Source of the DNA: Deltaproteobacteria bacterium
GTDB lineage: Bacteria; Desulfobacterota; Desulfomonilia; UBA1062
Length of the DNA: 64,000 nucleotides
Assembly: GCA_017992605.1 (NCBI GenBank)
Contig: JAGOOG010000001.1
Span: 134,655-198,654 of the forward strand
Reading direction: 5' to 3'
The position numbers and the translations under genes were made by a program. Of this stretch, positions 1 through 64,000 are shown in pieces. Under the pieces are notes generated by a model. The model saw nothing but the letters and a program-made list of their open reading frames with translations, had not been told where the DNA came from and did not search any database. Each line of letters starts with the position of its first letter. Positions within the stretch are counted from its first letter, which is position 1.

Positions 1-1
1 G

Positions 2-184
2 CCGCGCTGCGACGGACAGGTGCTCGTGATCCAGGACCTCCTCGGGATGAACAAGGACTTCAAGCCCAAGTTCGTCAAGCGCTTCGCGGACCTCCACGAG
101 GCCATCAAGACCGCGGTGGACACGTATGCCGACGAGGTCAGGAAGGGCACGTTCCCGGCCGAAGAACACTGCTTCAAGAGCTAG
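2..184 (+). CDS. panB: 3-methyl-2-oxobutanoate hydroxymethyltransferase, C-terminal fragment (cut by window edge)
   Basis: The reading frame is open from base 2 and ends at TAG 182-184, giving the last 60 residues. The segment [11 protein letters not shown] followed by [11 protein letters not shown] and a tail rich in Phe-Pro-Glu-Glu-His matches the C-terminus of PanB (ketopantoate hydroxymethyltransferase, first step of pantothenate synthesis). The stop lies 16 bases before the panC start, and the stop codon sits inside the panC ribosome binding site. The two genes are therefore probably co-transcribed and coupled. The identification rests on the C-terminal pattern plus the neighbouring panC. 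Confidence 0.85.
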
Positions 185-200
185 GAGGGCCGACTCCGCC

Positions 201-1049
201 ATGGTCGTGATCACCACGGTGCAGGAGATGAAGGCCCATGTCAGGGCCGTCAGGGCGCGTGGTGAAACCATCTGCCTCGTGCCCACCATGGGGTACCTGC
301 ACAAGGGGCACCTCGACCTGATGCGCATGGGGAAGGGGCTCGCAGACCATCTCATGATAAGCATCTTCGTGAACCCGACTCAGTTCGGACCGTCCGAGGA
401 CCTTTCGCGCTACCCCCGCGACTTCGAGCGGGACCGGATGCTCTCCGAGGAGGTCGGTGTCGAGTGCATCTTCTTCCCTGGCCCCGAGGAGATGTACCCC
501 GAGGGGTACGCCACCTACGTGAACGTCGAGGAAATAACGCAGGCCCTGTGCGGGGTCTCGCGGCCCACCCACTTCCGGGGCGTCGCCACGGTGGTGGCCA
601 AGCTCTTCAACATCTGCGAGCCCGACGTCTCCGTCTTCGGCCAGAAGGACTACCAGCAGCTCGCCGTCATCCGGCGCATGGTCAAGGACCTCGACATGAA
701 CGTGCGCGTCGTGGCCCACCCGACGGTGAGGGAGGACGACGGCCTGGCCATGAGTTCGCGGAACAAGTACCTCAGCGGCGAGCAGCGCACGAACGCACTC
801 GTCCTGAGCAGGGCGCTCGACACCGCACGGGGCCTCGTCATGAGGGGCGAACGCCGCGCTTCGGAAATCAGGAAGGTCGCCGTCGACATGATCGAGGCCA
901 CCCCCGGGGCTCTCATGGACTACGTGGAGATCGTTCACCCGGAAACCCTCCGGACCATCGACACCATCGACGACCGCGCCGTCATGGCCCTGGCCGTCAG
1001 GTTCGGGCCGACGCGACTGATCGACAACACGGAACTGCATCGTTCATGA
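201..1049 (+). CDS. panC: Pantothenate synthetase (pantoate-beta-alanine ligase)
   Basis: This cytosolic enzyme condenses pantoate and beta-alanine with ATP to make pantothenate, the precursor of coenzyme A. The 282-residue length is typical. Residues 28-37 read PTMGYLHKGH, the nucleotidyl-transferase HIGH-type signature. FVNPTQF (about 56-62), FGQKD (about 146-150) and SSRNKYL (about 184-190) are the usual pantoate and ATP site motifs. The frame is open further upstream to 126, but that extension overlaps panB. I chose ATG 201 because TAGGAGGG lies 11-18 bases ahead and MVVITTVQEM is a normal PanC N-terminus. It forms a two-gene unit with panB. Confidence 0.97.
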   Translation: MVVITTVQEMKAHVRAVRARGETICLVPTMGYLHKGHLDLMRMGKGLADHLMISIFVNPTQFGPSEDLSRYPRDFERDRMLSEEVGVECIFFPGPEEMYPEGYATYVNVEEITQALCGVSRPTHFRGVATVVAKLFNICEPDVSVFGQKDYQQLAVIRRMVKDLDMNVRVVAHPTVREDDGLAMSSRNKYLSGEQRTNALVLSRALDTARGLVMRGERRASEIRKVAVDMIEATPGALMDYVEIVHPETLRTIDTIDDRAVMALAVRFGPTRLIDNTELHRS

Positions 1050-1084
1050 GCGGCTCCATGATGCATATGACTATCAAAGAGGCA

Positions 1085-1114
1085 TTTACAAATGATTCAC
1101 GGGCATGGTATATT
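1085..1114 (+). promoter_or_regulatory. Sigma-70-type promoter for the HU gene
   Basis: TTTACA (1085-1090), an 18-base spacer and TATATT (1109-1114) lie in a distinctly AT-rich gap between panC and the HU gene, about 120 bases ahead of the HU start. This is a visual match to the -35/-10 consensus; no start site is known. Confidence 0.5.
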
Positions 1115-1236
1115 CTAACTAGAGATAGTGATTAATGTTTCAGAAACCGGTTTCCGAGGAATGTGGTTACAACTTGTTCCCTGGTCTGTAAAGACCGCGG
1201 GAACAAGAAAATAAACGTTTTAGAGGGGGATACAGT

Positions 1237-1518
1237 ATGACAAAGTCGGATCTGGTTAATGCAATTGCTAAGAAGACGGGCAAATCCAAAGTGGCATCGG
1301 CAGACGTGGTGGATGCCATCCTCGGCGCCATCAAGGCAGCGCTGAAGAAGGGCGACAAGGTCACCCTGGTCGGCTTCGGGACCTTCGAGGTGGCCAAGAG
1401 AGCCGCCCGTGACGGCATCAACCCGCGCACCGGTAAGAAGATCAAGATCAAGGCCAGCAAGGTTCCCCGCTTCAAGGCAGGCAAGGCATTGAAGGAAGCC
1501 GTCAACAAGGGCAAGTAG
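1237..1518 (+). CDS. hup: HU-family histone-like DNA-binding protein
   Basis: A 93-residue nucleoid protein with the complete HU/IHF fold. It starts MTKSDLVNAIAKKTG and has the helical dimer core, then GFGTFEV (residues about 46-52), the arm motif NPRTGKKI (about 65-72) and KASKVPRFKAGKALKEAV. HU dimers bend and wrap DNA and have pleiotropic roles in replication and transcription. The arm sequence and short termini favour HU over IHF. A GAGGGG ribosome binding site precedes ATG 1237. It is monocistronic, behind an AT-rich promoter region, and the next gene converges on it. Confidence 0.96.
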   Translation: MTKSDLVNAIAKKTGKSKVASADVVDAILGAIKAALKKGDKVTLVGFGTFEVAKRAARDGINPRTGKKIKIKASKVPRFKAGKALKEAVNKGK

Positions 1519-1645
1519 CACACGCCCGTCGTTCTCGAAGGGGGTATTTCTTTTTTCCGGGCCGGATTCGGCCAGAAAGGAGAGGTACCCCTTTTCCTGT
1601 TCTCAGCATGTCACCGACCACCCTTGGGCACCCCTGCGCCTGGCG

Positions 1646-2650
1646 TCACACGGCTTCGTAGAGGGCCGGCGGGCCTTGATCTGCCAGGCGGGCTCGGTCT
1701 TCCTCGACGAGGATCTCCAGGTGCACGATGATCTCCGAAACCGCGAGGAACGCCTCGGATTCCTCTGCAGAGGGAAAGACCGCCCCTGCCAGGTCGTACA
1801 CGGAATGGGCGCCGTGGCCGAGCGCAGAGAGGATCGTCTCCGTACGCGCGCGGTGGTGGTCGCGGTAACCCTCCAGGAGGCCGGCCACGTCCTCGATGAA
1901 CTCCCCGTGGGCAGGGAAGGCGTAGCGTATGTCCAGCGGCTCCAGCTTGTCGAGGGATGCCATGTACGACTTGAGGCTCTTGTACGCGGGGTCGCGCAGA
2001 CGGGAGCGGTTCGTCTCGTGGAACGGGTTGGGGGTGATGTGCTTGAGCAGGTGGTCGCCGCTGAAGAGGACCCGGCTGCGCCGCTCGTACAGGCAGCAGC
2101 ACCCGGGCGAATGGCCCGGCGTATGAATGACCTCGAGCTCGAACCCCGGGCCGGAGAATCTGTCGCCATCCCTCATGGGCAGCGCGTCGTCCACCGGGTC
2201 GCACAGGTTCTTGAAGAAGTGCGAGCGGCGCCTCATGCGCTCCACGACCCCTGCCGGCATGCCTGCCCGTGCGGAGAATTCATCGACATCGTCGCTCCAC
2301 ATCCCGCTCCTGAGAAAGCTCGACGAGAGCCGCCAGAGATCGTCCTCGTGGATGTGGCAGGGGACGTGGTGCGACGCGGCATCCCTGATGGAGCCCACCA
2401 GGCCGAAGTGGTCGATGTGGCCGTGGGTCAGTACGATCCGCTCGACGTGCGCCCACGTGAACCCGATCTTTTCGAGCTGTCCCTCCATGGTGAAAAGGGA
2501 GCCGGGGAACTTGGGCGCCGAGTCGATGAGGGTCACCGGGCCGTCGCCCAGGACGAACATGTTGGAACAGATGAGGTCGGGGAACCCCGGCAGGGGGACC
2601 GTGAGGGCGTGGATGCCGTCTACCCGGGGAAAGGGGGCAGGGTCCGTCAC
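1646..2650 (-). CDS. Metallo-beta-lactamase-fold hydrolase
   Basis: A 334-residue metallo-hydrolase of the glyoxalase II-like branch. It has the metal signature THGHIDH near residue 75, HTPGHSPG near 175, SGDHLL near 196 and a final PAHGE metal/turn motif near 247. A helical C-terminal tail follows. The family hydrolyses thioesters or other esters at a two-metal site; the substrate cannot be read from sequence. The start is GTG at 2650. It lies 30 bases downstream of the NifU-like gene on the same strand, so the pair is probably an operon. I see nothing that specifies glutathione thioesters. Confidence 0.88.
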   Translation of the reverse strand: MTDPAPFPRVDGIHALTVPLPGFPDLICSNMFVLGDGPVTLIDSAPKFPGSLFTMEGQLEKIGFTWAHVERIVLTHGHIDHFGLVGSIRDAASHHVPCHIHEDDLWRLSSSFLRSGMWSDDVDEFSARAGMPAGVVERMRRRSHFFKNLCDPVDDALPMRDGDRFSGPGFELEVIHTPGHSPGCCCLYERRSRVLFSGDHLLKHITPNPFHETNRSRLRDPAYKSLKSYMASLDKLEPLDIRYAFPAHGEFIEDVAGLLEGYRDHHRARTETILSALGHGAHSVYDLAGAVFPSAEESEAFLAVSEIIVHLEILVEEDRARLADQGPPALYEAV

Positions 2651-2680
2651 GTCTTCACCGGCACAGGGCGGACAGGGCCA

Positions 2681-2914
2681 TCAGGCCACTGCCTTGACTT
2701 CCTTCACGCCGGGCACTTCCTTCTTGAGGACCCGTTCGATGAGTGACTTGAGTGTCATGGTCGCCATGGGGCATCCATGGCAGGCACCCTTGAGCCGCAC
2801 CTGGATGATGCCGTCCGGGGAGACATCGACGAGTTCCACGTCTCCCCCATCGCTGCGCAGCACGCTCCGTGTCTTCTCGAGGGCCTTTTCCACCTGGTCA
2901 AAGCTCGGGGCCAT
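2681..2914 (-). CDS. NifU C-terminal-like iron-sulfur scaffold protein
   Basis: A 77-residue protein equivalent to the NifU C-terminal (Nfu) domain, which carries and transfers an Fe-S cluster through a paired CxxC. The motif GACHGCPMATMTLK is intact, preceded by LRSDGGDVELVDV, the family N-terminal signature. The frame is open up to 2971, but ATG 2914 has GGAG seven bases ahead and gives the usual short Nfu length. It is the first gene of a probable two-gene operon with the metallo-hydrolase. A role in maturing anaerobic Fe-S enzymes is inferred from the family. Confidence 0.9.
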   Translation of the reverse strand: MAPSFDQVEKALEKTRSVLRSDGGDVELVDVSPDGIIQVRLKGACHGCPMATMTLKSLIERVLKKEVPGVKEVKAVA

Positions 2915-3083
2915 GGTCTCGCTCCTTCGTGCACAGCCTGTCGCTGTGTCCTGAATAGTGTTCCACACCATTCATAGTGAAAGGAGACCGCCGAATCAAG
3001 CATGGATTTAAGCTGTTTGCCTCGTGCCGGTCCCCGTGCTATGTACGCTCTGTTCGTCGGCTGGACCGGCAAGGGCGTCAAAC

Positions 3084-4529
3084 ATGGACTCTCCACTGAA
3101 AAAGGCATGGCACGGTGAGGGCGGATGGCGGGAGGTGCTTGTCCTCGCCTTCCCCCTGATCCTGAGCACCGGGTCCTGGGCGGTTCAGCATTTCGTGGAC
3201 CGCATGTTCCTCACCTGGTACTCCCCGGAGGCTATCGCGGCGGCCATGCCCGCCGGCATCCTCAACTTCACCCTCATGAGCTTCTTCATCGGCACGGCGA
3301 GCTACGTGAGCACGTTCGTGGCGCAGTACCACGGCGCCGGCATGAGGCACAGGATCGGGCCGGTACTGTGGCAGGGCATATACTTCTCGATGCTGGGAGG
3401 GGTTCTCGTCCTCTGCCTGATCCCCCTGGCAGCGCCCGTCTTCGACCTGGTGGGGCATGACGAGGCGGTGCGGCGCAACGAGATAGTCTACTTCCAGGTC
3501 CTCTGCCTGGGGGGGTTCCCGGTCATCGCATCGTCGGCACTCTCGGGGCTCTTCACCGGCCTCGGGAGACCCTGGCCCGTCATGTGGGTGAATGTCCTTG
3601 CCACGGCGCTCAATCTCGTCCTCGACTACGTCATGATCTTCGGCAGGTGGGGATTCCCGGAAATGGGCATGCAGGGCGCGGCCCTGGCCACGGTCCTGTC
3701 CGGGGTCCTCTCGTTTTCCGTCTACGGCTTCATGATGGCGAGTCCGGCATACAGCGGCTTTTACTCCACCCTGTCCGGGTGGAGGCCCGACGGGGCACTC
3801 TTCTCGAGACTCGTGAAGTACGGCGTGCCTTCCGGGATGCAGTTCATGCTCGACATGGCGGGGTTTGCCGCCTTCGTCCTCATCGTGGGGCGCCTCGGCA
3901 CGGTGAGCCTCGCCGCGACGAACATCGCGTTCAACATCAACACGCTGGCCTTCATGCCCATGATCGGGTTCGGGATCGCGGTGAGCGTGCTCGTGGGCCG
4001 GTACATCGGCAGGGGAAGGCCGGACCTCGCGTCCCGAAGCACCTACTCGGGCTTCCTCATGACCATGCTCTACATGAGCACCGTCGCTTTTCTCTACGTG
4101 GCGGTGCCGGGGATCTTCACGGCCCCCTATGCAGCGGGGTCGGGGGAGGCGCTCTTCCCCGAGATACGGCGGCTCACCGAGGTGCTGCTCAGGTTCGTGG
4201 CGCTGTACTCCATCTTCGACACCATGAACATCATCTTTGCCTCGGCCATCAAGGGTGCGGGCGACACGCGGTTCGTCATGTACATCATCGTCCTTATGTC
4301 GGGATGCGTGCTCGTGATCCCGACCTGGTACCTTGTCATGGTGATGGGCCTCGGCATCATGGCGGCATGGGTCGTGGCCACCACGTACGTGATCCTGCTC
4401 GGGTTCGTGTTCTACCTGCGCTTTCTCCAGGGGAAGTGGAAGGTCATGCGCGTCATCGAGGAAACTCCCGCCATCCACCCCATCCCTCCATCCATATCCG
4501 AATGCCCTGACACGAAGTTCGAGCCGTAA
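3084..4529 (+). CDS. MATE-family multidrug/cation efflux transporter
   Basis: A 481-residue, probably 12-TM inner-membrane antiporter of the MATE family, exporting cationic compounds against Na+ or H+. The N-terminal region has FPLILSTGSWAVQHFVDRMF, the usual first-helix signature with a polar residue run before D. The second half repeats the fold with KYGVPSGMQFMLDMAGF. A longer start at 3024 is open, but the extra 20 residues look non-coding, and ATG 3084 opens directly into the amphipathic first segment. It stands alone, divergent from the NifU-like operon. The substrate is unknown. Confidence 0.92.
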   Translation: MDSPLKKAWHGEGGWREVLVLAFPLILSTGSWAVQHFVDRMFLTWYSPEAIAAAMPAGILNFTLMSFFIGTASYVSTFVAQYHGAGMRHRIGPVLWQGIYFSMLGGVLVLCLIPLAAPVFDLVGHDEAVRRNEIVYFQVLCLGGFPVIASSALSGLFTGLGRPWPVMWVNVLATALNLVLDYVMIFGRWGFPEMGMQGAALATVLSGVLSFSVYGFMMASPAYSGFYSTLSGWRPDGALFSRLVKYGVPSGMQFMLDMAGFAAFVLIVGRLGTVSLAATNIAFNINTLAFMPMIGFGIAVSVLVGRYIGRGRPDLASRSTYSGFLMTMLYMSTVAFLYVAVPGIFTAPYAAGSGEALFPEIRRLTEVLLRFVALYSIFDTMNIIFASAIKGAGDTRFVMYIIVLMSGCVLVIPTWYLVMVMGLGIMAAWVVATTYVILLGFVFYLRFLQGKWKVMRVIEETPAIHPIPPSISECPDTKFEP

Positions 4530-4534
4530 CGGTG

Positions 4535-4627
4535 TGCCCGTATCGGGCATCAGCTGATAGTGGGAAAACAATTTCATAAATGGGAAAGGAATTACCCTTC
4601 TGCGCCTGTCGTGCATGACCTGCACGA
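4535..4627 (+). terminator. Two hairpins downstream of the MATE gene, possible weak terminator
   Basis: TGCCCG-TAT-CGGGCA (4535-4549) begins six bases after the MATE stop. A second inverted repeat TCGTGCA/TGCACGA with a five-base loop occupies 4609-4627 and is followed by TTGCCCCTTT. Neither has a proper U-tract, so termination is a guess; the pairing itself is directly visible. Confidence 0.3.
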
Positions 4628-4797
4628 TTGCCCCTTTCCGGCCTTAACACATCGGAATCCTTTGACAACCAGGCACCGAGGGGCATCCCTGCAGGCTCGG
4701 CAATCTAAGGCCCGACTTTTGCAAAGGATATCCTCGCTTGGTGAGGTTTCCTTCCTTTTGGGCATCGTTCAGAGAGCATTACCGTGATCGGGAAACC

Positions 4798-5316
4798 ATG
4801 ACAGTCCATCGAATGCACGCAGGGACCACCCGGGGCGATGCACTCGTGACGGGGCAGACGGCAGTGAACAGACATAGAGTGGGGAGCCTGGTGATTCTTG
4901 CAGCACTGGTCTTCCTTGTCGGTGAGAAGGCAGCCTTCGCGAGCCCGCTTTCCGCGGTGCCGGGACGGCATGCCTCGGCGACCTTCCTCGAACGGTGCAT
5001 CATGGAGACCTCCGTGCCCCTGACCCTTTCACAGGACAGTGCGTGCCCGCCTCACTTCTCGTGCGGGCCCGACCTGACCTCCGGCGAGGTGTCCCCCATC
5101 GTGCCGCCCATGCTCGCGGGGATGGTCTCCTTTACCGGCCATGACACCGAACCGGTGCACGGGGCTCCGGGGCCGCGGGCAACCACCATGCCCCTGCTCA
5201 TCCTGGGCATCGTGCTCATCAGCTTCTCCAACATCATCAGGCTCGCCGCCAAGAGACAGCAGCGGCGGATTCCCGTCCGTTCCCGGGCGGACAAAGCCGT
5301 GGCCGCAGGGCACTGA
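4798..5316 (+). CDS. Hypothetical two-TM membrane protein
   Basis: I do not recognise this protein. From ATG 4798 it has 172 residues. A hydrophobic segment at about residues 29-47 (VGSLVILAALVFLVG) is followed by AAFAS, so it could be a signal peptide or TM helix. A roughly 85-residue loop with two Cys pairs follows. A second hydrophobic segment near 130-150 (MPLLILGIVLISFSNIIRLA) leads into the basic stretch KRQQRR. A C-terminal helix followed by a basic cluster recalls protein-sorting tails, but no PEP-type motif is present. The frame extends to TTG 4738 without an obvious ribosome binding site. The unusually long upstream gap (4530-4797) may hold regulatory sequence. Confidence 0.45.
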   Translation: MTVHRMHAGTTRGDALVTGQTAVNRHRVGSLVILAALVFLVGEKAAFASPLSAVPGRHASATFLERCIMETSVPLTLSQDSACPPHFSCGPDLTSGEVSPIVPPMLAGMVSFTGHDTEPVHGAPGPRATTMPLLILGIVLISFSNIIRLAAKRQQRRIPVRSRADKAVAAGH

Positions 5317-5440
5317 AAGATCACCGGGCCACCCGGCTCCTCCATCCCCGGCCGATCCCGCGGGTGTTCCATCTCCGGCTGTACCTCGCCGCGATCATGT
5401 GCCATGATGGCGAACGACCACACGCATCAGGGGGCAGACC

Positions 5441-6214
5441 ATGGAAGAGTTCGACAGGCTCGTGGGGATCTTCGAGAGGCTCAGGGCGCCCGGCGGCTGC
5501 CCCTGGGACGCACAGCAGGACCACAGGACCATAGCCCGGTGCAGCATCGAGGAGGCCTACGAGCTTTTCGACGCCATCGAGACCGGCGACGCGGAGCACA
5601 TGCGCGAAGAGCTGGGCGACGTGCTGCTCCAGGTCGTCTTTCACAGCATCATCGCCCGCGACCTCGGTGAGTTCACCCTGGCCGACGTCATCAACGGCCT
5701 GGCGGACAAGCTCGTCTCTAGGCATCCCCACGTGTTCGGGGACGCCCGGGTCGAGACCGCCGGAGAGGTCGTCCGGAACTGGGAAAGGATCAAGGGGCGC
5801 GAGCGGGGCAAGGAGCGCCGGAAGTCCATCCTGGACGGTGTGCCCGAGAACCTGCCGTCGCTCATGGCCGCGCGCAAGATGCAGGCTGCGGTCTCCCGGG
5901 TGGGGTTCGACTGGCAGGACCCCCGCGGCGTGCTCGACAAGATCAGGGAAGAGACCGGGGAACTCGCCGAGGCGCTCGAAAGCGGAGAGCAGGGGGCGAT
6001 CGCCGGGGAGATCGGGGATCTGCTCTTCACCGCGGTGAACCTGGCCCGCCTGTGCGGCGTGGACCCGGAATCGGCGCTGAGGGCGGCCAACCGCAAATTC
6101 CGCTCGAGGTTCGGCGCCATCGAGGAGGAGGCGGCGCGGCGCGGCGTCACGCTCGAGGAGATGACCCTCGATGAGATGGACGAGATCTGGGAGGGCACGA
6201 AGACCACGCCGTGA
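5441..6214 (+). CDS. mazG: Nucleoside triphosphate pyrophosphohydrolase MazG
   Basis: A 257-residue cytosolic all-alpha NTP pyrophosphatase that hydrolyses (d)NTPs to NMP and PPi, a housecleaning role. It has two MazG repeats. The first starts with CPWDAQQDHRTI and has EEAYELFDAIE and EELGDVLLQVVFH, the EExxE and ExxD Mg2+ ligands. The second has IREETGELAEALE and EIGDLLFTAVNLARL. It ends close to the usual E. coli length. ATG 5441 follows a GGGGCAGACC stretch that serves as a weak binding site. It is a single gene between the membrane protein and the acyltransferase. Confidence 0.96.
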   Translation: MEEFDRLVGIFERLRAPGGCPWDAQQDHRTIARCSIEEAYELFDAIETGDAEHMREELGDVLLQVVFHSIIARDLGEFTLADVINGLADKLVSRHPHVFGDARVETAGEVVRNWERIKGRERGKERRKSILDGVPENLPSLMAARKMQAAVSRVGFDWQDPRGVLDKIREETGELAEALESGEQGAIAGEIGDLLFTAVNLARLCGVDPESALRAANRKFRSRFGAIEEEAARRGVTLEEMTLDEMDEIWEGTKTTP

Positions 6215-6315
6215 GCGCGGTTCCGCCGGGGCTTGAATTGTGAAAGGGAACGGGTTATTCTCATTCATATCGTGACGCTCTGTGAAGCCATCCATCCCGG
6301 GGGAAACGTGAGGCC

Positions 6316-7212
6316 ATGACCAGGTTCCTGAGATCGCAGCTCAGGGGTATACTCTCGCTGCTGCTCTTCACCGCGGACACCTTCATGGTGACCGTGCCCT
6401 TCTACGCGGTGGCGTTCCTGAAGTGGATCGTCCCCGTGGACTCGTGGCGGCTGACCTGCTCCTGGCTGCTCCACCGCATCGCCGACGTGTGGATCTATTT
6501 TCTCAACCTGCCCCAGGAGCTCTCCCGGAAGACGAAGTGGGTCGTCCGCGGCATGGAATCGCTCGATGCGACCCGCTCGTGCCTGCTCATGGTCAACCAC
6601 CAGACCTGGATCGACATCATGGTGCTCGTGAAGGTCTTCTATCGCAAGGCGCCGGACTTCAAGTTCTTCGTGAAAAGGGAACTCCTGTGGCTGCCCATCA
6701 TCGGGCAGGCGTTCTGGGCCGTGGACTTTCCCATCATGAAGCGCCGCTCGCCCGAAGAACTCAGGGCCAGACCGGAGCTCAGGGGGGAGGACCTCGAGAT
6801 AACGAGGAAGGCGTGCGAGAAGTTCAAGGCAATGCCGGTCTCGGTCTTCAATTTCGTGGAGGGCACCCGCTTCCGCTGGGAGAAGCACCGGCACCAGCAC
6901 TCCCCCTTCAGGCACCTCCTCCGCCCCAAGGCCGGCGGCACCGCGCTGGTCCTCGCGGCCATGGGTGAGAAGGTCCAGAACATCCTCAACGTGACCATCG
7001 TCTATCCCAAGGGCGCCAGGAGCTTCTGGGACTATCTCTGCGGCAAGGTCGAAGAGATCCGCGTCCATGTAGAGCAGATCCCCGTGACCAGGGATCTCAT
7101 CGGCGACTACCACGCGGACAGGGCGTACCGGAGGCACTTCCAGCACTGGATCAACAGGCTGTGGTACGAGAAGGACCGGCGCATAGACGAGATGCTGAGC
7201 TGGCAGCCCTGA
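6316..7212 (+). CDS. PlsC/YihG-type lysophospholipid acyltransferase
   Basis: A 298-residue membrane-associated acyltransferase of the 1-acyl-glycerol-3-phosphate type, related to E. coli YihG. The catalytic HX4D motif is present as NHQTWID near residue 95. Block III is FVEGTRFRW near 178, and the tail motif around IVYPKGA binds the acyl substrate. The N-terminal 45 residues contain one or two hydrophobic helices (SLLLFTADTFMVTVPFYAV). It probably acylates a lysophospholipid or related acceptor at the inner membrane. Together with the enoyl-CoA hydratase 50 bases downstream it may form a short operon. Confidence 0.9.
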   Translation: MTRFLRSQLRGILSLLLFTADTFMVTVPFYAVAFLKWIVPVDSWRLTCSWLLHRIADVWIYFLNLPQELSRKTKWVVRGMESLDATRSCLLMVNHQTWIDIMVLVKVFYRKAPDFKFFVKRELLWLPIIGQAFWAVDFPIMKRRSPEELRARPELRGEDLEITRKACEKFKAMPVSVFNFVEGTRFRWEKHRHQHSPFRHLLRPKAGGTALVLAAMGEKVQNILNVTIVYPKGARSFWDYLCGKVEEIRVHVEQIPVTRDLIGDYHADRAYRRHFQHWINRLWYEKDRRIDEMLSWQP

Positions 7213-7261
7213 GCGATCGCGTCGCCAGCGTGACCGCAGGGAAGAAAGGAAGAGCGACCCC

Positions 7262-8062
7262 ATGAGCGAACAGCCTGTCCTGCTGACCGACGTGAGATCC
7301 TGTGTCGGCACCCTCACCCTCAACCGGCCCGGGCGCAGGAACGCCCTGTCGCCCGAGCTCCTGCTGAAGATCCACGAAACCCTGTCCGCATGGGCGCAGT
7401 CCGACGAGGTCCGCTGCGTGGTCATTACCGGGGGAAGCGGCAGTGCCTTTTCCTCGGGCTACGACTTGGCCTCGCTGCCCACCGAGATGACCCCCGAGCT
7501 GGCGGACATCATGAAGAACGGCAACCCCCTGGAGTTCGCCCTGAACACGGTGGCCGCCTACCCGTACCCCGTCATCGCCATGATGAACGGGTACGCCTTC
7601 GGCGCAGGGCTGAACCTGTGCATGTGCTGCGACATGCGCATAGCCGTCCAGGACGTGCGGGTCGGCATGCCGCCGGTCAAGCTGGGGCTCGTGTACCACC
7701 CCGAGGGTCTCAGGCAGTTCATCGAGGTGCTGGGCATGGCCCGCACCCGCGAGCTCTTCTTCACGGGCAAGACATACCAGGGGGCCGAGGTCCTCGAGAT
7801 GGGCCTGGTGAACCGGCTCGTGCCGGAGCTCGAGCTCGCGGCCTTCACCTATGCCATGGCCGGCGAGATGGCGCAGAACGCCCCCCTGGCGCTCAAGGGC
7901 GCCAAGAGGATCATGGCCATGTTCTCCCGGGGCATGCAGCTCACCGAGGCTAACATGCGGCAGGCCGAGGAACTCATCGCCGAGGCCTTCGACAGCGACG
8001 ACATCAAGGAGGGGCAGGCGGCCTTCTTCGAGAAGCGCAAGCCCCGCTTCACCGGCACATGA
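7262..8062 (+). CDS. Enoyl-CoA hydratase/isomerase family protein (crotonase fold)
   Basis: A 266-residue crotonase-superfamily enzyme. The start MSEQPVLLTDVRSCVGTLTL and the first oxyanion-hole segment FSSGYDLASL (about 63-72) are normal. The second oxyanion segment is GYAFGAGLNLCMCCDMRIA near 107. The acidic catalytic position of classical hydratases (Glu) appears as PPVKLGLVYHPEG, where GLVY replaces the usual Glu-Leu-Gly-type residues. The chemistry may therefore differ from simple hydration. AGGAAGAAAGGAAGAGCG precedes ATG 7262. A role in acyl-CoA metabolism is inferred from the fold. Confidence 0.88.
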   Translation: MSEQPVLLTDVRSCVGTLTLNRPGRRNALSPELLLKIHETLSAWAQSDEVRCVVITGGSGSAFSSGYDLASLPTEMTPELADIMKNGNPLEFALNTVAAYPYPVIAMMNGYAFGAGLNLCMCCDMRIAVQDVRVGMPPVKLGLVYHPEGLRQFIEVLGMARTRELFFTGKTYQGAEVLEMGLVNRLVPELELAAFTYAMAGEMAQNAPLALKGAKRIMAMFSRGMQLTEANMRQAEELIAEAFDSDDIKEGQAAFFEKRKPRFTGT

Positions 8063-8128
8063 GAAGACCCGCTCCCCGGTTCGCGGATCTTTACGCATCC
8101 GTGACGGTATGGTAATCATCTCTGCGTC

Positions 8129-10003
8129 ATGGATGTGCTGCACCATAGCAGGCCGACGGGCCGCACGATCCTGAAGGCGGTTTTCTGGTTCCTCCTGTTC
8201 AACTTCATCCTGACCGCCTGCCTGGGGTACGCCTACATCGTGTTCATGCCGGGCATCGAGGGGCCGGCGAGCTCCGTCTTCGTGCACGGCGCCCTGCTGT
8301 CGAACGCGGCCATGGTCTACCTGGCCCTGTTCGTCATCTTCGCCCTGGTGTCCCTCCTCGTCAGGAAACCCGCGCTCCTCACGGGCATCATGGTGGCTGC
8401 GGTGACGTTCCTGCACATGCTCAACGTGCTCGACATCATCATCTTCCGCATCTTCAGGTACCACATCAACTCCATGGTGCTCACCCTGGTCTTCACCGAG
8501 GGAGCGCGGGACTCGCTGCACATCGGGCTGGGGACCGTGCTGACCTATGCGGCCGGGATATGCGGCATCATAGGCCTCGAGATCTACCTGGCAGGCGTCT
8601 CCTTCAAAAGGCTGGCGCTCAAGCCGTTCACCGGCAAGGTCGTGGCGACGTGCCTCGTCCTGGCGATGACGATCATCGCCGCGGACAAGGCGGCCTATGC
8701 GGTGGCCGACCTCTACGGCGTGAAGGACGTGACCCGCTACAACAGGCTCTTCCCCCTCTACCAGCGCGTCACGGTCAAGCACTTCGCGCGCGAGCGCCTG
8801 GGCATGAAGACCGAACCGGACGACATGCTGGCCGTGAGGCACAAGGGCGGCACCCTGAACTATCCCCGGGAGCCCCTCGTGAGGCAGGGTACCGGCGAGC
8901 TGCCCAACATCATCTGGATCGTGGTGGATGCGTGGCGCTTCGACATGCTTGATGCGGACGTGGCGCCGAACATCCTGGAGTTCTCGAAGAGCGCGCTCGT
9001 GTTCAGGAAGCACTACAGCGGGGGCAACGCCACGCGCTTCGGCATATTCACGCTGTTCTACGGCGTCTACGGCTCCTACTGGCAGTCCTTCCTGGCCGAG
9101 GGTCAGAGTCCGGTGCTCCTCGACGAGCTCATGAAGCTGGGCTACGACTTCAGGATCATATCGAGCTCGAGCCTGTCGAACCCGGAATTCCGCAGGACCG
9201 CGTTCGTGAAGCTGGGCCGGTTCATAACGGACGACCTGCCGGGCGTGCGGGCGGACACGAGGGACCCGGCACTGGTCGAGACCTTCATCGGGTGGCTCGG
9301 CGAGAGGGACGTGAAGAAGCCGTTCTTCGCCTTCCTGTTCTTCGACGCGCCCCACGGGCCGTACATCTACCCGGACGAGTTCGACCGGTACAAGCCGTCG
9401 AACCGGTCGCCGAACTACGTGACGACCGGCAAGAAGGAGGCCCTGCCGCTGTACAACAGCTACAGGAATGCGGTGTGCTTCGATGACCATCTAGTCGGGA
9501 AGGTGCTGGGCGAGGTGAAGAAGAGGGGGCTCCTGGAGGACACCGTGATCCTGATAACCGGGGACCACGGGGAGGAGTTCTACGAGTCCGGGTTCTGGGG
9601 GCACACGAGCGCGTTCTCCAAGTATCAGTCGCGGGTGTCGTTCGTGCTGTACGTGCCCGGGAGGGGGCATGGGGTGGTTGAGTATCCCACGAGCCATCAT
9701 GACGTGGCGCCCACGTTTTTGAAGATGCTGGGGTACGTGACGCCGGCGGGTGCGTATTCGCTGGGGAGCGACATGCTGGACCCGGCGGGCCACGGGGACA
9801 AGGTGGTGTCGGGGTGGAACGAGGCGGCGATCATCGATCCGCAGTACACGGTCGTCATGCCGACGGAGAGCTACATGGCCGGGAGCTCCGAGGTGCGGTG
9901 GACCGAGAGTTACAAGAGAGTTTACAATGAGGGTGCCGTGATCAGGGAGAAGCGGGAGGAGATCCTGGCGGTGATGAAGGGGATGAGCGTGTTTTTGAGG
10001 TAG
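8129..10003 (+). CDS. YejM/PbgA-like inner-membrane sulfatase-fold protein
   Basis: A 624-residue protein with five hydrophobic segments in the first 190 residues and a sulfatase/phosphatase-fold periplasmic domain from about residue 258 onward. That is the architecture of E. coli YejM (PbgA/LapC). The metal-binding segment reads IIWIVVDAWRFDML. GGNATRFGIFTLFYG carries the nucleophile-position Thr, and TGDHGEEFYESGFWGH near 477 supplies the second metal site. In enterobacteria YejM controls LPS synthesis and is not known to act as a sulfatase. The same role here is inference. The 3' end borders an abrupt drop in GC. Confidence 0.87.
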   Translation: MDVLHHSRPTGRTILKAVFWFLLFNFILTACLGYAYIVFMPGIEGPASSVFVHGALLSNAAMVYLALFVIFALVSLLVRKPALLTGIMVAAVTFLHMLNVLDIIIFRIFRYHINSMVLTLVFTEGARDSLHIGLGTVLTYAAGICGIIGLEIYLAGVSFKRLALKPFTGKVVATCLVLAMTIIAADKAAYAVADLYGVKDVTRYNRLFPLYQRVTVKHFARERLGMKTEPDDMLAVRHKGGTLNYPREPLVRQGTGELPNIIWIVVDAWRFDMLDADVAPNILEFSKSALVFRKHYSGGNATRFGIFTLFYGVYGSYWQSFLAEGQSPVLLDELMKLGYDFRIISSSSLSNPEFRRTAFVKLGRFITDDLPGVRADTRDPALVETFIGWLGERDVKKPFFAFLFFDAPHGPYIYPDEFDRYKPSNRSPNYVTTGKKEALPLYNSYRNAVCFDDHLVGKVLGEVKKRGLLEDTVILITGDHGEEFYESGFWGHTSAFSKYQSRVSFVLYVPGRGHGVVEYPTSHHDVAPTFLKMLGYVTPAGAYSLGSDMLDPAGHGDKVVSGWNEAAIIDPQYTVVMPTESYMAGSSEVRWTESYKRVYNEGAVIREKREEILAVMKGMSVFLR

Positions 10004-10220
10004 GGGAGGGTTGAAGGGTTTGACTTGAAAATGGTTTGGATTGAGGGGCCTAAAAAAGGTCTTGTGTTAATAAGGGAATACCTATATAAACTGTAATTAG
10101 ATGTTTTGGAATGATTTGGATAGGTGTGGGGTGTCTTTTGCAGCAATTCATGGCTGATATACTGTTATGTAGAATTTGTGCTGTGGAGTAATTTTGGGCA
10201 TAAATATGGAGGATAGAGGT

Positions 10221-10781
10221 ATGTCGAAAGAGAATGTGATATCAAGCTATCAACTCAAGATAACCCTACGAGGTAGCAGGCCTCCAATCTGGCGTCGCTT
10301 TGTCGTGCCCGAATCTATAACACTTCCCAAGCTACATAACGTCATACAGATAGTAATGGGATGGACTGATTCTCATCTTCATGAATTTATTGTGGGCAGA
10401 GTCAGTTATGGTGTTCCGGATCCGGAATGGCCATTAGGCTCAAGGAATGAAGCTCGTGTTAGGATCAATCAACTTGTTGATAACGAGAAACAGAAAATGT
10501 TGTACCTTTATGATTTTGGTGATGGATGGGAGCACGTAATTGAGTTGGAAAAGATCATTGTTGGAGACAAGACTTCATCAAAGCCTAGATGTATTGCTGG
10601 TAAACGAGCATGCCCGCCTGAAGACTGCGGGGGTATTTATGGATATTATGATCTTCTAGTGGCCATAAAGGATCCTGATCACCCAGAACACGAGAACATG
10701 ATTGAATGGCTGGGTGGTGATCTCGATTCAGAGTTTTTTGATGTAGATGAAATAAATAAGATACTTTCAACTCTGAAGTAA
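10221..10781 (+). CDS. Plasmid pRiA4b ORF-3-family protein
   Basis: A 186-residue protein matching the pRiA4b ORF-3 family. The start SSYQLKITLRGSRPPIWRRF is the family opener, followed by a helix ending MGWTDSHLHEF, the core YLYDFGDGWEHVIELE and the metal-like segment CPPEDCGGIYGYYDLL. The molecular function of the family is not established; it recurs on plasmids and in genomic islets. I chose ATG 10221 because GGAGGA lies seven bases upstream; two earlier in-frame ATGs have no such site. AT-rich codon use contrasts strongly with flanking genes, supporting horizontal origin. Confidence 0.9.
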   Translation: MSKENVISSYQLKITLRGSRPPIWRRFVVPESITLPKLHNVIQIVMGWTDSHLHEFIVGRVSYGVPDPEWPLGSRNEARVRINQLVDNEKQKMLYLYDFGDGWEHVIELEKIIVGDKTSSKPRCIAGKRACPPEDCGGIYGYYDLLVAIKDPDHPEHENMIEWLGGDLDSEFFDVDEINKILSTLK

Positions 10782-10864
10782 AAGCCTAGTGGCTTAGGCC
10801 AACAAACCAATCCAAAGGACCGGCGACGCCGGCCGCTGATCCGCACGTTCGATATGAGAAAAGA

Positions 10865-10996
10865 ATGAAACTTATTGATCAAATACAACTTGCCGGTGTT
10901 GAGCTTGATGATTTCAAAATCCACTGCGCCACCGGTAACAATCTCACAGCACGGGAAGCGTTTTTCGATTGTCAGCCGGTTATGCGGAACGGATGA
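10865..10996 (+). pseudogene. 43-codon fragment, possibly the N-terminus of a GIY-YIG-associated protein
   Basis: ATG 10865 to TGA 10994-10996 encodes 43 residues beginning MKLIDQIQLAGVELDDFKIH and continuing with CATGNN and REAFFD. From memory this resembles the first 40 residues of proteins in which a KIHLATG-type strand precedes an FxEWQ motif and a GIY-YIG nuclease domain. No such domain follows here. There is no convincing ribosome binding site. I read it as a truncated remnant in the AT-rich islet. The family link is weak; an alternative is chance coding in low-GC DNA. Confidence 0.35.
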
Positions 10997-11011
10997 TTTC
11001 AACATCACCTT

Positions 11012-11040
11012 TTGCTAGTATGTAATGTTGTTAGTATTAT
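11012..11040 (+). promoter_or_regulatory. Promoter of the toxin-antitoxin operon
   Basis: TTGCTA (11012-11017), 17 bases, TATTAT (11035-11040), then GGAGGT ahead of ATG 11067. A 5-base inverted repeat TAGTA (11016-11020)/TACTA (11047-11051) brackets the -10 region and could be part of an autoregulatory operator. Such operators are usual for Phd-type antitoxins, but nothing here proves one. Confidence 0.5.
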
Positions 11041-11066
11041 TAGTTGTACTATAGGAGGTACCATCA

Positions 11067-11348
11067 ATGCCCAAGGCCCCAAAGATCATACCCATTTCCG
11101 ATCTCAGGCAGAATGCGAGCGATATAATCAGGCGCGTTGCATCATCGCAGGAACCCGTCTTCATTACCCAGCGGGGGAGAGCTGCTGCCGTCATGGTAAG
11201 CATGAAGGAATACGAGCAGGCTCAGCACGAGATCGAGATACTGCGACTGTTAGCCAGGGGAGAAAAAGAGATTGAGGCAGGTGCCGGGTATGAACTCGAG
11301 GACGTGCTCAAGGAAGCAGACAGGATTCTCGATGGTGTAAAATTTTGA
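11067..11348 (+). CDS. Phd/YefM-type antitoxin
   Basis: A 93-residue antitoxin with the Phd/YefM N-terminal DNA-binding fold. It opens IIPISDLRQNASDIIRRV, followed by EPVFITQRGRAAAVMVSMKEYE, the standard beta-strand/turn signature. The C-terminal 40 residues are acidic and helical and would wrap the toxin. It should neutralise ParE and repress its own promoter. A consensus GGAGG ribosome binding site is present. The stop (TGA 11346-11348) overlaps the toxin's TTG start by four bases, the normal antitoxin-first arrangement. Confidence 0.92.
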   Translation: MPKAPKIIPISDLRQNASDIIRRVASSQEPVFITQRGRAAAVMVSMKEYEQAQHEIEILRLLARGEKEIEAGAGYELEDVLKEADRILDGVKF

Positions 11349-11638
11349 GAATCCTCTTCACCCCTTCAGCCCGCCTCCAGTTCCTGGAAGCATTGGAGTA
11401 CATTCAGAAAGACAATCCTTCAGCAGCAGTGGATTTTCGGAACAAGGCAGAAAAGGGCCTGTCGCGCTTGGCAAGCTTTCCAGAACCCGGAAGAATTCTC
11501 CCCAAGTTCCCAGATCTTCCCTTTCGTGAAGTGACAGTGCAGCCGTACAGTTTTTTCTATAAAGTAAAGGTTGACGCAGTGTGGATCGTTGCCGCATGGC
11601 ACGGCGCACAGGTATCTCGAATCTCCGGTGACGTATGA
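11345..11638 (+). CDS. ParE/RelE-superfamily toxin
   Basis: A 97-residue toxin of the ParE branch. It opens RILFTPSARLQFLEALEYI and has the strand PFREVTVQPYSFFYKVKVD and the closing VWIVAAWHG, typical of ParE proteins, which inhibit DNA gyrase. RelE-type mRNA cleavage is an alternative because the folds are the same; catalytic RelE residues are not clearly present. It starts at TTG 11345 inside the antitoxin stop. Its own TGA (11636-11638) overlaps the rsgA ATG, so rsgA translation is probably coupled to toxin translation, which is unusual. Confidence 0.88.
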   Translation: MRILFTPSARLQFLEALEYIQKDNPSAAVDFRNKAEKGLSRLASFPEPGRILPKFPDLPFREVTVQPYSFFYKVKVDAVWIVAAWHGAQVSRISGDV

Positions 11639-12705
11639 AAATCCAACACGCTGATCTCACCCCACTCGGCTGGAGCGAGTGGTTCGAAGAACGGGCCGCA
11701 TGCGGGCCTGACGAAACCGTTGCCCGTGTCGCCGCGGTCGACCGCGACATGCTCCTGGTCATGGACCAGACCGGAACCTTCCGGGCGAAACTCGCAGGCA
11801 ACTTCCTGCACCGGCACCGCTCACCGCAGGAGCTCCCGTGCGTGGGCGACTGGGTCTGCGTCCAAAGACAGCCCTCCGACGACTTCGGCCTGGTCCGCAC
11901 CCTTCTCGAGCGGAGGACCGCCCTGCGCAGAAGGTCGGCCGGGGACACCGTCGATTACCAGATGATCGCGGCCAACGTCGACCACGTGATCATCGTGCAG
12001 TCCTGCCACTACGACTTCAACCTCAACCGGCTCGAGCGGTATCTCGTCATGGTGCAGGACGGCGGAGCCGGACCCTGCGTACTTCTCACCAAGACGGACC
12101 TGGTCGAGCCGGACGTCCTCGCCTCCCAGGTGTCCAGAATAAGGGAAGCCGGCGTCACGGCGCCGATCCTGACCCTGAGCAACGTCACGCGCCAAGGCAT
12201 CGACGACCTCAAGCGGATGCTCCTGCCCGCACGGACCTACTGCCTCGTCGGGTCGTCGGGCGTCGGCAAGAGCACGATCATCAACGAGCTCATCGGCCGC
12301 CAGAGGCTCCAGACAAAGGACGTCAGCCAGACCGGGGAGGGGAGGCACACCACCGTCCGCCGCGAGCTGATCGTCATCGAGGGCGGCGCCCTGGTCATCG
12401 ACAACCCGGGCATGCGCGAGTTCGGCATCCTGGGCGCCGAGGGCGCCATAGAAGACAGCTTCTCCGGCATCACCCGGCTCGCATCGGGCTGCCGCTACCG
12501 GGACTGCAGCCATACCGACGAGCCCGGCTGCGCGGTCCGCGAGGCCCTGGACGCGGGGAGCCTGAGCCGGGAGCACTACGACAATTACCTCAGGCTCAGG
12601 GACGAGTCGGCGTTCTACCAGATGTCGTACGCCGAGAAGAGGAAGAAGGAGCGCGACTTCGGGCGATTCATCAAGTCCGCCATGAAGGATCTCAGGAAAA
12701 AGTGA
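11635..12705 (+). CDS. rsgA: Ribosome small-subunit-dependent GTPase RsgA
   Basis: A 356-residue circularly permuted GTPase that assists late 30S subunit maturation. After an OB-fold (residues about 40-110) come the G4 motif TKTDLV (about 152), the G1 P-loop GSSGVGKST (206-214), and the G3-like DNPGMREF near 258. The zinc knuckle follows as CRYRDCSHTDEPGC near 285, as C-x5-C-x-H-x5-C. The N-terminus LTPLGWSEWFEE is normal for long-form RsgA, so ATG 11635 is the natural start. That start overlaps the ParE stop (ATGA). Composition returns to the high-GC host type. A separate promoter for rsgA is not visible. Confidence 0.96.
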   Translation: MKIQHADLTPLGWSEWFEERAACGPDETVARVAAVDRDMLLVMDQTGTFRAKLAGNFLHRHRSPQELPCVGDWVCVQRQPSDDFGLVRTLLERRTALRRRSAGDTVDYQMIAANVDHVIIVQSCHYDFNLNRLERYLVMVQDGGAGPCVLLTKTDLVEPDVLASQVSRIREAGVTAPILTLSNVTRQGIDDLKRMLLPARTYCLVGSSGVGKSTIINELIGRQRLQTKDVSQTGEGRHTTVRRELIVIEGGALVIDNPGMREFGILGAEGAIEDSFSGITRLASGCRYRDCSHTDEPGCAVREALDAGSLSREHYDNYLRLRDESAFYQMSYAEKRKKERDFGRFIKSAMKDLRKK

Positions 12706-12807
12706 CCGATGCACCGGATACGTCCCAACCGTTTGTAAAACAAAGGGAAAGCATCCTACGAGAGACAGTTGACACCTGTTCCACGAGATGCTAGAGACCC
12801 ATTCCAG

Positions 12808-12927
12808 CATGCCGAATCCCTTAAGAAGGGGAGCGGGGGACCCGATTCAAGGGGCGTATCACCGCAAGGTGTAGGGTAATCTCTTCGGCCCGAGCCCGAC
12901 AGCTAACCTCGCAGGCACCGAGGAGAT
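12808..12927 (+). ncRNA. c-di-AMP riboswitch (ydaO/yuaA class) upstream of kup
   Basis: The hallmark conserved blocks of the ydaO motif appear in order. GCCGAATCCC (12811-12820) is followed by a GGGAG-type block, then GGGACCCGAT, then GGGTAATCTC. The long invariant block CCCGAGCCCGACAGCTAACC follows, ending with CGCAGGC and GAGGAGA. The element ends about 55 bases before the chosen kup start. ydaO RNAs bind cyclic di-AMP and generally switch off potassium uptake and osmolyte genes; kup is a known target class. I cannot resolve the expression platform. No clear terminator follows, so control of the downstream GGAG site is possible. Confidence 0.92.
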
Positions 12928-12982
12928 GGAACTGCCGTGTTTTCCTGGAGCCCATCCCCTTACTGGTTCTGGAGACTCTTGG

Positions 12983-14923
12983 ATGGATGACGAGAAGCAA
13001 GGTGAGGGCTCGGAGGGGTCGATAACCGGGCAGCCGGGCGACCAGCAACCCGGGACGATCGACAGGACGACCCTGGCGATCACGCTGGCGGCCCTGGGCG
13101 TCGTCTTCGGCGACATCGGGACCAGTCCGCTCTATGCCGTGAGGGAGTGTTTCCACGGCACCCACGCCATAGCCATCTCACCGACGAGCATCCTCGGCGT
13201 CATGTCCCTCATCTTCTGGTCGCTGACCGTGGTGGTTACCATCAAGTACGTGGGGTTCGTAACCCGCATCGACAACCACGGCGAAGGCGGCATCTTCGCC
13301 CTCCTCGGCCAGGCCCAGGCACACATGGGAAAGATCGGGCCCGCGGGGAGGTCAGCGGTCATCCTCATGGCGCTCCTGGGGGCCTCGCTCCTGTTCGGCG
13401 AGGGCATCATCACCCCAGCCATCTCGGTCCTGTCCGCCGTGGAGGGCCTGAGCGTGGCCACCACGGCCGCCGACCCCCTCGTGGTGCCGCTGACCGTGGC
13501 GATTCTGCTCGCGCTCTTCATGGTCCAGCACCGCGGCACGTCGCGCATAGGCAGCGTCTTCGGGCCCATCATGCTGACCTGGTTCGTCGTCATCGCCGCG
13601 TTCGGGCTCAGGCAGGTCCTGGACGCGCCCGAGATCTTCGCTGCCCTGAATCCCGTCCATGCCGTGCGGTTCTTTGCCGAACACCGCCTGCACGGCATCG
13701 TGGTGCTCGGCTCGGTGGTGCTCGTCATAACCGGCAGCGAGGCGCTCTATGCCGATCTCGGCCACTTCGGGCACAGGGCCATCAGCCGCTCGTGGATATG
13801 TGTCGCCTACCCGGCACTGCTGCTCAACTACCTCGGCCAGGGCGCGCTGCTGCTGGGCCGCCCCGAGGCGGCCGTCAACCCATTCTACGCCCTGGTGCCG
13901 CGGGCGCTGCTCTACCCCATGGTCGGCCTGGCCACCACCGCCACCGTCATCGCCTCCCAGGCCCTCATCTCCGGCGTCTTCTCGCTGAGCAGGCAGGCCA
14001 TCCAGCTCGGCTACTGCCCGCGCATGCGCATCATACACACGTCGTCCGAGAAGGAGGGGCAGATCTACATCGCGGGCGTGAACTACACCATCATGATCCT
14101 GTGCATCGCCGTGGTGCTCATGTTCAGGGGTTCGAGCGGCCTGGCCGGGGCATACGGGATCGCCGTCACCCTGACCATGACCATGACGTCGCTGTTGTAT
14201 TTCGTCGTGGTGACCAGGGCATACGACTGGCCGGCCTGGAAGGCCCTGCCCATCGTGGGACTCTTCCTGTGCTTCGACATACCCAATGTCAGCGGGAACA
14301 TCATGAAGATCCTCGACGGCGGGTGGTTCACCCTGCTCGTGGCCGCGTGCGTGCTGACCCTCATGAAGACCTGGAAGGACGGCCGCAAACAGGTCTCCCG
14401 CATCATGCTCGAGAAGAGGTTCCCCCTCGAGCTCTTCCTCGACGACATCGCGACCCACGACGTGAAGAGGGTGTACGGCACGGCCGTGTTCATGACCGTT
14501 TCCCCGGAGGGCACCCCCTCGGCGCTCCTGCACCACATCAAGCACAACCACGTCCTCCACAAGAACGTGCTCATCCTGTCCATCCGCACCGTGGAGAGGC
14601 CGACCGTGGCACCGGGCGAGCGCCTGAAGCTCGAGAACCTGGGCCTCGGGTTCTACCGGCTCCTGGCCGCATACGGGTACATGGAATCGCCCAGCATCCC
14701 GGAAATCATGGACCTGGCCGCGCGCATGGGCCTCAAGACCGATCCTGCGACGACCACCTATTACCTGGGCAGGGAGACGCTGCTGACCACCGGCGTGTCC
14801 AAGATGATGGGCTGGCGCAAGATGCTCTTCGCCTTCATGGCGCGCAACGCGTCGAACCCGACCTCGTACTTCGGCATGCCGCCCAACCGGGTCGTGGAGC
14901 TCGGCGCACAGATAGAACTGTGA
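12983..14923 (+). CDS. kup: Kup/HAK-type potassium uptake transporter
   Basis: A 646-residue inner-membrane K+/H+ symporter. FGDIGTSPLYAVREC near residue 41 is the family signature, and DNHGEGGIFALL near 96 and FGEGIITPAISVLSAVEG near 138 follow. About 12 TM helices extend to residue 470, then a cytosolic tail of about 170 residues. The frame is open to ATG 12926, but that codon lies in the riboswitch end. ATG 12983 has GGAG eight bases upstream and leaves a leader for regulation. It is preceded by a c-di-AMP riboswitch, predicting lower expression when c-di-AMP (and usually internal K+) is high. Confidence 0.96.
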   Translation: MDDEKQGEGSEGSITGQPGDQQPGTIDRTTLAITLAALGVVFGDIGTSPLYAVRECFHGTHAIAISPTSILGVMSLIFWSLTVVVTIKYVGFVTRIDNHGEGGIFALLGQAQAHMGKIGPAGRSAVILMALLGASLLFGEGIITPAISVLSAVEGLSVATTAADPLVVPLTVAILLALFMVQHRGTSRIGSVFGPIMLTWFVVIAAFGLRQVLDAPEIFAALNPVHAVRFFAEHRLHGIVVLGSVVLVITGSEALYADLGHFGHRAISRSWICVAYPALLLNYLGQGALLLGRPEAAVNPFYALVPRALLYPMVGLATTATVIASQALISGVFSLSRQAIQLGYCPRMRIIHTSSEKEGQIYIAGVNYTIMILCIAVVLMFRGSSGLAGAYGIAVTLTMTMTSLLYFVVVTRAYDWPAWKALPIVGLFLCFDIPNVSGNIMKILDGGWFTLLVAACVLTLMKTWKDGRKQVSRIMLEKRFPLELFLDDIATHDVKRVYGTAVFMTVSPEGTPSALLHHIKHNHVLHKNVLILSIRTVERPTVAPGERLKLENLGLGFYRLLAAYGYMESPSIPEIMDLAARMGLKTDPATTTYYLGRETLLTTGVSKMMGWRKMLFAFMARNASNPTSYFGMPPNRVVELGAQIEL

Positions 14924-14950
14924 GGCCCACGCGTGAAGGGAATACGTGAC

Positions 14951-15541
14951 ATGCTGTTCAGGGAGAAATTCCCGGACCTCTTAACCGAGCGCCTCGTCCT
15001 GCGGGCCCTGGGCCGCCACGATCGGGACGACGTGTTCACCATCTTCTCAGACCCGGAGGTGATGCGCTACTGGAACTCGCCGCCCATGGCCCACCTCGGC
15101 GAGGCCGGCGCGTTCATCGCCAAGGCGAGGGCGTCGTTCTCCCAGAGGCTGAGCCTCAGGTGGGGGATCGTGCGGCGCACCGGAGGGCGTCTCATCGGCA
15201 CGTGCGCCCTGTTTCATTTCGACGGGCACAACCACTGCGCAGAGATCGGGTACGCCCTCGCGCGGAATTTCTGGGGGCAGGGCTTCAACCACGAGGCCCT
15301 GGCGGCCGTGCTGGACTACGCGTTTGCCACCCTGAACCTCCACCGCGTGGAGGCCGAGCTCGACCCGAGGAACGCCGCATCCATCCGCACCCTCGAGCGA
15401 CTCGGATTCGTGCGCGAGGGCGTGCTCAGGGAGCGCTGCATCGTGAACGGGGAGCTATCCGACTCGCTCGTGATGGGGCTGCTCGCACACGAGTCAGGCA
15501 GCGACCAGTCAGGCCCGAGGAGGAACCATGACCAGGAGTGA
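14951..15541 (+). CDS. GNAT-family N-acetyltransferase (RimJ/RimL-like)
   Basis: A 196-residue acetyl-CoA-dependent acetyltransferase of the RimJ/RimL group. It opens with the substrate-side segment LLTERLVLRAL and has EIGYALARNFWGQGFNHEAL, which contains the Q/R-x-x-G-x-G/A acetyl-CoA loop. The closing LERLGFVREGVLRERCIVNG is typical. Targets are usually N-terminal or side-chain amines of proteins; the specific target is unknown. A GTG start at 14933 is possible, but ATG 14951 has AAGGGA upstream. It follows kup by 27 bases and may be read from the riboswitch-controlled transcript. Confidence 0.9.
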   Translation: MLFREKFPDLLTERLVLRALGRHDRDDVFTIFSDPEVMRYWNSPPMAHLGEAGAFIAKARASFSQRLSLRWGIVRRTGGRLIGTCALFHFDGHNHCAEIGYALARNFWGQGFNHEALAAVLDYAFATLNLHRVEAELDPRNAASIRTLERLGFVREGVLRERCIVNGELSDSLVMGLLAHESGSDQSGPRRNHDQE

Positions 15542-15626
15542 ACAGGCACTCGACACGTTCATAAAGGTCTGCTAAGCCTGCATCAGGACCGTGGTGGGGA
15601 TCCTCGACGCGGCGTACACGACGTGA
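15528..15626 (+). other. Strong-ribosome-site mini-ORF with an in-frame TAA
   Basis: ATG 15528 has an excellent AGGAGG site about six bases upstream and starts inside the last 14 bases of the GNAT gene. It encodes 15 residues (MTRSEQALDTFIKVC), then TAA at 15573-15575. Sixteen further in-frame codons (ACIRTVVGILDAAYTT) run to TGA 15624-15626, which is 13 bases before the next gene. It could be a leader peptide coupling the two genes or a gene broken by one nonsense mutation. I cannot tell which. Confidence 0.35.
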
Positions 15627-15639
15627 GGGGAGGAGGGCC

Positions 15640-16695
15640 ATGAAGACGAGGAGCAGGATGCGGGAGCGCTACCGGCGCCTGTCCTTCCTGACGGACATCG
15701 GGGGGATGAAGAACGCGCTGGGAGAGATGCGCGGGCTCTTCTTCCCGCCGCAGCCCGTCCTGAACAGGGACGCGGCGGGGCATGGTCCAGAAGGGCTGCC
15801 GGACGAGGCGTGGTTCGTCCGCGCCATCACGGACAAGGTCGCATGCCACCAGGACAACGCCATGGAATACCCGTTCTACGGGGAGCGGATATTCACCGAG
15901 CCGCTCGTCGGGTTCGTGCGGGGTGACGACCCCATATTCGAGCGGTTCAAGGAGATCATCGGGCCGCATCACCTGACACCCCGGGAGATCATGCAGTGGC
16001 AGGCGGAAAACAGCGGGGTGACCCCGCCGGACGCGGCCGACCTCAGCGTGGTCTCCTTCGTCATGCCGCTGTCCGGGGCGACCCGGCGGGACAATGCAGG
16101 CACGTCGAAGACGGTTTCAGAGCGCTGGGCCCAGAGCCGCCTCATGGGAGAGATCTTCAGCCAGACCATGGTCCGCGAGATAGTGACCGACCTCATGGAA
16201 AAGGGAATCCTGGCCGTGTCGCCCGACGTGACCCCCCTGTTCAACAAGAAGCGCTATCCAGGGGTGGGCTGGGCGTCCCCCTGGTCGCACCGGCACATCG
16301 CCTATGCGGCGGGCCTGGGCACCTTCGGCATGCACGACTTCCTGATAACGGACAGGGGGTGCGCACACCGGCTCGGCAGCTTCGTGGTCAACGTGCGGCT
16401 CTCTCCGGACCGGCAGCGTCCCGACGACATCCACGCGCACTGCCTCCATTACCAGGGCGCAGAGTGCCTGATCTGCGCGAGGCGGTGCCCGGTGGGCGCC
16501 ATAACGCGGGAGCACGGGCACGACAAGGAGGCCTGCTACCGCAAGGTCGCCTCCTCCCTGCGGCACTGCAACGCCTCCTACCACATCTTCATCTACGGGT
16601 GCGGCCTGTGTGCGACCGGCGTCCCGTGCGAGGCGGGCATTCCCCGCGTCTCGCACCCGGACGGCAGGGCGCAGGACGATGCCCGGGGCGGATGA
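15640..16695 (+). CDS. 4Fe-4S double-cluster protein, QueG-like
   Basis: A 351-residue cytosolic protein with a C-terminal dicluster ferredoxin domain. The first cluster set reads CLICARRCPVGAI near residue 282, and the second is spread over CNASYHIFIYGCGLCATGVPC near 313. The middle region GLGTFGMHDFLIT (about 223-235) matches the region in epoxyqueuosine reductase (QueG) and related reductive-dehalogenase-like proteins. True QueG has a cobalamin-binding N-terminal domain and HEAT tail, not clearly present here. I therefore call it QueG-like without assigning a reaction. It converges on the superoxide reductase gene with no intervening bases. Confidence 0.8.
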   Translation: MKTRSRMRERYRRLSFLTDIGGMKNALGEMRGLFFPPQPVLNRDAAGHGPEGLPDEAWFVRAITDKVACHQDNAMEYPFYGERIFTEPLVGFVRGDDPIFERFKEIIGPHHLTPREIMQWQAENSGVTPPDAADLSVVSFVMPLSGATRRDNAGTSKTVSERWAQSRLMGEIFSQTMVREIVTDLMEKGILAVSPDVTPLFNKKRYPGVGWASPWSHRHIAYAAGLGTFGMHDFLITDRGCAHRLGSFVVNVRLSPDRQRPDDIHAHCLHYQGAECLICARRCPVGAITREHGHDKEACYRKVASSLRHCNASYHIFIYGCGLCATGVPCEAGIPRVSHPDGRAQDDARGG

Positions 16696-17091
16696 TCAGC
16701 CGACCCTGATGTCCCTGGAATTCTCCCAGAGGCCGTGGATGTTGCAGAACGATGCAGCCACGAGGGTGCCCGGCTTGCCCACCTTGAGTTCGGCCACCAC
16801 GGTGTGGTTGGTGTAGACCGGGCCCTTGTTGGGGCCGTCCACGCACTCGCCGTGGGCCGTGAACTCGAAGCTGCCCACCTGGAAGGCGAATTTATCGCCT
16901 TCGGGCTTGAAGTAGAGCTGGATCCAGCGGATGTGGTGCTCCGTGGTGTTGGGGTGGGCTATTTCCTTGCCCAGCGAGACCTTGACCTGGAAGACCTCGT
17001 CGGCCTTCACCTGGTCCGGGCACTCGATGACCGGGACGTGCTTCTCCTTCTTCCAGTCGTCGCTCTGCAACAGATCGCCGAATTTGCCCAT
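16696..17091 (-). CDS. Superoxide reductase (neelaredoxin/class II desulfoferrodoxin type)
   Basis: A 131-residue enzyme that reduces superoxide to peroxide at a mononuclear Fe(His4Cys) centre. The ligands are visible: EKHVPVIE near residue 16 with the conserved Glu-Lys-His, HPNTTEHHIRW near 46, and CNIHGLWE near 117 (Cys and His). No desulforedoxin-like CxxC N-terminal domain is present, so it is the class II (neelaredoxin) form. The chosen ATG 17091 has AAAGGAGG upstream; longer frames add non-conserved residues. It has its own divergent promoter facing the hemerythrin gene, fitting an oxygen-stress unit in an anaerobe. Confidence 0.95.
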   Translation of the reverse strand: MGKFGDLLQSDDWKKEKHVPVIECPDQVKADEVFQVKVSLGKEIAHPNTTEHHIRWIQLYFKPEGDKFAFQVGSFEFTAHGECVDGPNKGPVYTNHTVVAELKVGKPGTLVAASFCNIHGLWENSRDIRVG

Positions 17092-17198
17092 TGCATTCCT
17101 CCTTTCGTTCAGTTCCTTGTTACCGCGGAAGGTTGAACCTCTCCGTCGCGATGGTCCCTGATGCACCGCACACGAGTGTCACGGTGCCGCGCACATCT

Positions 17199-17226
17199 AG
17201 AATAGGGATTTTTTCTGCCGGGTCAA
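17199..17226 (-). promoter_or_regulatory. Promoter of the superoxide reductase gene
   Basis: On the minus strand TTGACC (17226-17221), 16 bases, TATTCT (17204-17199) lie about 108 bases ahead of the start. Good match to the sigma-70 consensus. It points away from the hemerythrin promoter at 17258-17285. Confidence 0.6.
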
Positions 17227-17257
17227 GCCGTCGGGCAGGTTCGAGACCTGCAGGATA

Positions 17258-17285
17258 TTGTCAGGCAGCGTAGCGAGACTATTAT
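17258..17285 (+). promoter_or_regulatory. Promoter of the hemerythrin gene
   Basis: TTGTCA (17258-17263), 16 bases, TATTAT (17280-17285), 61 bases ahead of ATG 17347. Good sigma-70-type match. It is back-to-back with the superoxide reductase promoter, with about 31 bases between their -35 elements. Confidence 0.6.
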
Positions 17286-17346
17286 AGTACTCAGTGCGCA
17301 CGCTCCATCTCTGTCGAGAGCGATCACACGGACAAGGAGGTGTTTC

Positions 17347-17895
17347 ATGAAACCCATCGGCCCCCTCATGTGGGAACACCGGCTCATCGAGCAGATCATA
17401 CCCCTCATGGAGAAACAGATCGGGGAGATACAGGAGGGCGAAAACGCCGACATCGTGTTCATCGAACGGGCGGTCGACTTCTTCAGGACCTACGCGGACC
17501 GTACGCACCACGGCAAGGAGGAGGACATCCTCTTCGTCGAACTCGAGAAGAAGCCGCTCACGCCCGCCCACAGGAGGATCATGAAGGAACTCCAGGAAGA
17601 GCACGTTCTCGCCCGGGACAACGTGAAGGCCCTCATCGAGGCCCGGCAGGCATACATGGACGGAGACAGGACGGCCCGGGAGACACTCGTATCCCGCATG
17701 AGGAACCTCGTGGACCTCTACCCGAAGCACATAGTCAAGGAAGACAAGGACTTCTTCTTCCCGGTCATGGATTATTTCAGCACGGATGAGCAGGCGTCCA
17801 TGCTGGAGCGGTTCTGGGAATTCGACCGGAAGATGATCCACGAGAAGTACCAGAACATCATGGAGGGGCTGGGCGCGACGGTGAAGCGCTGGTGA
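17347..17895 (+). CDS. Hemerythrin-like HHE-domain protein
   Basis: A 182-residue four-helix protein with a likely diiron site. It starts MKPIGPLMWEHRLIEQII, giving the first His (residue 11). THHGKEEDILF (about 53-63) supplies His and Glu, EEHVLARDNV (about 85) a further His, and KHIVKEDKDFFFP near 127 the last His-x4-Asp/Glu. This is the standard hemerythrin/HHE arrangement for reversible O2 or NO binding or iron handling. A GGAGG site precedes ATG 17347. It is transcribed divergently from superoxide reductase, supporting a role in protection against O2. Slow O2 scavenging versus sensing cannot be separated here. Confidence 0.92.
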   Translation: MKPIGPLMWEHRLIEQIIPLMEKQIGEIQEGENADIVFIERAVDFFRTYADRTHHGKEEDILFVELEKKPLTPAHRRIMKELQEEHVLARDNVKALIEARQAYMDGDRTARETLVSRMRNLVDLYPKHIVKEDKDFFFPVMDYFSTDEQASMLERFWEFDRKMIHEKYQNIMEGLGATVKRW

Positions 17896-18067
17896 CCGGT
17901 CTGCCCGTGAAGGATTGTCAGGGAAACACGACCTGGTAACCCCTGTTCGCGTCCGGCCGGACGATGATCGCGGGGCACGGGGGTCAAAATATCTGGCCTT
18001 TGTGCCGATACATGGTGTATGGCTATCGCGAACATCGTGGAAACGGGCATCAGGACGGGAGTTACTC

Positions 18068-19531
18068 GTGGCGACAGGTGAGGCCGGACATTCTCTTGCG
18101 CGCAGCGCGGCGTCGTACCTCCATGCGCTCTCGGGCTTCTTCAAGGCCCTGCTGCGGCTCATGTCACAGAGGTTCCGGTCGGCAAGCCTGCGGTTCAAGA
18201 TCGCCTTCTTCACGGTCATCCTCCTGACAGCGACCTCTCTGGCCCTGTGCATCATGACCCTCCAGATCATGAACGACTATATCCTCAACGAGATCATCAA
18301 GCGGGGGGAGTCCGTCGGGAACAGCATCGCGGCGACGGCAGGGTACAGCCTCCTGTCAGGGGACCTCCTCGGGCTGGATACCATCGTGTACAAGGCCAAG
18401 GTATCGAACAGCGACATGCCGTACGTCGCCATCGTCGACCAGGCGATGAAGGTCATCGTCCACAGCGACACCCCGATGATCGGTGAGACCCTGCATGTAG
18501 AGCAGGGCATCATCTTCAGGAAGGGGGCCGACGGCGTCGTGGTCAGGGAACTGCCGGCAAGGTCGGGCACCATGTTCGAGATATCGTGCCCGATCGTGTT
18601 CATGAAGAAGCCCCTGGGCAGCGTGATCCTCGGCATGAACAGGTCGGTGCTCCTTGCGGCACGGAAGAGCGTCACCGACAGGATACTTGTCGTCTTCACG
18701 ATCATCGTCGTCCTCGGAATCTTTGCGAGCTCCCTGCTCGCATCCTTCCTCATCAGGCCCATCCAGGAACTCTCCCTGGGCGTGGACGAAATGAAGAACG
18801 GGACCACGAAGAAGCCGCTCAGGATCTACTCCCAGGATGAACTGGGCAGGCTCACGCGCAATTTCAACGAGATGTCCGCCCAGATCGCGGAACAGAAGGG
18901 CAAGCTGAACAGATATGCCCGCGACCTCGAGGAGGCATACGTCTCCATAGTCAAGGTGGTGGCAGCGGCCATAGATGCGAGAGACTCGTACACGCACGGA
19001 CATTCCGCGCGGGTCGCCCAGCTCTCGCTGCTCCTCGGCAGACAGGTAGGCCTCTCCCACGAGGAACTGACCGACCTGGAGATAGCCTGCCTCTTCCATG
19101 ACGTGGGCAAGATCAAGACGCCCGATTCAATACTCCTCAAGCCGGACAAGCTGAGCCCCTCCGAGTACAAGGAGATGATGAACCACGTGGAGTACGGGGC
19201 ATCCATCCTCAGCTGGGCACCCTCGCTGTCCAAGTACATCCCCTCCACGCGCCACCACCACGAGTGGTACAACGGCAAGGGCTATCCCGATGGGCTGGCA
19301 GGCGAGGAAATTCCCCTGTTTGCCGCCATCATCGCGATAGCCGACACCTTCGATGCCATGACGTCCGACAGGCCCTACAGAAAGGCCCTCTCCGAGGACG
19401 ATGCCCTGAAGGAAATCACCAGGATGGCCGGGGTCCAGTTCCGTCCGGACCTGGCATCGGTCTTCACCGAGCTCATGCAGAAGCACAAGGTATACAGGGA
19501 ACCACGATCCATGCTCAAGGCGGTGACATGA
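18068..19531 (+). CDS. Membrane HD-GYP phosphodiesterase with periplasmic sensor and HAMP
   Basis: A 487-residue signalling protein that likely hydrolyses cyclic di-GMP. One TM helix (about residues 44-66) and a periplasmic domain of about 140 residues are followed by a second TM (FTIIVVLGIFASSLLASFLI), then a HAMP linker (PIQELSLGVDEMKNG). The HD-GYP domain has HGHSARVAQLS, FHDVGKIKTP (H344 D345), HHHEWYNGKGYPDGL and IIAIADTFDAMTSDRPYR. All catalytic metal ligands and GYP are intact. The frame opens at 17915; GTG 18068 with GGGAG ahead is more credible because the upstream residues look non-coding. The TGA overlaps the next gene's ATG. Confidence 0.93.
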   Translation: MATGEAGHSLARSAASYLHALSGFFKALLRLMSQRFRSASLRFKIAFFTVILLTATSLALCIMTLQIMNDYILNEIIKRGESVGNSIAATAGYSLLSGDLLGLDTIVYKAKVSNSDMPYVAIVDQAMKVIVHSDTPMIGETLHVEQGIIFRKGADGVVVRELPARSGTMFEISCPIVFMKKPLGSVILGMNRSVLLAARKSVTDRILVVFTIIVVLGIFASSLLASFLIRPIQELSLGVDEMKNGTTKKPLRIYSQDELGRLTRNFNEMSAQIAEQKGKLNRYARDLEEAYVSIVKVVAAAIDARDSYTHGHSARVAQLSLLLGRQVGLSHEELTDLEIACLFHDVGKIKTPDSILLKPDKLSPSEYKEMMNHVEYGASILSWAPSLSKYIPSTRHHHEWYNGKGYPDGLAGEEIPLFAAIIAIADTFDAMTSDRPYRKALSEDDALKEITRMAGVQFRPDLASVFTELMQKHKVYREPRSMLKAVT

Positions 19532-20157
19532 TGAATGTTCCACGGTACATGCTGCTTCCCTTCGTTATCGCGCTCCTGTTCGGCCTGCACGCGTGCGCAG
19601 AGATGAAGGGCTGGCTGCCCCAGGAGAGTCCGGCCCAGAAGCCGGCTCCGGTCAAGCAGGCGCCCCAGAAAGCCGAGCTGCCTCCGGAGAGGCCTCTCAG
19701 TCTGGCCGCGAACCACATGAAGGCAGGACAGTACCAGCAGGCGCTGGACATCTACGGCAGGGAATTCCGCAGGCAGCCGCAGGAGACGTCCCTGAAGAAG
19801 GAATACGCGAAGAGTGTCAACGAAATGAAGTCCCTCGCGGACACCATGCTGGAGAAGGGCAACGTCCCGAAGGCAGGGAGGATTTATTACACCCTGCGGA
19901 ACAACTATGCATCATTCTCCGGACTCAAGGAGATGCTCTCGTTCGACGACGCCTACCTGAACACGAAACTCTCCTCCTGCAGGAAGAACCTTTCGAGGCA
20001 GGGGTTCGAGCAGTACAGGAAGGGAAACATCGAAAGGGCCATCGCGCTGTGGCAGGACCTCCTTGCCATCGACCCCGAGAACAAGGACATAAAGGCGGCG
20101 GTCAGGACGGCGACGCAGCAGCAGAAGAACCTCCAGGACAAGAACAGACCTTTCTAG
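19528..20157 (+). CDS. TPR-containing lipoprotein
   Basis: A 209-residue protein whose N-terminus is a type II signal peptide: MMNVPRYMLLPFVIALLF then the lipobox LHAC. After a Pro/Lys/Ala-rich linker come TPR-like helices (SLAANHMKAGQYQQALDIYG; LEKGNVPKAGRIYYTL; YRKGNIERAIALWQDLLAID). TPRs mediate protein contacts. The ATG overlaps the HD-GYP stop (ATGA), so the two proteins are translationally coupled. The lipoprotein may serve as an envelope partner of the membrane sensor; that link is inference from the overlap. Confidence 0.82.
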   Translation: MMNVPRYMLLPFVIALLFGLHACAEMKGWLPQESPAQKPAPVKQAPQKAELPPERPLSLAANHMKAGQYQQALDIYGREFRRQPQETSLKKEYAKSVNEMKSLADTMLEKGNVPKAGRIYYTLRNNYASFSGLKEMLSFDDAYLNTKLSSCRKNLSRQGFEQYRKGNIERAIALWQDLLAIDPENKDIKAAVRTATQQQKNLQDKNRPF

Positions 20158-20246
20158 GGCCGTCAGCGGCGCAGCCGCGTGAAACCGGCCCGGCAGAGAG
20201 GAACCCGGTTCACCCCTGCGGACACTTCAGCAACCGGCCCCCCCGC

Positions 20247-21023
20247 TCACTTTGCAGCCTTGACGGGGTCGACCGCCGCTTCCACACGGCGATTCAGCTG
20301 TCTCCCTTCAGGGGTCGCATTGTCTGCAACAGGCCTGGTCTCGCCATGCCCCGCCGTTACCAGACGGGATGCGTCTATCCCGAAGGTGGTGACGAGGCAG
20401 TTCCTCACGCTGTCGGCACGTCTGTAGGAGAGGTTCAGGTTGTAGGCATCGTCGCCGACGCTGTCCGTGTGTCCCTCGATGACCACCCTCAGGTCGGGAT
20501 GCCTCTTCATGACATCCGCCAGTTCGGACAGATCGGCATAGTAGTGGTCCTTCACCACGGCCTCGCCGGTGTCGAACTGGATATTCAGCGTGACCCGGCC
20601 ACTCTCGACGAGAGCCTGCTCCTTGACCGACGGCGCCGGGGCAGAAGGCGTGGGGGGAGCTGCGGCCGCGGCCTCAGCCCGGGGCAGGATCCTGATGGCC
20701 GGGGCTGCCAGACACGAATCCGTATCCCCGAACCTCAGGCAGATCCTGTCGCTGCACATGATGATCGCGTGGGCGCCATGGCGCCCGGCCTCTTCCTGCA
20801 CGAGCCTGACGAGATACCCGTACTCGGTTTCCCAGGGCCTGTCGACCGAGACTATCCCGATCACTTCATAGTCCACGCCCTCCAGGGGCACATCGAGGAT
20901 CTGGACCTCTCCATCGTAGGGGGGATAGGCCGTTGGTCCTGTGGCCATGAAATACGTGGTGGTGCACCCGCACAGGGCCGCCATCACGAGCACGACGATC
21001 GAGGTCGAGACTGCACGTTTCAT
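20247..21023 (-). CDS. OmpA-family peptidoglycan-binding lipoprotein
   Basis: A 258-residue lipoprotein. The signal peptide MKRAVSTSIVVLVMAALCGC ends in a lipobox. An N-terminal domain of about 115 residues that I do not recognise carries VLIDV-like strands and three Cys. An Ala/Pro hinge follows. The OmpA C-terminal domain starts near residue 150: TLNIQFDTGEAVV, then VVIEGHTDSVGDDAYN and NLSYRRADSVRNCL, the peptidoglycan-diaminopimelate-binding signature. It would tether the outer membrane to the wall. Earlier in-frame Met codons lack a signal peptide; ATG 21023 has AAAGGG upstream. It is divergent from the SDR gene. Confidence 0.9.
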   Translation of the reverse strand: MKRAVSTSIVVLVMAALCGCTTTYFMATGPTAYPPYDGEVQILDVPLEGVDYEVIGIVSVDRPWETEYGYLVRLVQEEAGRHGAHAIIMCSDRICLRFGDTDSCLAAPAIRILPRAEAAAAAPPTPSAPAPSVKEQALVESGRVTLNIQFDTGEAVVKDHYYADLSELADVMKRHPDLRVVIEGHTDSVGDDAYNLNLSYRRADSVRNCLVTTFGIDASRLVTAGHGETRPVADNATPEGRQLNRRVEAAVDPVKAAK

Positions 21024-21138
21024 CGGTGACCCTTTGGATGTTCCAGGCATGTGCGCGTGGGCGCGTGAAGCTCTCATACGTATATCTAGGGGGTCGTGCA
21101 CGGCATGTCCCTCCGATCATGATGGCGATGATTCATCC

Positions 21139-21166
21139 TTGACCCATAGTATCCCTGTATTATCAT
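21139..21166 (+). promoter_or_regulatory. Promoter of the SDR gene
   Basis: TTGACC (21139-21144), 16 bases, TATCAT (21161-21166), 43 bases ahead of ATG 21210. Close sigma-70 match in an otherwise unremarkable intergenic region. Confidence 0.55.
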
Positions 21167-21209
21167 TCAAACAAGGACTTTGATCCCGTGGATAAGGGGT
21201 GCCATCGTT

Positions 21210-21989
21210 ATGGATCTTGAAGACAAGACCGCGCTCGTCACCGGTGCGGGCAGGGGGCTCGGGAGGGAGATCTCCCTGGCTTTCGCCCGGGAAGGGGCAC
21301 GGGTATGCATGTTCAGCCTCGCGCGTGACGAGCTCGAGGAGGCTGCCGCACGGATCGCACAGGCCGGGGGGGAGTGCGCGATCTGCCCGGGCGATGTCGC
21401 ATCGGAAAGGGACGTGACGTCGGCACTCTCGCTGACGATGAAACGGTTCGGCGGCATCGACATCCTCGTGAACAATGCGGGCATCATCGGGCCTGCCCGC
21501 TTCCTCGAGGAGACGACCCCCGAGCGCTGGCGGCAGGTGATGGACGTCAACCTCACCGGGAGCTACCTGTGCTGCCGGGGTGTCGCTGCCCACATGAAAG
21601 ATTCGGGGGGCGGCGCGATCATCACCATCACCTCCGGGCTCGGGCAGATGCCGTTCCCCCGTTTCTCCGCCTATGCCGCGTCCAAGGCCGGTCTCATCCA
21701 GCTCACGAGGTCGCTCTCCGAGGAGCTCAGACCCTTCCACATCCGCGTCAACGGCATTGATCCCGGGCTCATGGACACGGATCTCGGTGCGGAGATCCGT
21801 TCCATGGGGCCGTCCATCCTGGGGGAGGATCTCTACCGAACGATGGCGGACTACAAGGAGAAGAGTGTCCTGAAGGACCCCGCTGACGTGGCCGAACTCG
21901 CCGTGTTCCTGGCATCAGGGCGATCGGCCGGACTGTCCGGCCATATCGGTACCATGAGGTACTACCGGGACCAGGGGTACAAGGCCTAG
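21210..21989 (+). CDS. Short-chain dehydrogenase/reductase (FabG-like)
   Basis: A 259-residue NAD(P)-dependent oxidoreductase. The nucleotide loop is TGAGRGLG near residue 12, the structural motif NNAG near 86, and the catalytic Tyr-Lys pair SAYAASKAG near 152 with the Ser about 12 residues earlier (TITSGLG). The C-terminal substrate region has PGLMDTDLG. The substrate is not predictable. FabG-like SDRs reduce beta-ketoacyl or related carbonyls. ATG 21210 gives the natural N-terminus MDLEDKTALVTGAG; the frame is open 30 bases upstream without support. It is not evidently linked to the importer downstream, which has its own promoter. Confidence 0.92.
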   Translation: MDLEDKTALVTGAGRGLGREISLAFAREGARVCMFSLARDELEEAAARIAQAGGECAICPGDVASERDVTSALSLTMKRFGGIDILVNNAGIIGPARFLEETTPERWRQVMDVNLTGSYLCCRGVAAHMKDSGGGAIITITSGLGQMPFPRFSAYAASKAGLIQLTRSLSEELRPFHIRVNGIDPGLMDTDLGAEIRSMGPSILGEDLYRTMADYKEKSVLKDPADVAELAVFLASGRSAGLSGHIGTMRYYRDQGYKA

Positions 21990-22016
21990 TGCCGCCGGGC
22001 GACGAGAACTCACCCC

Positions 22017-22045
22017 TTGCCCTTGCCCGGATTTCTCCCTATACT
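22017..22045 (+). promoter_or_regulatory. Promoter of the BMP-type importer operon
   Basis: TTGCCC (22017-22022), 17 bases, TATACT (22040-22045). This leaves a leader of about 70 bases before ATG 22120, which contains a GGGGGAGG ribosome binding site. Confidence 0.55.
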
Positions 22046-22119
22046 TGGTGCGTTCTCGAGGGGAGAGGGTTCTTCAGGCAATCCCATCTGCAGCTCTCGA
22101 TACGGGGGAGGGTTTTCCT

Positions 22120-23310
22120 ATGAAAAAGGCATGCACGTTCGCACTTGCGGTCTTTCTCTGCGCGGCGCTGGTCGCATCGGTCCCCGGCACGGCCCGGGCG
22201 GCGGCCAAGCCCTACATCTTCGGGCTCCTGCTCGTGGGGCCCTACAACGACAAGGGCTATTCGCAGGCACACTTCGAGGGGGGCCAGTACGTGGAAAAGA
22301 CAGTGCCCGGCGCGAAGATGATCTACATCGACAAGGTCAACCCGGCCGACCGGCCGGGGGTCACCATACCGCAGCTCGTGGATGACATGGTGGAAAAGGG
22401 GGCCAGGCTCGTCATCGCCAATTCCGACGACATGAAGGACGGCATCAGGGAGGCCGCGGCCCAGCATCCCACCGTCCACTTCGTGCACGTCTCGGGCGAC
22501 GACGTGCTCACCGGCAGGGCGCCAAGGAACCTCACCAACGTCTTCGGACGCATGGAGTACGGGAAGATGATGGCGGGGTTCGTTGCCGCGCTCACCACCA
22601 AGACCGGGAAGATAGGCTACCTGGGTCCGCTCATCAACGAGGAGACCCGCAGGCTCGCCGCATCGGCCTACCTGGGTGCGCTCTACGCATGGGAGAAGGT
22701 CCTCGGGAAGAACTCGAAAGACCTCACCTTCCAGGTCACCTGGATCGGCTTCTGGTTCAACATCCCCGGCGTCACGGCCGACCCCACCCAGGTGGCGCAG
22801 AACTTCTACAACTCCGGGTTCGACGTGGTGATCTCCGGCATCGACACCACCGAGGCGGTCACCGTGGCCAAGCAGAAGGCCCGGGAGGGCAGGAAGGCCT
22901 GGGCCATTCCCTACGACTACGTGGGTGCCTGCGAGGGGGGGTCCACGGTATGCCTGGGCGTGCCGTACTTCAACTGGGGCCCTGCGTATGCCGGGCTCGT
23001 GAAGAAGTCCATGAGAGGACCGTGGAAGCCCGAATGGACCTGGCTCAGCCCCGACTGGAAGGACATCAACAACCCGAATACGTCCACGGTGGGTTTCAAG
23101 GAGGGCGATGCGCTCACGGCCGACGCACGGAAGCAGCTCGCTCGTTTCATAAGGGACCTCGGCGCCAACAAGGTCCGGCTCTTCAAGGGGCCGCTGAACT
23201 ACCAGGACGGGTCGGTGTTCCTCTCGCAGGGGGAAGTCGCCACGGACAGGCAGATCTGGTACATGCCCAAGCTCCTGGAGGGCATGCTCGGTGCCAGCAG
23301 CGCCAAGTAG
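22120..23310 (+). CDS. BMP-family (nucleoside-type) ABC solute-binding protein
   Basis: A 396-residue periplasmic binding protein of the BmpA/PnrA family. It has a signal peptide (MKKACTFALAVFLCAALVAS through ARA) and no lipobox Cys, so it is probably soluble in the periplasm. The mature start IFGLLLVGPYNDKGYSQAH is the BMP opening. DDMVEKGARLVIANSDD and AGFVAALTTKTGKIGYLG are further family blocks. Members bind purine nucleosides, or in some cases other nucleoside-like compounds. The frame opens at 22045, but only ATG 22120 gives the signal peptide with GGGAGG upstream. It heads a complete four-gene importer. Confidence 0.9.
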   Translation: MKKACTFALAVFLCAALVASVPGTARAAAKPYIFGLLLVGPYNDKGYSQAHFEGGQYVEKTVPGAKMIYIDKVNPADRPGVTIPQLVDDMVEKGARLVIANSDDMKDGIREAAAQHPTVHFVHVSGDDVLTGRAPRNLTNVFGRMEYGKMMAGFVAALTTKTGKIGYLGPLINEETRRLAASAYLGALYAWEKVLGKNSKDLTFQVTWIGFWFNIPGVTADPTQVAQNFYNSGFDVVISGIDTTEAVTVAKQKAREGRKAWAIPYDYVGACEGGSTVCLGVPYFNWGPAYAGLVKKSMRGPWKPEWTWLSPDWKDINNPNTSTVGFKEGDALTADARKQLARFIRDLGANKVRLFKGPLNYQDGSVFLSQGEVATDRQIWYMPKLLEGMLGASSAK

Positions 23311-23354
23311 CGGGCCGACATGAAGGCATGACGGGATCGCCCCCGGAGCGTGAG

Positions 23355-24815
23355 ATGTCCATAGAACTGCTCGATATCCACAAGCACTTCGGGGCCGTCA
23401 GGGCCAACAACGGGATCGACCTCACGCTCAGGCCCGGTACCATCCACGGTATCCTCGGGGAGAACGGGGCGGGAAAGTCCACGCTCATGAAGATCCTGGC
23501 CGGCTTCATCGCCAAGACCAGCGGCAGGATCTTCATGGACGGCCGCGAGGTCGACTTCGCCACCCCGGCACAGGCCTCGGCACTGGGCATCGGCATGCTC
23601 TACCAGGACCCCTTGGATTTCCCGCCGCTGACGGTCCTGGAGAACTTCATGGCCGGGCAGGCCTCGGCAGGCACGCAGGACAGGCGCACGCACAGGGCGA
23701 GGCTCGAGGGCCTGTGTGCGGACCTCGGGTTTGACCTTGACCCCGATGTCCCTGCAGGGCGCCTGACCGTGGGCGAACGCCAGCAGCTCGAGCTGGTCCG
23801 GCTGCTTGCCTCGGGAACCCGCGTGCTCATCCTTGACGAGCCCACCACGGGCATATCGGCCCTCCAGAAAGACCTCCTCTTCTCAGGGCTCAAGAGACTC
23901 GCCCGTGAAGGCAGGAGCGTCATCCTCGTCTCCCACAAGCTCGAGGACATCGAGGCACTCTGCGACGAGATCACGGTGCTCAGGGAAGGCATGGTGTCCG
24001 GCACCATGGACCCCCCCTTCGTAACCGGGGAGCTCCTCGCCATGATGTTCGGCGTCGAGCCGGCGCGTGCCATCCGCTCGGGGCACGAACCAGGGGCCCA
24101 GACCCTGCACCTCGACGCCGTGACGGCGACGGGGGGGAGGACCGGCCTGAAGGAGTGCACGGTCAACGTGAGCAGGGGCGAGGTGGTGGGCCTCGCAGGG
24201 CTCGAGGGAAGCGGCCAGGACGTGTTTCTGCGCATCTCCGCAGGGCTCGTCAGGCCGGCCAGGGGCAGGGTGCACATCTGCAGGAAGGACATGACCGGCA
24301 GGGACTACCACGCCTTCAGGGCGCTCGGGGTCGCCTTCCAGCCGGCATCGAGGCTCGAGGAGGGCCTCATCAGGGGGCTCACCGTGACGGAACACTGCGC
24401 CCTGGAGGCAGGAGGCGGGACCTTCGGCGTGCAGTGGGACGCCGCCGAGCTCAAGGCCCACGACAGGATACGGGCCTTCCAGGTGACCGGCACCCCCGGG
24501 AGCACGGTGGAGTCGCTCTCCGGCGGCAACCAGCAGCGCCTCCTGCTGTCGTTCCTGCCCGATGAGCCCGAGCTCCTCCTCCTGGAGAACCCCACGCGCG
24601 GACTCGACATGGAATCGGTCCACTGGGTGTGGCAGTACCTCGACGCCCATGCATCGAGGGGGACGGCCATCGTGTTCTCGTCCTCGGAGCTCGACGAGAT
24701 CCTCATGGTGGCCGACCGTGTCCTCGTGTTTTTCGACGGCAGGATCATCGCGGACGAGCGGCCCGAGGACACGGATGCACTGGAGCTCGGAAGGGCCATC
24801 GCCGGAAAGGTGTGA
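23355..24815 (+). CDS. ABC importer ATPase with two nucleotide-binding domains
   Basis: A 486-residue fused double ATPase as in ribose- and nucleoside-type importers. Domain 1: GENGAGKSTLM (P-loop, about 36-46), a modified signature near LTVGERQQLELVRLL (about 137) and LILDEPTTG (Walker B). Domain 2 has a degenerate P-loop (GLEGSGQDVFL), the signature LSGGNQQRLLLSF and LLLLENPTRG, where Asp-Glu of Walker B reads Glu-Asn. This asymmetry, one competent and one degenerate site, is typical. ATG 23355 has GGAG upstream; 23328 is an alternative. It would energise the two permeases that follow. Confidence 0.9.
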   Translation: MSIELLDIHKHFGAVRANNGIDLTLRPGTIHGILGENGAGKSTLMKILAGFIAKTSGRIFMDGREVDFATPAQASALGIGMLYQDPLDFPPLTVLENFMAGQASAGTQDRRTHRARLEGLCADLGFDLDPDVPAGRLTVGERQQLELVRLLASGTRVLILDEPTTGISALQKDLLFSGLKRLAREGRSVILVSHKLEDIEALCDEITVLREGMVSGTMDPPFVTGELLAMMFGVEPARAIRSGHEPGAQTLHLDAVTATGGRTGLKECTVNVSRGEVVGLAGLEGSGQDVFLRISAGLVRPARGRVHICRKDMTGRDYHAFRALGVAFQPASRLEEGLIRGLTVTEHCALEAGGGTFGVQWDAAELKAHDRIRAFQVTGTPGSTVESLSGGNQQRLLLSFLPDEPELLLLENPTRGLDMESVHWVWQYLDAHASRGTAIVFSSSELDEILMVADRVLVFFDGRIIADERPEDTDALELGRAIAGKV

Positions 24816-24840
24816 GACGGATGGAAGGGGACCGGGGATA

Positions 24841-25899
24841 ATGGACGGACAGGCCGAAAGGACAGCGACCGCAGCGGGCGTGGTGCTGGACGTGGTGCTG
24901 AGCCTTCTCGTGGTCTTCGCCTTCACCACCCTCGTGCTGCTGCTCACCGGTGCGCCGCCCCTGGACTCCTACTGCCAGATCGTCAAGGGGTCGCTCGGTT
25001 CCTGGTCCAAGATCACCCACGTCGTGAAGGTATGGATACCGCTGACGCTGGGTGCCTGCGGCCTGCTCTTCACGTTCCGCATCGGGCTGTGGAACATCGG
25101 CGTGGAGGGCCAGATCATGATGGGCGCGGTCCTGACGACCCTGCTGCTGCGCATGGAGGTCGACGGCAGGGGCGCCCAGTATCTCCTCTCCGCTGCGATC
25201 CTCGCGGGCATGGCGGGAGGGGCGCTGTGGGCCGTCCTGGCCGGATACCTCAAGACGAAGGGCGGCGTGCACGAGATCTTCGCGGGCCTGGGCCTCAATT
25301 TCGTCGCCCAGGGCCTGGTGCTCTGGCTCATATTCGGTCCGTGGAGACAGCCGGGCATCGCATCCATGAGCGGCACCGAGACCTTTGCCGAACACCTCTG
25401 GCTGCCGTATCTCGAGGGTATCCGCTTGTCCCCCGCCGCCCTGGGCATGACCCTGACCACCATCGTGCTGACCGCCTACATGCTCCGGTCCACCCGGTTC
25501 GGGCTCCACCTCAAGGCCATCGGCAGCAACGAGAAGGCCGCATTCCTCTTCGGCCTCAGGCCGCAGGCCACCATGATCCTGGCAATGGTCTGCGCCGGCG
25601 GGCTTGCCGGGCTGGCGGGAAGCTTCCAGGTCAGCGGGGTGTATCACCGGCTCATCCCCGCCATATCGAGCGGGTACGGGTACCTGGCGCTGCTCGTGGT
25701 GATGCTGTCAAGCTTCAACGTGTGGGTCACGCCCCTGGTGGCGTTTTTCTTCGCCTGCCTGAACGTGGGGAGCATCCAGCTGCCCATGGTGCTGCAGCTC
25801 GACTCCTCCCTGAGCGGGGTGATCCAGGGCACCCTGGTGCTCGCCGCCCTGGCGGTGCATGCGGCGCGCGGCATGATCAGGAAGGGAGGGCATCCCTGA
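24841..25899 (+). CDS. BMP-type ABC importer permease 1
   Basis: A 352-residue inner-membrane permease of the BPD_transp_2/BmpB-like family with about eight to ten TM helices (LSLLVVFAFTTLVLLL first). FRIGLWNIGVEGQIMMGAVL is the conserved family segment, and GSNEKAAFLFGL with the cytoplasmic ATPase-contact loop occurs near residue 228. It starts 25 bases after the ATPase and ends in TGATG, overlapping permease 2. Function inferred from the family and operon: nucleoside uptake. Confidence 0.9.
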   Translation: MDGQAERTATAAGVVLDVVLSLLVVFAFTTLVLLLTGAPPLDSYCQIVKGSLGSWSKITHVVKVWIPLTLGACGLLFTFRIGLWNIGVEGQIMMGAVLTTLLLRMEVDGRGAQYLLSAAILAGMAGGALWAVLAGYLKTKGGVHEIFAGLGLNFVAQGLVLWLIFGPWRQPGIASMSGTETFAEHLWLPYLEGIRLSPAALGMTLTTIVLTAYMLRSTRFGLHLKAIGSNEKAAFLFGLRPQATMILAMVCAGGLAGLAGSFQVSGVYHRLIPAISSGYGYLALLVVMLSSFNVWVTPLVAFFFACLNVGSIQLPMVLQLDSSLSGVIQGTLVLAALAVHAARGMIRKGGHP

Positions 25900-26879
25900 T
25901 GCACGGCATCGACGTCACCATTCTCCTGGCCGGCGTTGTGGCCGGTGCGGCGCCCATACTGCTGGCGACCCTCGGTGAGACCATCACCGAGAAGGCCGGC
26001 ATCATCAATTTGTCCCTGGATGGCACCATCATCCTGAGCGCCATGACCGGGTTCGTGACGGCCATGATGACCGGGAGCCTGCTCGCGGGGTTCATTGCCG
26101 CAGCGGTTGCGGGGGGCTGCATCGCCGCCGTGGTGGCGCTCTTCTCCATACGCCTGGGCATCTCCCAGGTGGCGGTGGGGTTCGTGCTCACCCTGATGAC
26201 GCGGGACCTCGCATACTTCCTGGGCAGCCCCTATGCCCGCATGGAGGGAACCCTGGCCGGTCCCGTCCCCATCCCCGTCCTCCATGCCGTACCCGTGGTC
26301 GGCCAGGTCCTGTTCAGTCACAGCCTGCCCGTGTACCTGAGCATGGTCATGATCCCTTTCTGCTGGTGGTTCCTCTACCGGACGGCCCCCGGGCTGAAGA
26401 TCCGCTGCGTGGGCGAAAACCCCGACGGTGCGTATGCCCGGGGCATCGACCCGGACCGGGTGCAGCTCCTCTATGCAGTGGCCGGGGGCATGATGGTGGG
26501 GATCGCCGGGGCCGCATTCTCCCTGTGCGTCAAGCCCGGGTGGGGGCAGCCCCAGGGCTGCGAGGGATCCGGGTGGATCGCCCTGGCCCTGGTCATCTTC
26601 GGCGGGTGGCACCCGGTCAAGGCCGCTGCGGGCGCATATCTCTTCGCGTTCCTCCAGGTCATGAGCATCCACCTCCAGGCCTGGTACCCGGGCATACCCG
26701 CCCAGGTCTTCCAGGTCGCCCCGTTCCCGCTCATGATCTTCATCCTCGTGCTCATCTCGCTCGCCCAGCAGGAATCGGTGCTGCGGCTGGCCGTGGACCA
26801 CCCGGTCCTGAGGTCCGTCGTCCGCGCCCTGCCCGGGGCCGCACCGTCGGCCCTGGGGAGGCAGAAGACAATGGAGTAG
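25899..26879 (+). CDS. BMP-type ABC importer permease 2
   Basis: A 326-residue permease with about nine TM segments. GETITEKAGIINLSLDGTII near residue 24 is the paralogous counterpart of the segment in permease 1, and VGENPDGAYARGID near 168 is the ATPase-contact loop. Its ATG overlaps the stop of permease 1 in TGATG, so translation is coupled. It completes a binding-protein, ATPase, permease, permease operon. The operon ends here; the next gene is convergent. Confidence 0.9.
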   Translation: MHGIDVTILLAGVVAGAAPILLATLGETITEKAGIINLSLDGTIILSAMTGFVTAMMTGSLLAGFIAAAVAGGCIAAVVALFSIRLGISQVAVGFVLTLMTRDLAYFLGSPYARMEGTLAGPVPIPVLHAVPVVGQVLFSHSLPVYLSMVMIPFCWWFLYRTAPGLKIRCVGENPDGAYARGIDPDRVQLLYAVAGGMMVGIAGAAFSLCVKPGWGQPQGCEGSGWIALALVIFGGWHPVKAAAGAYLFAFLQVMSIHLQAWYPGIPAQVFQVAPFPLMIFILVLISLAQQESVLRLAVDHPVLRSVVRALPGAAPSALGRQKTME

Positions 26880-26903
26880 AACGGGGATCGAAGACGGCGT
26901 CCC

Positions 26904-27614
26904 TCACTGAGCAGTGCCCAGTCTTCTCACTGCACCGGCGATCTTCTCAAAGGCACCGGGATTCCGTTCGAGGTAGGCCTTTGAGAGGTACAGGCCGAGC
27001 GGCGTCTCGAACAGGACGACCATGCGGTACCGCCCGGGTTTCTCGCCAGCCGCTTCGAGCGCCTGGAGAAACTCGGCCTCGGGCATGAGGACCGTGTTGA
27101 CGGTACCCTTTTTCAGCATGACTACCAGGGCCTCTGCAGTGGACGGCATGCCGCTGATGCGATAGCCGTTGTTCCTCAGCCAGGTGTGCACGGCGGAATG
27201 CCGCAGGGTGCCCACCCTGGCGTAGGGCTTGAAGGATGCCTTCCGTGGGTTGTAGGTGCTGCCGGCAGGCAGGAACCAGGTCCAGCGGTGGATGAGAAGC
27301 GGGCCCGAGAACACGGCAAAGGTGTCCCTGTCGGGCCGGGCTGCGGCCGGGAAGAACCCGTCGGCTGAGCCCGCCCTGGTCTCGGACACGGCAGTCTCGA
27401 GGGACGACACGACGACGGACGAGTAGGGGACCCCGGACAGGCTCAGGACCTTCTGGAGCGCCTGCGCGCCGGTTCCCCTGACCGCCCCGTTTCCCTCGTA
27501 GGTGTACGGCGCGAATTCGGTGATGAGGAGCCGGAGCTCGTCGAACCCGTACACCGGGACGCACGCCAGCACGACGAGTATCGCGGCAGCGCAAAGAGGA
27601 CGTACACGCTTCAT
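26904..27614 (-). CDS. Orphan periplasmic solute-binding protein, family 3-like
   Basis: A 236-residue secreted protein. The signal peptide MKRVRPLCAAAILVVLACVP then VYGF is clear. The mature part begins with ELRLLITEFAPYTYEG, the strand/Tyr pattern of family 3 amino-acid-type binding proteins. VGTLRHSAVHTWLRNNGYRI matches the hinge. No permease or ATPase for it is nearby, so it may serve a distant transporter or act as a sensor. It has its own promoter divergent from the TetR gene. ATG 27614 is chosen over an upstream TTG. Confidence 0.75.
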   Translation of the reverse strand: MKRVRPLCAAAILVVLACVPVYGFDELRLLITEFAPYTYEGNGAVRGTGAQALQKVLSLSGVPYSSVVVSSLETAVSETRAGSADGFFPAAARPDRDTFAVFSGPLLIHRWTWFLPAGSTYNPRKASFKPYARVGTLRHSAVHTWLRNNGYRISGMPSTAEALVVMLKKGTVNTVLMPEAEFLQALEAAGEKPGRYRMVVLFETPLGLYLSKAYLERNPGAFEKIAGAVRRLGTAQ

Positions 27615-27634
27615 GGCCAAGCCTTCGTTCGTGT

Positions 27635-27662
27635 ATTATACCTCCTCCAAGATGCAGGACAA
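27635..27662 (-). promoter_or_regulatory. Promoter of the orphan binding-protein gene
   Basis: On the minus strand TTGTCC (27662-27657), 16 bases, TATAAT (27640-27635), 20 bases ahead of ATG 27614. The -10 is a perfect consensus hexamer. It is divergent from, and about 25 bases away from, the TetR-operon promoter, so one regulator could affect both. Confidence 0.65.
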
Positions 27663-27686
27663 CCCTTTTCAAGGACATGATCCATA

Positions 27687-27714
27687 TTGACAAAACCAAC
27701 CGTATGGTTAAACT
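27687..27714 (+). promoter_or_regulatory. Promoter of the TetR efflux operon with embedded operator
   Basis: TTGACA (27687-27692), 16 bases, TAAACT (27709-27714). Inside the spacer is the inverted repeat AACCA (27694-27698), six bases, TGGTT (27705-27709), suitable for a TetR dimer. Binding there would block polymerase, giving autorepression of the efflux operon. The repeat is short, so this needs testing. Confidence 0.55.
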
Positions 27715-27742
27715 CAATGGTCAGTCCGAAAAGGGGTACGGT

Positions 27743-28399
27743 ATGGGTGGCGAGAGGCCGGACAAGGGAACGGAGACGACTGCGAGGATCCTCGAAGCTG
27801 CGCGCGACGAGTTCGCGGAAAAGGGTTTCGCCGGGGCACGGGTGGACACGATAGCACGGCGTGCCGGTGTCAACAAGGCCACCCTCTACTATCACATCGG
27901 CGACAAGAAGGCACTCTATGCCGAGGTCATCCACGACGTCATCGGGAAGGCAATGCTGAGGCTCGCAGAGGGGACGGCACAGAAGGGATCCCCGGAAGAC
28001 AAGATCAGGACGTACATCAAGATCCTGGCAAGGACCTTCGACGACAACCCCCAGATGCCCCGCATCATGATGCGGGAGATCGCGTCCGGGGGGCCCAATC
28101 TTCCCGAAGTCTTCTTCAAGGACCTCATGACGATCATAACAACCCTCGGCGCGATCATCGACGAAGGCAGGGCACGGGGAGTCTTCGGCGAGGCAATGCC
28201 GCTCCTCGTGCACTTCATGGCCATCGGGGCCACGGTCATCTACAAGACCCTTGCGCCCAAAATCCTCGCAGCCCAGGGGCTGGCCGGAGACATGGGCGGA
28301 GTCCCCGCGGACGTATCGGGCAAGATAGCCCACGAGATCGGGAGGCTGGTCCTGAAGGCCCTGGCAGCGCCCTCGGGATCTCATCGGGAGGTGTCGTGA
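27743..28399 (+). CDS. TetR-family transcriptional regulator
   Basis: A 218-residue regulator with an N-terminal TetR helix-turn-helix: RILEAARDEFAEKGFAGARV then TIARRAGVNKATLYYHIGDK. A ligand-binding helical domain follows, with a long Lys/Met-rich middle. It probably represses the efflux operon it heads and relieves repression on binding a substrate. ATG 27743 is chosen because the mature HTH starts soon after and AAGGGG lies upstream; the frame is open to 27677 but overlaps the promoter. The stop overlaps the HlyD start (GTGA). Confidence 0.93.
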   Translation: MGGERPDKGTETTARILEAARDEFAEKGFAGARVDTIARRAGVNKATLYYHIGDKKALYAEVIHDVIGKAMLRLAEGTAQKGSPEDKIRTYIKILARTFDDNPQMPRIMMREIASGGPNLPEVFFKDLMTIITTLGAIIDEGRARGVFGEAMPLLVHFMAIGATVIYKTLAPKILAAQGLAGDMGGVPADVSGKIAHEIGRLVLKALAAPSGSHREVS

Positions 28400-29406
28400 A
28401 AAAGCGCATCGTCATCATCGGGTTTGTCGTACTGCTCGCGGGCGTGAGCGCCCTGGTGTACTATGCCCAGCAGCACTCCAGAAACGGGGCGATGTATTAC
28501 TCCGGGACATGCGAAGCCGTCCAGTCCAATCTCGCCTTTCAGGCCCCCGGTCGTGTGCTCGCCGTCACCGTGGACGAGGGAATGACCGTGAAGAAGGGGG
28601 ATCTCCTCGCAGAACTCGATGCCGCGGAAATGCGGGCGCGGTTCGGCCAGGCCGAGGCCAACCTCGAACGGTCGGTCAAGGTGCAGGAGCAGATCGAAAA
28701 GACGCTGGACATCTTCCGGACGACGCTCCCGGAGGACGTGAAGCGGGCCAGTGCCAACGAAGCGGTCGCACGGAGCACCTACAACGATGCAAGGAAGAAC
28801 AATGACCGGTACGACAGGCTTTTCAAGGAGGGGGTCATTGCCGAAAAGGAGCGCGACACGGTGAGGCTTCTCTTCGAGAATGCCACGTCGAAACTCAGGG
28901 AGGCCCAGGCCATGCTGAAGCAGGCAACGGGAACCCTCGGGAAGATCGATGCGACTGTCAAGGACATCGAGGCGGCCAGGGCCCAGGTCGAGAGTGCACG
29001 GGCCGCCCTGGACCAGGCACGGGTACAGCTCGGTTATGCACGCCTGGAGGCCCCCTTCGACGGGATCGTGACCAGCAGGAACGTGGAGCCGGGGGAAGTG
29101 GTGAGTCAGGGCAGGGAGGTCATCACCGTGGCGGACCTCTCGAGGATCGACCTGAAGATATACGTGGACGAGACCTCCATCGGGCTGGTCAAGCAGGGAC
29201 AGAAGGTCGACGTGAGGGTGGACAGCTTCCCCGGGAGGTCCTTTGCGGGCAGGGTGAGTTTCATCTCGCCCGAGGCAGAGTTCACCCCCAAGATGATCCA
29301 GACCAGGAAGGAACGGGTGAAGCTCGTGTACCTCGTAAAGGTGGCCGTCGACAACCCGGGTCTCGAGCTCAAGAGCGGGATGCCCGCCGATGCATACCTC
29401 CAGTGA
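28396..29406 (+). CDS. HlyD/YbhG-type membrane fusion protein
   Basis: A 336-residue periplasmic adaptor anchored by one N-terminal TM helix (VIIGFVVLLAGVSALVYYA). The lipoyl halves are LAFQAPGRVLAVTVDEGMTV and ARLEAPFDGIVTSRNVEPGE, separated by a long coiled-coil hairpin (residues about 80-205). A beta-barrel domain follows. It links an inner-membrane ABC exporter to an outer-membrane channel, as in E. coli YbhG. The GTG start overlaps the tetR stop and the 3' end overlaps the first ATPase by 17 bases, so all five genes are tightly coupled. Confidence 0.92.
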   Translation: MKKRIVIIGFVVLLAGVSALVYYAQQHSRNGAMYYSGTCEAVQSNLAFQAPGRVLAVTVDEGMTVKKGDLLAELDAAEMRARFGQAEANLERSVKVQEQIEKTLDIFRTTLPEDVKRASANEAVARSTYNDARKNNDRYDRLFKEGVIAEKERDTVRLLFENATSKLREAQAMLKQATGTLGKIDATVKDIEAARAQVESARAALDQARVQLGYARLEAPFDGIVTSRNVEPGEVVSQGREVITVADLSRIDLKIYVDETSIGLVKQGQKVDVRVDSFPGRSFAGRVSFISPEAEFTPKMIQTRKERVKLVYLVKVAVDNPGLELKSGMPADAYLQ

Positions 29407-30154
29407 CGATTTCATACGGGTCGAGGGCGTCTCCATGTCCTTCGGGCCCACGCGCGCCCTGGAGAGTGTCTCCCTGGGTGTTCGCAGGGGGTCCGTCTTC
29501 GGCCTCGTCGGCTCGGACGGCGCCGGCAAGTCGACCCTGCTGAGGCTCATCGCGACCATGATCCGGCCGACTGCCGGGCGTATCACCATAGGCGGGATCG
29601 ACGCGACGGCTCAGCGGTGGAAGGTCAAGCCGCTCATCGGTTACATGCCCCAGCGCTTCGGCCTCTACCAGGACCTGACCGTGGAAGAGAACATCGACTT
29701 CTTCATGGATGTCTTCGGCATCCATGGCATGGAGCGCCAGCGCAGGAAAGAGAAATACCTGGGATTCTCCAACCTGCTGCCCTTCCTCGACCGGCTGTCC
29801 GGAAACCTCTCGGGCGGCATGAAACAGAAGCTGGGGCTGGCCTGCGTGCTCGTCCACGAACCGGAAGGCCTCATCCTGGACGAGCCCACCAACGGCGTGG
29901 ACCCGGTGTCCCGCAGGGAGTTCTGGGACATTCTGCTCCACATGAAGGAGGCAGGCATGACGATCGTCGTGTCCACCGCCTATCTCGACGAGGGCGAGCT
30001 GTGCGACCGGGTGGCGCTCATGCACAAGGCACGGATCCTCGGAGTGCAGAGTCCTGACGAGCTGAAGGGGACGCACGTGAGCCTCGAGGAGGCCGTGATC
30101 GCCCGCCTCGTCGAGGAAGACCGGGAGCTGGCCCATGACACCTTCAAACGATGA
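29390..30154 (+). CDS. ABC exporter ATPase 1 (YbhF N-half-like)
   Basis: A 254-residue cytosolic ATPase. Walker A is GSDGAGKSTLL near residue 42, the Q-loop YMPQRFGLY near 87, the signature LSGGMKQKLGLA near 142, and Walker B GLILDEPTNGVDP near 161. The H-loop position, expected as His, reads VSTAYLDEGE: a Ala-Tyr substitution of the switch histidine. That suggests reduced catalysis at this site, with ATPase 2 supplying the intact site. It overlaps the HlyD gene and ATPase 2. Confidence 0.92.
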   Translation: MHTSSDDFIRVEGVSMSFGPTRALESVSLGVRRGSVFGLVGSDGAGKSTLLRLIATMIRPTAGRITIGGIDATAQRWKVKPLIGYMPQRFGLYQDLTVEENIDFFMDVFGIHGMERQRRKEKYLGFSNLLPFLDRLSGNLSGGMKQKLGLACVLVHEPEGLILDEPTNGVDPVSRREFWDILLHMKEAGMTIVVSTAYLDEGELCDRVALMHKARILGVQSPDELKGTHVSLEEAVIARLVEEDRELAHDTFKR

Positions 30155-30896
30155 CGTGATCTTCGTGGAGGATCTCGAGAAGCGCTTCGGAGAGTTCGTG
30201 GCGGTCAAGAAGATCTCGTTTGCGGTGAAGAAAGGCGAAATCTTCGGGTTCCTCGGCAGCAACGGCAGCGGCAAGTCCACCACCATACGCATGCTCTGCG
30301 GCATCATCACGCCCACCTCCGGCAGGGCCACGGTGGCGGGCTACGACATCGTAAGCCAGTCCGAGGAGGTCAAGCACTCCATCGGCTACATGTCACAGAA
30401 GTTCTCCCTCTACGAAGAACTGACCCCGGCGGAGAACATCCGGTTCTATCTCGGGCTCTACAGCGTACCCCAGGCCCAGTGGAAGGAGCGCATGGAATGG
30501 GTACTCGAACTGGCCAGGATCACCGACGTGAAGACCCGCCTCACCAGGGACCTCCCACAGGGATGGCGCCAGCGGCTGGCTCTCGGGTGCGCCCTCCTGC
30601 ACAGGCCGGAGATACTCTTCCTCGACGAACCGACCTCCGGGGTTGACCCCCTGACCCGCAGGCACTTCTGGGATTTCATCAGGGAGCTGGCCCGTGGCGG
30701 CACAACGGTGTTCGTCACCACCCACTACATGGACGAGGCATACAACTGCAGCCGCATCGTCATGATCGACCTCGGCAGCATCGTGGCCCAGGGGAGCCCT
30801 GAGCAGATCGTCGCACACGCCTGCCGGTCAAAACCCGGAGCCGACCTGAACGACGCCTTCGTGGCACTCATGGACAGGGGGCTGTCATGCGGTTAG
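30135..30896 (+). CDS. ABC exporter ATPase 2 (YbhF C-half-like)
   Basis: A 253-residue cytosolic ATPase. Walker A is GSNGSGKSTT near residue 40, the Q-loop YMSQKFSLY, Walker B EILFLDEPTSGVDP and the H-loop FVTTHYMDEAY with the switch His intact. The signature is DLPQGWRQRLALG, in which Ser-Gly-Gly of the consensus is replaced by Pro-Gln-Gly. The two separate ATPases therefore look complementary: one with a normal signature but altered H-loop, the other the reverse. In E. coli YbhF the two are fused. Confidence 0.92.
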   Translation: MTPSNDDVIFVEDLEKRFGEFVAVKKISFAVKKGEIFGFLGSNGSGKSTTIRMLCGIITPTSGRATVAGYDIVSQSEEVKHSIGYMSQKFSLYEELTPAENIRFYLGLYSVPQAQWKERMEWVLELARITDVKTRLTRDLPQGWRQRLALGCALLHRPEILFLDEPTSGVDPLTRRHFWDFIRELARGGTTVFVTTHYMDEAYNCSRIVMIDLGSIVAQGSPEQIVAHACRSKPGADLNDAFVALMDRGLSCG

Positions 30897-32020
30897 GCAA
30901 CGTCAACGCGGTCATGCGCAAGGAATTCCTGCACCTCATCCGGGATGCCCGCAGCCTGATCCTGGCCTTCGCCATACCCCTGATGCTCATCATCCTGTTC
31001 GGCTATGCCCTGAGCCTCGACGTGGACGATGTGCGCACCGTGGTGGTGGACTACGACAGGACCGATGCGAGCAGGGACTTCATCGGCTCCCTCGACTCGT
31101 CGCCCTACTTCAGGGTGACGGGACACCCGGACAGTGCCGATGGCGCCGTCAGTCACCTCGATCACGGCAGCGCGACGCTGGCCGTGGTCATCCCGGCCGG
31201 GTTCGCGGCGGACCTCCGGGGCGACAGGCCGAGCCCCGTTCAGGTCCTGCTCGACGGCAGTGATCCGAACTTCGCAAACATAGCCAGGGGGTACATCACC
31301 TCCTTCGTCGAACGCTACAACAGGAATCTCCTGCTGAAGTTCCTCGACCGCAACGGCATGCAGCCCGTGAACCCGCCCGTGGACGCCCGCGTACGGGTGT
31401 GGTTCAACGAGGACCTTGAGAGCAGGAAGTTCATCGTGCCGGGCATCATAGCCATCATCATCATGATCGCCGGTGCCATGCTCACCTCTCTGGTGATAGC
31501 CCGTGAGTTCGAGAACGGCACCATGGAGACCATCAAGTCCCTCCCCATAACCGCACTGGAGTTCATCATCGGAAAGGCCGTACCCTATTTCTTCATAACG
31601 CTCATCGACGTGCTCACCTCGGTGCTCCTGGGCCAGGTCCTCTTCGGGGTGGTCATGAAGATGAGTTTTCTCTTCATGATCCTGGCATCGTCGCTCTACA
31701 TCATGGTCGCCCTCGCACTGGGGCTCTTCATCTCCTCGGTGCTCAAGACACAGCTCATGGCCAACCAGGGCGCGGTCCTCATCACCTACCTCCCCTCGTT
31801 CCTGCTGTCCGACTTCGTGTTCCCCATCACCAACATGCCCGTGGTCCTGCAGGCCGTGACCTATGTCGTCCCAGCACGGTACTACATGCACATCCTGTTC
31901 GGCATCTACCTCAAGGATCTCGGGTTCATGCATCTCTGGCACGACTTCGCCGTTCTGGCGGCCATGCTCGTGGTGCTCTCGCTGGCCACGGCGAGGATCC
32001 TCATGAAGGAGGGTCTGTGA
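30887..32020 (+). CDS. ABC-2 type exporter permease 1 (YbhS-like)
   Basis: A 377-residue membrane protein with one N-terminal TM helix (LILAFAIPLMLIILFGYALSL), a large periplasmic domain (about residues 40-175) and five C-terminal TM helices beginning FIVPGIIAIIIMIAGAML. EFENGTMETIKSLPIT near 210 is the ABC-2 coupling segment. Its ATG overlaps ATPase 2 and its stop overlaps permease 2. It forms the exporter's membrane part; substrates are likely drugs, cations or lipids by family precedent. Confidence 0.92.
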   Translation: MRLGNVNAVMRKEFLHLIRDARSLILAFAIPLMLIILFGYALSLDVDDVRTVVVDYDRTDASRDFIGSLDSSPYFRVTGHPDSADGAVSHLDHGSATLAVVIPAGFAADLRGDRPSPVQVLLDGSDPNFANIARGYITSFVERYNRNLLLKFLDRNGMQPVNPPVDARVRVWFNEDLESRKFIVPGIIAIIIMIAGAMLTSLVIAREFENGTMETIKSLPITALEFIIGKAVPYFFITLIDVLTSVLLGQVLFGVVMKMSFLFMILASSLYIMVALALGLFISSVLKTQLMANQGAVLITYLPSFLLSDFVFPITNMPVVLQAVTYVVPARYYMHILFGIYLKDLGFMHLWHDFAVLAAMLVVLSLATARILMKEGL

Positions 32021-33138
32021 ACTGGGTGCGGATCAGGGAGCTGGTGCGCAAGGAGTTCATCGTGCTCCTCAGGGACGAGAGAAACCGGCGGATTCTCGTG
32101 ATGGCGCCAATCGTACAGCTCCTCGTCTTCGGTTACGTGGTGAACTACGACATCAGGGACATCCGGGTGGCCGTCTTCGACCAGGCAAGGACCGAAGAGA
32201 GCCGGAGTTTCAGCGAACGCTTCGACGCCAGCCCGACCTTCCGCATCACGCACCGCACGGCCGACCAGAGAGGACTGGAGGATATCCTCCTCGAAGGCAG
32301 GGCGGACCTGGGCATCACTATCGCACCCGACTTCTCCAGCCGCATACGGGCCGGGCAGACCGCACAGGTGCAGGTCCTGGCCGACGGCACGCAGAGCAAC
32401 ATGGCCTCCGTGCGGCTCGGATACACCATGCTGGTCATCGACGCGTACAACCGGGGCATGATCAGGGAGATGGTCGGGAGCGACATGTCATACGGGAGCG
32501 TCGATGCCCGCATACGGGCCTGGTACAACCCCAACCTCTACAGCCAGCACTTCTTCGTCCCCGCCATCGTGGCCTTCCTGGTGATGATCATCTCGCTGCT
32601 CCTCACGTCCATCGCGGTGATCAGGGAGAGGGAGCAGGGTACCATGGAGCAGCTCGTCGTGACGCCCCTGAGGCCCGTCGAGATGATCCTCGGCAAGACC
32701 ATACCCTACATCATCATATCCATCGTCCAGATGATAGGCGTCACCCTCATCGCCAAGGTCTGGTTCAGCCTGCCCATTGCAGGCAGCGTGCTGCTTCTTT
32801 TCCTGGCGACCTGTATCTTCCTTCTGAGCACGCTGGGCATCGGGCTCTTCATCTCCACCGTCTCCGCCACCCAGCAGCAGGCCATGATGACGACCTTCTT
32901 CATGCTCCTGCCGTCCTTCATGCTCTCGGGGTTCATCTTTCCCATCGCGAACATGCCCGTTGTGGTGCAGGTCATCACGTACCTGAACCCGCTGCGCTTC
33001 TTCCTCGAGATCATCCGCGGCATCTTCCTGAAGGGGGTCGGCCTTTCGGTCCTGTGGCCCCAGTTCGCCGCCATGACCGTGCTGGGCGTCGTATTCCTGG
33101 CAGGCGCAGTCTCCAGGTTCCACAAGCGCCTCGACTAG
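32017..33138 (+). CDS. ABC-2 type exporter permease 2 (YbhR-like)
   Basis: A 373-residue paralogue of permease 1 with the same layout: N-terminal helix after RKEFIVLLRDERNR, a periplasmic domain and C-terminal helices starting FFVPAIVAFLVMIISLLLTS. REREQGTMEQLVVTPLRPVE is the cytosolic coupling motif. It starts at GTG 32017 within the end of permease 1. It is the last gene of the TetR-HlyD-ATPase-ATPase-permease-permease unit, which matches E. coli ybhGFSR in content. Confidence 0.92.
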   Translation: MNWVRIRELVRKEFIVLLRDERNRRILVMAPIVQLLVFGYVVNYDIRDIRVAVFDQARTEESRSFSERFDASPTFRITHRTADQRGLEDILLEGRADLGITIAPDFSSRIRAGQTAQVQVLADGTQSNMASVRLGYTMLVIDAYNRGMIREMVGSDMSYGSVDARIRAWYNPNLYSQHFFVPAIVAFLVMIISLLLTSIAVIREREQGTMEQLVVTPLRPVEMILGKTIPYIIISIVQMIGVTLIAKVWFSLPIAGSVLLLFLATCIFLLSTLGIGLFISTVSATQQQAMMTTFFMLLPSFMLSGFIFPIANMPVVVQVITYLNPLRFFLEIIRGIFLKGVGLSVLWPQFAAMTVLGVVFLAGAVSRFHKRLD

Positions 33139-33153
33139 GGAACGATCGGCTGG

Positions 33154-33603
33154 TTATGCGTGCACGACCATCACCGGGGCCCGGGTGCTCCGCACGACCT
33201 TGTCGGTGACGCTGCCGACGAGGTGCTCCTTGAAGGTCTTCCTGCCGTGTGAGCCGAGGACGATGAGGTCGGCCCCGGTCTTCTGCTGCTCGTTGATGAT
33301 GGTCTCGACGGGCGCGCCCCACTGGAGGTCATATTCGATCTCCACGGCGCGACCGCCCTTGAAGGTGTTCACCTCTTTCTCGAGCTTCTCCCTGGAGTCG
33401 TGCATGCTCTGTTCCTGGATCCGCTCGACCTCATCCTGGCTGAGGCAGTAGTCCACCGCACATTGCTGGATCGTTTCGTCGATGACGTGTAGGACCACGA
33501 CCCTGGAGCGGTACTGCTCCGCCATGTCGAGGGCCTTGTCCAGTGCCATGTCGGAAGAGGGAGAGAAATCCGTCGGTACCAGAATCTTCTTGGGAGTAAA
33601 CAT
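33154..33603 (-). CDS. Universal stress protein A-family protein
   Basis: A 149-residue UspA domain. It starts with KKILVPTDFSPSSDMALDKA, and the nucleotide-binding loop is GSHGRKTFKEHLVGSVT (G-x2-G-x9-G-S), so it is of the ATP-binding type. Usp proteins rise in starvation, oxidative and other stresses; the biochemical role is not settled. AAAGGAGG precedes ATG 33603. It is monocistronic, next to the heat-shock-like DnaJ/Lon unit. Confidence 0.95.
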   Translation of the reverse strand: MFTPKKILVPTDFSPSSDMALDKALDMAEQYRSRVVVLHVIDETIQQCAVDYCLSQDEVERIQEQSMHDSREKLEKEVNTFKGGRAVEIEYDLQWGAPVETIINEQQKTGADLIVLGSHGRKTFKEHLVGSVTDKVVRSTRAPVMVVHA

Positions 33604-33683
33604 GGTAAGCCTCCTTTCGAAGCGGTAATACGCGACGTCTTCCGAGGGAAAGGCGTACGTAGTGCTCTACTTATTTATGATGT

Positions 33684-33711
33684 ATTTTAGGCGATATCGA
33701 TTCATCGTGAA
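33684..33711 (-). promoter_or_regulatory. Possible promoter of the uspA-family gene
   Basis: On the minus strand TTCACG (33711-33706), 16 bases, TAAAAT (33689-33684), about 80 bases ahead of the start. The -35 matches four of six consensus positions, so support is modest. Confidence 0.35.
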
Positions 33712-33760
33712 GAGGCCCTCGTGCTGTGCGGTCCGGTGTGACCCGCTTCAATGCCGACAC

Positions 33761-33789
33761 CTTGAAAAATCGTTCCAAGCACCTATATT
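33761..33789 (+). promoter_or_regulatory. Heat-shock-like (sigma-32) promoter of the J-protein/Lon unit
   Basis: CTTGAAA (33761-33767) equals the sigma-32 -35 consensus; after 13 bases ACCTATAT (33781-33788) matches the CCCCATnT -10 at most positions. A sigma-70 reading is also possible, TTGAAA-N16-TATATT (33762-33789). It lies 49 bases ahead of the J-protein start. Sigma-32 is favoured by the downstream chaperone/protease genes, but dual control cannot be excluded. Confidence 0.55.
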
Positions 33790-33837
33790 CAATAACGAAA
33801 CCATGGTTCTTATTCTCTGGATCGGGGGGAGACGGCA

Positions 33838-34530
33838 ATGATCAAGAGGGATTATTACCTTATCCTTGGTGTTTCTCCACATGAGAGTGAAGAGGGCATC
33901 AGGGAGGCCTTCAGGAAGCTGGTCAAGAGGTACCATCCGGACGTAGCCGGGCCGCTGTCCCGGTGGGAATTCCAGGAGATCGTCGAGGCGTACGAGGTCC
34001 TCTCGGACACTCAGAGCAGGCGGCACTACGACCAGGGCCTCGCCCATGCCGAGGGAAGGGACAGGACGATCCCGGAGACCATCTTTACGGGTGCGCAGGG
34101 TCATATCGAACCGCTCGTGCCGGAACCCGTGTCCATTATGAGGGATTTCTTCTCCATAAGCCAACCCATAGATTCGCTGTTCGAGAGGATCTTCAGGAAC
34201 TTCACCCATGCCGGGGTTACCAAGGCCGAGCGGCCCGAAGGGCTCACCCTCGAGATCATCCTGAGCCCTGAAGAGGCGCTTGCCGGCGGAAGGGTGCCCA
34301 TCAGCGTCCCTGTCCTGTATCCCTGCCCCGCGTGCAGGGGAAGCTCCCGGTCATGGCCCTTGGCATGCTCGCAGTGCATGGGTCGCGGCATGGTGGAGGA
34401 AGAGGAGCGGGTCATGCTGAAGATCCCGCCGAGGGTCGAAGACGGAACCATTGTCGAGATACCCCTGGCCGGGCTCGGCGTGCACAATTTCTATCTGAGG
34501 GTCATCCTGCGCATCAGCGAGTTCGCGTGA
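33838..34530 (+). CDS. Reduced J-domain co-chaperone (DnaJ-like, single zinc centre)
   Basis: A 230-residue protein. The N-terminal J-domain opens RDYYLILGVSPHESEEGIRE and has the essential HPD in YHPDVAG (residue about 33), so it can stimulate Hsp70 ATPase. The canonical Gly/Phe linker is missing. A substrate-domain strand (LTLEIILSPEEALAGG) leads to two CxxC motifs, CPACRGSS and CSQCMGRG, half the four-motif zinc finger of DnaJ. Only the first substrate domain follows, ending VHNFYLRVILRISEF. The length is about 60% of DnaJ. It lies 74 bases ahead of the Lon-like gene, behind a heat-shock-like promoter. Confidence 0.88.
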   Translation: MIKRDYYLILGVSPHESEEGIREAFRKLVKRYHPDVAGPLSRWEFQEIVEAYEVLSDTQSRRHYDQGLAHAEGRDRTIPETIFTGAQGHIEPLVPEPVSIMRDFFSISQPIDSLFERIFRNFTHAGVTKAERPEGLTLEIILSPEEALAGGRVPISVPVLYPCPACRGSSRSWPLACSQCMGRGMVEEEERVMLKIPPRVEDGTIVEIPLAGLGVHNFYLRVILRISEFA

Positions 34531-34604
34531 GGATGGAGCCAGCGGCCCCTTCCTTGCAATTCGGCCCGCGGCACGGTATCATCGTGCAGACGGGGAGGTG
34601 AGAC

Positions 34605-37058
34605 ATGCCATCAAGAGTGCCGTTCGATCAGCTGCGATACACGTGTGATCCCGGGGTGCTGGGGTGCAGGGACAGCAGGGGGGCCAGGCCCCTGCAGGGC
34701 ATTCTCGGTCAGAAACGGGCGCTCAAGGCACTGGAGTTCGGCCTGAGGATCAGGAACAAGGGCTTCAACATCTATGTCTCCGGTCACGCCGGCTCGGGCA
34801 GGAAGACCGCACTGAGGCGCTACCTGCAGGAGCTCGCCAGGCACCAGCCCACCCCCCCCGACTGGTGCTACGTCAACAACTTCAAGGACTCCTACCTGCC
34901 CCGGGCACTGTCCATGCCTGCGGGCATGGCGAGGGAGTTCAGCAGGGACGTCGACGCCTTCGTGGCGGATGCCCGCAAGGAGATCGTCAAGGTCTTCGAG
35001 AGCGAGCAGTATGCCGCCAGGAGGAGCACTACCCTCAAGAAGTTCCAGGAGATGCGCGACGAACTCTCCGGCAGGATCAGCGAGAACGCCCGCAAGAAGG
35101 GGCTCCTGATCCAGGTCACCCCCATGGGGCTCATGGCCATCCCCATGGTGGACGACAAGCCCATCACCGAAGAAGAGTTCCGCATGCTGGACGCGAAGAC
35201 CAGGGAGACCTTCGCGAGGAAGCAGGCGAGGCTTCAGGAACAGCTCAAGAAGGCGGGACGCCAGATGTCCGCGCTCGAGAAGAAGACCAGCGACATGATC
35301 CTCAAGCTGGACCGTGACGTGGCCGCCTACACCATCGACAACCTCCTGGAGGATCTCCTGCAGAAGTACAGGAAACAACCGGGGATCCTCTCCTTCCTCA
35401 AGGACATGCGGGGGGACATGGTGGACAACCTGGCCCTGTTCAGGGGCGACGACCAGAAGAAGGAGGGCCAGGCGGAATCACCCTTCGTCATCGACGGAGA
35501 GCTCAGGTTCAAGCGCTACAAGGTCAACGTGCTGGTGGACAACGCCGGCATGAAGGGGGCACCCATCATTACCGAGCTGAACCCCACCTACAACAACCTG
35601 TTCGGACGCATCGAAAAGGAGGCCCAGTTCGGGGCGCTCGTCACCGACTTCACCATGATCCGGCCCGGGTCCATCCACCGGGGCAACGGCGGCTACCTCA
35701 TCCTCCCGGTGGAGGACGTGCTCCTCAACATGTTCTCCTACGAGAGCCTCAAGCGCGCCATACGCAACCGCGAGATATGCGTCGAGGAGGCGGGGGAGCG
35801 CCTGGGCTTCATGACCTCGAGGAGCCTCATGCCCGAGCCCATACCCTGGGACATCAAGGTGATCCTCATCGGAACCCCGTACATCTACTTCAGGCTCTTC
35901 GAGCTCGACGAGGACTTCCAGGACCTCTTCAAGGTCAAGGCCGATTTCGACACGGTCATGGACCGGACCGACGAGAACATGAGGAGCTACGCGTCGTTCC
36001 TCTGCAACCTGTGCGAGGAGGAGAAGCTCCTCCACTTCGACCGGAAGGCCATCGCCAGGGTCGTCGAGCACAGCTGCAGGCTGGCCTCGGACCAGGAAAA
36101 ACTCTCCACGAGGTTCGGAGAGATCGCCAACGTCATCCGCGAGGCGAGCTTCTACGCGACCCGCGACAGGGAGCGCCTCGTGCACGAGAGGCACGTGAAG
36201 GAGGCGGTCGAGGAACGGTTTCTCCGCTCCAACCTCCTCATGGACAAGATCGGGGACATGATCCGGCAGGGTGCCGTCATGATCGACGTGAGCGGCGAGA
36301 AGGCGGGGCAGGTCAACGGCCTTTCCGTCATCGACCTGGGAGACATCGCCTTCGGCCGCCCGAACAGGATCACGACGAGCGTGGAGCCCGGGCGCGACGG
36401 CCTCATCGACATCGAGCGGGAAGCGAAACTGGGAGGGCCGATCCATACCAAGGGGGTCATGATCCTGTCGGGCTACCTCGCCGGGACCTATGGCAGGGAC
36501 AAGCCCATCAGTCTCTCCGCACGGATCGTCTTCGAGCAGAGCTACTCCGGCGTCGAGGGGGACTCCGCGTCTTCGACCGAGCTCTATGCGCTCCTGTCCG
36601 CGCTTTCAGAGAAGCCCATCAGGCAGGGCATCGCCGTCACCGGTTCGGTGAACCAGAAGGGCGAGGTGCAGGCCATCGGCGGCGTCAACGAGAAGATCGA
36701 GGGATATTTCGATATATGCAAGGCCCTGGGGCTCACCGGGGAGCAGGGCGTCATCATTCCTCAGAGCAACGTGAGGAACCTCATGCTCAAGGACGAGGTC
36801 GTAAACGCGGTGCGTGACGGCCAGTTCCACATATGGAGTGTCCGGACCGTTGACGAGGGCATCGAGATACTCACCGGGACAAGGGCCGGGAAGAGGACGA
36901 AGGGCGGGGCCTTTCAGAAGGACTCGATCCACGACCTCGTGGACAGAAAGATCGGCTCGCTGAGCGAGACCTGGGTAAGTTTCGGCGAGAACCACGGCAA
37001 GAAGGCGAACCGGAGGAAGTCGAGGCGGAGGGCATCGGCCCCAAAGATCAAAGCCTGA
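34605..37058 (+). CDS. Lon-like ATP-dependent protease (LonC/YcbZ-type, S16)
   Basis: An 817-residue cytosolic AAA+ protease without the Lon N-terminal substrate domain. The AAA module starts with GHAGSGRKTALR (near residue 59), a Walker A with Arg-Lys in place of Lys-Ser/Thr, usual for this subfamily. A long coiled-coil insertion (about 150-250) follows. The proteolytic domain has GDSASSTEL with Ser654 as nucleophile and GGVNEKIEGYF with Lys697, the Ser-Lys dyad. An AAA+ lid and Arg finger region precede it. The C-terminal 80 residues are basic. It likely degrades misfolded proteins; the substrate adaptor role of the upstream J-protein is inference. Confidence 0.92.
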   Translation: MPSRVPFDQLRYTCDPGVLGCRDSRGARPLQGILGQKRALKALEFGLRIRNKGFNIYVSGHAGSGRKTALRRYLQELARHQPTPPDWCYVNNFKDSYLPRALSMPAGMAREFSRDVDAFVADARKEIVKVFESEQYAARRSTTLKKFQEMRDELSGRISENARKKGLLIQVTPMGLMAIPMVDDKPITEEEFRMLDAKTRETFARKQARLQEQLKKAGRQMSALEKKTSDMILKLDRDVAAYTIDNLLEDLLQKYRKQPGILSFLKDMRGDMVDNLALFRGDDQKKEGQAESPFVIDGELRFKRYKVNVLVDNAGMKGAPIITELNPTYNNLFGRIEKEAQFGALVTDFTMIRPGSIHRGNGGYLILPVEDVLLNMFSYESLKRAIRNREICVEEAGERLGFMTSRSLMPEPIPWDIKVILIGTPYIYFRLFELDEDFQDLFKVKADFDTVMDRTDENMRSYASFLCNLCEEEKLLHFDRKAIARVVEHSCRLASDQEKLSTRFGEIANVIREASFYATRDRERLVHERHVKEAVEERFLRSNLLMDKIGDMIRQGAVMIDVSGEKAGQVNGLSVIDLGDIAFGRPNRITTSVEPGRDGLIDIEREAKLGGPIHTKGVMILSGYLAGTYGRDKPISLSARIVFEQSYSGVEGDSASSTELYALLSALSEKPIRQGIAVTGSVNQKGEVQAIGGVNEKIEGYFDICKALGLTGEQGVIIPQSNVRNLMLKDEVVNAVRDGQFHIWSVRTVDEGIEILTGTRAGKRTKGGAFQKDSIHDLVDRKIGSLSETWVSFGENHGKKANRRKSRRRASAPKIKA

Positions 37059-37110
37059 AGCTCACGGGCCTGCCCGGACGCCTCATGCACCGGAAGGAGG
37101 GTTCAAGCAT

Positions 37111-37677
37111 ATGGATTTCAGGGAACTGATCGCGAAGAGGCGTTCCGTCAGAGAATTCGACGGCAGGGCAGTCCCGGCGGACCTGGTGAGGGAGATCATA
37201 GCCGACTCCACACAGGCACCCAACGCGCGCAACGCCCAGCCGTGGTCCTTCATCGTGGTGGCCAATGCCGACATGATCAAGCGGCTCTCCGACGAGAGCA
37301 AGAAGAACATACTCTGGGACATGGGGGACAATCCATCGTCCCCGTACCTCATGTACAGGCCCGTACTGGAGAACGCCGACTTCAACGTCTTCTACAATGC
37401 CCCCTGCCTGGTCTACATCGCCGGGCCCCGTGACATTCGCTCCATTCAGGTAGACTGCGCGCTGGCAGCAGCCTACTTCATGCTCTCCGCCGCCGACAGG
37501 GGGCTCGGCACCTGCTGGGTGGACCTCGGGTCGGTCATCAGGGATCCGGTCATGAGAAAGGAGATCGGCCTGCCCAAGGACCATGTCATCGTGGCCAGCA
37601 TCGCCCTGGGCTACCCCGTGAGGATACCGGCCACGCCGCCGAGATCCGAACCGAGGATTCTCAAGATAGTGGGATAG
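37111..37677 (+). CDS. Nitroreductase-family flavoprotein
   Basis: A 188-residue FMN-dependent oxidoreductase. It begins MDFRELIAKRRSVREFDGRA, the FMN-phosphate-binding Arg-Arg-Ser-Val-Arg signature, and continues NARNAQPWSFIVVAN. The second half has DCALAAAYFMLSAADRGLGTCWV, the family substrate/flavin segment. Members reduce nitro groups, quinones or other acceptors with NAD(P)H. The physiological acceptor is unknown. It is 52 bases behind the Lon-like gene with a GGAGG site (AAGGAGG at 37095-37101) and convergent with the CDF gene. Confidence 0.93.
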   Translation: MDFRELIAKRRSVREFDGRAVPADLVREIIADSTQAPNARNAQPWSFIVVANADMIKRLSDESKKNILWDMGDNPSSPYLMYRPVLENADFNVFYNAPCLVYIAGPRDIRSIQVDCALAAAYFMLSAADRGLGTCWVDLGSVIRDPVMRKEIGLPKDHVIVASIALGYPVRIPATPPRSEPRILKIVG

Positions 37678-37700
37678 AAGGAGGCAGCAGGTCCTATCCC
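37671..37700. terminator. Bidirectional hairpin between nitroreductase and CDF genes
   Basis: GGGATAG (37671-37677) and CTATCCC (37694-37700) form a perfect 7-base inverted repeat with a 16-base loop. Each arm contains the stop codon of one convergent gene. On the plus strand it is followed by TTCCTTTCC. A shared terminator is plausible, though the stem is short. Confidence 0.4.
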
Positions 37701-38659
37701 TTCCTTTCCGGGCGTTCCCGGGGACGCAGCATGCAGTTCAGCAGGCACTCCTCGTCGCACCGGCCGTCGCACGGCTCCACGTGTATGGTGACGGTGGAGT
37801 GGGGGAGGCGATCGGTTATCAATCCGGTGAGCTCGTCGGTGATCCCATGGGACCGCTGAACGCTCATGTCCGGGTCCACCAGCATGTGGAATTCGACAAA
37901 GCGCATGTGACCGGATTTCCTTGTCCTGAGCTTGTGATACCCCTTCACCTCGGGGTACCTGCTGGCGATCAGGCCCGTGATGACGTCCTTTTCCGCCGCG
38001 GGCAGCGTCGCGTCCAGGAGGTCCCTGGCCGACTGCACGGTGAGCCTCCAGGCGGCACGGACGATGAGGAGGGCCACCGCGATGGCTGCCGCAGGGTCTA
38101 TCCAGTGAAGACTCACACCCGGTACCAGACGCTCTCCCGCCCAGATCGCGACGAGGCCCGCCATGACCCCGGCAGACGTGTACACGTCCGTCCTGAGGTG
38201 CCAGGCGTCGGCCTGCAGGGCTATGGAGTCGGTCTGCCTGCCCACGTGGAAAAGGTTCTCCGACACGGCGACGTTGACCAGGCAGGACAGGAGCATCACC
38301 CCGATCCCCCACCCCAGTGCCTCCAGGGGTTTCGGGTGAACGAACCTCATGAACGCCTCGTAGATGATCCAGCCCGCGGCCAGAAAGATCAGGACGGCCT
38401 CCACGGTGCCCGATATGTTCTCGATCTTGCCATGGCCGAAGGGGTGGTCCCTGTCGGCGGGCTTCCCCGAGTTTTTCACGGAAAAGAGGGCGATGAGCGC
38501 CGCGACAAGATCGACTGCGGAATGTGCAGCTTCCGAGATGATCGACACGGAGCCCATGGTGATCCCGGCGGCTGTCTTCATGACGATCAGTGCGGCATTG
38601 GAGATGACCGACAGCCGTGCTGCCGCGACTTTCCGGGTTTCTGCGCGTGCGCTGGTCAT
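37694..38659 (-). CDS. Cation diffusion facilitator (Zn2+/Fe2+ efflux) with a Cys-rich tail
   Basis: A 321-residue six-TM metal/H+ antiporter. Helix II has SEAAHSAVDLVAAL with the metal-site His/Asp, followed by DRDHPFGHGKIENISG, the CDF signature, and helix V contains QADAWHLRTDV (Asp and His). The cytosolic domain ends in an unusual C-terminal cysteine cluster CDGRCDEECLLNC, giving four Cys in 13 residues. That could be an extra metal-sensing or metal-loading site; CDFs usually lack it. It probably exports Zn2+ or Fe2+ from the cytosol. It starts at ATG 38659. Confidence 0.93.
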   Translation of the reverse strand: MTSARAETRKVAAARLSVISNAALIVMKTAAGITMGSVSIISEAAHSAVDLVAALIALFSVKNSGKPADRDHPFGHGKIENISGTVEAVLIFLAAGWIIYEAFMRFVHPKPLEALGWGIGVMLLSCLVNVAVSENLFHVGRQTDSIALQADAWHLRTDVYTSAGVMAGLVAIWAGERLVPGVSLHWIDPAAAIAVALLIVRAAWRLTVQSARDLLDATLPAAEKDVITGLIASRYPEVKGYHKLRTRKSGHMRFVEFHMLVDPDMSVQRSHGITDELTGLITDRLPHSTVTIHVEPCDGRCDEECLLNCMLRPRERPERKG

Positions 38660-38835
38660 CTGCGGGTCCTTGTGAGGGAGATTATACCAGACGTGATCGT
38701 TCGATGACCAGAGTGCTGTCAGGCAGACGCGGCGGTTTCGTGTCGCACCAGAAAAATGCGTTGAATAATTGTCCCCGTTTTAGTAGGGCAAGGGGTAGCC
38801 GAGATGCACGAGGCGAGTGCGCAAGGGGGAAAGAG

Positions 38836-40170
38836 ATGAAAAGCTCCAGAAAGACCATACAGTTCGTTCTCCTGGCCGTCATCATCGTCCTGGGGGCAGG
38901 TGCCACGTACTACTACTTCGAGTGGGAGAAGCCGAAGATCGTTCTGGACAAGGCGTTCGACGTCATCGGCAAGGAGCGGGAGATCACCCTGACCATCACC
39001 GACGGGCGCAGCGGCATCAGGTCTTACAGCGTGGCCTTCATCCAGGGACAGGAGCGCTTTATCGTTGCCGAAGAGGAGATCCCCGTGAAGGGCACCCGGG
39101 AGAAGCGCCTTGCGCTCAGGGTAGTGCCGAAGACCATGAGGCTGAAAGACGGTGACGCGACCTTTCTCGTGAAGGCGACGGACTGCTCCCCCCTGAGGAA
39201 CACCGCCATACACGAGACGAAGATAACGATCGACTCCGTCCCCCCCAGGGCGGCGCTGCTGACCGGTGCGCACAACGTCAACCCCGGCGGCACCTGCCTG
39301 GCCATGTACCGCGTATCCAAGCCCGTCGCTTCGAGCGGGGTCAAGTGCGCAGACCAGTTCTTCCCCGGGTACCCCGTGCAGGCTTCGGGAAAGACGTTCT
39401 ACACATGCTACTTTGCCGTACCGAGGGACGTGTCCGGTGCGACGACCATGGCGGTGGTCGCCACGGACAGGGCCGGCAACCGGGCAACCACGGGGATACC
39501 CTTCTATGTGCGCAGCACCAGGCCTTTCCGCAGCGACACGGTGACCGTGGGAGACAGCTTTGTCCAGCAGAAGGCGGTTGAGTTCCAGGAACAGGACGAG
39601 AGCCTGGCCGGCAGACCGGCAACTGAGGTGTTCGCCTACGTGAACACCGACCTGCGGGCCGACAACGACAGGAAGATCAGGTCGATCTGTGCGAAGACCG
39701 ATGCGAGACAGCTCTGGAGCGGGACCTTCCTCAGGATGAAGAACGCCGCCCCCAAGGCCCTGTTCGGGGACGAGAGGACCTATGTCTACCAGGAGGCAGC
39801 CCTGGGGACGAGTGTCCACCTCGGGATAGACCTCGCGTCCACGGCACAGGCGCCCGTCGAGGCGGCCAATGCCGGCACGGTCCTGTTCGCGGACTTTATG
39901 GGCATCTACGGGAACTGCGTGATCATCGACCACGGGCAGGGCATCTCCAGCCTGTATGCCCATCTCAGCTCCATGGCGGTCAAGGAGGGAGACCAGGTAG
40001 CCCGGGAGCAGGTGATCGGAAACTCGGGGGCAACCGGCTTCGCCGGGGGCGATCACCTGCACTTCAGCATCCTGGTCAGCGGCGTGTTCGTGGACCCCAA
40101 GGAGTGGTGGGACCCCCACTGGATCAGGGACAATGTGGAATCCAAGCTCGGCCTGGCCGACTCGATCTGA
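38836..40170 (+). CDS. M23-family (LytM/gametolysin-like) metallopeptidase, membrane-anchored
   Basis: A 444-residue envelope protein. One TM helix (about residues 8-27, FVLLAVIIVLGAGATYYYF) anchors an extracytoplasmic part. About 290 residues carry Ig-like strands (TDGRSGIRSYSVAFI, VVATDRAGN). The C-terminal M23 domain has HLGIDLAS near residue 334, then AHLSS and GDHLHFSILVSG, containing the HxxxD and HxH zinc ligands. It probably cleaves peptidoglycan cross-links. ATG 38836 follows GGGGGAAAGAG. The frame is open to 38617, which would overlap the CDF start region on the other strand; no support for it. Confidence 0.93.
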   Translation: MKSSRKTIQFVLLAVIIVLGAGATYYYFEWEKPKIVLDKAFDVIGKEREITLTITDGRSGIRSYSVAFIQGQERFIVAEEEIPVKGTREKRLALRVVPKTMRLKDGDATFLVKATDCSPLRNTAIHETKITIDSVPPRAALLTGAHNVNPGGTCLAMYRVSKPVASSGVKCADQFFPGYPVQASGKTFYTCYFAVPRDVSGATTMAVVATDRAGNRATTGIPFYVRSTRPFRSDTVTVGDSFVQQKAVEFQEQDESLAGRPATEVFAYVNTDLRADNDRKIRSICAKTDARQLWSGTFLRMKNAAPKALFGDERTYVYQEAALGTSVHLGIDLASTAQAPVEAANAGTVLFADFMGIYGNCVIIDHGQGISSLYAHLSSMAVKEGDQVAREQVIGNSGATGFAGGDHLHFSILVSGVFVDPKEWWDPHWIRDNVESKLGLADSI

Positions 40171-40197
40171 TGCCGTGAGCCTCTTTGACCGGGACGC

Positions 40198-41928
40198 TCA
40201 GCACGCACCGGTCAGGCCGCAGGTCAGGGTCTGACCCGGCCTGCTGCCGTCCCGGTAGATGGTGATCCCCTTGCACTTCAACTCGTGGGCGAGGAGGAAT
40301 GATTCCCTCACGTCGTCCGGCGAAGCCTCCCTGGAAAAATTGATGGTCTTGGAGACGGCATTGTCGGTGTGGGCCTGGAAGGCGGCCTGGATCGCGACGT
40401 GGCGGACGGGGGGGATCCGGAAGGCGGGAGCGAAGAGGTCCTTCAGGTCCTGGGGGACCGGGGAATCGTCGGGTATAAAGCCGGTTTTCCTGACCGATTC
40501 CATGAGCCTGGCATCCAGTACGCCCCGGGCCTGGGCGACGGCCGTGAAGAGGCGGTCCATTTCCCCGACACCGATACCGCCCGGAATGATCCGGGTGGTG
40601 TAGAGCGCGTAGAGCGGCTCGATGCCGGACGAACAGCCCGCGATCACGCTCAGGGTGCCGGTGGGGGCGATGGTGGTCACGGTGGCGTTGCGCATGGGGG
40701 CCTCGCCCGTGCGGTCATAGACGCTGCCCGGGAAATTCGCAAAGGACCCCCTGGTACGTGCCAGCTCCCTGGACGCCTCATGGCCGTGTTCCTGTATGAA
40801 GCGCATGAGCCGCCCCGCGAGCTCGACGGCCTCCGGGGAGCCGTACGGGACACCGAGCCGGATGAGGAGGTGGGCAAAGCCCATGACGCCCAGGCCGATC
40901 TTCCGGTTGCCCCTGGAGAGGCGCCTGATCTGGGGCAGCGGGTACCTATTGATCTCCACCACATCGTCGAGAAACCTCACTGCCAGCGCCGTGGTCCTGC
41001 CGAGACGGTCCCAGTCGAGTTCCTCCCTCCCGCGACGGACCCGTACCATGCGGGAGAGGTTGACGGACCCGAGGGTGCACGCCTCGTAGGCCAGAAGGGG
41101 CTGCTCACCGCAGGGATTGGTGGTCTCGATGGAGCCGAGATGCGGGGTGGGATTGTGACGGTTGATCTCGTCGAGGAACAGGACGCCCGGCTCGCCGTTC
41201 TCCCATGCGCACCGGACCATGTGGTCGAAGAGGTCCCGGGCGCGGACCGTCCTCACGGGCGCCCCGCTGCGGGGGCTGACGAGGGGAAAATCGAGGTCCT
41301 CTCTGACCGTGGCCATGAATGCGTCCGTGACACCCACCGAGAGATTGAAGCTGCCGAGAAGGAGCGGGTCGCGCTTGACCGCGATGAACTCCTCGATGTC
41401 GGGGTGGTCGATTCTGAGGACACCCATGTTGGCCCCGCGCCTGGTGCCGCCCTGTTTGATGATGTCCGTGGCCTTGTTGAACACCTCCATGAACGAGACG
41501 GGCCCGCTGGCCACCCCGCTGGTGCTCAGGACCATGTCGTTCTTGGGCCGGAGGTGGCTGAAGGAGAACCCGGTCCCCCCCCCGCTCTGGTGGATGATGG
41601 CCGTGTTCTTCACCGCGTCGAAGATGGACTCCAGCGAGTCCTCCACGGGGAGCACGAAGCATGCGGCAAGCTGTCCGAGTTCCCTGCCCGCGTTCATGAG
41701 GGTGGGCGAGTTGGGGAGAAACTCGAGGGAGGAGAGCATCCCGTAGAAGTCCTCGGCCGTTTCCTCGACATTGCCGCGGGTGCCGAAGGTCTTCTCCGCC
41801 CTGGCCACGTGGAGGGCGACCCTGCGGAACATCCCTTCAGGGGTTTCGATCACGGCCCCGTCCCTGTCCTTCTTCAGGTAGCGCATGGCGAGGATTCGAA
41901 GCGCGTTCTCGGAGAGTTCGGGTTTCAT
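40198..41928 (-). CDS. nrdJ: Adenosylcobalamin-dependent (class II) ribonucleotide reductase
   Basis: A 576-residue radical enzyme that reduces ribonucleotides. The core begins with PNSPTLMNAGRELGQLAACF containing the first active-site Cys. It continues NTAIIHQSGGGTGFSFSHLRP, then NPCGEQPLLAYEACTLGSVN with the catalytic Cys and Glu, and ATVTTIAPTGTLSVIAGCSSG. The C-terminus ends CGLTGAC, carrying the redox Cys pair. No ATP-cone regulatory domain is visible, and the protein is short, as in compact NrdJ. It works in anoxic or oxic conditions if B12 is available. It is co-directional with the M20 gene, 13 bases downstream. Confidence 0.94.
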   Translation of the reverse strand: MKPELSENALRILAMRYLKKDRDGAVIETPEGMFRRVALHVARAEKTFGTRGNVEETAEDFYGMLSSLEFLPNSPTLMNAGRELGQLAACFVLPVEDSLESIFDAVKNTAIIHQSGGGTGFSFSHLRPKNDMVLSTSGVASGPVSFMEVFNKATDIIKQGGTRRGANMGVLRIDHPDIEEFIAVKRDPLLLGSFNLSVGVTDAFMATVREDLDFPLVSPRSGAPVRTVRARDLFDHMVRCAWENGEPGVLFLDEINRHNPTPHLGSIETTNPCGEQPLLAYEACTLGSVNLSRMVRVRRGREELDWDRLGRTTALAVRFLDDVVEINRYPLPQIRRLSRGNRKIGLGVMGFAHLLIRLGVPYGSPEAVELAGRLMRFIQEHGHEASRELARTRGSFANFPGSVYDRTGEAPMRNATVTTIAPTGTLSVIAGCSSGIEPLYALYTTRIIPGGIGVGEMDRLFTAVAQARGVLDARLMESVRKTGFIPDDSPVPQDLKDLFAPAFRIPPVRHVAIQAAFQAHTDNAVSKTINFSREASPDDVRESFLLAHELKCKGITIYRDGSRPGQTLTCGLTGAC

Positions 41929-41941
41929 GGCCGTGCAAGCC

Positions 41942-43129
41942 TCATGACGATTCGAGATAGTCGACCGCAGCCAGGCAGAGGGTCTTCAGGCCCGTGCCGA
42001 GCGACCGCTCGTCGATGGCGAAGCGCGGGTTGTGGTGGGGCGCGTTCATGCCCGCATCGTCGCTTCCCGCACCCACGAAGAAGTAGCAGCCGGGGACCCG
42101 CTGGAGGTAGAAGGCCATGTCTTCGCTCGCCATGGCGGGGGGCATGTCGATGACATGGTCCGGTCCCACGACCCGGCCCGCGGCCCCGACGAGGAGGTCC
42201 GTCATGGCGGGGTCGTTGACCACGATCGGGTAGCCCTGGAGGTAGTCGAGCTCGAAGCGTGCATCCCGGGGCGTCATGGTCTCCCTGAGGAATCCCTCCA
42301 TGAGGTCTCTGATGAGCGGGCGCACCGGGTCGTCCAGGCACCTCACCGTGCCCTGCAGCTCCACCAGGTCGGCAACGACGTTGGGGGCGGTGCCGCCATG
42401 GATGGTGCCTATGTTGACGAGGAACCTGCTGCCGTCCGGCAGGCCGCGCCTGACATGGTCGTTCAGGCCAGAGAGCAGGTCGGCGCTCAGGGCGATGGCG
42501 TCCACTGATCCGCCCGGCATGGCCGAGTGCCCGCCGCGCCCGTGTATGCGCGTGGTGAAAACGTCCACGGATGCCATGAAGGGGCCGGAGCGCGTCCCGA
42601 CGTACCCATGGGGAAGAATGCTGATGAGGTGCAACCCGAGGGCCGCATCGACCCTCGGGTTGTCCAGGACGCCGTCGTCGATCATGGATCGGGCGCCCCC
42701 GAGGTTTTCCTCGGCGGGCTGGAACACGAACACGATCCGGCCGGAAAGAGAATCCTTCAGCGAGGAAAGAAGCCGGGCGGCACCCAGGAGGATCGCCATG
42801 TGGCCGTCATGCCCGCATGCGTGCATCACCCCCGGGTTTTTCGACCGGTAGTCCACGTCGTTGAGTTCCTGGATGGGCAGGGCGTCCATGTCGGCCCTGA
42901 GCATGAGGGTCCTGCCGGGGCGGGAACCCTGAAGGACCGCTGCGACCCCTGTCGAGGCCAGACCGGTCCGGACCTCGAGGCCGAGCCCGGAGAGGTAGCG
43001 GGCGATGGCTGCCGAAGACCTCCTCTCTTCGAACCCCAGTTCGGGATGGGCGTGGAAGTCCCTGCGAAGGGCGACCATCTCGTCCTGGAGGGCCGCCGCC
43101 CGTTCATCTATCGTCCCGTATGCTATCAT
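41942..43129 (-). CDS. M20-family amidohydrolase/carboxypeptidase
   Basis: A 395-residue cytosolic dinuclear metal hydrolase of the M20D amidohydrolase branch. It opens MIAYGTIDERAAALQDEMVA, then FHAHPELGFEE, MLRADMDALPI (metal Asp/His region) and MHACGHDGHMAILLGAA. FVFQPAEENLGG carries the catalytic Glu-Glu. The dimerisation domain has IHGRGGHSAMPGGSVDAI. Members deacylate N-acyl amino acids or hippurate-type compounds. The substrate is not specified. The frame is open to 43177; I chose ATG 43129 as the natural start. Confidence 0.93.
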   Translation of the reverse strand: MIAYGTIDERAAALQDEMVALRRDFHAHPELGFEERRSSAAIARYLSGLGLEVRTGLASTGVAAVLQGSRPGRTLMLRADMDALPIQELNDVDYRSKNPGVMHACGHDGHMAILLGAARLLSSLKDSLSGRIVFVFQPAEENLGGARSMIDDGVLDNPRVDAALGLHLISILPHGYVGTRSGPFMASVDVFTTRIHGRGGHSAMPGGSVDAIALSADLLSGLNDHVRRGLPDGSRFLVNIGTIHGGTAPNVVADLVELQGTVRCLDDPVRPLIRDLMEGFLRETMTPRDARFELDYLQGYPIVVNDPAMTDLLVGAAGRVVGPDHVIDMPPAMASEDMAFYLQRVPGCYFFVGAGSDDAGMNAPHHNPRFAIDERSLGTGLKTLCLAAVDYLESS

Positions 43130-43213
43130 GCGAAAGGTGCCCCTTTCAGCCACGCATGCATTATACCTGCAATGCACCCCGCGGAAAAGGGGCAGTCCCT
43201 GCCGGTCCGAGGG

Positions 43214-43483
43214 TTACCCCCGGGGACCGGTCAGCGCCGGGAAACCGGAGGACACGGACACCCCCCCGGGACCGCCGCCCCCGACCAGGTTCACCGCTTC
43301 GAGCTGCCATGGACACGATCCATCCCTGACCGCCTCCTCCTGCACAACCCGGTTCACGGGCAGGCCCGCGTCACGGAAGGGGTTCAAAGAACCGCCCGCG
43401 GCGTCGGTGAGGAGACCGAGCAGGCCCCCGAGGAGCGCCATGGCCACAAGGTAGGCCACCATAACCTTTCGCCATGAGAGCAT
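43214..43483 (-). CDS. Small membrane or secreted hypothetical protein
   Basis: I do not recognise this 89-residue protein. It starts MLSWRKVMVAYLVAMALLGG, a strong hydrophobic N-terminal segment (signal peptide or TM anchor), and ends in a Gly-rich stretch with GGGGPGG and a Pro. A Cys occurs in DGSCPW. AAGGAGG lies about ten bases ahead of ATG 43483, good evidence of translation. It is divergent from the WYL regulator, 91 bases apart, and could be its target. Confidence 0.5.
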   Translation of the reverse strand: MLSWRKVMVAYLVAMALLGGLLGLLTDAAGGSLNPFRDAGLPVNRVVQEEAVRDGSCPWQLEAVNLVGGGGPGGVSVSSGFPALTGPRG

Positions 43484-43574
43484 CGTTCAACGCCTCCTTC
43501 CTTCGAGCATGACTTGATGCTATCATGGCATCGTTCCATATCGCGGAAAGTTCTACCGGCCATGGAGATTATTT

Positions 43575-44597
43575 ATGCCTGACAAATTGAGTCCTTACGC
43601 GACATACGGGGAAAAGATCATAAAACTCTTCGCCAGGCTCCTCTTCTCGGGGCAGAGCTATTCCCTCACCGAGCTGGGGCGCATGCTCGGGTGTTCGAAG
43701 CAGACTGTGCTCAGGCTCATCGATGACATACGAAGGTCATACGGGGTGGAGATCGAGGAGACCGTCAGGGAGCGGAACAAGTTCTACCGGCTCAGGCGGC
43801 CGGGCAGCGTCCCGCCGGCCCTTGCCCTGACAGGCGGCGAGATGAGCGTGCTGTTCATGTGCCAGGCCTTTGCCAGGCACCTCCTGGGAGAGACCATGTT
43901 CGAGGAGGCCGCCACGGCCATAGAGAAGAACCGTGCCATCGCGGCCGCGGGAGGCGGCGGCATCGAGCGGCACGTCACCTCCTTCAGGCCGGGAAGCATC
44001 GACTACACGCCCCACGAAAAGGTTATAAGGACACTGCTGCGCGCCATGGAGACGGGCACGGTCTGCGAGGTCGTCTACCGCTCGCTGCCCTCCTCGAGGG
44101 CGAAGAGGTTCCTCGTCATGCCCCTGAAGATATTCTCGCACAACGACACCATCTACCTGAGTGCCAGGTATGCAGGCAAGCCCGGCGGACCACCTGCGGC
44201 ACGCGAGTATGACCCGCTGCTCGCCGTTCACCGGGTCAGGGAGGTGACCATGACGGACCGGTCCTTCGTGTATCCGAGGGACTACAACTTCGAGGAGATC
44301 TACAACCGCAACTTCGGGATCATCAAGGGAGAGTCCTTCAGGGTGGAGGTCGAGTTCACCGGGCTCTCGGCACGCTACGCGGCAGAGCGCGTGTGGAGCC
44401 CCGATCAGCGGGTCGTCAGGGTGGACGGGGGGACCACCAGGCTGTCGTTCACCACCTCGTCGGAAAAGGAGTTCCTGTCCTGGGTCCTGTCCTTCGGGCC
44501 CGAGGCAAGGATTGTCGGGCCTCAGCGCATGGTCGTGCGGATGAAGGACGCACTGGAGGTCATGCAGGGTCTCTATGCCGATCCCGAAGGCTCCTAG
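43575..44597 (+). CDS. WYL-domain transcriptional regulator
   Basis: A 340-residue regulator. The N-terminal HTH (SLTELGRMLGCSKQTVLRLI then DDIRRSYGVEI) is of the DeoR/YobV type found in WYL proteins. The WYL/SH3-like ligand domain spans about residues 150-230 and has CEVVYRSLPSSRAKRFLVMPLK. The C-terminal WCX-like domain reads VEVEFTGLSARYAAERVW. WYL proteins sense nucleotides or other small ligands and often control defence or stress genes. No defence genes adjoin it here. Targets are unknown; the 91-base divergent gap with a GATGC-N7-GCATC repeat is a candidate operator. Confidence 0.87.
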   Translation: MPDKLSPYATYGEKIIKLFARLLFSGQSYSLTELGRMLGCSKQTVLRLIDDIRRSYGVEIEETVRERNKFYRLRRPGSVPPALALTGGEMSVLFMCQAFARHLLGETMFEEAATAIEKNRAIAAAGGGGIERHVTSFRPGSIDYTPHEKVIRTLLRAMETGTVCEVVYRSLPSSRAKRFLVMPLKIFSHNDTIYLSARYAGKPGGPPAAREYDPLLAVHRVREVTMTDRSFVYPRDYNFEEIYNRNFGIIKGESFRVEVEFTGLSARYAAERVWSPDQRVVRVDGGTTRLSFTTSSEKEFLSWVLSFGPEARIVGPQRMVVRMKDALEVMQGLYADPEGS

Positions 44598-44623
44598 CGG
44601 GGACAGGGCGGGATGTGCCCATG

Positions 44624-45493
44624 TTACCGGGGACCGAGGAAGCCCCTCAGGAGATCGACGACCGCGCCGGGCCGTTCCTCGTGGGGGGAGTGGCCGCACC
44701 CCTGGATGATCTCCACCCTCAGCCCCGGGATCCTTTCCGAGAACCGTCGGGTGAGCGATGCGTCGAGATACCTGTCCTGCGCCCCCCAGATGAGCAGTGT
44801 CCGGTGTGTCAATGCCGGGAGGGACCGGTCTACGCCCTTCCAGGAGAGGTTCCGGGAGACAAGGGCCTGGGCCTTCCGGTTGGAGGGGATGCACAGGGGC
44901 AGGTAGACCTCCAGGGCCATGGCGCGGTCCACCTGGGAGGTGTCATGAAACGATTTCATGAGCCTTCTGCGCACCATGCCCGGTGTCAGGATCCTCAGGA
45001 ATGCCGCCCCGATGAAGGGTATCTTCAGGAGCTCCCACTCGAGGGCATCCGGCACGTCCAGCCCGCTCGAGTCGATGAGCACGATCCGGTCCACCATGTG
45101 CGGAAAGGCCAGGGCAAAGGCCAGGACCCAGCCACCTCCCCAGGAGTGACCGACGAACGACGCCCTGCCGATGCCCCTCGCGTCGAGGTATGCCCTCAGG
45201 GTGCCGGTCATTGAACCGAGGTCCATGGCTGCGTGATGGTCCCGGATGACGGTGTACCCGTATCCCGGCAGATCGAGGGCGTGTACCTCCCGGGTCCGCG
45301 AAAGGGGGTCGATGAGGTACCGGTACGAGTAGAGCCACATGCCACCGCCATGGACGAGGACCACGGGCATGCCGGTGCCCGCCCGTACGTGGTGGACGAG
45401 AAGGCCTCCGGCATCCACGTACTGAGCGCCGCGTGTCCTGAGGTACGCCGACTTTTCCCTGGCCCTCGCGTACGAAGCTTCCATGCGGGACAT
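44624..45493 (-). CDS. Alpha/beta-fold hydrolase
   Basis: A 289-residue serine hydrolase. VVLVHGGGMWLYSYRYL supplies the oxyanion-hole HGG segment near residue 44. The nucleophile elbow is GHSWGGGW near 111, the acid Asp lies in LIWGAQDRYLD near 229, and the catalytic His in IIQGCGHSPHEERP near 256. The substrate is not predictable. ATG 45493 or ATG 45484 are both possible; longer frames add non-conserved residues. The gene is divergent from the RHH regulator. Confidence 0.88.
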   Translation of the reverse strand: MSRMEASYARAREKSAYLRTRGAQYVDAGGLLVHHVRAGTGMPVVLVHGGGMWLYSYRYLIDPLSRTREVHALDLPGYGYTVIRDHHAAMDLGSMTGTLRAYLDARGIGRASFVGHSWGGGWVLAFALAFPHMVDRIVLIDSSGLDVPDALEWELLKIPFIGAAFLRILTPGMVRRRLMKSFHDTSQVDRAMALEVYLPLCIPSNRKAQALVSRNLSWKGVDRSLPALTHRTLLIWGAQDRYLDASLTRRFSERIPGLRVEIIQGCGHSPHEERPGAVVDLLRGFLGPR

Positions 45494-45510
45494 GATAGGT
45501 GCATTAGGCC

Positions 45511-45549
45511 TTGACAGGAAGGGGGAGCACAGTAATACTAAGTAATACT
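45511..45549 (+). promoter_or_regulatory. Promoter of the RHH-znu unit with tandem palindromic operators
   Basis: TTGACA (45511-45516), 16 bases, TAATAC (45533-45538). The -10 lies inside two copies of the palindrome AGTA-A-TACT, at 45531-45539 and 45541-45549, spaced exactly ten bases, one helical turn. Such tandem half-turn-phased short palindromes suit cooperative ribbon-helix-helix dimers. Binding would occlude the -10. The adjacent gene encodes an RHH protein, so autorepression is likely. Confidence 0.65.
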
Positions 45550-45574
45550 TACGAGAGACAGGAGGCATGCAGCC

Positions 45575-45829
45575 ATGAAAAAACAGGGCATCGTCACCTT
45601 CAAGGTGGACGAGGGGCTCTTCGAGGTCATCAGGGACATACCGAACCGCTCAGAATTCATCAGGAACGCGATACTTTCCGCCCTGGGGAACATCTGCCCG
45701 CTGTGCAACGGCACCGGGATCCTCACCCCGAACCAGAAGGGCCACTGGGACGAGTTCTGCAGGGACCACGAGGTCCAGACATGCCTGGACTGCAGCGAAC
45801 GTCACCTCGTGTGCATGTCCGGCAGGTGA
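45575..45829 (+). CDS. Ribbon-helix-helix regulator with C-terminal Cys/His metal-binding domain
   Basis: An 84-residue protein. Residues 1-36 form a ribbon-helix-helix unit: strand GIVTFKVDEGLFEVI and the helix pair RSEFIRNAILSAL. The remaining 46 residues are rich in metal ligands: CPLCNGTG, GHWDEFCRDH, CLDCSERH and a final Cys, that is two CxxC plus further Cys and His. This looks like a metal-sensing tail fused to a NikR/CopG-like DNA-binding domain. It lies 28 bases ahead of znuA with AGGAGG at its own start, so it probably senses Zn2+ and controls uptake. Function is inferred; I recognise no named family. Confidence 0.75.
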   Translation: MKKQGIVTFKVDEGLFEVIRDIPNRSEFIRNAILSALGNICPLCNGTGILTPNQKGHWDEFCRDHEVQTCLDCSERHLVCMSGR

Positions 45830-45857
45830 GGACGCTCCATTCGGGGGGGAGGGCTCC

Positions 45858-46790
45858 ATGATCGTCCCACGGTGCAAAGGCATACCGGGAAACGCGATCA
45901 GGTTCTGTGCCGCGGTCGTGACGGCATCGCTCGTCACGGTGGTCCTGTCCGCCGTGGCATGGGCTGACCATGGTCCCAGGCTCAGGGTGTTCACGACCGT
46001 CATACCCCAGAAATACTTCGTCGAGAGGATAGGGGGCGACCTTGTGCAGGTGGACGTCCTGGTCGGCCCGGGACAGTCGCCCCACACCTACGAGCCGACG
46101 CCGAAACAGATGGCACTGCTCGGGGAGGCCTCACTTTTCTTCAGGGCCGGTATCCCGCTCGAAAACACCCTTATCTCGAAGATAACCCGTGCGTACCCGG
46201 GGCTCAGGGTCGTGGACACGAGGAAGGGGGTCGAACTGCTCACTCTCGACGATCACCCTGGCCAGCACGGACATGGGAAAGGGGCACCGGATCCCCACAT
46301 ATGGCTGGATCCCTCGAGGGTGAAGATTCAGGCGCGTACCATCTGCGAGGCCCTGGTGCTGGCAGACCCCCCCGGGGCACGGGTGTACCGCGGCAACCTG
46401 GCAGCCTTCCAGGCAGACCTGGACAGGCTCGACGAAGAGCTCAGGACCATCTTCGCCCCGGTGGGGGGCTCGAAGATCTACGTCTTCCATCCCGCCTTCG
46501 GATATCTGGCCGATGCCTACGGTTTCTCCCAGGTATCGGTGGAGGCCGGGGGGAAAGAGCCGAGTGCACGCCAGCTCGCACACCTGGTGAGCCGGGCGCG
46601 GGCTGAGGGTGTACGGGTCGTCTTCGTCCAGCCGCAGTTCTCGAGGAAGAACGCCCAGGCCGTGGCCAGGGCGATCGGTGGGGTTGTCGTCCCCATCGAT
46701 CCCCTGCCCGAGGATTACATCGGGGAGATGAAAAAGATGGCCCGAACCATCAGGGACTCGCGCTCGGGCGATCACCGAGGCGGCTGGTGA
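45858..46790 (+). CDS. znuA: Periplasmic zinc-binding protein ZnuA (cluster A-I)
   Basis: A 310-residue high-affinity metal-binding protein. It has a signal peptide (residues about 15-36) and then VFTTVIPQKYFVERIGGD, the cluster A-I start. GQSPHTYEPTPKQ provides His1. A short His-rich loop DDHPGQHGHGKGAPDPHIW near 135 holds the acidic/His loop and His2. VFHPAFGYLADAYG (His3) and a closing DP-rich segment follow. The His-rich loop indicates Zn2+ over Mn2+. It feeds znuC and znuB immediately downstream. Confidence 0.92.
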   Translation: MIVPRCKGIPGNAIRFCAAVVTASLVTVVLSAVAWADHGPRLRVFTTVIPQKYFVERIGGDLVQVDVLVGPGQSPHTYEPTPKQMALLGEASLFFRAGIPLENTLISKITRAYPGLRVVDTRKGVELLTLDDHPGQHGHGKGAPDPHIWLDPSRVKIQARTICEALVLADPPGARVYRGNLAAFQADLDRLDEELRTIFAPVGGSKIYVFHPAFGYLADAYGFSQVSVEAGGKEPSARQLAHLVSRARAEGVRVVFVQPQFSRKNAQAVARAIGGVVVPIDPLPEDYIGEMKKMARTIRDSRSGDHRGGW

Positions 46791-46805
46791 TCAGGGGGGG
46801 GATCC

Positions 46806-47570
46806 ATGGATAATGGAGGGACCATGGTCGTGGAGTTTGAGATGGTGTCCTTTGCCTATGACGGCATCACGGTCATCGAGGACGTCTCATTCGGAATCGA
46901 GCGGGGCGATTTCCTCTCCATCGTGGGCCCCAACGGGGGGGGCAAGACCACCATACTCAAACTCATGCTCGGGCTCTTCAGGCCGCGCACGGGCGAGGTG
47001 CGGGTGTTCGGCGACCAGCCGGAGAAGGCCCGCTCGCGCATCGGGTACATGCCGCAGAACACGTCGCTGGACCCCCTCTTCCCGGTCAGCGTGAAGGAGG
47101 TGGTCCTCATGGGCCGGCTCGGTGCTTCCTCGATGCTCGGGTTCTATTCACGGGCCGACCGCGTCAGGGCCGAGGAGGCCCTGGACATGGTCGAGATGAA
47201 GCGCTTCATGACCCGGCCGTTCTCCTCGCTGTCCGGGGGACAGTCGCAGAGGGTGCTCCTCGCCAGGGCGCTCGTCACCCAGCCTGAACTGCTCATACTG
47301 GACGAACCCACCTCCAGTGTCGACATGGCCGTGGAGAGCGAGCTCTACGAACTCCTCAGGAAGCTCAATGAAGCGATGACCATCGTGCTCGTGACCCACG
47401 ATCTCGGGTTCGTGTCCAAATACGTGAAGAATGTGGCCTGCGTGAACAGGAGGCTCGTCTCCCACCCGACCTGTGACATATCCGGGGAGACGATCAGCGC
47501 CATCTACGGCCACGACATGCACATGATCAGGCACGACGCCATATCCGGCCGGGGACACCGCCATGACTGA
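46806..47570 (+). CDS. znuC: Zinc ABC importer ATPase ZnuC
   Basis: A 254-residue ATPase. Walker A is GPNGGGKTTIL near residue 39, the Q-loop YMPQNTSLD near 80, the signature SLSGGQSQRVLLARAL near 141, Walker B LLILDEPTSSVD near 164 and the switch VLVTHDLGFVS. It ends with a His-containing tail (RGHRHD). Start ATG 46806 follows a G-rich site; ATG 46824 is an alternative. The stop overlaps the znuB start by eight bases. It pairs with ZnuB. Confidence 0.92.
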   Translation: MDNGGTMVVEFEMVSFAYDGITVIEDVSFGIERGDFLSIVGPNGGGKTTILKLMLGLFRPRTGEVRVFGDQPEKARSRIGYMPQNTSLDPLFPVSVKEVVLMGRLGASSMLGFYSRADRVRAEEALDMVEMKRFMTRPFSSLSGGQSQRVLLARALVTQPELLILDEPTSSVDMAVESELYELLRKLNEAMTIVLVTHDLGFVSKYVKNVACVNRRLVSHPTCDISGETISAIYGHDMHMIRHDAISGRGHRHD

Positions 47571-48411
47571 ATTCCTGTCCGACCTGACCAGACACGCCTT
47601 TCTCCAGTATGCCCTCCTTACCGGGGTCCTTGCAGGCATCGCCTGCGGCATCGTGGGGACCTACGTGGTGACCCGGCGCATCGCCTCGGTGGCCGGGGCC
47701 ATCGCCCACAGCATCCTCGGGGGCATGGGGGCCGCCCGCTACTGCCAGGTGGTCCTGGACTGGCAGTGGTTCCACCCCCTCATCGGGGCGGTCCTGGCCG
47801 CCATCATCTCCGCCGTCATCATCTCCTGGGTGAGGATCGCGGCGCAGGAGCGTGAGGACACCGTCATAGGGGCGGTGTGGGCCATCGGCATGGCCGTGGG
47901 TCTTCTCTTCATCTTCAGGACGCCGGGGTACAACGAGGACCTCATGAGCTATCTCTTCGGCAGCATCCTCATGGTGACGCCCGAGGACCTCTGGCTCATC
48001 GGCGGCCTGGACGCCCTCGTGGTGGTGCTGGGCCTCGCGTTCTACAACAAGTTCCTGGCCGTGTGCTTCGACGAGGAGTTCACGAGGATCAGGGGGATAC
48101 GGGTAGAGGTCTACCACACCCTGCTGCTCTGCCTGACCGCGCTCACCGTGGTGCTGCTGGTGACGGTGGTGGGCATCGTCATGGTGATCGCGCTGCTCAC
48201 CCTGCCCGCAGCCACGGCAGCACATTTTTCCAGGAAGCTCTGGCACATGATGATCCTCTCGTCAGTGTTCACGGTCTTCCTGACCACCGCGGGCATGGCC
48301 ATCAGCTACGGGCCCGACCTCCCTGCCGGGGCCACCATCATCATCCTGGCGGGGATCTTCTACATCTCGGTGGTCGTGTTCACACGGATGAGAAGGAGAG
48401 CGGGCGCCTGA
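47563..48411 (+). CDS. znuB: Zinc ABC importer permease ZnuB
   Basis: A 282-residue inner-membrane permease of the ZnuB/MntB family with about eight TM helices. AGIACGIVGTYVVTRRIASV begins the fold; the ATPase-contact EDLMSYLFGSILM and the tail VGIVMVIALLTLPAATA are typical. The ATG overlaps the end of znuC. It completes the zinc uptake system with the RHH regulator, ZnuA and ZnuC in one transcription unit. Confidence 0.92.
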   Translation: MTEFLSDLTRHAFLQYALLTGVLAGIACGIVGTYVVTRRIASVAGAIAHSILGGMGAARYCQVVLDWQWFHPLIGAVLAAIISAVIISWVRIAAQEREDTVIGAVWAIGMAVGLLFIFRTPGYNEDLMSYLFGSILMVTPEDLWLIGGLDALVVVLGLAFYNKFLAVCFDEEFTRIRGIRVEVYHTLLLCLTALTVVLLVTVVGIVMVIALLTLPAATAAHFSRKLWHMMILSSVFTVFLTTAGMAISYGPDLPAGATIIILAGIFYISVVVFTRMRRRAGA

Positions 48412-48423
48412 GAACGACGGGCG

Positions 48424-48810
48424 TCATTCGCCGGAGCCGACCAGCGGCAGCACCTTGTCTATCCTGAAGGTCACCAGATACTTGTTTTCCTTGTAGTATT
48501 CTTCGTGGGGTATGTAGTGGCGCCGCCTCCTGAGCGTGTCGATGAGCTCGCTGTTCTTCTCCTCCCGGATCTTGGTGAGGTAGAGCCTCCTGCCCACATA
48601 GCTCTCCCCGGACTCCATGAAGACGTAGGTCGCGTGGGGGTTTGACTTGAGGTTGTCATGGGTCAGGCGCTCGGCCATGATGAACGCCACGGTATCGTCG
48701 TCCATGAAATGGGGCCTGGCATAGACCGCTGCGTTGACAAACCCGGACGCGTCCGATGTGGCCAGAATACCCTTTCCCGTGGCGTTTTCGAAATATTCGG
48801 AAAGTTTCAT
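48424..48810 (-). CDS. Pyridoxamine 5'-phosphate oxidase-fold (split-barrel flavin) protein
   Basis: A 128-residue split-barrel protein, probably FMN- or F420-binding. It starts MKLSEYFENATGKGILATSD, followed by GFVNAAVYARPHFMDDDTVAF and RLTHDNLKSNPHATYVF, the common fold pattern. RRRHYIPHEEYY near the end is unusual. No catalytic assignment is possible. I chose ATG 48810, because GGAGG is seven bases ahead; earlier Met codons are too close to it. Confidence 0.82.
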   Translation of the reverse strand: MKLSEYFENATGKGILATSDASGFVNAAVYARPHFMDDDTVAFIMAERLTHDNLKSNPHATYVFMESGESYVGRRLYLTKIREEKNSELIDTLRRRRHYIPHEEYYKENKYLVTFRIDKVLPLVGSGE

Positions 48811-48880
48811 CAGCATACCTCCATTCACACCATTTCCCCTTCAATAGGGTCGTGCGGTCAAAAGTCAAACGGGAACGGGC

Positions 48881-48965
48881 CGGTCCACCGGGACCGTGGA
48901 CAAAAAAATAGGATGGCGGTTAGGGCATAGGACGCGCCATCCCTTAAGAGGAGGTTAAAACTCTT
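48881..48965 (+). other. Structured intergenic element upstream of the patatin gene
   Basis: Three inverted repeats occur in succession. CGGTCC-ACCG-GGACCG lies at 48881-48896. GGATGGCG (48911-48918)/CGCCATCC (48935-48942) has a 16-base loop. AAGAG/CTCTT (48945-48965) encloses a GAGGAGG-like Shine-Dalgarno without a following start. An A-run follows the first hairpin on this strand, so it is not a terminator here. Function unknown; a leader or small RNA is possible. Confidence 0.35.
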
Positions 48966-49091
48966 GGTATGTATAATTTTTGATGCAATTTCCACGAGAA
49001 GGATGCATTTTCCAGGAAATTACCCACGAGTCATGGCAGTGGGTCGCCCTGAGGTCCTTGAGTTTTATTGCTTTCGCCCAAAGGTTTTCTT

Positions 49092-51356
49092 ATGATGCAT
49101 CACATGGACAAGCCCTTCACCGTCACACTCACCGGCACGCTGCGGCAAGTGATGACGGTTTTCCTGCTCGGGACGGTATTTTCCGTCATGTGCTGCCCCG
49201 AGCCTGTCCAGGCCCAGGGCAAAGGGTCCAGACCCAGGGTCGGAGTGGTGCTCAGCGGAGGGGGGGCGCGTGGGGCGGCCCATGTCGGCGTGCTCAGGGT
49301 TCTCGAAGAGCTGCGCATTCCCGTCGATTGCATTGCAGGGACCAGCATGGGCGCCATCGTGGGCGGGCTGTACGCCATGGGCATGCCCGTGGACGAACTC
49401 GAGCGCATGACCACCCAGGTGGACTGGAACGAGATCTTCACGGATGACATCCCCCGCAGCAGCGAGGTGTACCGGAGAAAATCCGACCGGAATTACTACC
49501 TCTCCAGCATCGATTTCGATCTCGAGCACGGCGTCAGGCTGCCCATGGGCATCATAACCGGCAAGCGGATCGACCTCTTTCTGCGCTCGCTCGCCCTGAA
49601 TGCGCCGGACGACTTCGACACGTTCCCCATACCCTTCCGTGCCGTTGCCTCCGACATCGTCACGGGACAGCAGGTCGTGCTCTCGAAAGGGGACCTCGCC
49701 CGCTCGCTCATGGCCAGCATGGCCATCCCCGGAGCCATCGCACCGGTGGAGATCGACGGACGGCTCCTGGTCGACGGCGGGGTGACCCAGAACCTGCCCA
49801 TCGATGTCGTGAGGGAGATGGGTGCGGATGTGGTGATCGCCGTGAACATCGGCACCCCGCTCAGCAGGGAGGAGAATCTGACGAGTTTCCTGTCGGTGCT
49901 CGACCAGACGACGAACATCCTCACGAACAGGAACGTCTTCGCGCAGGTTTACGGGAGCACGGCAGAGGGCGTCGTCATCGAGCCGGTACTCGGTGACATC
50001 ACCACGGCGAGCTTCGAGAGGATGCACGATGCCGTGCGTGCAGGCGAGCGGGCAGCCATGGACAGGGCGGACGAACTGGAGCGGTACGCCGTTGAGGGGG
50101 CTGTGTACGACCGGCACCGGCAGGACCGGATGTCCCGTGCCAGGCCTGTCCCGAGGATTGAATTCGTGAAGATGGAACAGCGGTCCTTCTTCGGTTCCGA
50201 CGCACTCCTGAGGCTCATCGGCATTCGGGCCCAGGGCGTCATGCAGAAACAGATCCTCGCCAGGGACATCTTTCAAATATACAAACGGGACGATCTGGAG
50301 GACATCGATTTCGAGGTCATAGAACAGGACGGGAAGAACGGGCTCCTCATAAAGGCACGGGAGCGTGGCCGGACCAGGCACACCGTCGATCTCGGGATCG
50401 AGCTGTCGTCGGACCTCGACAACGACAACAGCTATCGTCTCCTCCTCAAGTACACCATGTCCGGACTGAACGCCCTCGGCGGGGAATGGAAGAACGAAAT
50501 CCACCTCGGCCAGAACGAGCGGTACTTCACGGAGTTCTACCAGCCCCTGAGCCCCTATGCCTGGCGCCTGTTCGTTGCCCCCTATGCGGAATACCGGGAC
50601 AACGTCATCGATCTCTATGAGCGCTACGACGCCGGCAATCCCTTTGCCACGTACGACATACAACGGACGACCCTGGGAATGGACATCGGAATACAGATGG
50701 CCGAGTATGGGGAATTCCGCTTCGGCTACGCGTGGGGGAGGTCGAAATCGGCTCTCGACACGGGGTTCCAGGCCCTTCCCGAGGAAGAAAACGATGAAGG
50801 CGCCTACCGCCTGATGTTCGTGTTCGACCAGCTCGACAGCCCGTTCTTTCCAAGGGACGGCATGAGATTTTCGAGCGCGTACCACTACAGTCGAAAGAAC
50901 CTCGGGGCCGACGACGACTTCGAGACGCTCGAATGCGCGTTCACGGGTGCGGTGTCGCATGAACGACACGCGCTGACCCTGCGGGCCAGAGGAGACACGA
51001 ACTTCGACACCGCCAGGGGAATCTCGCGGGGGTTCTATCTCGGCGGGCTGTTCAATCTCTCGGGCCTGAACACCGACCAGCTCTACGGGAACCATGTGGC
51101 TTACGGGGGCATCATCTACTCCTACAGGATCCTCGACCTCTTCCCGCTCCTCGGGAAGGGCCTGTATGCAGGTGTTTCACTGGAATCAGGGAATGCCTGG
51201 TCCGTCAGGGACGACGTGGATGCCGCCGACATCGTCACCGCGGGCAGCTTCTTCATTGCCCTGGATTCCCGGCTCGGCCCCGCCTACATCGGGTACGGCC
51301 TTGCCGAGCGCGGGGTGAGCGCCGCATATTTCTCGCTTGGAGCCATACGTTTCTAG
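49092..51356 (+). CDS. Patatin-like phospholipase fused to an outer-membrane barrel (type Vd-like)
   Basis: A 754-residue secreted lipase. A signal peptide (about residues 8-38, VFLLGTVFSVM then VQAQ) precedes a patatin domain. That domain has GGGARGAAHVGVL (oxyanion hole), GTSMG with nucleophile Ser85 and DGGVTQNLP with Asp228. A POTRA-like region (about 370-420) leads into about 16 amphipathic strands, ending with the outer-membrane signature GAIRF. This is the PlpD/FplA (type Vd autotransporter) layout in which the passenger is a phospholipase. ATG 49092 is preceded by AAAGG. A TATAAT lies at 48972. Confidence 0.9.
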   Translation: MMHHMDKPFTVTLTGTLRQVMTVFLLGTVFSVMCCPEPVQAQGKGSRPRVGVVLSGGGARGAAHVGVLRVLEELRIPVDCIAGTSMGAIVGGLYAMGMPVDELERMTTQVDWNEIFTDDIPRSSEVYRRKSDRNYYLSSIDFDLEHGVRLPMGIITGKRIDLFLRSLALNAPDDFDTFPIPFRAVASDIVTGQQVVLSKGDLARSLMASMAIPGAIAPVEIDGRLLVDGGVTQNLPIDVVREMGADVVIAVNIGTPLSREENLTSFLSVLDQTTNILTNRNVFAQVYGSTAEGVVIEPVLGDITTASFERMHDAVRAGERAAMDRADELERYAVEGAVYDRHRQDRMSRARPVPRIEFVKMEQRSFFGSDALLRLIGIRAQGVMQKQILARDIFQIYKRDDLEDIDFEVIEQDGKNGLLIKARERGRTRHTVDLGIELSSDLDNDNSYRLLLKYTMSGLNALGGEWKNEIHLGQNERYFTEFYQPLSPYAWRLFVAPYAEYRDNVIDLYERYDAGNPFATYDIQRTTLGMDIGIQMAEYGEFRFGYAWGRSKSALDTGFQALPEEENDEGAYRLMFVFDQLDSPFFPRDGMRFSSAYHYSRKNLGADDDFETLECAFTGAVSHERHALTLRARGDTNFDTARGISRGFYLGGLFNLSGLNTDQLYGNHVAYGGIIYSYRILDLFPLLGKGLYAGVSLESGNAWSVRDDVDAADIVTAGSFFIALDSRLGPAYIGYGLAERGVSAAYFSLGAIRF

Positions 51357-51393
51357 CGGTGCTGCAGGACTTTCGATGTGCGCCTGAATGGGC

Positions 51394-51421
51394 TGGACAT
51401 GAGCCGCCCGGTTGGTACAAT
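51394..51421 (+). promoter_or_regulatory. Promoter of the octaheme cytochrome gene
   Basis: TGGACA (51394-51399), 16 bases, TACAAT (51416-51421), about 40 bases ahead of ATG 51462. Its position inside the upstream open frame supports the downstream start. Confidence 0.5.
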
Positions 51422-51461
51422 GGGGCATGCGCCGGTCGATGACGTGCATGCGCGGGGAGTG

Positions 51462-53816
51462 ATGAAAAAGGCCTCGATCCTGGCAATAGCTGCAGTATCG
51501 GTGATCATGGCGGTGTTCACCGTGGAGGATGCCACCCGTGAAGTATTCGCTCAGGGGGCCTCGGTCAAAGGTACGGGCGGCGAGTCGTTCACCGGGTGCA
51601 GGCAATGCCATGAACCGTTCTATACCGAATGGTCGATGTCGCCGCACGGGACATCCATGACGCCCTACACGGACGAATTCGCGGCAAGGGCCCTGGTGCC
51701 ACCCACAGGCGAGATAACCATGGGCGGGCACGCCTACCGACTCGAGACAGGCACAGGCCAGGGGTTCATGCTGGAAAAGGGATCGTGGGCCTGGCCTGCG
51801 AAACAGTACCGGATCACCCATGTCCTGGGCGGCCGGGATGTCTACTACTTCTTTACCACCGCCGAAAAGGGACGTCTTACGGCACTGCCCCTGGCATACG
51901 ACATACGCAGGAAGTCGTGGATCGAGAGGGCTGCAGGCGGGATCAGCCATGCCGAGAGAGAGGTCCGAGGCGGCGAGACCGCCCTGGTTTTCAGCACGGC
52001 ATGTTACGGCTGCCACAGAGACCCGACCTCGACGAACTACGACCTCAAGACCGACTCCTACCACACCGGTCAGCCCGAGCCGGGCATACGGTGCGAGGCG
52101 TGCCATGGGCCGACGGCGGAGCATGCCGGCATCATGAGGGCCGCGACCGGCGGGTCTGCGCCGAAGGATCTCGGGATCATCCGCACCGGGGGGTTTACAC
52201 CGGTCCGTCTCAACGAGGTGTGCGCACCGTGCCATGCCTCCATGTCGCCTGTCACGGCCTCTTACGTTCCCTCAGAGCCGTTCTTCGACCACTTCGACCT
52301 TGTCACCCTCGAGGACGAGGGCTTCTTCCCTGACGGCAGGGATCACGGTGCGAACCATACCTATACCTCCTGGCTCATGAGTCCCTGCGCCCGCTCCGGC
52401 AGGCTCGACTGCCTCCACTGCCATACCCTGGGCGGTGGATACAGGTTCAAGGAAAGGGCAAAGGCGAACGATGCGTGCCTGCCGTGCCACGAGAAGACGG
52501 TACGCGCCGTTGCCAGCCATTCCCACCATGGGTCGCTGTCTTCGGGAAGCCTGTGCGTGTCCTGCCACATGCCCACCACCTCCTCCGGCACGATGCGGCG
52601 TACGGACCACTCCATGCTGCCCCCGACACCGGCGTCCTCGGCGATTTACACGTCGCCGAACGCATGCATCACCTGTCACGGTGACAGGGGAAACGACTGG
52701 GCCGACGCGTGGGTGAGGACACGGTACCGGCCGGACTATCAGGACCCGTACCTCAGGAGGGCCGAACTCCTCGCGAGGGCCCGCAGGAAAGACTGGTCGA
52801 GGCTCGAGGAGACGCTCGCCTACCTGCGCTTCCCTGACCGGGACGAGGTGTTCAGTGCCTCCCTCGTCCGTCTCCTCGGTGAGTGCGCCGACGCATCCAA
52901 GGTGAAGGTGCTGCTCACGGCGCTCCACGACGGATCGCCACTGGTGCGTTCATCGGCGGCCACGGCCCTCGGGGCAGTCGTGACGCCCGAGGTTACCGGT
53001 GAGCTGGTCAAGGCCGCTGCGGACCCTGTCCGCATCGTGCGCATCAGGGCGGCGTCGGCCCTGCTCCATCACCCAAGGGGTGAACTCCCGGGCGAGAAGG
53101 CAAGGATAGTGGACAGGGCAACCGGGGAATACCTCGGATCCCTCATGGTGCAGCAGGACAACTGGGTTTCCCACGTCGGCATGGGCTCCTATTTCCTCGA
53201 TCAGGGCGATGCACGCAATGCGCTCATGGCATTCGAGACGGCGTCCAGGCTCAACCCCGGTGCCGCCGTACCCCACGTGCAAGCATCCATCGCCCATGCA
53301 AGGCTCGGTGACCTGAACAAAGCGGAGGCGGAACTGAACGCGGCGCTGCAGATAGATCCCGAGGACGCCCCGGCGCTCCTGACCATGGGTCTGCTGAAGA
53401 ACAGAAAGGGCAATCAACGCGAGGCTGTCGCCTACCTGAAAAGGGCGACCAAGAGCGACCCCACCATGGCCGCCGCGGCCTACAACCTCGCCGTGATAAC
53501 AGCGGCTGACCGCCTGAATGAGGCCATAGCCTGGGCCAGGAAGGCATATGAACTGCAACCCGATGCCTCGTATGGATACACCCTGGCGCAACTCCTCAAG
53601 CAGGACGGCCAATGGGACGAGAGCATCGAGGTGCTCGGACGGCTGATCGGTGCGCACCCCCTTCACGCCGATGCCTACCTGCTCATGGGAGAGCTCCTCG
53701 AGAAGAAGGGGAGGACGGCGGATGCACAGGCCGCCTACAGGCAGGGTCTTTCCGTCAAGGGGATGCCGGAGCCCGATCGCGACAGGATCGAGAAGAGGCT
53801 CAAGAGGATCCGCTGA
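51462..53816 (+). CDS. Secreted octaheme c-type cytochrome with HEAT and TPR repeats
   Basis: A 784-residue exported protein. A signal peptide (MKKASILAIAAVSVIMAVFT through REVFAQG) is followed by eight CxxCH haem sites: CRQCH, CYGCH, CEACH, CAPCH, CLHCH, CLPCH, CVSCH and CITCH. HEAT-like helices follow around residues 450-520. The C-terminal third has TPR units such as GDARNALMAFETASRLNPG and AYLKRATKSDPTMAAAAY. Haem attachment and electron transfer in the periplasm or at the surface are expected; the repeats imply assembly with partners. The electron donor or acceptor is unknown. Confidence 0.87.
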   Translation: MKKASILAIAAVSVIMAVFTVEDATREVFAQGASVKGTGGESFTGCRQCHEPFYTEWSMSPHGTSMTPYTDEFAARALVPPTGEITMGGHAYRLETGTGQGFMLEKGSWAWPAKQYRITHVLGGRDVYYFFTTAEKGRLTALPLAYDIRRKSWIERAAGGISHAEREVRGGETALVFSTACYGCHRDPTSTNYDLKTDSYHTGQPEPGIRCEACHGPTAEHAGIMRAATGGSAPKDLGIIRTGGFTPVRLNEVCAPCHASMSPVTASYVPSEPFFDHFDLVTLEDEGFFPDGRDHGANHTYTSWLMSPCARSGRLDCLHCHTLGGGYRFKERAKANDACLPCHEKTVRAVASHSHHGSLSSGSLCVSCHMPTTSSGTMRRTDHSMLPPTPASSAIYTSPNACITCHGDRGNDWADAWVRTRYRPDYQDPYLRRAELLARARRKDWSRLEETLAYLRFPDRDEVFSASLVRLLGECADASKVKVLLTALHDGSPLVRSSAATALGAVVTPEVTGELVKAAADPVRIVRIRAASALLHHPRGELPGEKARIVDRATGEYLGSLMVQQDNWVSHVGMGSYFLDQGDARNALMAFETASRLNPGAAVPHVQASIAHARLGDLNKAEAELNAALQIDPEDAPALLTMGLLKNRKGNQREAVAYLKRATKSDPTMAAAAYNLAVITAADRLNEAIAWARKAYELQPDASYGYTLAQLLKQDGQWDESIEVLGRLIGAHPLHADAYLLMGELLEKKGRTADAQAAYRQGLSVKGMPEPDRDRIEKRLKRIR

Positions 53817-53869
53817 GGTCTGCTCCGTCATCCCGGAGAGGCATCAATCTGTTCGAGGGGAGAGTGGAC

Positions 53870-55348
53870 ATGCTCACATGGCCGAAGAATCCACGCATCT
53901 ACGAGATCAACACACTGGTATGGCTCCGGGAGATGAGTGCCGCCCGTGGTTCCGACATCAGCCTGGCGACGGTCCCGAAAGAGGCGTGGAACGCCCTCGC
54001 CGAACTCGGCATGGACGCGGTCTGGCTGATGGGGGTGTGGGAGCGGAGCCCCCTGGGAAAGAAAATCGCCCTTGAACACCCGGGGCTCGGTGACGATTAC
54101 AGGACGGTCCTCGAGGACCTTCACGAAGAGGATGTTCTCGGATCCCCCTACTGCGTGCACCGATACGAGGTCGACGGGCGGCTCGGCGGAAGACAGGGGC
54201 TCGCGCATGCCAGAAAGGAGCTTGCCAAGAGGGGGATCCTTCTGGTGCTCGATTACGTGCCGAACCACGTGGCGATCGACCACCCCTGGGTCAGCGCCCA
54301 CCCAGAGTACCTGATCGCCGGGGACGACCAGGACCTGGATGAAGACCCCGCCGCATTCGTGAGGCTCCATGACGGGGTGTTCGCCCTCGGCAGGGACCCG
54401 TATTTCCCTGCATGGACGGACGTGCTCCAGCTCAACGCCTTTCATCGGGGGGTGCGCGGCGCATCCATCGACACCGTCAGGGAGATAGCCACCCAGTGCG
54501 ACGGCATGCGCTGTGACATGGCCATGCTCGTCATGAACGACGTGTTCGAGAGGACCTGGGGTGAACATGCCGGGCCGCCCCCCGAGGAGGAATACTGGCA
54601 GGAGGTCATCCCTGCCGTCAGGGAGGATTTCCCGGACGTGCTCTTCCTGGCCGAGGCCTACTGGGACCTCGAGTGGTCGCTCCTCCAGCAGGGGTTCGAC
54701 TACTGCTACGACAAACGGCTCTATGACCGGCTCGTCCGTGGAAATGCCGAAGGGGTGCGCCTTCACCTGACCGCGGACACAGGATACCAGGAACGGCTTG
54801 TCCGGTTCATGGAAAACCACGACGAGCCGAGGGCCGCATCCGTTTTCGAGGAGGGCAGGGCAATGGCAGCGGCGGTGGCGGTCGCGACCCTGCCCGGGGC
54901 ACGTCTCTTCCACGAGGGGCAGTTCGAGGGCAGGATCGTGAGGGTCCCTGTCCAGCTGGGCCGGAGACCGCATGAAGAGGAAAACGGGAGGCTCAGGGCA
55001 TTCTATGAAAGGCTGCTCGGGGCCACCCGGACAGACCTGATGAGCCGGGGCGCGTGGAGCCTCTGCGAGGTTGCAGGCTGGCCGGACAACCTCACGTGCA
55101 GGAATCTCCTCGCGTGGTGCTGGCTCAAAGACGAACAGAGGTGCCTGGTCGTGATAAACCTCTCGGGCAGGAAAGCCCAGGGAAGGGTGCACCTGCCCTC
55201 CCTCAGGGTCTCGGAGGGCTTGTGGAGACTGACCGATTGCATGGGCCCGGGGGTCTTCGATCGGCAGGGCACGGACATTGCCTCGTCGGGGCTCTACGTG
55301 GACCTGGGTCCATGGGAATACCACGTGCTGCGGTTCGAAAGGCGTTGA
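53870..55348 (+). CDS. GH13-family alpha-amylase-like glycosidase
   Basis: A 492-residue cytosolic glycoside hydrolase; no signal peptide is evident. It starts LTWPKNPRIYEINTLVWLRE. LVLDYVPNHVAIDHP is conserved region I. GMRCDMA gives nucleophile Asp216, LFLAEAYWD the acid Glu262, and MENHDEPRA the third acid Asp318. All three catalytic residues are intact. Substrate specificity (maltosidic oligosaccharides, sucrose or trehalose-type) is not readable. ATG 53870 has GGGGAGAG ahead. It follows the cytochrome gene by 53 bases; a functional link is not evident. Confidence 0.9.
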   Translation: MLTWPKNPRIYEINTLVWLREMSAARGSDISLATVPKEAWNALAELGMDAVWLMGVWERSPLGKKIALEHPGLGDDYRTVLEDLHEEDVLGSPYCVHRYEVDGRLGGRQGLAHARKELAKRGILLVLDYVPNHVAIDHPWVSAHPEYLIAGDDQDLDEDPAAFVRLHDGVFALGRDPYFPAWTDVLQLNAFHRGVRGASIDTVREIATQCDGMRCDMAMLVMNDVFERTWGEHAGPPPEEEYWQEVIPAVREDFPDVLFLAEAYWDLEWSLLQQGFDYCYDKRLYDRLVRGNAEGVRLHLTADTGYQERLVRFMENHDEPRAASVFEEGRAMAAAVAVATLPGARLFHEGQFEGRIVRVPVQLGRRPHEEENGRLRAFYERLLGATRTDLMSRGAWSLCEVAGWPDNLTCRNLLAWCWLKDEQRCLVVINLSGRKAQGRVHLPSLRVSEGLWRLTDCMGPGVFDRQGTDIASSGLYVDLGPWEYHVLRFERR

Positions 55349-55357
55349 GCGTCCTGC

Positions 55358-56263
55358 CTACCGGGCGAGGAAGAGGCGCATGCCCGCCAAGAGCGGCCCG
55401 GGGAGCAGGGCATAGGCGCCCGACGCCTCGGCCACGGGGGTGAACCCGCACTGGGAGCAGGCCACCTCGCCCCTGTCTCTCACGTAGCACCCCGCCTGCA
55501 TGCCGCCGTCCGGATTGATGTTGGCCAGCAGGCGTTCCCTGCACGTCCAGGTGTTGTCGATCATGGCCTCGAGACCCCAGGCCGAGTTCAGCACGGGGTA
55601 GCCGTTCCTCTTGAGACGGAGGGCCTTGGTGAGGGCGCTCAGCCGCTCCTCGGGTGAAAGGGCGAGGGGTTCTTCGCCCTGTTTGTAGGGGTAGAAGAGC
55701 TGGATCGTGACCCCCCTGACGGACGGCATGGCCGAGACTTTCTGCACGATGCCCTCGAGTTCCCGCCAGTTGCGCCTGTTAAGCGTCATGTGGACATAGA
55801 GTCTCGGGTGGACCGATGAACGGATGTTCTCCATCACCAGGTCGTAGGAGCCGCTCCGCAGGGCGTTGTGGGTTTCCCTCATGCCGTCCACGCTGACCCA
55901 GAGGATGTCCGTGGGAACGTCGAGGGCAACGGTGCCGTTCGTGGTGGCGGCGACGCAGGAGAATCTCCGGCGGGCGTGCCGCGCGAGGTCGCTGAAGGTG
56001 CGGCTGCCGTCGGTCCACAGGAGGGGTTCGCCGCCTTCGAAGACGACGATGGGGCAGCCGCCCCGTGAAAGGGAGTCGAGGCGGCTGCAGGCGACATCCC
56101 AGGTCATGTGGGTTCCCGGTCCGCCCGCGAGCACATGGAACGGGCACGCCCCGCATGCGAGGTTGCAGCGGTAGGTGAGCTTGAAGCTGGCGATGAGCGG
56201 GATATCCCGGCCCAACAGGCGCGACTTCAGGAAGAAGCCGGCAATGCCGGCGAACCTTCTCAT
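55358..56263 (-). CDS. Radical SAM protein (HpnH-like branch)
   Basis: A 301-residue radical S-adenosylmethionine enzyme. The 4Fe-4S ligands are in CNLACGACPF (Cys-x3-Cys-x2-Cys), followed by IVVFEGGEPLLW, the GGE motif, and TNGT then VSVDGMRETHNALRSGSYD. Near the C-terminus CYVRDRGEVACSQCG could bind an auxiliary cluster. I recall this pattern from HpnH and related lipid/secondary-metabolite enzymes, but the reaction is unknown. The ATG overlaps the stop of the acyl-CoA synthetase by four bases, so they are coupled. Confidence 0.85.
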   Translation of the reverse strand: MRRFAGIAGFFLKSRLLGRDIPLIASFKLTYRCNLACGACPFHVLAGGPGTHMTWDVACSRLDSLSRGGCPIVVFEGGEPLLWTDGSRTFSDLARHARRRFSCVAATTNGTVALDVPTDILWVSVDGMRETHNALRSGSYDLVMENIRSSVHPRLYVHMTLNRRNWRELEGIVQKVSAMPSVRGVTIQLFYPYKQGEEPLALSPEERLSALTKALRLKRNGYPVLNSAWGLEAMIDNTWTCRERLLANINPDGGMQAGCYVRDRGEVACSQCGFTPVAEASGAYALLPGPLLAGMRLFLAR

Positions 56264-57762
56264 GTGGCGCGTGCGGCTTCGCTGCAATGGAGTGGCATGG
56301 CCGACTCCCTGACCCAGCGATGGTAGGATGCGGCCCTGGAGAGCGCGAACACGGCCCGGTCCGGTGCGGGGTAGGACATGATGCCATGGCCGTCGAGGAT
56401 GTCCACCGGGTTGTTTTCGAAACGGTAGTCGAAGGACATGATGTCGATGACCGGCACGATGGGTCGCTGGTATTTCCCGATGAGCTCGACCACCAGTTCG
56501 AAGAGTCTGGTTTCCTCGCGGATCATCATCTCTGCCGCGTCTCTCACCACCTCCTGGGGAAGGGTGTCCGATTTTCTCCACCCCATGGCACGCAACGACA
56601 TGTAGCCGAGGCCCATGAGCAGGACTGCATCGACGCCGGCGTGCTCCATGAGTTCGGTGATGGTGTCCGTGATGACGCCGACCCGGGAGGGCGCGACGAG
56701 GTCGATGGGGTTGCCCCTGCTCCAGTAGGCGGGAAGGATCCTGTCCAGCGTCTGAACCAGTGACGGGTCAAGGGGTTCGACCAAGAGACCTGCCGACTCG
56801 CATGCGTCGGTGGCGAGCACCCCCCAGCCGCCGCCCGAGGTGATGATGACCACGCGGTTGCCCGGGATCGCGGGCTGCATGAGCATGCCTGTCACGTCAA
56901 CCATCTCGTCCATGGTCTGCACCTGGATGATACCGGACTGCCTGCACATGGAGCAGAAGATCTCGTCGTTGCCGGCCATGGCGCCGGTGTGAGACATGGC
57001 GGCGAGGGCGCCTACGCCTGTCCTGCCGCCCTTGATGAGCACGACGGGCTTGACGGGCGATATCCTCCGGGCTGACTCGAAGAAACGGCGGGGGTCGCGC
57101 AGGCCCTCCACGTAGAGGCAGATGATCCGGGTCTTCTCGTCGTGCTCGAGGTACTCGAGGAAATCCTCCAGCTTCAGGTCGGCCTCGTTGCCCGAGCTGA
57201 TGAGCCTGCTGATGCCCACCTTACGGCGCAGGAAGCGGTACGATATGGACGAGCCGAGGTTCCCGCTCTGTACCACCAGTGCCACGCCGCCGGGTTGGAG
57301 GGGCATGGAGCCCATGAGCGCGTGCATGATGGTCGGGTAGCCGCTGTAGACACCCATGGTGTTGGGGCCGACAAGGCGCATGCCACCCGTACGTGCCGCC
57401 GCGACGATCTCACGCTCGAGGGAGGCCCCTGCCTGGCCCGTCTCCGAGAAGCCCGCCGTGATGACGATCCCGGCGGGGATCCGTTTCGCCGTACACCGCT
57501 TTACGGTGTCGAGCACGAGGCTGTCCGCCACCACGATGACGGCGAGATCGATGGGCTCGTCGATCTCGTCGAGGCTTGCATAGACCTTTCTGCCGAACCA
57601 TTGCCCGCCCCGGGGGTTGATGGGAAAGATGCCGCCGGAGTAACCGCGCTTCACGATGTGATGGAGGATGTTGAACCCCCACTTGAACACGTCGGAGGAA
57701 GCGCCGATGAAGGCGATGTTTCTCGGCTCGAAGATGCTGCGCAGATCGGTGCCGCCTTCCAT
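56260..57762 (-). CDS. NDP-forming acyl-CoA synthetase, alpha-subunit-like
   Basis: A 500-residue protein of the acetyl-CoA synthetase (ADP-forming) alpha type. The CoA-binding Rossmann domain opens FEPRNIAFIGASSDVFKWG, with GIFPINPRGGQWFGRKVY and LVGPNTMGVYSGYP. The second and third domains of the succinyl-CoA-ligase fold hold the phospho-His segment SHTGAMAGNDEIF. The ATP-grasp beta subunit or domain is not visible in this protein or next to it. The pathway could be acyl-CoA to acid plus ATP, or the reverse, with an enoyl-CoA hydratase eight bases upstream. Confidence 0.9.
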   Translation of the reverse strand: MEGGTDLRSIFEPRNIAFIGASSDVFKWGFNILHHIVKRGYSGGIFPINPRGGQWFGRKVYASLDEIDEPIDLAVIVVADSLVLDTVKRCTAKRIPAGIVITAGFSETGQAGASLEREIVAAARTGGMRLVGPNTMGVYSGYPTIMHALMGSMPLQPGGVALVVQSGNLGSSISYRFLRRKVGISRLISSGNEADLKLEDFLEYLEHDEKTRIICLYVEGLRDPRRFFESARRISPVKPVVLIKGGRTGVGALAAMSHTGAMAGNDEIFCSMCRQSGIIQVQTMDEMVDVTGMLMQPAIPGNRVVIITSGGGWGVLATDACESAGLLVEPLDPSLVQTLDRILPAYWSRGNPIDLVAPSRVGVITDTITELMEHAGVDAVLLMGLGYMSLRAMGWRKSDTLPQEVVRDAAEMMIREETRLFELVVELIGKYQRPIVPVIDIMSFDYRFENNPVDILDGHGIMSYPAPDRAVFALSRAASYHRWVRESAMPLHCSEAARAT

Positions 57763-57770
57763 GGACGGTC

Positions 57771-58583
57771 CTAGTACCTGCCCGGGAAATCGGGCCTTCT
57801 CTTTTCCTTCTGGGCGCGCACCCCTTCCCGGGCGTCCTCGCTGGAGAAGATGGGCATGCCGATTTCAACCTCGCGGATGAAGAGGTCCTTGAGCTCCCGC
57901 ATGCGCATCTCGCGGTTGAAGCGGATGATGCCCTGGGTGGCCAGCGGTCCGTTGGCGGCGATCTTCTCCGCCAGCTCCATGGCGGTTTTCATGAGCTTGT
58001 CCTTCGGTACCACGCGGTTGAGGAAGCCCCACTCGTACATGGTCTTCGCGTCGAAGTTGCCTGCCGTGAGCAGGATCTCGAGGGCACGGCAGGTCCCCAC
58101 GTGGCGGGGCAGGAAGACGTTGCCTCCACCCGTGGGCATGATCCCGAGGCTCGCCTCGCGCATCTGGAAGACCGCATCGTCGGAGGCCACCCTGAGGTCC
58201 GCGCCCATGACCATCTCGAAGCCTCCCGTGAGGCAGTACCCGTGGATGGCGGCGATGACCGGCTTGTTCACGAAACTCATCTTGAGCATGGCCTCGCCCA
58301 CGCCGCAGCCGTCCCACCCGCAGGCGATCCACTTCTCAGCCTCGTTTTCCGGGGCCCTTGCCCCGGTCAGGATGGGGATGGCGGTCTTGAGGTCCATGCC
58401 CGCACAGAAGATGCCGGGCAGGGCGGAGTAGAGCACGGCCACCCTTATGTTCGCGTCCTCGTTGATGTCGATCCATGTCTTGTGGAGCTCGAGCAGGATC
58501 CCGGGGTCGAGCGCATTGAGCTGTTTGGGCCTGTTGAGACCTATCTTGGCGACGTGTCCGACTTTCTCATAGACGAGATTCAT
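57771..58583 (-). CDS. Enoyl-CoA hydratase/isomerase family protein
   Basis: A 270-residue crotonase. IFCAGMDLKTAI is the first oxyanion segment and GYCLTGGFEMVMGADLRVAS the second. ASLGIMPTGGGNVFLPR follows in place of the usual Glu-Leu-Gly-type sequence, so activity should be confirmed. GGGAGGAG precedes ATG 58583. It is the first gene of an operon with the NDP-forming synthetase and radical SAM gene. It is a paralogue of the enzyme at 7262-8062, only moderately similar. Confidence 0.9.
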   Translation of the reverse strand: MNLVYEKVGHVAKIGLNRPKQLNALDPGILLELHKTWIDINEDANIRVAVLYSALPGIFCAGMDLKTAIPILTGARAPENEAEKWIACGWDGCGVGEAMLKMSFVNKPVIAAIHGYCLTGGFEMVMGADLRVASDDAVFQMREASLGIMPTGGGNVFLPRHVGTCRALEILLTAGNFDAKTMYEWGFLNRVVPKDKLMKTAMELAEKIAANGPLATQGIIRFNREMRMRELKDLFIREVEIGMPIFSSEDAREGVRAQKEKRRPDFPGRY

Positions 58584-58897
58584 GACTCCTCCCTTTTTAA
58601 GGCACGATGTGACTGACATTCCAGGTGTAACGGGACGGGTGGGGTTTGTCAACAGCGACCCCTGTTCATCGAAAGCCCGAGCCAACAGGCCTCAAGGGGC
58701 CAAAAAATCGACGGGCCATATTGCATCGGGCGAAATATACTTTATTATTTATTCAAAGGATGAACTTTCATAGCTCGTCATTTGACATGGAATGAGACAC
58801 CCGAACGGAATTTTCACCGCACGTTGGGAGACGGTGCCCGGGTCACCATGCATGGTACGCGTTCTCTCCGATGGAACTGGAATGAAAGGAGCATGAC
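58584..58897. other. 314-base intergenic region ahead of the dodecins
   Basis: No gene is visible in this divergent gap. It contains an AT-rich stretch (about 58730-58790) with TTGACA at 58782-58787 but no good -10 at the right distance. It also contains a perfect 12-base palindrome ACCATGCATGGT (58845-58856) about 42 bases ahead of the dodecin start. The palindrome might be an operator; nothing more can be supported. Confidence 0.4.
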
Positions 58898-59152
58898 ATG
58901 GCGGAGCGTGAATACCGTGTGATCGATCTCGTGGGAACCAGCAGCGAATCCTGGGAAAAGGCGGCCCAGGAAGCCATCAGGACTGCGGACGGGATCATAC
59001 GTGATACCCGCATCGCAAAGATCGTGAAGATGGACATGCATCCCGACGAGGGCGGGCATCTCGTCTATCGGGTGAAGATGCAGATCTCGTTCAGGTACCA
59101 CATGATCTTCACCCTCACACCCAAGTTTCACAAGCATTCGTCGCACTGGTGA
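58898..59152 (+). CDS. Dodecin-family protein 1, with C-terminal His-rich extension
   Basis: An 84-residue dodecin (small beta-alpha-beta-beta protein that assembles as a dodecamer). It begins REYRVIDLVGTSSESWEKAA, followed by RTADGIIRDTRIAKIVKMD and VKMQISFRYH. Compared with the classic family, the flavin-stacking Trp of the -DWFEV- motif is Arg-Ile, so flavin binding is doubtful. A 14-residue tail ending FHKHSSHW has extra His residues. AAAGGAG precedes ATG 58898. Tandem with a second dodecin 56 bases downstream. Confidence 0.88.
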   Translation: MAEREYRVIDLVGTSSESWEKAAQEAIRTADGIIRDTRIAKIVKMDMHPDEGGHLVYRVKMQISFRYHMIFTLTPKFHKHSSHW

Positions 59153-59208
59153 TTCCTCTGACGAGTCAGGGGATGCGGCAGACCATAGTGTCGTGAAAGG
59201 AGAGCGTC

Positions 59209-59424
59209 ATGGCGAACAGTGTCTACAAGGTCATCGAACTCATCGGAACGAGCACGGAGTCGTGGGAGAAGGCGGCGGATAACGCGGTCAAGACGGCATC
59301 GAAGTCGCTCAAGGACCTCCGCATAGCCGAGGTCGTGGAACTCGATCTCCAGATCGAGAACGGCAAGGTGACGAGCTATCGCACCAAGCTGAGCGTCTCG
59401 TTCAAGTACCAGGGCAAGGATTGA
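59209..59424 (+). CDS. Dodecin-family protein 2
   Basis: A 71-residue standard-length dodecin: NSVYKVIELIGTSTESWEKA, then ADNAVKTASKSLKDLRIAEV and a C-terminal strand YRTKLSVSFKYQ. As in its neighbour, the flavin-stacking Trp position reads Arg-Ile. AAAGGAG lies ahead of ATG 59209. The two proteins share the core but differ at the C-terminus, so mixed dodecamers are conceivable. Confidence 0.9.
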   Translation: MANSVYKVIELIGTSTESWEKAADNAVKTASKSLKDLRIAEVVELDLQIENGKVTSYRTKLSVSFKYQGKD

Positions 59425-59449
59425 GGCCTGCCGGGGGTGCTTCCCGACC

Positions 59450-60022
59450 TCAGGGGCAGTTGTACCCGACAAGAACCGCCGTGCCGTCGGGTCCCACGAT
59501 GACGCCCCGCCCGCTGAAATACACGAGGTGACCCGGTTCCCACGCCAGGTCCATGGGGTAATCCGGATCGTCGCAGGTAGCCTTGTACCCCCTTCCGATG
59601 TCACTGGGCGGAACCCCTATGTATGACCTGTCGAGATACCAGCTGGTCCGGTGGAGGGGATCCGATGGGTCCCCTTTCTTCAGCCACGATGGCAGGTCCT
59701 TCTTCAGGAGCTTCGGGTCCGAACAGCGGAGTGTCTTCAGTTTGGCCCGGGCCTCCTTCTCGTAGACGCCGTTGTCGTATCGTGCGAGGTAGACGGAAAA
59801 GCCCCTGACGGTTCCCTCCTCGAGGGCCTTCTGGAACCTCATGGGCTCGACTTTTGCCAGGGCCTGCTCGGTGAACTCGCTGTCCGGATGCTTCATGAGG
59901 AACTCGTCGTAGGCCTCGATGGTGTTGATGCCGGTGGCCATGTCCCAGTCGATGTGAACGGTGGAGCATCCGGACAATCCCAGCGAAAGGACGAACAGCA
60001 TCGATAAGCAGATGGTTTTCAT
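59450..60022 (-). CDS. Hypothetical lipoprotein
   Basis: A 190-residue protein with a type II signal peptide MKTICLSMLFVLSLGLSGCS; the lipobox is LSGC. The following TPR-like short region (TIEAYDEFLMKHPDSEFTEQ) resembles outer-membrane assembly-associated repeats. The C-terminal half has CDDPDYPMDLAWEPGHLVYF, which I cannot place. ATG 60022 has GGGAAGG upstream. It is convergent with the dodecin pair. Confidence 0.7.
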   Translation of the reverse strand: MKTICLSMLFVLSLGLSGCSTVHIDWDMATGINTIEAYDEFLMKHPDSEFTEQALAKVEPMRFQKALEEGTVRGFSVYLARYDNGVYEKEARAKLKTLRCSDPKLLKKDLPSWLKKGDPSDPLHRTSWYLDRSYIGVPPSDIGRGYKATCDDPDYPMDLAWEPGHLVYFSGRGVIVGPDGTAVLVGYNCP

Positions 60023-60066
60023 GACAACGCCTTCCCGTATCAAAATAATCCCACCCCGTCTGACCT

Positions 60067-60082
60067 CGTGCGGTCTCGCACG
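60067..60082. other. Perfect tetraloop hairpin
   Basis: CGTGCG-GTCT-CGCACG forms a 6-base stem with a 4-base loop 45 bases upstream of the lipoprotein start. There is no U-tract on either strand. It might be a regulatory element or a chance repeat. Confidence 0.25.
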
Positions 60083-60246
60083 TGATGGTGAAATTCATAC
60101 AATATCGGCCGAATGCCCGCAGGCATGACCGAGTGTATTTCTCATACCACATTCTCGGGCAAACACCAAGAGAACCATGGGGCATGCGAGGGCACAGGGT
60201 GCACAACAGTCAGACTCTAATGATAAACGAAGAAGAAAAGAGGGGC

Positions 60247-61074
60247 TCATTGCCGCTGTCTGTACTGGACGAGCCTGACCACGAGGTCCGAGGTGATCCT
60301 CGTGGCGAGTCCGCCGGTGAGGCGGTGAACCAGGTACATGATATTGGTCAGTATCCCGGGTATCACGAGGAACCTGTTCCTCGAAAGGCCCTTCACGATG
60401 GCCCTGGCCACGCGTTCCGGCCCGATGAGCCCGCAGAAGCTCTTCACGGCCCGGGCCTCGGGGGGGAGTTTCTGTGCCTCCCTCGGGACGAAGGGGGTGT
60501 CTACCTCGGCGGGGCACACCAGGGTCACCGGGATGCCCAGCGGTTTCAGCTCGGACCTGAGGCTTTCGGCGAACCCGACGAGGGCGAACTTGGATGTCCC
60601 GTATGCGGAATACCCGTACATGCCCATGAGCCCTGCCGCCGACGAGACGATGACCACATGCCCGCCCCGGCCTCTGACGGAAGGCAGCAGGGCGGCGATG
60701 GTGTTGCGCACGCCGTAGACATTGGTCTTCATAAGCGCATCGAACTCCTCGTAGGGGATGTTCTCGAACCGGTCCGCGTACCCGACACCGGCGTTGGCGA
60801 CGACGATGTCGGGGGTGCCGAAGTCCTTTACCGCCGAGCGCATATTTTCCTCGACATCCATATGGTCAGCCACATCCACGGTCATGGCGGAGATCTTCTG
60901 GCCAGACGACCTGCGGTGCCCCTCGATATCCTGCCTGGCCTGCTCGAGCCGCTCGGCATTCCTGGCAAAGACGGCAACGTGTGCGCCAAGGGACGAGAAC
61001 AGCCTGGCTGTCTCCAGCCCGATGCCGCTCGAGCCTCCGGTTATGAAGACGAGCCTGTCCTGGAAATCCTGCAT
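60247..61074 (-). CDS. Short-chain dehydrogenase/reductase
   Basis: A 275-residue NAD(P)-dependent SDR. TGGSSGIGLETARLF is the cofactor loop, NAGVGYADRF the structural NAG, and YSAYGTSKFALVGF contains the catalytic Tyr-Lys. The C-terminal region (residues 185-265) is longer and hydrophobic (GILTNIMYLVHRLTGG), like 3-ketodihydrosphingosine-type reductases; a membrane contact is possible. GAGGGGG lies nine bases ahead of ATG 61074; the upstream TTG is not needed. It is the last gene of the dehydratase operon. Confidence 0.9.
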   Translation of the reverse strand: MQDFQDRLVFITGGSSGIGLETARLFSSLGAHVAVFARNAERLEQARQDIEGHRRSSGQKISAMTVDVADHMDVEENMRSAVKDFGTPDIVVANAGVGYADRFENIPYEEFDALMKTNVYGVRNTIAALLPSVRGRGGHVVIVSSAAGLMGMYGYSAYGTSKFALVGFAESLRSELKPLGIPVTLVCPAEVDTPFVPREAQKLPPEARAVKSFCGLIGPERVARAIVKGLSRNRFLVIPGILTNIMYLVHRLTGGLATRITSDLVVRLVQYRQRQ

Positions 61075-61101
61075 GGCATGCAACCCCCTCGCATGGTCAT
61101 T

Positions 61102-61917
61102 TCATGCACCCTTCCTGTTCAGGAATTCCCTGCGGGCAAAGACCGCCGCACCCAGGGCCCCGATTATCTGGGGGTCCACGGGAAGGGATGTTACTTCCAT
61201 GGTGATGATCCTGGCAAGGGCTTTGATGAGGCCCCTGTTCTTGGCGCAGCCGCCGGTGACCGTCACGAGCGGCTGCATGCCGATCCGCTTGAGCAGGGTG
61301 AAACAGCGTTTCGAGACCGCGGCCTGGATGCCAGCGGCAACATCCTCCGGCGGGTTGCGACGGGCGAGCAGGCTTATCACCTCGCTCTCTGCGAAGACGC
61401 TGCACTGGGAGGTGATCGGGATCACCTTCTTCGCCCTGAGCGAGAGCTCGGAGAACTTGTCGAGGTCCATGCGGAACGTCCTGCTCATGGCCTCGAAGAA
61501 CCGGCCCGTGCCGGCGGCGCACTTGTCGTTCATGGCGAACTCGAGAACCGATCCGTCTTTGTCGACGGCGATGGCTTTCACGTCCTGGCCGCCGATGTCA
61601 ACGATGGTCTTGATGCGGGGGTCGCAGGAAAAGGTGCCCATGGCATGGCAGCTAATCTCGGAGACGTTCCTGTCGGCGAAGGCGACCTCGTTGCGTCCGT
61701 AGCCCGTACCGACCAGGCATGCCAAGTCACGGAAGCTGCTCAGCCCTGGGACAGAGGCGCAGGCCTTGTCCATGGCGATGGTGGACGTCAGCTCCGGGTC
61801 TATCTCTGTGGGTACGATGGAGCTGGCAACGATGGATCCGCCTTCGTCAAGGATAACGGCCTTGCCGGTCGTCGATCCGACGTCACATCCGCCGAAATAT
61901 CTGTTCCTCTTGTCCAT
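61102..61917 (-). CDS. 2-hydroxyacyl-CoA dehydratase activator (HgdC/BadF-type ATPase)
   Basis: A 271-residue ASKHA-fold ATPase that injects an electron into the dehydratase. GCDVGSTTGKAVILDE is the phosphate loop. GGQDVKAIAVD and GTGYGRNEVAFAD belong to the ATP site. NDKCAAGTGRFFE and SQCSVFAESEVISLL supply the two Cys per subunit that hold the bridging 4Fe-4S cluster of the dimer. Activity is oxygen sensitive. It follows the dehydratase component by about eight bases. ATG 61917 is chosen because the upstream Met overlaps the previous stop. Confidence 0.93.
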   Translation of the reverse strand: MDKRNRYFGGCDVGSTTGKAVILDEGGSIVASSIVPTEIDPELTSTIAMDKACASVPGLSSFRDLACLVGTGYGRNEVAFADRNVSEISCHAMGTFSCDPRIKTIVDIGGQDVKAIAVDKDGSVLEFAMNDKCAAGTGRFFEAMSRTFRMDLDKFSELSLRAKKVIPITSQCSVFAESEVISLLARRNPPEDVAAGIQAAVSKRCFTLLKRIGMQPLVTVTGGCAKNRGLIKALARIITMEVTSLPVDPQIIGALGAAVFARREFLNRKGA

Positions 61918-61924
61918 GTTCACC

Positions 61925-63448
61925 TCATCCATCGAGCCGGGGTGCCTTCATGACGTTGTCCATGAAGTGCTCCACCTGTCTCATCATATTGTCGTGGGAT
62001 ACGATACGCGGATCGCTCAGGTCGTAGTCGAGGATGAGCAGGGGTATCCCTTTCTCGCGGCACTTCTCCCGGAGGATGCCGTTCATGGCCTGGCCGCTTT
62101 TGCAGCCCACGTGGTTGGCCACCCAGACCATGTCGAGGTCGAACTGTCTCACCATGCGGAAGATGTCGTCAAGGTAGTTCTCCGCAGGCCCCCGGGTGTG
62201 ACGGACCATGGGACCATGCATGACGATCCTGCTCCAGCCGCGCAGCATGGACTCGGGCGTGGCGGTGTCGATGGGTTCGAGGTGGTTGTAGCTCATGCTG
62301 TCGTTCAGGATGGTCAGGCCATAGGTGCGCTCCGCCCAGTTGAATATGTCGGGGAAGTGGAGAAAGGGCGGGTTCCAGCACACCGCCCGGTACCGCTCGT
62401 TCACCGTGGCAGGGAGGTTTTCTTCGAGATTCTTCCGGGCAAGCGTCACCAGACGCTCGAAGTGCTCCGTCGAGCCCCTGAACTCAGGGGTCACGTTGAA
62501 ATGCCAGAGGTGGCTCATCCACACGGCCTCGCTGGCAAGGGGGCTCGGCCTCACCCGGAGCATGTCCCACAGTTCCCGCTCCAGCTCCAGCATGCGGTTG
62601 CGGTTCTCGCACATCTGCCTGAAGCGGTCCCAATCCATGCGGCCCGGCGTGTGTTCCTCGAGGAATGCGATCATGCCTTTGACGTCCTCGACGAACAGGT
62701 CCACGGCGCGCTCGGTATGAAAGTGATACGGAACATCGAGGCGGTAGATGGGTACGCCGAAGGCCCGCTGGAAGTAGGTGTACGAAGCCGCTCCTGCGTC
62801 ACAGGGCAGGTTGGAGCTCACGACGGCCTTGCCCCCGGGCAGGTGACCCTTAAGCACCATGCCGATGGTCGCCTTGGGCAGGCTGCAGGAATCGGGATTG
62901 ATCCCCTCGTTCTCCGCCTCGTCGATGTACTCCAGGCATATCTCTGGGTCCAGCATGGGAAGGACTATGCCCATGGCCTCGAGGAGATAGCACCTCAACC
63001 CCATGGCATGGGCGATGTCGGGGGGCACGAGGTCTTCGTTCACGACAAGACGCTCGGGGTCGAAGAACATCTCGCACAGCAGCCACACCGTCCCGGCGAC
63101 GATGGTGTGCATGGTCATGCAGATCGCCTCGTTATAACGGCCTGTCCTTCCCTTCAGGAACCTCCTCGACAGGGCGTTCACCTTCAGCAGTGTCAGGATC
63201 CAGGGGCTCCGTATGAGGGTCCGTACGAATCTGGCCGGGCCGAGGGTGATGGCACACTCGACGAGAAATCCGACGATGGTCGTATAATTGAGCACCCAGT
63301 ACTTCATGTACACGGCCAGGTCCTTCGATGTGTGCGCGTGGAGGAGGTATTCCGCGAGGGAGTTGTGCCAGAGTCTCCGGCCTGTTTCTCTGAGATTGGC
63401 GAGTAGATATGTCACGTTCCCGACCATGTTCTTCACGGCGTCCCTCAT
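61925..63448 (-). CDS. 2-hydroxyacyl-CoA dehydratase/benzoyl-CoA reductase-like component
   Basis: A 507-residue component of the HgdA/HgdB/BcrB/C family. The segment VSSNLPCDAGAASYTYFQ contains a cluster-type Cys, and HVGCKSGQAMN is the conserved Cys-containing site of the family. It is longer than typical HgdB (about 380-430 residues), with an N-terminal extension of about 90 residues. The substrate (2-hydroxyacyl-CoA, or benzoyl-CoA-like) cannot be told. It is ten bases downstream of a second component that is cut by the window edge and upstream of the activator. Confidence 0.9.
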   Translation of the reverse strand: MRDAVKNMVGNVTYLLANLRETGRRLWHNSLAEYLLHAHTSKDLAVYMKYWVLNYTTIVGFLVECAITLGPARFVRTLIRSPWILTLLKVNALSRRFLKGRTGRYNEAICMTMHTIVAGTVWLLCEMFFDPERLVVNEDLVPPDIAHAMGLRCYLLEAMGIVLPMLDPEICLEYIDEAENEGINPDSCSLPKATIGMVLKGHLPGGKAVVSSNLPCDAGAASYTYFQRAFGVPIYRLDVPYHFHTERAVDLFVEDVKGMIAFLEEHTPGRMDWDRFRQMCENRNRMLELERELWDMLRVRPSPLASEAVWMSHLWHFNVTPEFRGSTEHFERLVTLARKNLEENLPATVNERYRAVCWNPPFLHFPDIFNWAERTYGLTILNDSMSYNHLEPIDTATPESMLRGWSRIVMHGPMVRHTRGPAENYLDDIFRMVRQFDLDMVWVANHVGCKSGQAMNGILREKCREKGIPLLILDYDLSDPRIVSHDNMMRQVEHFMDNVMKAPRLDG

Positions 63449-63458
63449 TTTCAGGCCG

Positions 63459-64000
63459 CTATCTGCCGAGGCTCTCGATGAATGCCTGGACGCGGGTGCG
63501 CAGCTGGCCTTCTCCCCCGGCGGCGTACTCCCGCTCCAGTTTCAGGACAGGTACGCCATTCTTCCTGAGCGCGGCGACGAGGGGCATGGCGTCCACTCCC
63601 CAGAGGTCGCAGAACTTGATGATCTCGATGACGACACCGTCCACGCGGAATTCCTCAACCGTGTCGAGGATGGTCTTCAGCCTGCGGTCGAAGTCCTCCA
63701 TCATTCGCGGGCACAGGGTCTTCCTGAAGGTGTGCGCGGCCAGGCGCCTGATGGGGTCTCCGTCCGGTTCCACCGGGAGGAGCCCTGGGATGGAGCCCGT
63801 GCAAAACCGGTCGGCCACCACGAGCGCGCCCTGGGATTCGATGGCGGCGAGGAACGCAGGATCGTGGAGGTGCGCGCCCACCAGCATGAGGCGCGCACGA
63901 CAGTCGGCAGTGCCTTCCTCGTGTTCGATCCGGCGGTAGAGCGACAGGACGGCCGGGAGGATAAGGTCCGTGGGGGAGGCGAGACACGCCATGACGACCC
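63459..64000 (-). CDS. Second 2-hydroxyacyl-CoA dehydratase component, C-terminal part (cut by window edge)
   Basis: The open frame from the window edge to 63459 encodes at least 177 residues with the C-terminal part of the same family. EIIKFCDLWGVDAMPLVAALRK contains the cluster Cys and the typical Trp-Gly. VPVLKLEREYAAGGEGQLRTR matches the C-terminal end. Frame continuity at 64000 shows it is truncated by the window. With the adjoining 507-residue protein it would form a heterodimer. Confidence 0.88.
   Translation of the reverse strand, partial: VVMACLASPTDLILPAVLSLYRRIEHEEGTADCRARLMLVGAHLHDPAFLAAIESQGALVVADRFCTGSIPGLLPVEPDGDPIRRLAAHTFRKTLCPRMMEDFDRRLKTILDTVEEFRVDGVVIEIIKFCDLWGVDAMPLVAALRKNGVPVLKLEREYAAGGEGQLRTRVQAFIESLGR

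Follow-up and report, generated by a model that had tools for sequence, protein, structure and literature searches.

Architecture of the locus

The window, the whole stretch of 64,000 nucleotides analysed here, contains a short gene for an 84-aa protein followed by three genes for a zinc-type ABC transporter. The features of this locus are:

45511..45516, + strand: -35 hexamer TTGACA, read from the sequence and also chosen by a promoter scan
45532..45548, + strand: operator GTAATAC-TAA-GTAATAC, two 7-bp palindromes, found in the sequence as the sole exact match in the genome
45533-45538, + strand: -10 hexamer TAATAC, within the first operator unit and 16 bases after the -35
45560..45565, + strand: Shine-Dalgarno sequence AGGAGG of the regulator gene, 9 bases 5' of the ATG at 45575
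45575..45829, + strand: gene of the 84-aa regulator, an ORF encoding an RHH domain and a Cys/His tail
45858..46790, + strand: znuA, zinc-type substrate-binding protein (Pfam ZnuA, 1.6e-71; solved match 1pq4, 4e-59)
46806..47570, + strand: znuC, ATPase (Pfam ABC_tran, 2e-32)
47563..48411, + strand: znuB, permease (Pfam ABC-3, 1.1e-68)

A preliminary description of this DNA had proposed a promoter of the form TTGACA-N16-TAATAC, and both the sequence and the promoter scan confirmed it (45511-45516, then 45533-45538). The ORF agreed with the 84-residue protein described there, with an N-terminal ribbon-helix-helix (RHH) domain and a tail containing two CxxC pairs, more Cys and His, and Pfam matches verified that znuA, znuC and znuB lie downstream. 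The same description had noted two 9-base palindromes spaced by ten bases, one of them over the -10. In the window, these are indeed present (AGTAATACT at 45531-45539 and 45541-45549), with centres 10 bp apart and the -10 held within the first. However, the unit conserved among homologues is the 7-mer GTAWTAC and not the 9-mer, and elsewhere the operator lies on the -10 or on the start region in differing registers.

The best solved relative of the window ZnuA was the zinc-uptake binding protein 1pq4 (4e-59), with which its three His ligands ('phtyep', 'dphiw' and 'vfhp') could be aligned. Together with a His-rich loop, DDHPGQHGHGKGAPDPH, these ligands give the protein the features of the ZnuA type. 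As ZnuABC-type transporters can also carry Mn or Fe, zinc is the presumed metal.

The RHH domain of the regulator spans approximately residues 5-37, and its tail contains CPLC (C41, C44), H57, H65, CLDC (C70, C73) and C80. The protein matched no family in Pfam. In NCBIfam, we obtained a weak match to the RHH model aCcr1 (4.4e-6, residues 6-35), which is under the cut-off of the model, and Pfam RHH_1 was matched in one homologue at 0.0076 only. The FK of the TFKV strand and the NRSEFIR of helix 2 are conserved, as in the RHH superfamily. An AlphaFold monomer of moderate confidence (pLDDT 77, pTM 0.35) places the RHH helices at residues 13-19 and 25-36, a further helix at 52-64, and two strands around the second CxxC pair. 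A fold search with this model returned no significant match and no solved relative, and the only match in a search of solved structures was a weak CPxCxGxG similarity to anti-TRAP proteins (E=0.002).

Distribution and gene context of the regulator family

One protein scan of a species-level genome collection yielded 21 loci, in assemblies of Deltaproteobacteria/Thermodesulfobacteriota, Planctomycetota/Phycisphaerae/Brocadiaceae and Spirochaetaceae. Whole-genome searches found the family in 32 of 60 relatives. Phylum-wide, 34 of 395 genomes contained it (31 strong matches), as did 16 of 294 genomes in a Planctomycetota-centred search (8 strong, the remainder weak variants) and 32 of 393 genomes in a Spirochaetota-centred search. 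No regulator homologue was found in the plasmid records searched.

The species-level scan and the relatives, phylum and Planctomycetota searches provided 63 distinct full-length homologues, drawn from Desulfobacterota and Planctomycetota, with a few from Spirochaetes. In all 63, C41, C44, C70, C73, C80 and H65 are kept, and H57 is kept in 61. Homologues of znuA, znuC or znuB lie downstream of the regulator in 54 of these 63; five others precede a membrane protein of 210-230 aa, one lies at a contig edge, and three Spirochaete homologues have neither neighbour. The homologues are thus not scattered over non-metal loci, an outcome that the preliminary description would have taken as refutation. 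Clustering at 70% identity left 34 representatives, among which 29 were linked to znu genes, 4 to the membrane protein, and 32 had the operator.

In the Spirochaetota sample, which includes AT-rich genomes, znu genes were found beside 21 of 31 distinct homologues, and the operator accompanied 19 of these 21 and 2 of the 10 others. Over a set of 94 homologues, presence of the operator went with linkage to znu genes (Fisher p=1e-6, with kinship ignored), and both features persist across three phyla among proteins sharing 50-80% identity. On the other side, the ten Spirochaete homologues, together with L017, L018 and L020, have no znu linkage and, for the most part, no operator, which counts against the zinc-repressor reading. 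A set of Spirochaete homologues (L017-L020, L178, L179, L186, L187, L195 and L196) keeps the Cys ligands without a znu neighbour or operator; these lie beside other genes, such as GAF/HD-GYP, and a change of target may have taken place in this group.

The membrane protein found in place of znuABC (L012:2333-2962, L016:469-1164, L092:858-1472 on the minus strand, L093:1847-2461 and L095:730-1341 on the minus strand) has multiple helices and invariant His, Cys, Asp and Glu residues, for example in PHxGHVxLSTWAS and PCCxxD. It matched no Pfam or NCBIfam family, and a fold search of its model gave no significant match. We consider it a candidate new zinc transporter.

A fixed operator at homologous promoters

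The preliminary description had suggested looking for the palindrome pair upstream of homologues and would have taken a lack of recurrence as refutation. The pair does recur: GTAWTAC-N3-GTAWTAC is present at 58 of the 63 homologue promoters (score of at least 12/14). The consensus over these 58 promoters is GTA(A/T)TA(C) N3 GTA(A/T)TA(C/A), and the spacing between centres is fixed at 10 bp. Dinucleotide shuffles of the upstream regions reach the score of 12/14 in 0.17% of cases, and in the 2.71-Mb window genome the exact operator occurs once, the next best sites carrying 2 mismatches. Its single occurrence in the genome and its frequency at homologous promoters relative to shuffled regions argue that the operator is not due to chance.

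Of 59 homologous promoters, 51 have a TTGAC(A)-like hexamer within a limited set of distances from the operator. The gaps between the -35 and the operator cluster at 3-6 bases (29 promoters), 14-16 bases (6) and 26-31 bases (11), so that an operator unit either forms the -10 or covers the start.

Operator sites in trans point to metal-uptake genes

In 60 regulator-bearing genomes we found 26 exact operator sites, compared with 1 for the reversed control. Sixteen of them belong to the promoter of the regulator itself and 10 lie elsewhere. At least 7 of these 10 precede separate znuA-type genes, TonB receptors or members of one outer-membrane protein family. In G024, where the regulator operon has znuC and znuB without znuA, the trans site lies at a divergent pair of genes for ZnuA and an outer-membrane protein; in G603, it lies at a ZnuA-type gene. 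Outer-membrane proteins of the same family as that of G024 have trans operators in G028 and G025, and in G028 the gene is followed by one for a His-rich protein and then by the regulator-znu operon. In G208, G093 and G231, the operator precedes genes for a His-rich small protein and a TonB receptor. Among the remaining trans sites, that of G385 (G385:C17) has only a porin-like gene, and 2 of the 10 have no metal gene. The operator is thus found at zinc-uptake genes both in cis and in trans.

Among 60 genomes that lack the regulator, we found 2 exact sites. One is the promoter of a znuA/outer-membrane protein pair in an assembly that is 81% complete. The other (L155:3211, in G010) is an identical 17-bp operator upstream of an RHH antitoxin-like gene, which is followed by a RelE-like gene.

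The outer-membrane barrel-like family, of 580-630 aa, is found under the operator in four genomes (G024, G028, G025 and G041; L139, L140, L141 and L154) and shares the motif WEF..G.F.W.YEWYNQ..KGFFG.YNVD; the one member scanned matched no Pfam family. At L136, L137 and L138, the operator stands in front of a gene for a small His/Cys-rich membrane protein (LHPWLHxH...HGPCALCAFLAHF), followed by one for a TonB-dependent receptor.

Other transporters and Fur-family genes

Relatives have second ABC-3 operons of a different build. The four that we inspected, which encode a permease with a DtxR-type fusion, had neither regulator nor operator. The one such permease scanned consists of ABC-3 fused to the C-terminal domain of an iron-dependent repressor, with weak matches to MntR, an arrangement typical of Mn/Fe transporters. 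No Fur-family gene was found within 6 kb of the 30 RHH-linked permease operons, compared with 5 of 31 other permeases (p=0.053, a suggestive difference), and all five Fur-linked permeases belong to genomes without the RHH regulator. The three Fur homologues of the window genome adjoin katG, feoB-like and rubrerythrin genes, and from these neighbours they look like PerR/Fur proteins and not like Zur.

Relation to known regulators

MetJ, Arc and CopG bind short palindromes repeated about one turn apart through cooperating adjacent RHH dimers. The operator described here has the same type of repeat, whereas these three proteins have no metal tail and respond to other effectors. The RHH precedent is NikR, which also combines an RHH DNA-binding domain with a C-terminal metal module and targets a metal-uptake operon. 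NikR proteins are about 130-150 aa long, whereas the regulator has 84 aa, Cys-rich ligands and ZnuABC as targets. Its tail of only 47 aa gave no Pfam match to the C-terminal nickel-binding domain of NikR. The NikR site in Deltaproteobacteria is GTGTTAC-N13/14-GTAACAC (PMC545781), the half-sites of which differ from GTAWTAC by one base. The gap between half-sites, however, is 3 bp (one turn) in 58 of 63 promoters of the regulator family and 13-14 bp for NikR, so the NikR spacing is absent.

Zur resembles the regulator in what it controls (znuABC, separate znuA genes and TonB receptors) and in having its operator at the promoter, but has another fold and another operator; the Fur winged-helix domain PF01475 was not matched in the regulator. 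In describing a candidate non-Fur regulator of zinc uptake, the preliminary account had overlooked AdcR/ZitR, a known non-Fur zinc-uptake repressor (PMC6372160, PMC6103462). The RHH candidate of that account is supported by znu linkage, by the operator and by trans sites at metal-uptake genes. AdcR/ZitR, described from streptococci and lactococci (PMC6372160), has the winged helix-turn-helix of the MarR family and not an RHH fold, and no MarR winged-helix domain was matched in the regulator in Pfam or NCBIfam.

According to a review from 2018, zinc import is regulated by Zur, of the Fur type, and AdcR, of the MarR type (PMC6103462). Rodionov and colleagues (2004) reported znuABC without Zur or a Zur box in G. 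metallireducens, Desulfuromonas and D. psychrophila, and proposed that regulation was absent or that there was 'another regulatory mechanism' (PMC545781). The RHH family is a concrete candidate to fill this deltaproteobacterial gap. Our search of the open-access literature turned up no previous account of an RHH regulator of zinc uptake, and within it the terms 'ribbon-helix-helix' and 'znuA' never occur in the same paper. Few of its papers join 'ribbon-helix-helix' with 'zinc uptake' or 'zinc homeostasis', and those read describe no RHH zinc regulator. A Paracoccus CopG gene whose expression is altered on zinc depletion (PMC5387054) has no sequence link to the regulator.

Proposed mechanism and alternatives

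We propose that the 84-aa protein belongs to a new RHH family and represses zinc uptake, together with its own gene, in a zinc-dependent way, and give this reading a probability of about three in four. As a genomic prediction, a new family of RHH metalloregulators directed mainly at zinc uptake has good support. Sequence comparison establishes the family and its gene linkage, the operator with its spacing and position, the members of the predicted regulon and the invariant ligands. We infer that the protein binds DNA, that zinc is its effector and that the holo rather than the apo form represses, zinc sensing with holo-repression being the most likely mechanism.

According to this model, each GTAWTAC palindrome of the operator would be bound by one RHH dimer, and the two dimers, side by side at a distance of one helical turn on the promoter core, would block RNA polymerase. 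The 10-bp geometry would suit two adjacent dimers that occupy the same face of the helix, and hence repression by occlusion, a reading of the geometry that rests on the RHH structures of MetJ, Arc and CopG. The tail, CPLC...H...H...CxxC...C, would be the zinc-binding module. While zinc is sufficient, the metal-loaded regulator would hold the operator; as zinc falls, it would let go, and its own gene and znuABC would be expressed. In relatives, release would also turn on separate znuA genes, TonB receptors and outer-membrane proteins.

The protein could also be a true repressor of the operon in which zinc is structural, the signal being thiol oxidation, another metal (Cd, Mn, Fe or Ni) or its own concentration. 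Many small zinc ribbons are purely structural, and the Cys tail could be such a site; CxxC pairs also serve as redox centres, and the tail shows a weak similarity to the CPxCxGxG modules of anti-TRAP, in which zinc is structural. We nevertheless consider this account unlikely, given that seven near-invariant ligands exceed the needs of one tetrahedral site, that the targets are metal-uptake genes, including TonB receptors, separate znuA genes and a COG0523-like gene, and that none of the four DtxR-fused transporter operons inspected is among them.

The direction of allostery is not given by sequence alone, and the apo protein might instead repress or activate, for example as an activator of zinc uptake upon zinc loss. 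This seems very improbable: where a -35 can be recognised, the operator almost always lies over the -10 or the start, which fits repression, and an apo-active repressor would work backwards, because uptake genes need derepression at low metal. Finally, RHH folds are common in antitoxins, and in G010 the identical operator precedes antitoxin-like and RelE-like genes, which would be consistent with an antitoxin, or another regulator of mobile elements, that merely lies upstream of znuA. With no toxin partner and with the znu context and operator conserved over three phyla, we rejected this explanation, the chance of which appears negligible.

If the zinc-repressor reading is right, the protein would be a third kind of bacterial zinc-uptake regulator beside Zur and AdcR, in at least three phyla, and with 84 residues among the smallest metal sensors. 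We somewhat favour the broader view that a third fold class of zinc-uptake repressor, a minimal protein made up of an RHH and a zinc module, replaces Zur in parts of Desulfobacterota, Planctomycetota and Spirochaetota, with an envelope-wide regulon that would include two undescribed transporter families, the 210-230 aa membrane protein and the 580-630 aa outer-membrane protein. As a search pattern, the operator could reveal new zinc transporters, and it already indicates these two unnamed families.

Divergent members of the family

Weaker planctomycete relatives (L099-L106) have the same RHH together with a CPxCxGxG-type motif; their Cys tails are longer or otherwise different and they lack a clear metal-gene neighbour, pointing to a possible wider superfamily. 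At L185:783-2086 lies one of the two Spirochaetota homologues that have an operator but no znu neighbour; its operator is weaker (12/14), and the next gene encodes a P-loop GTPase with a GCMCC motif, which from this motif we take to resemble the COG0523 zinc metallochaperones. Another homologue (L147:1539-2867) is divergent from a gene for a CDF-type cation exporter and is itself followed by znuC/znuB-like genes. Four regulator paralogues are present in the single genome G603 (L148-L151), three of them near metal transporter operons of the ABC-3 type.
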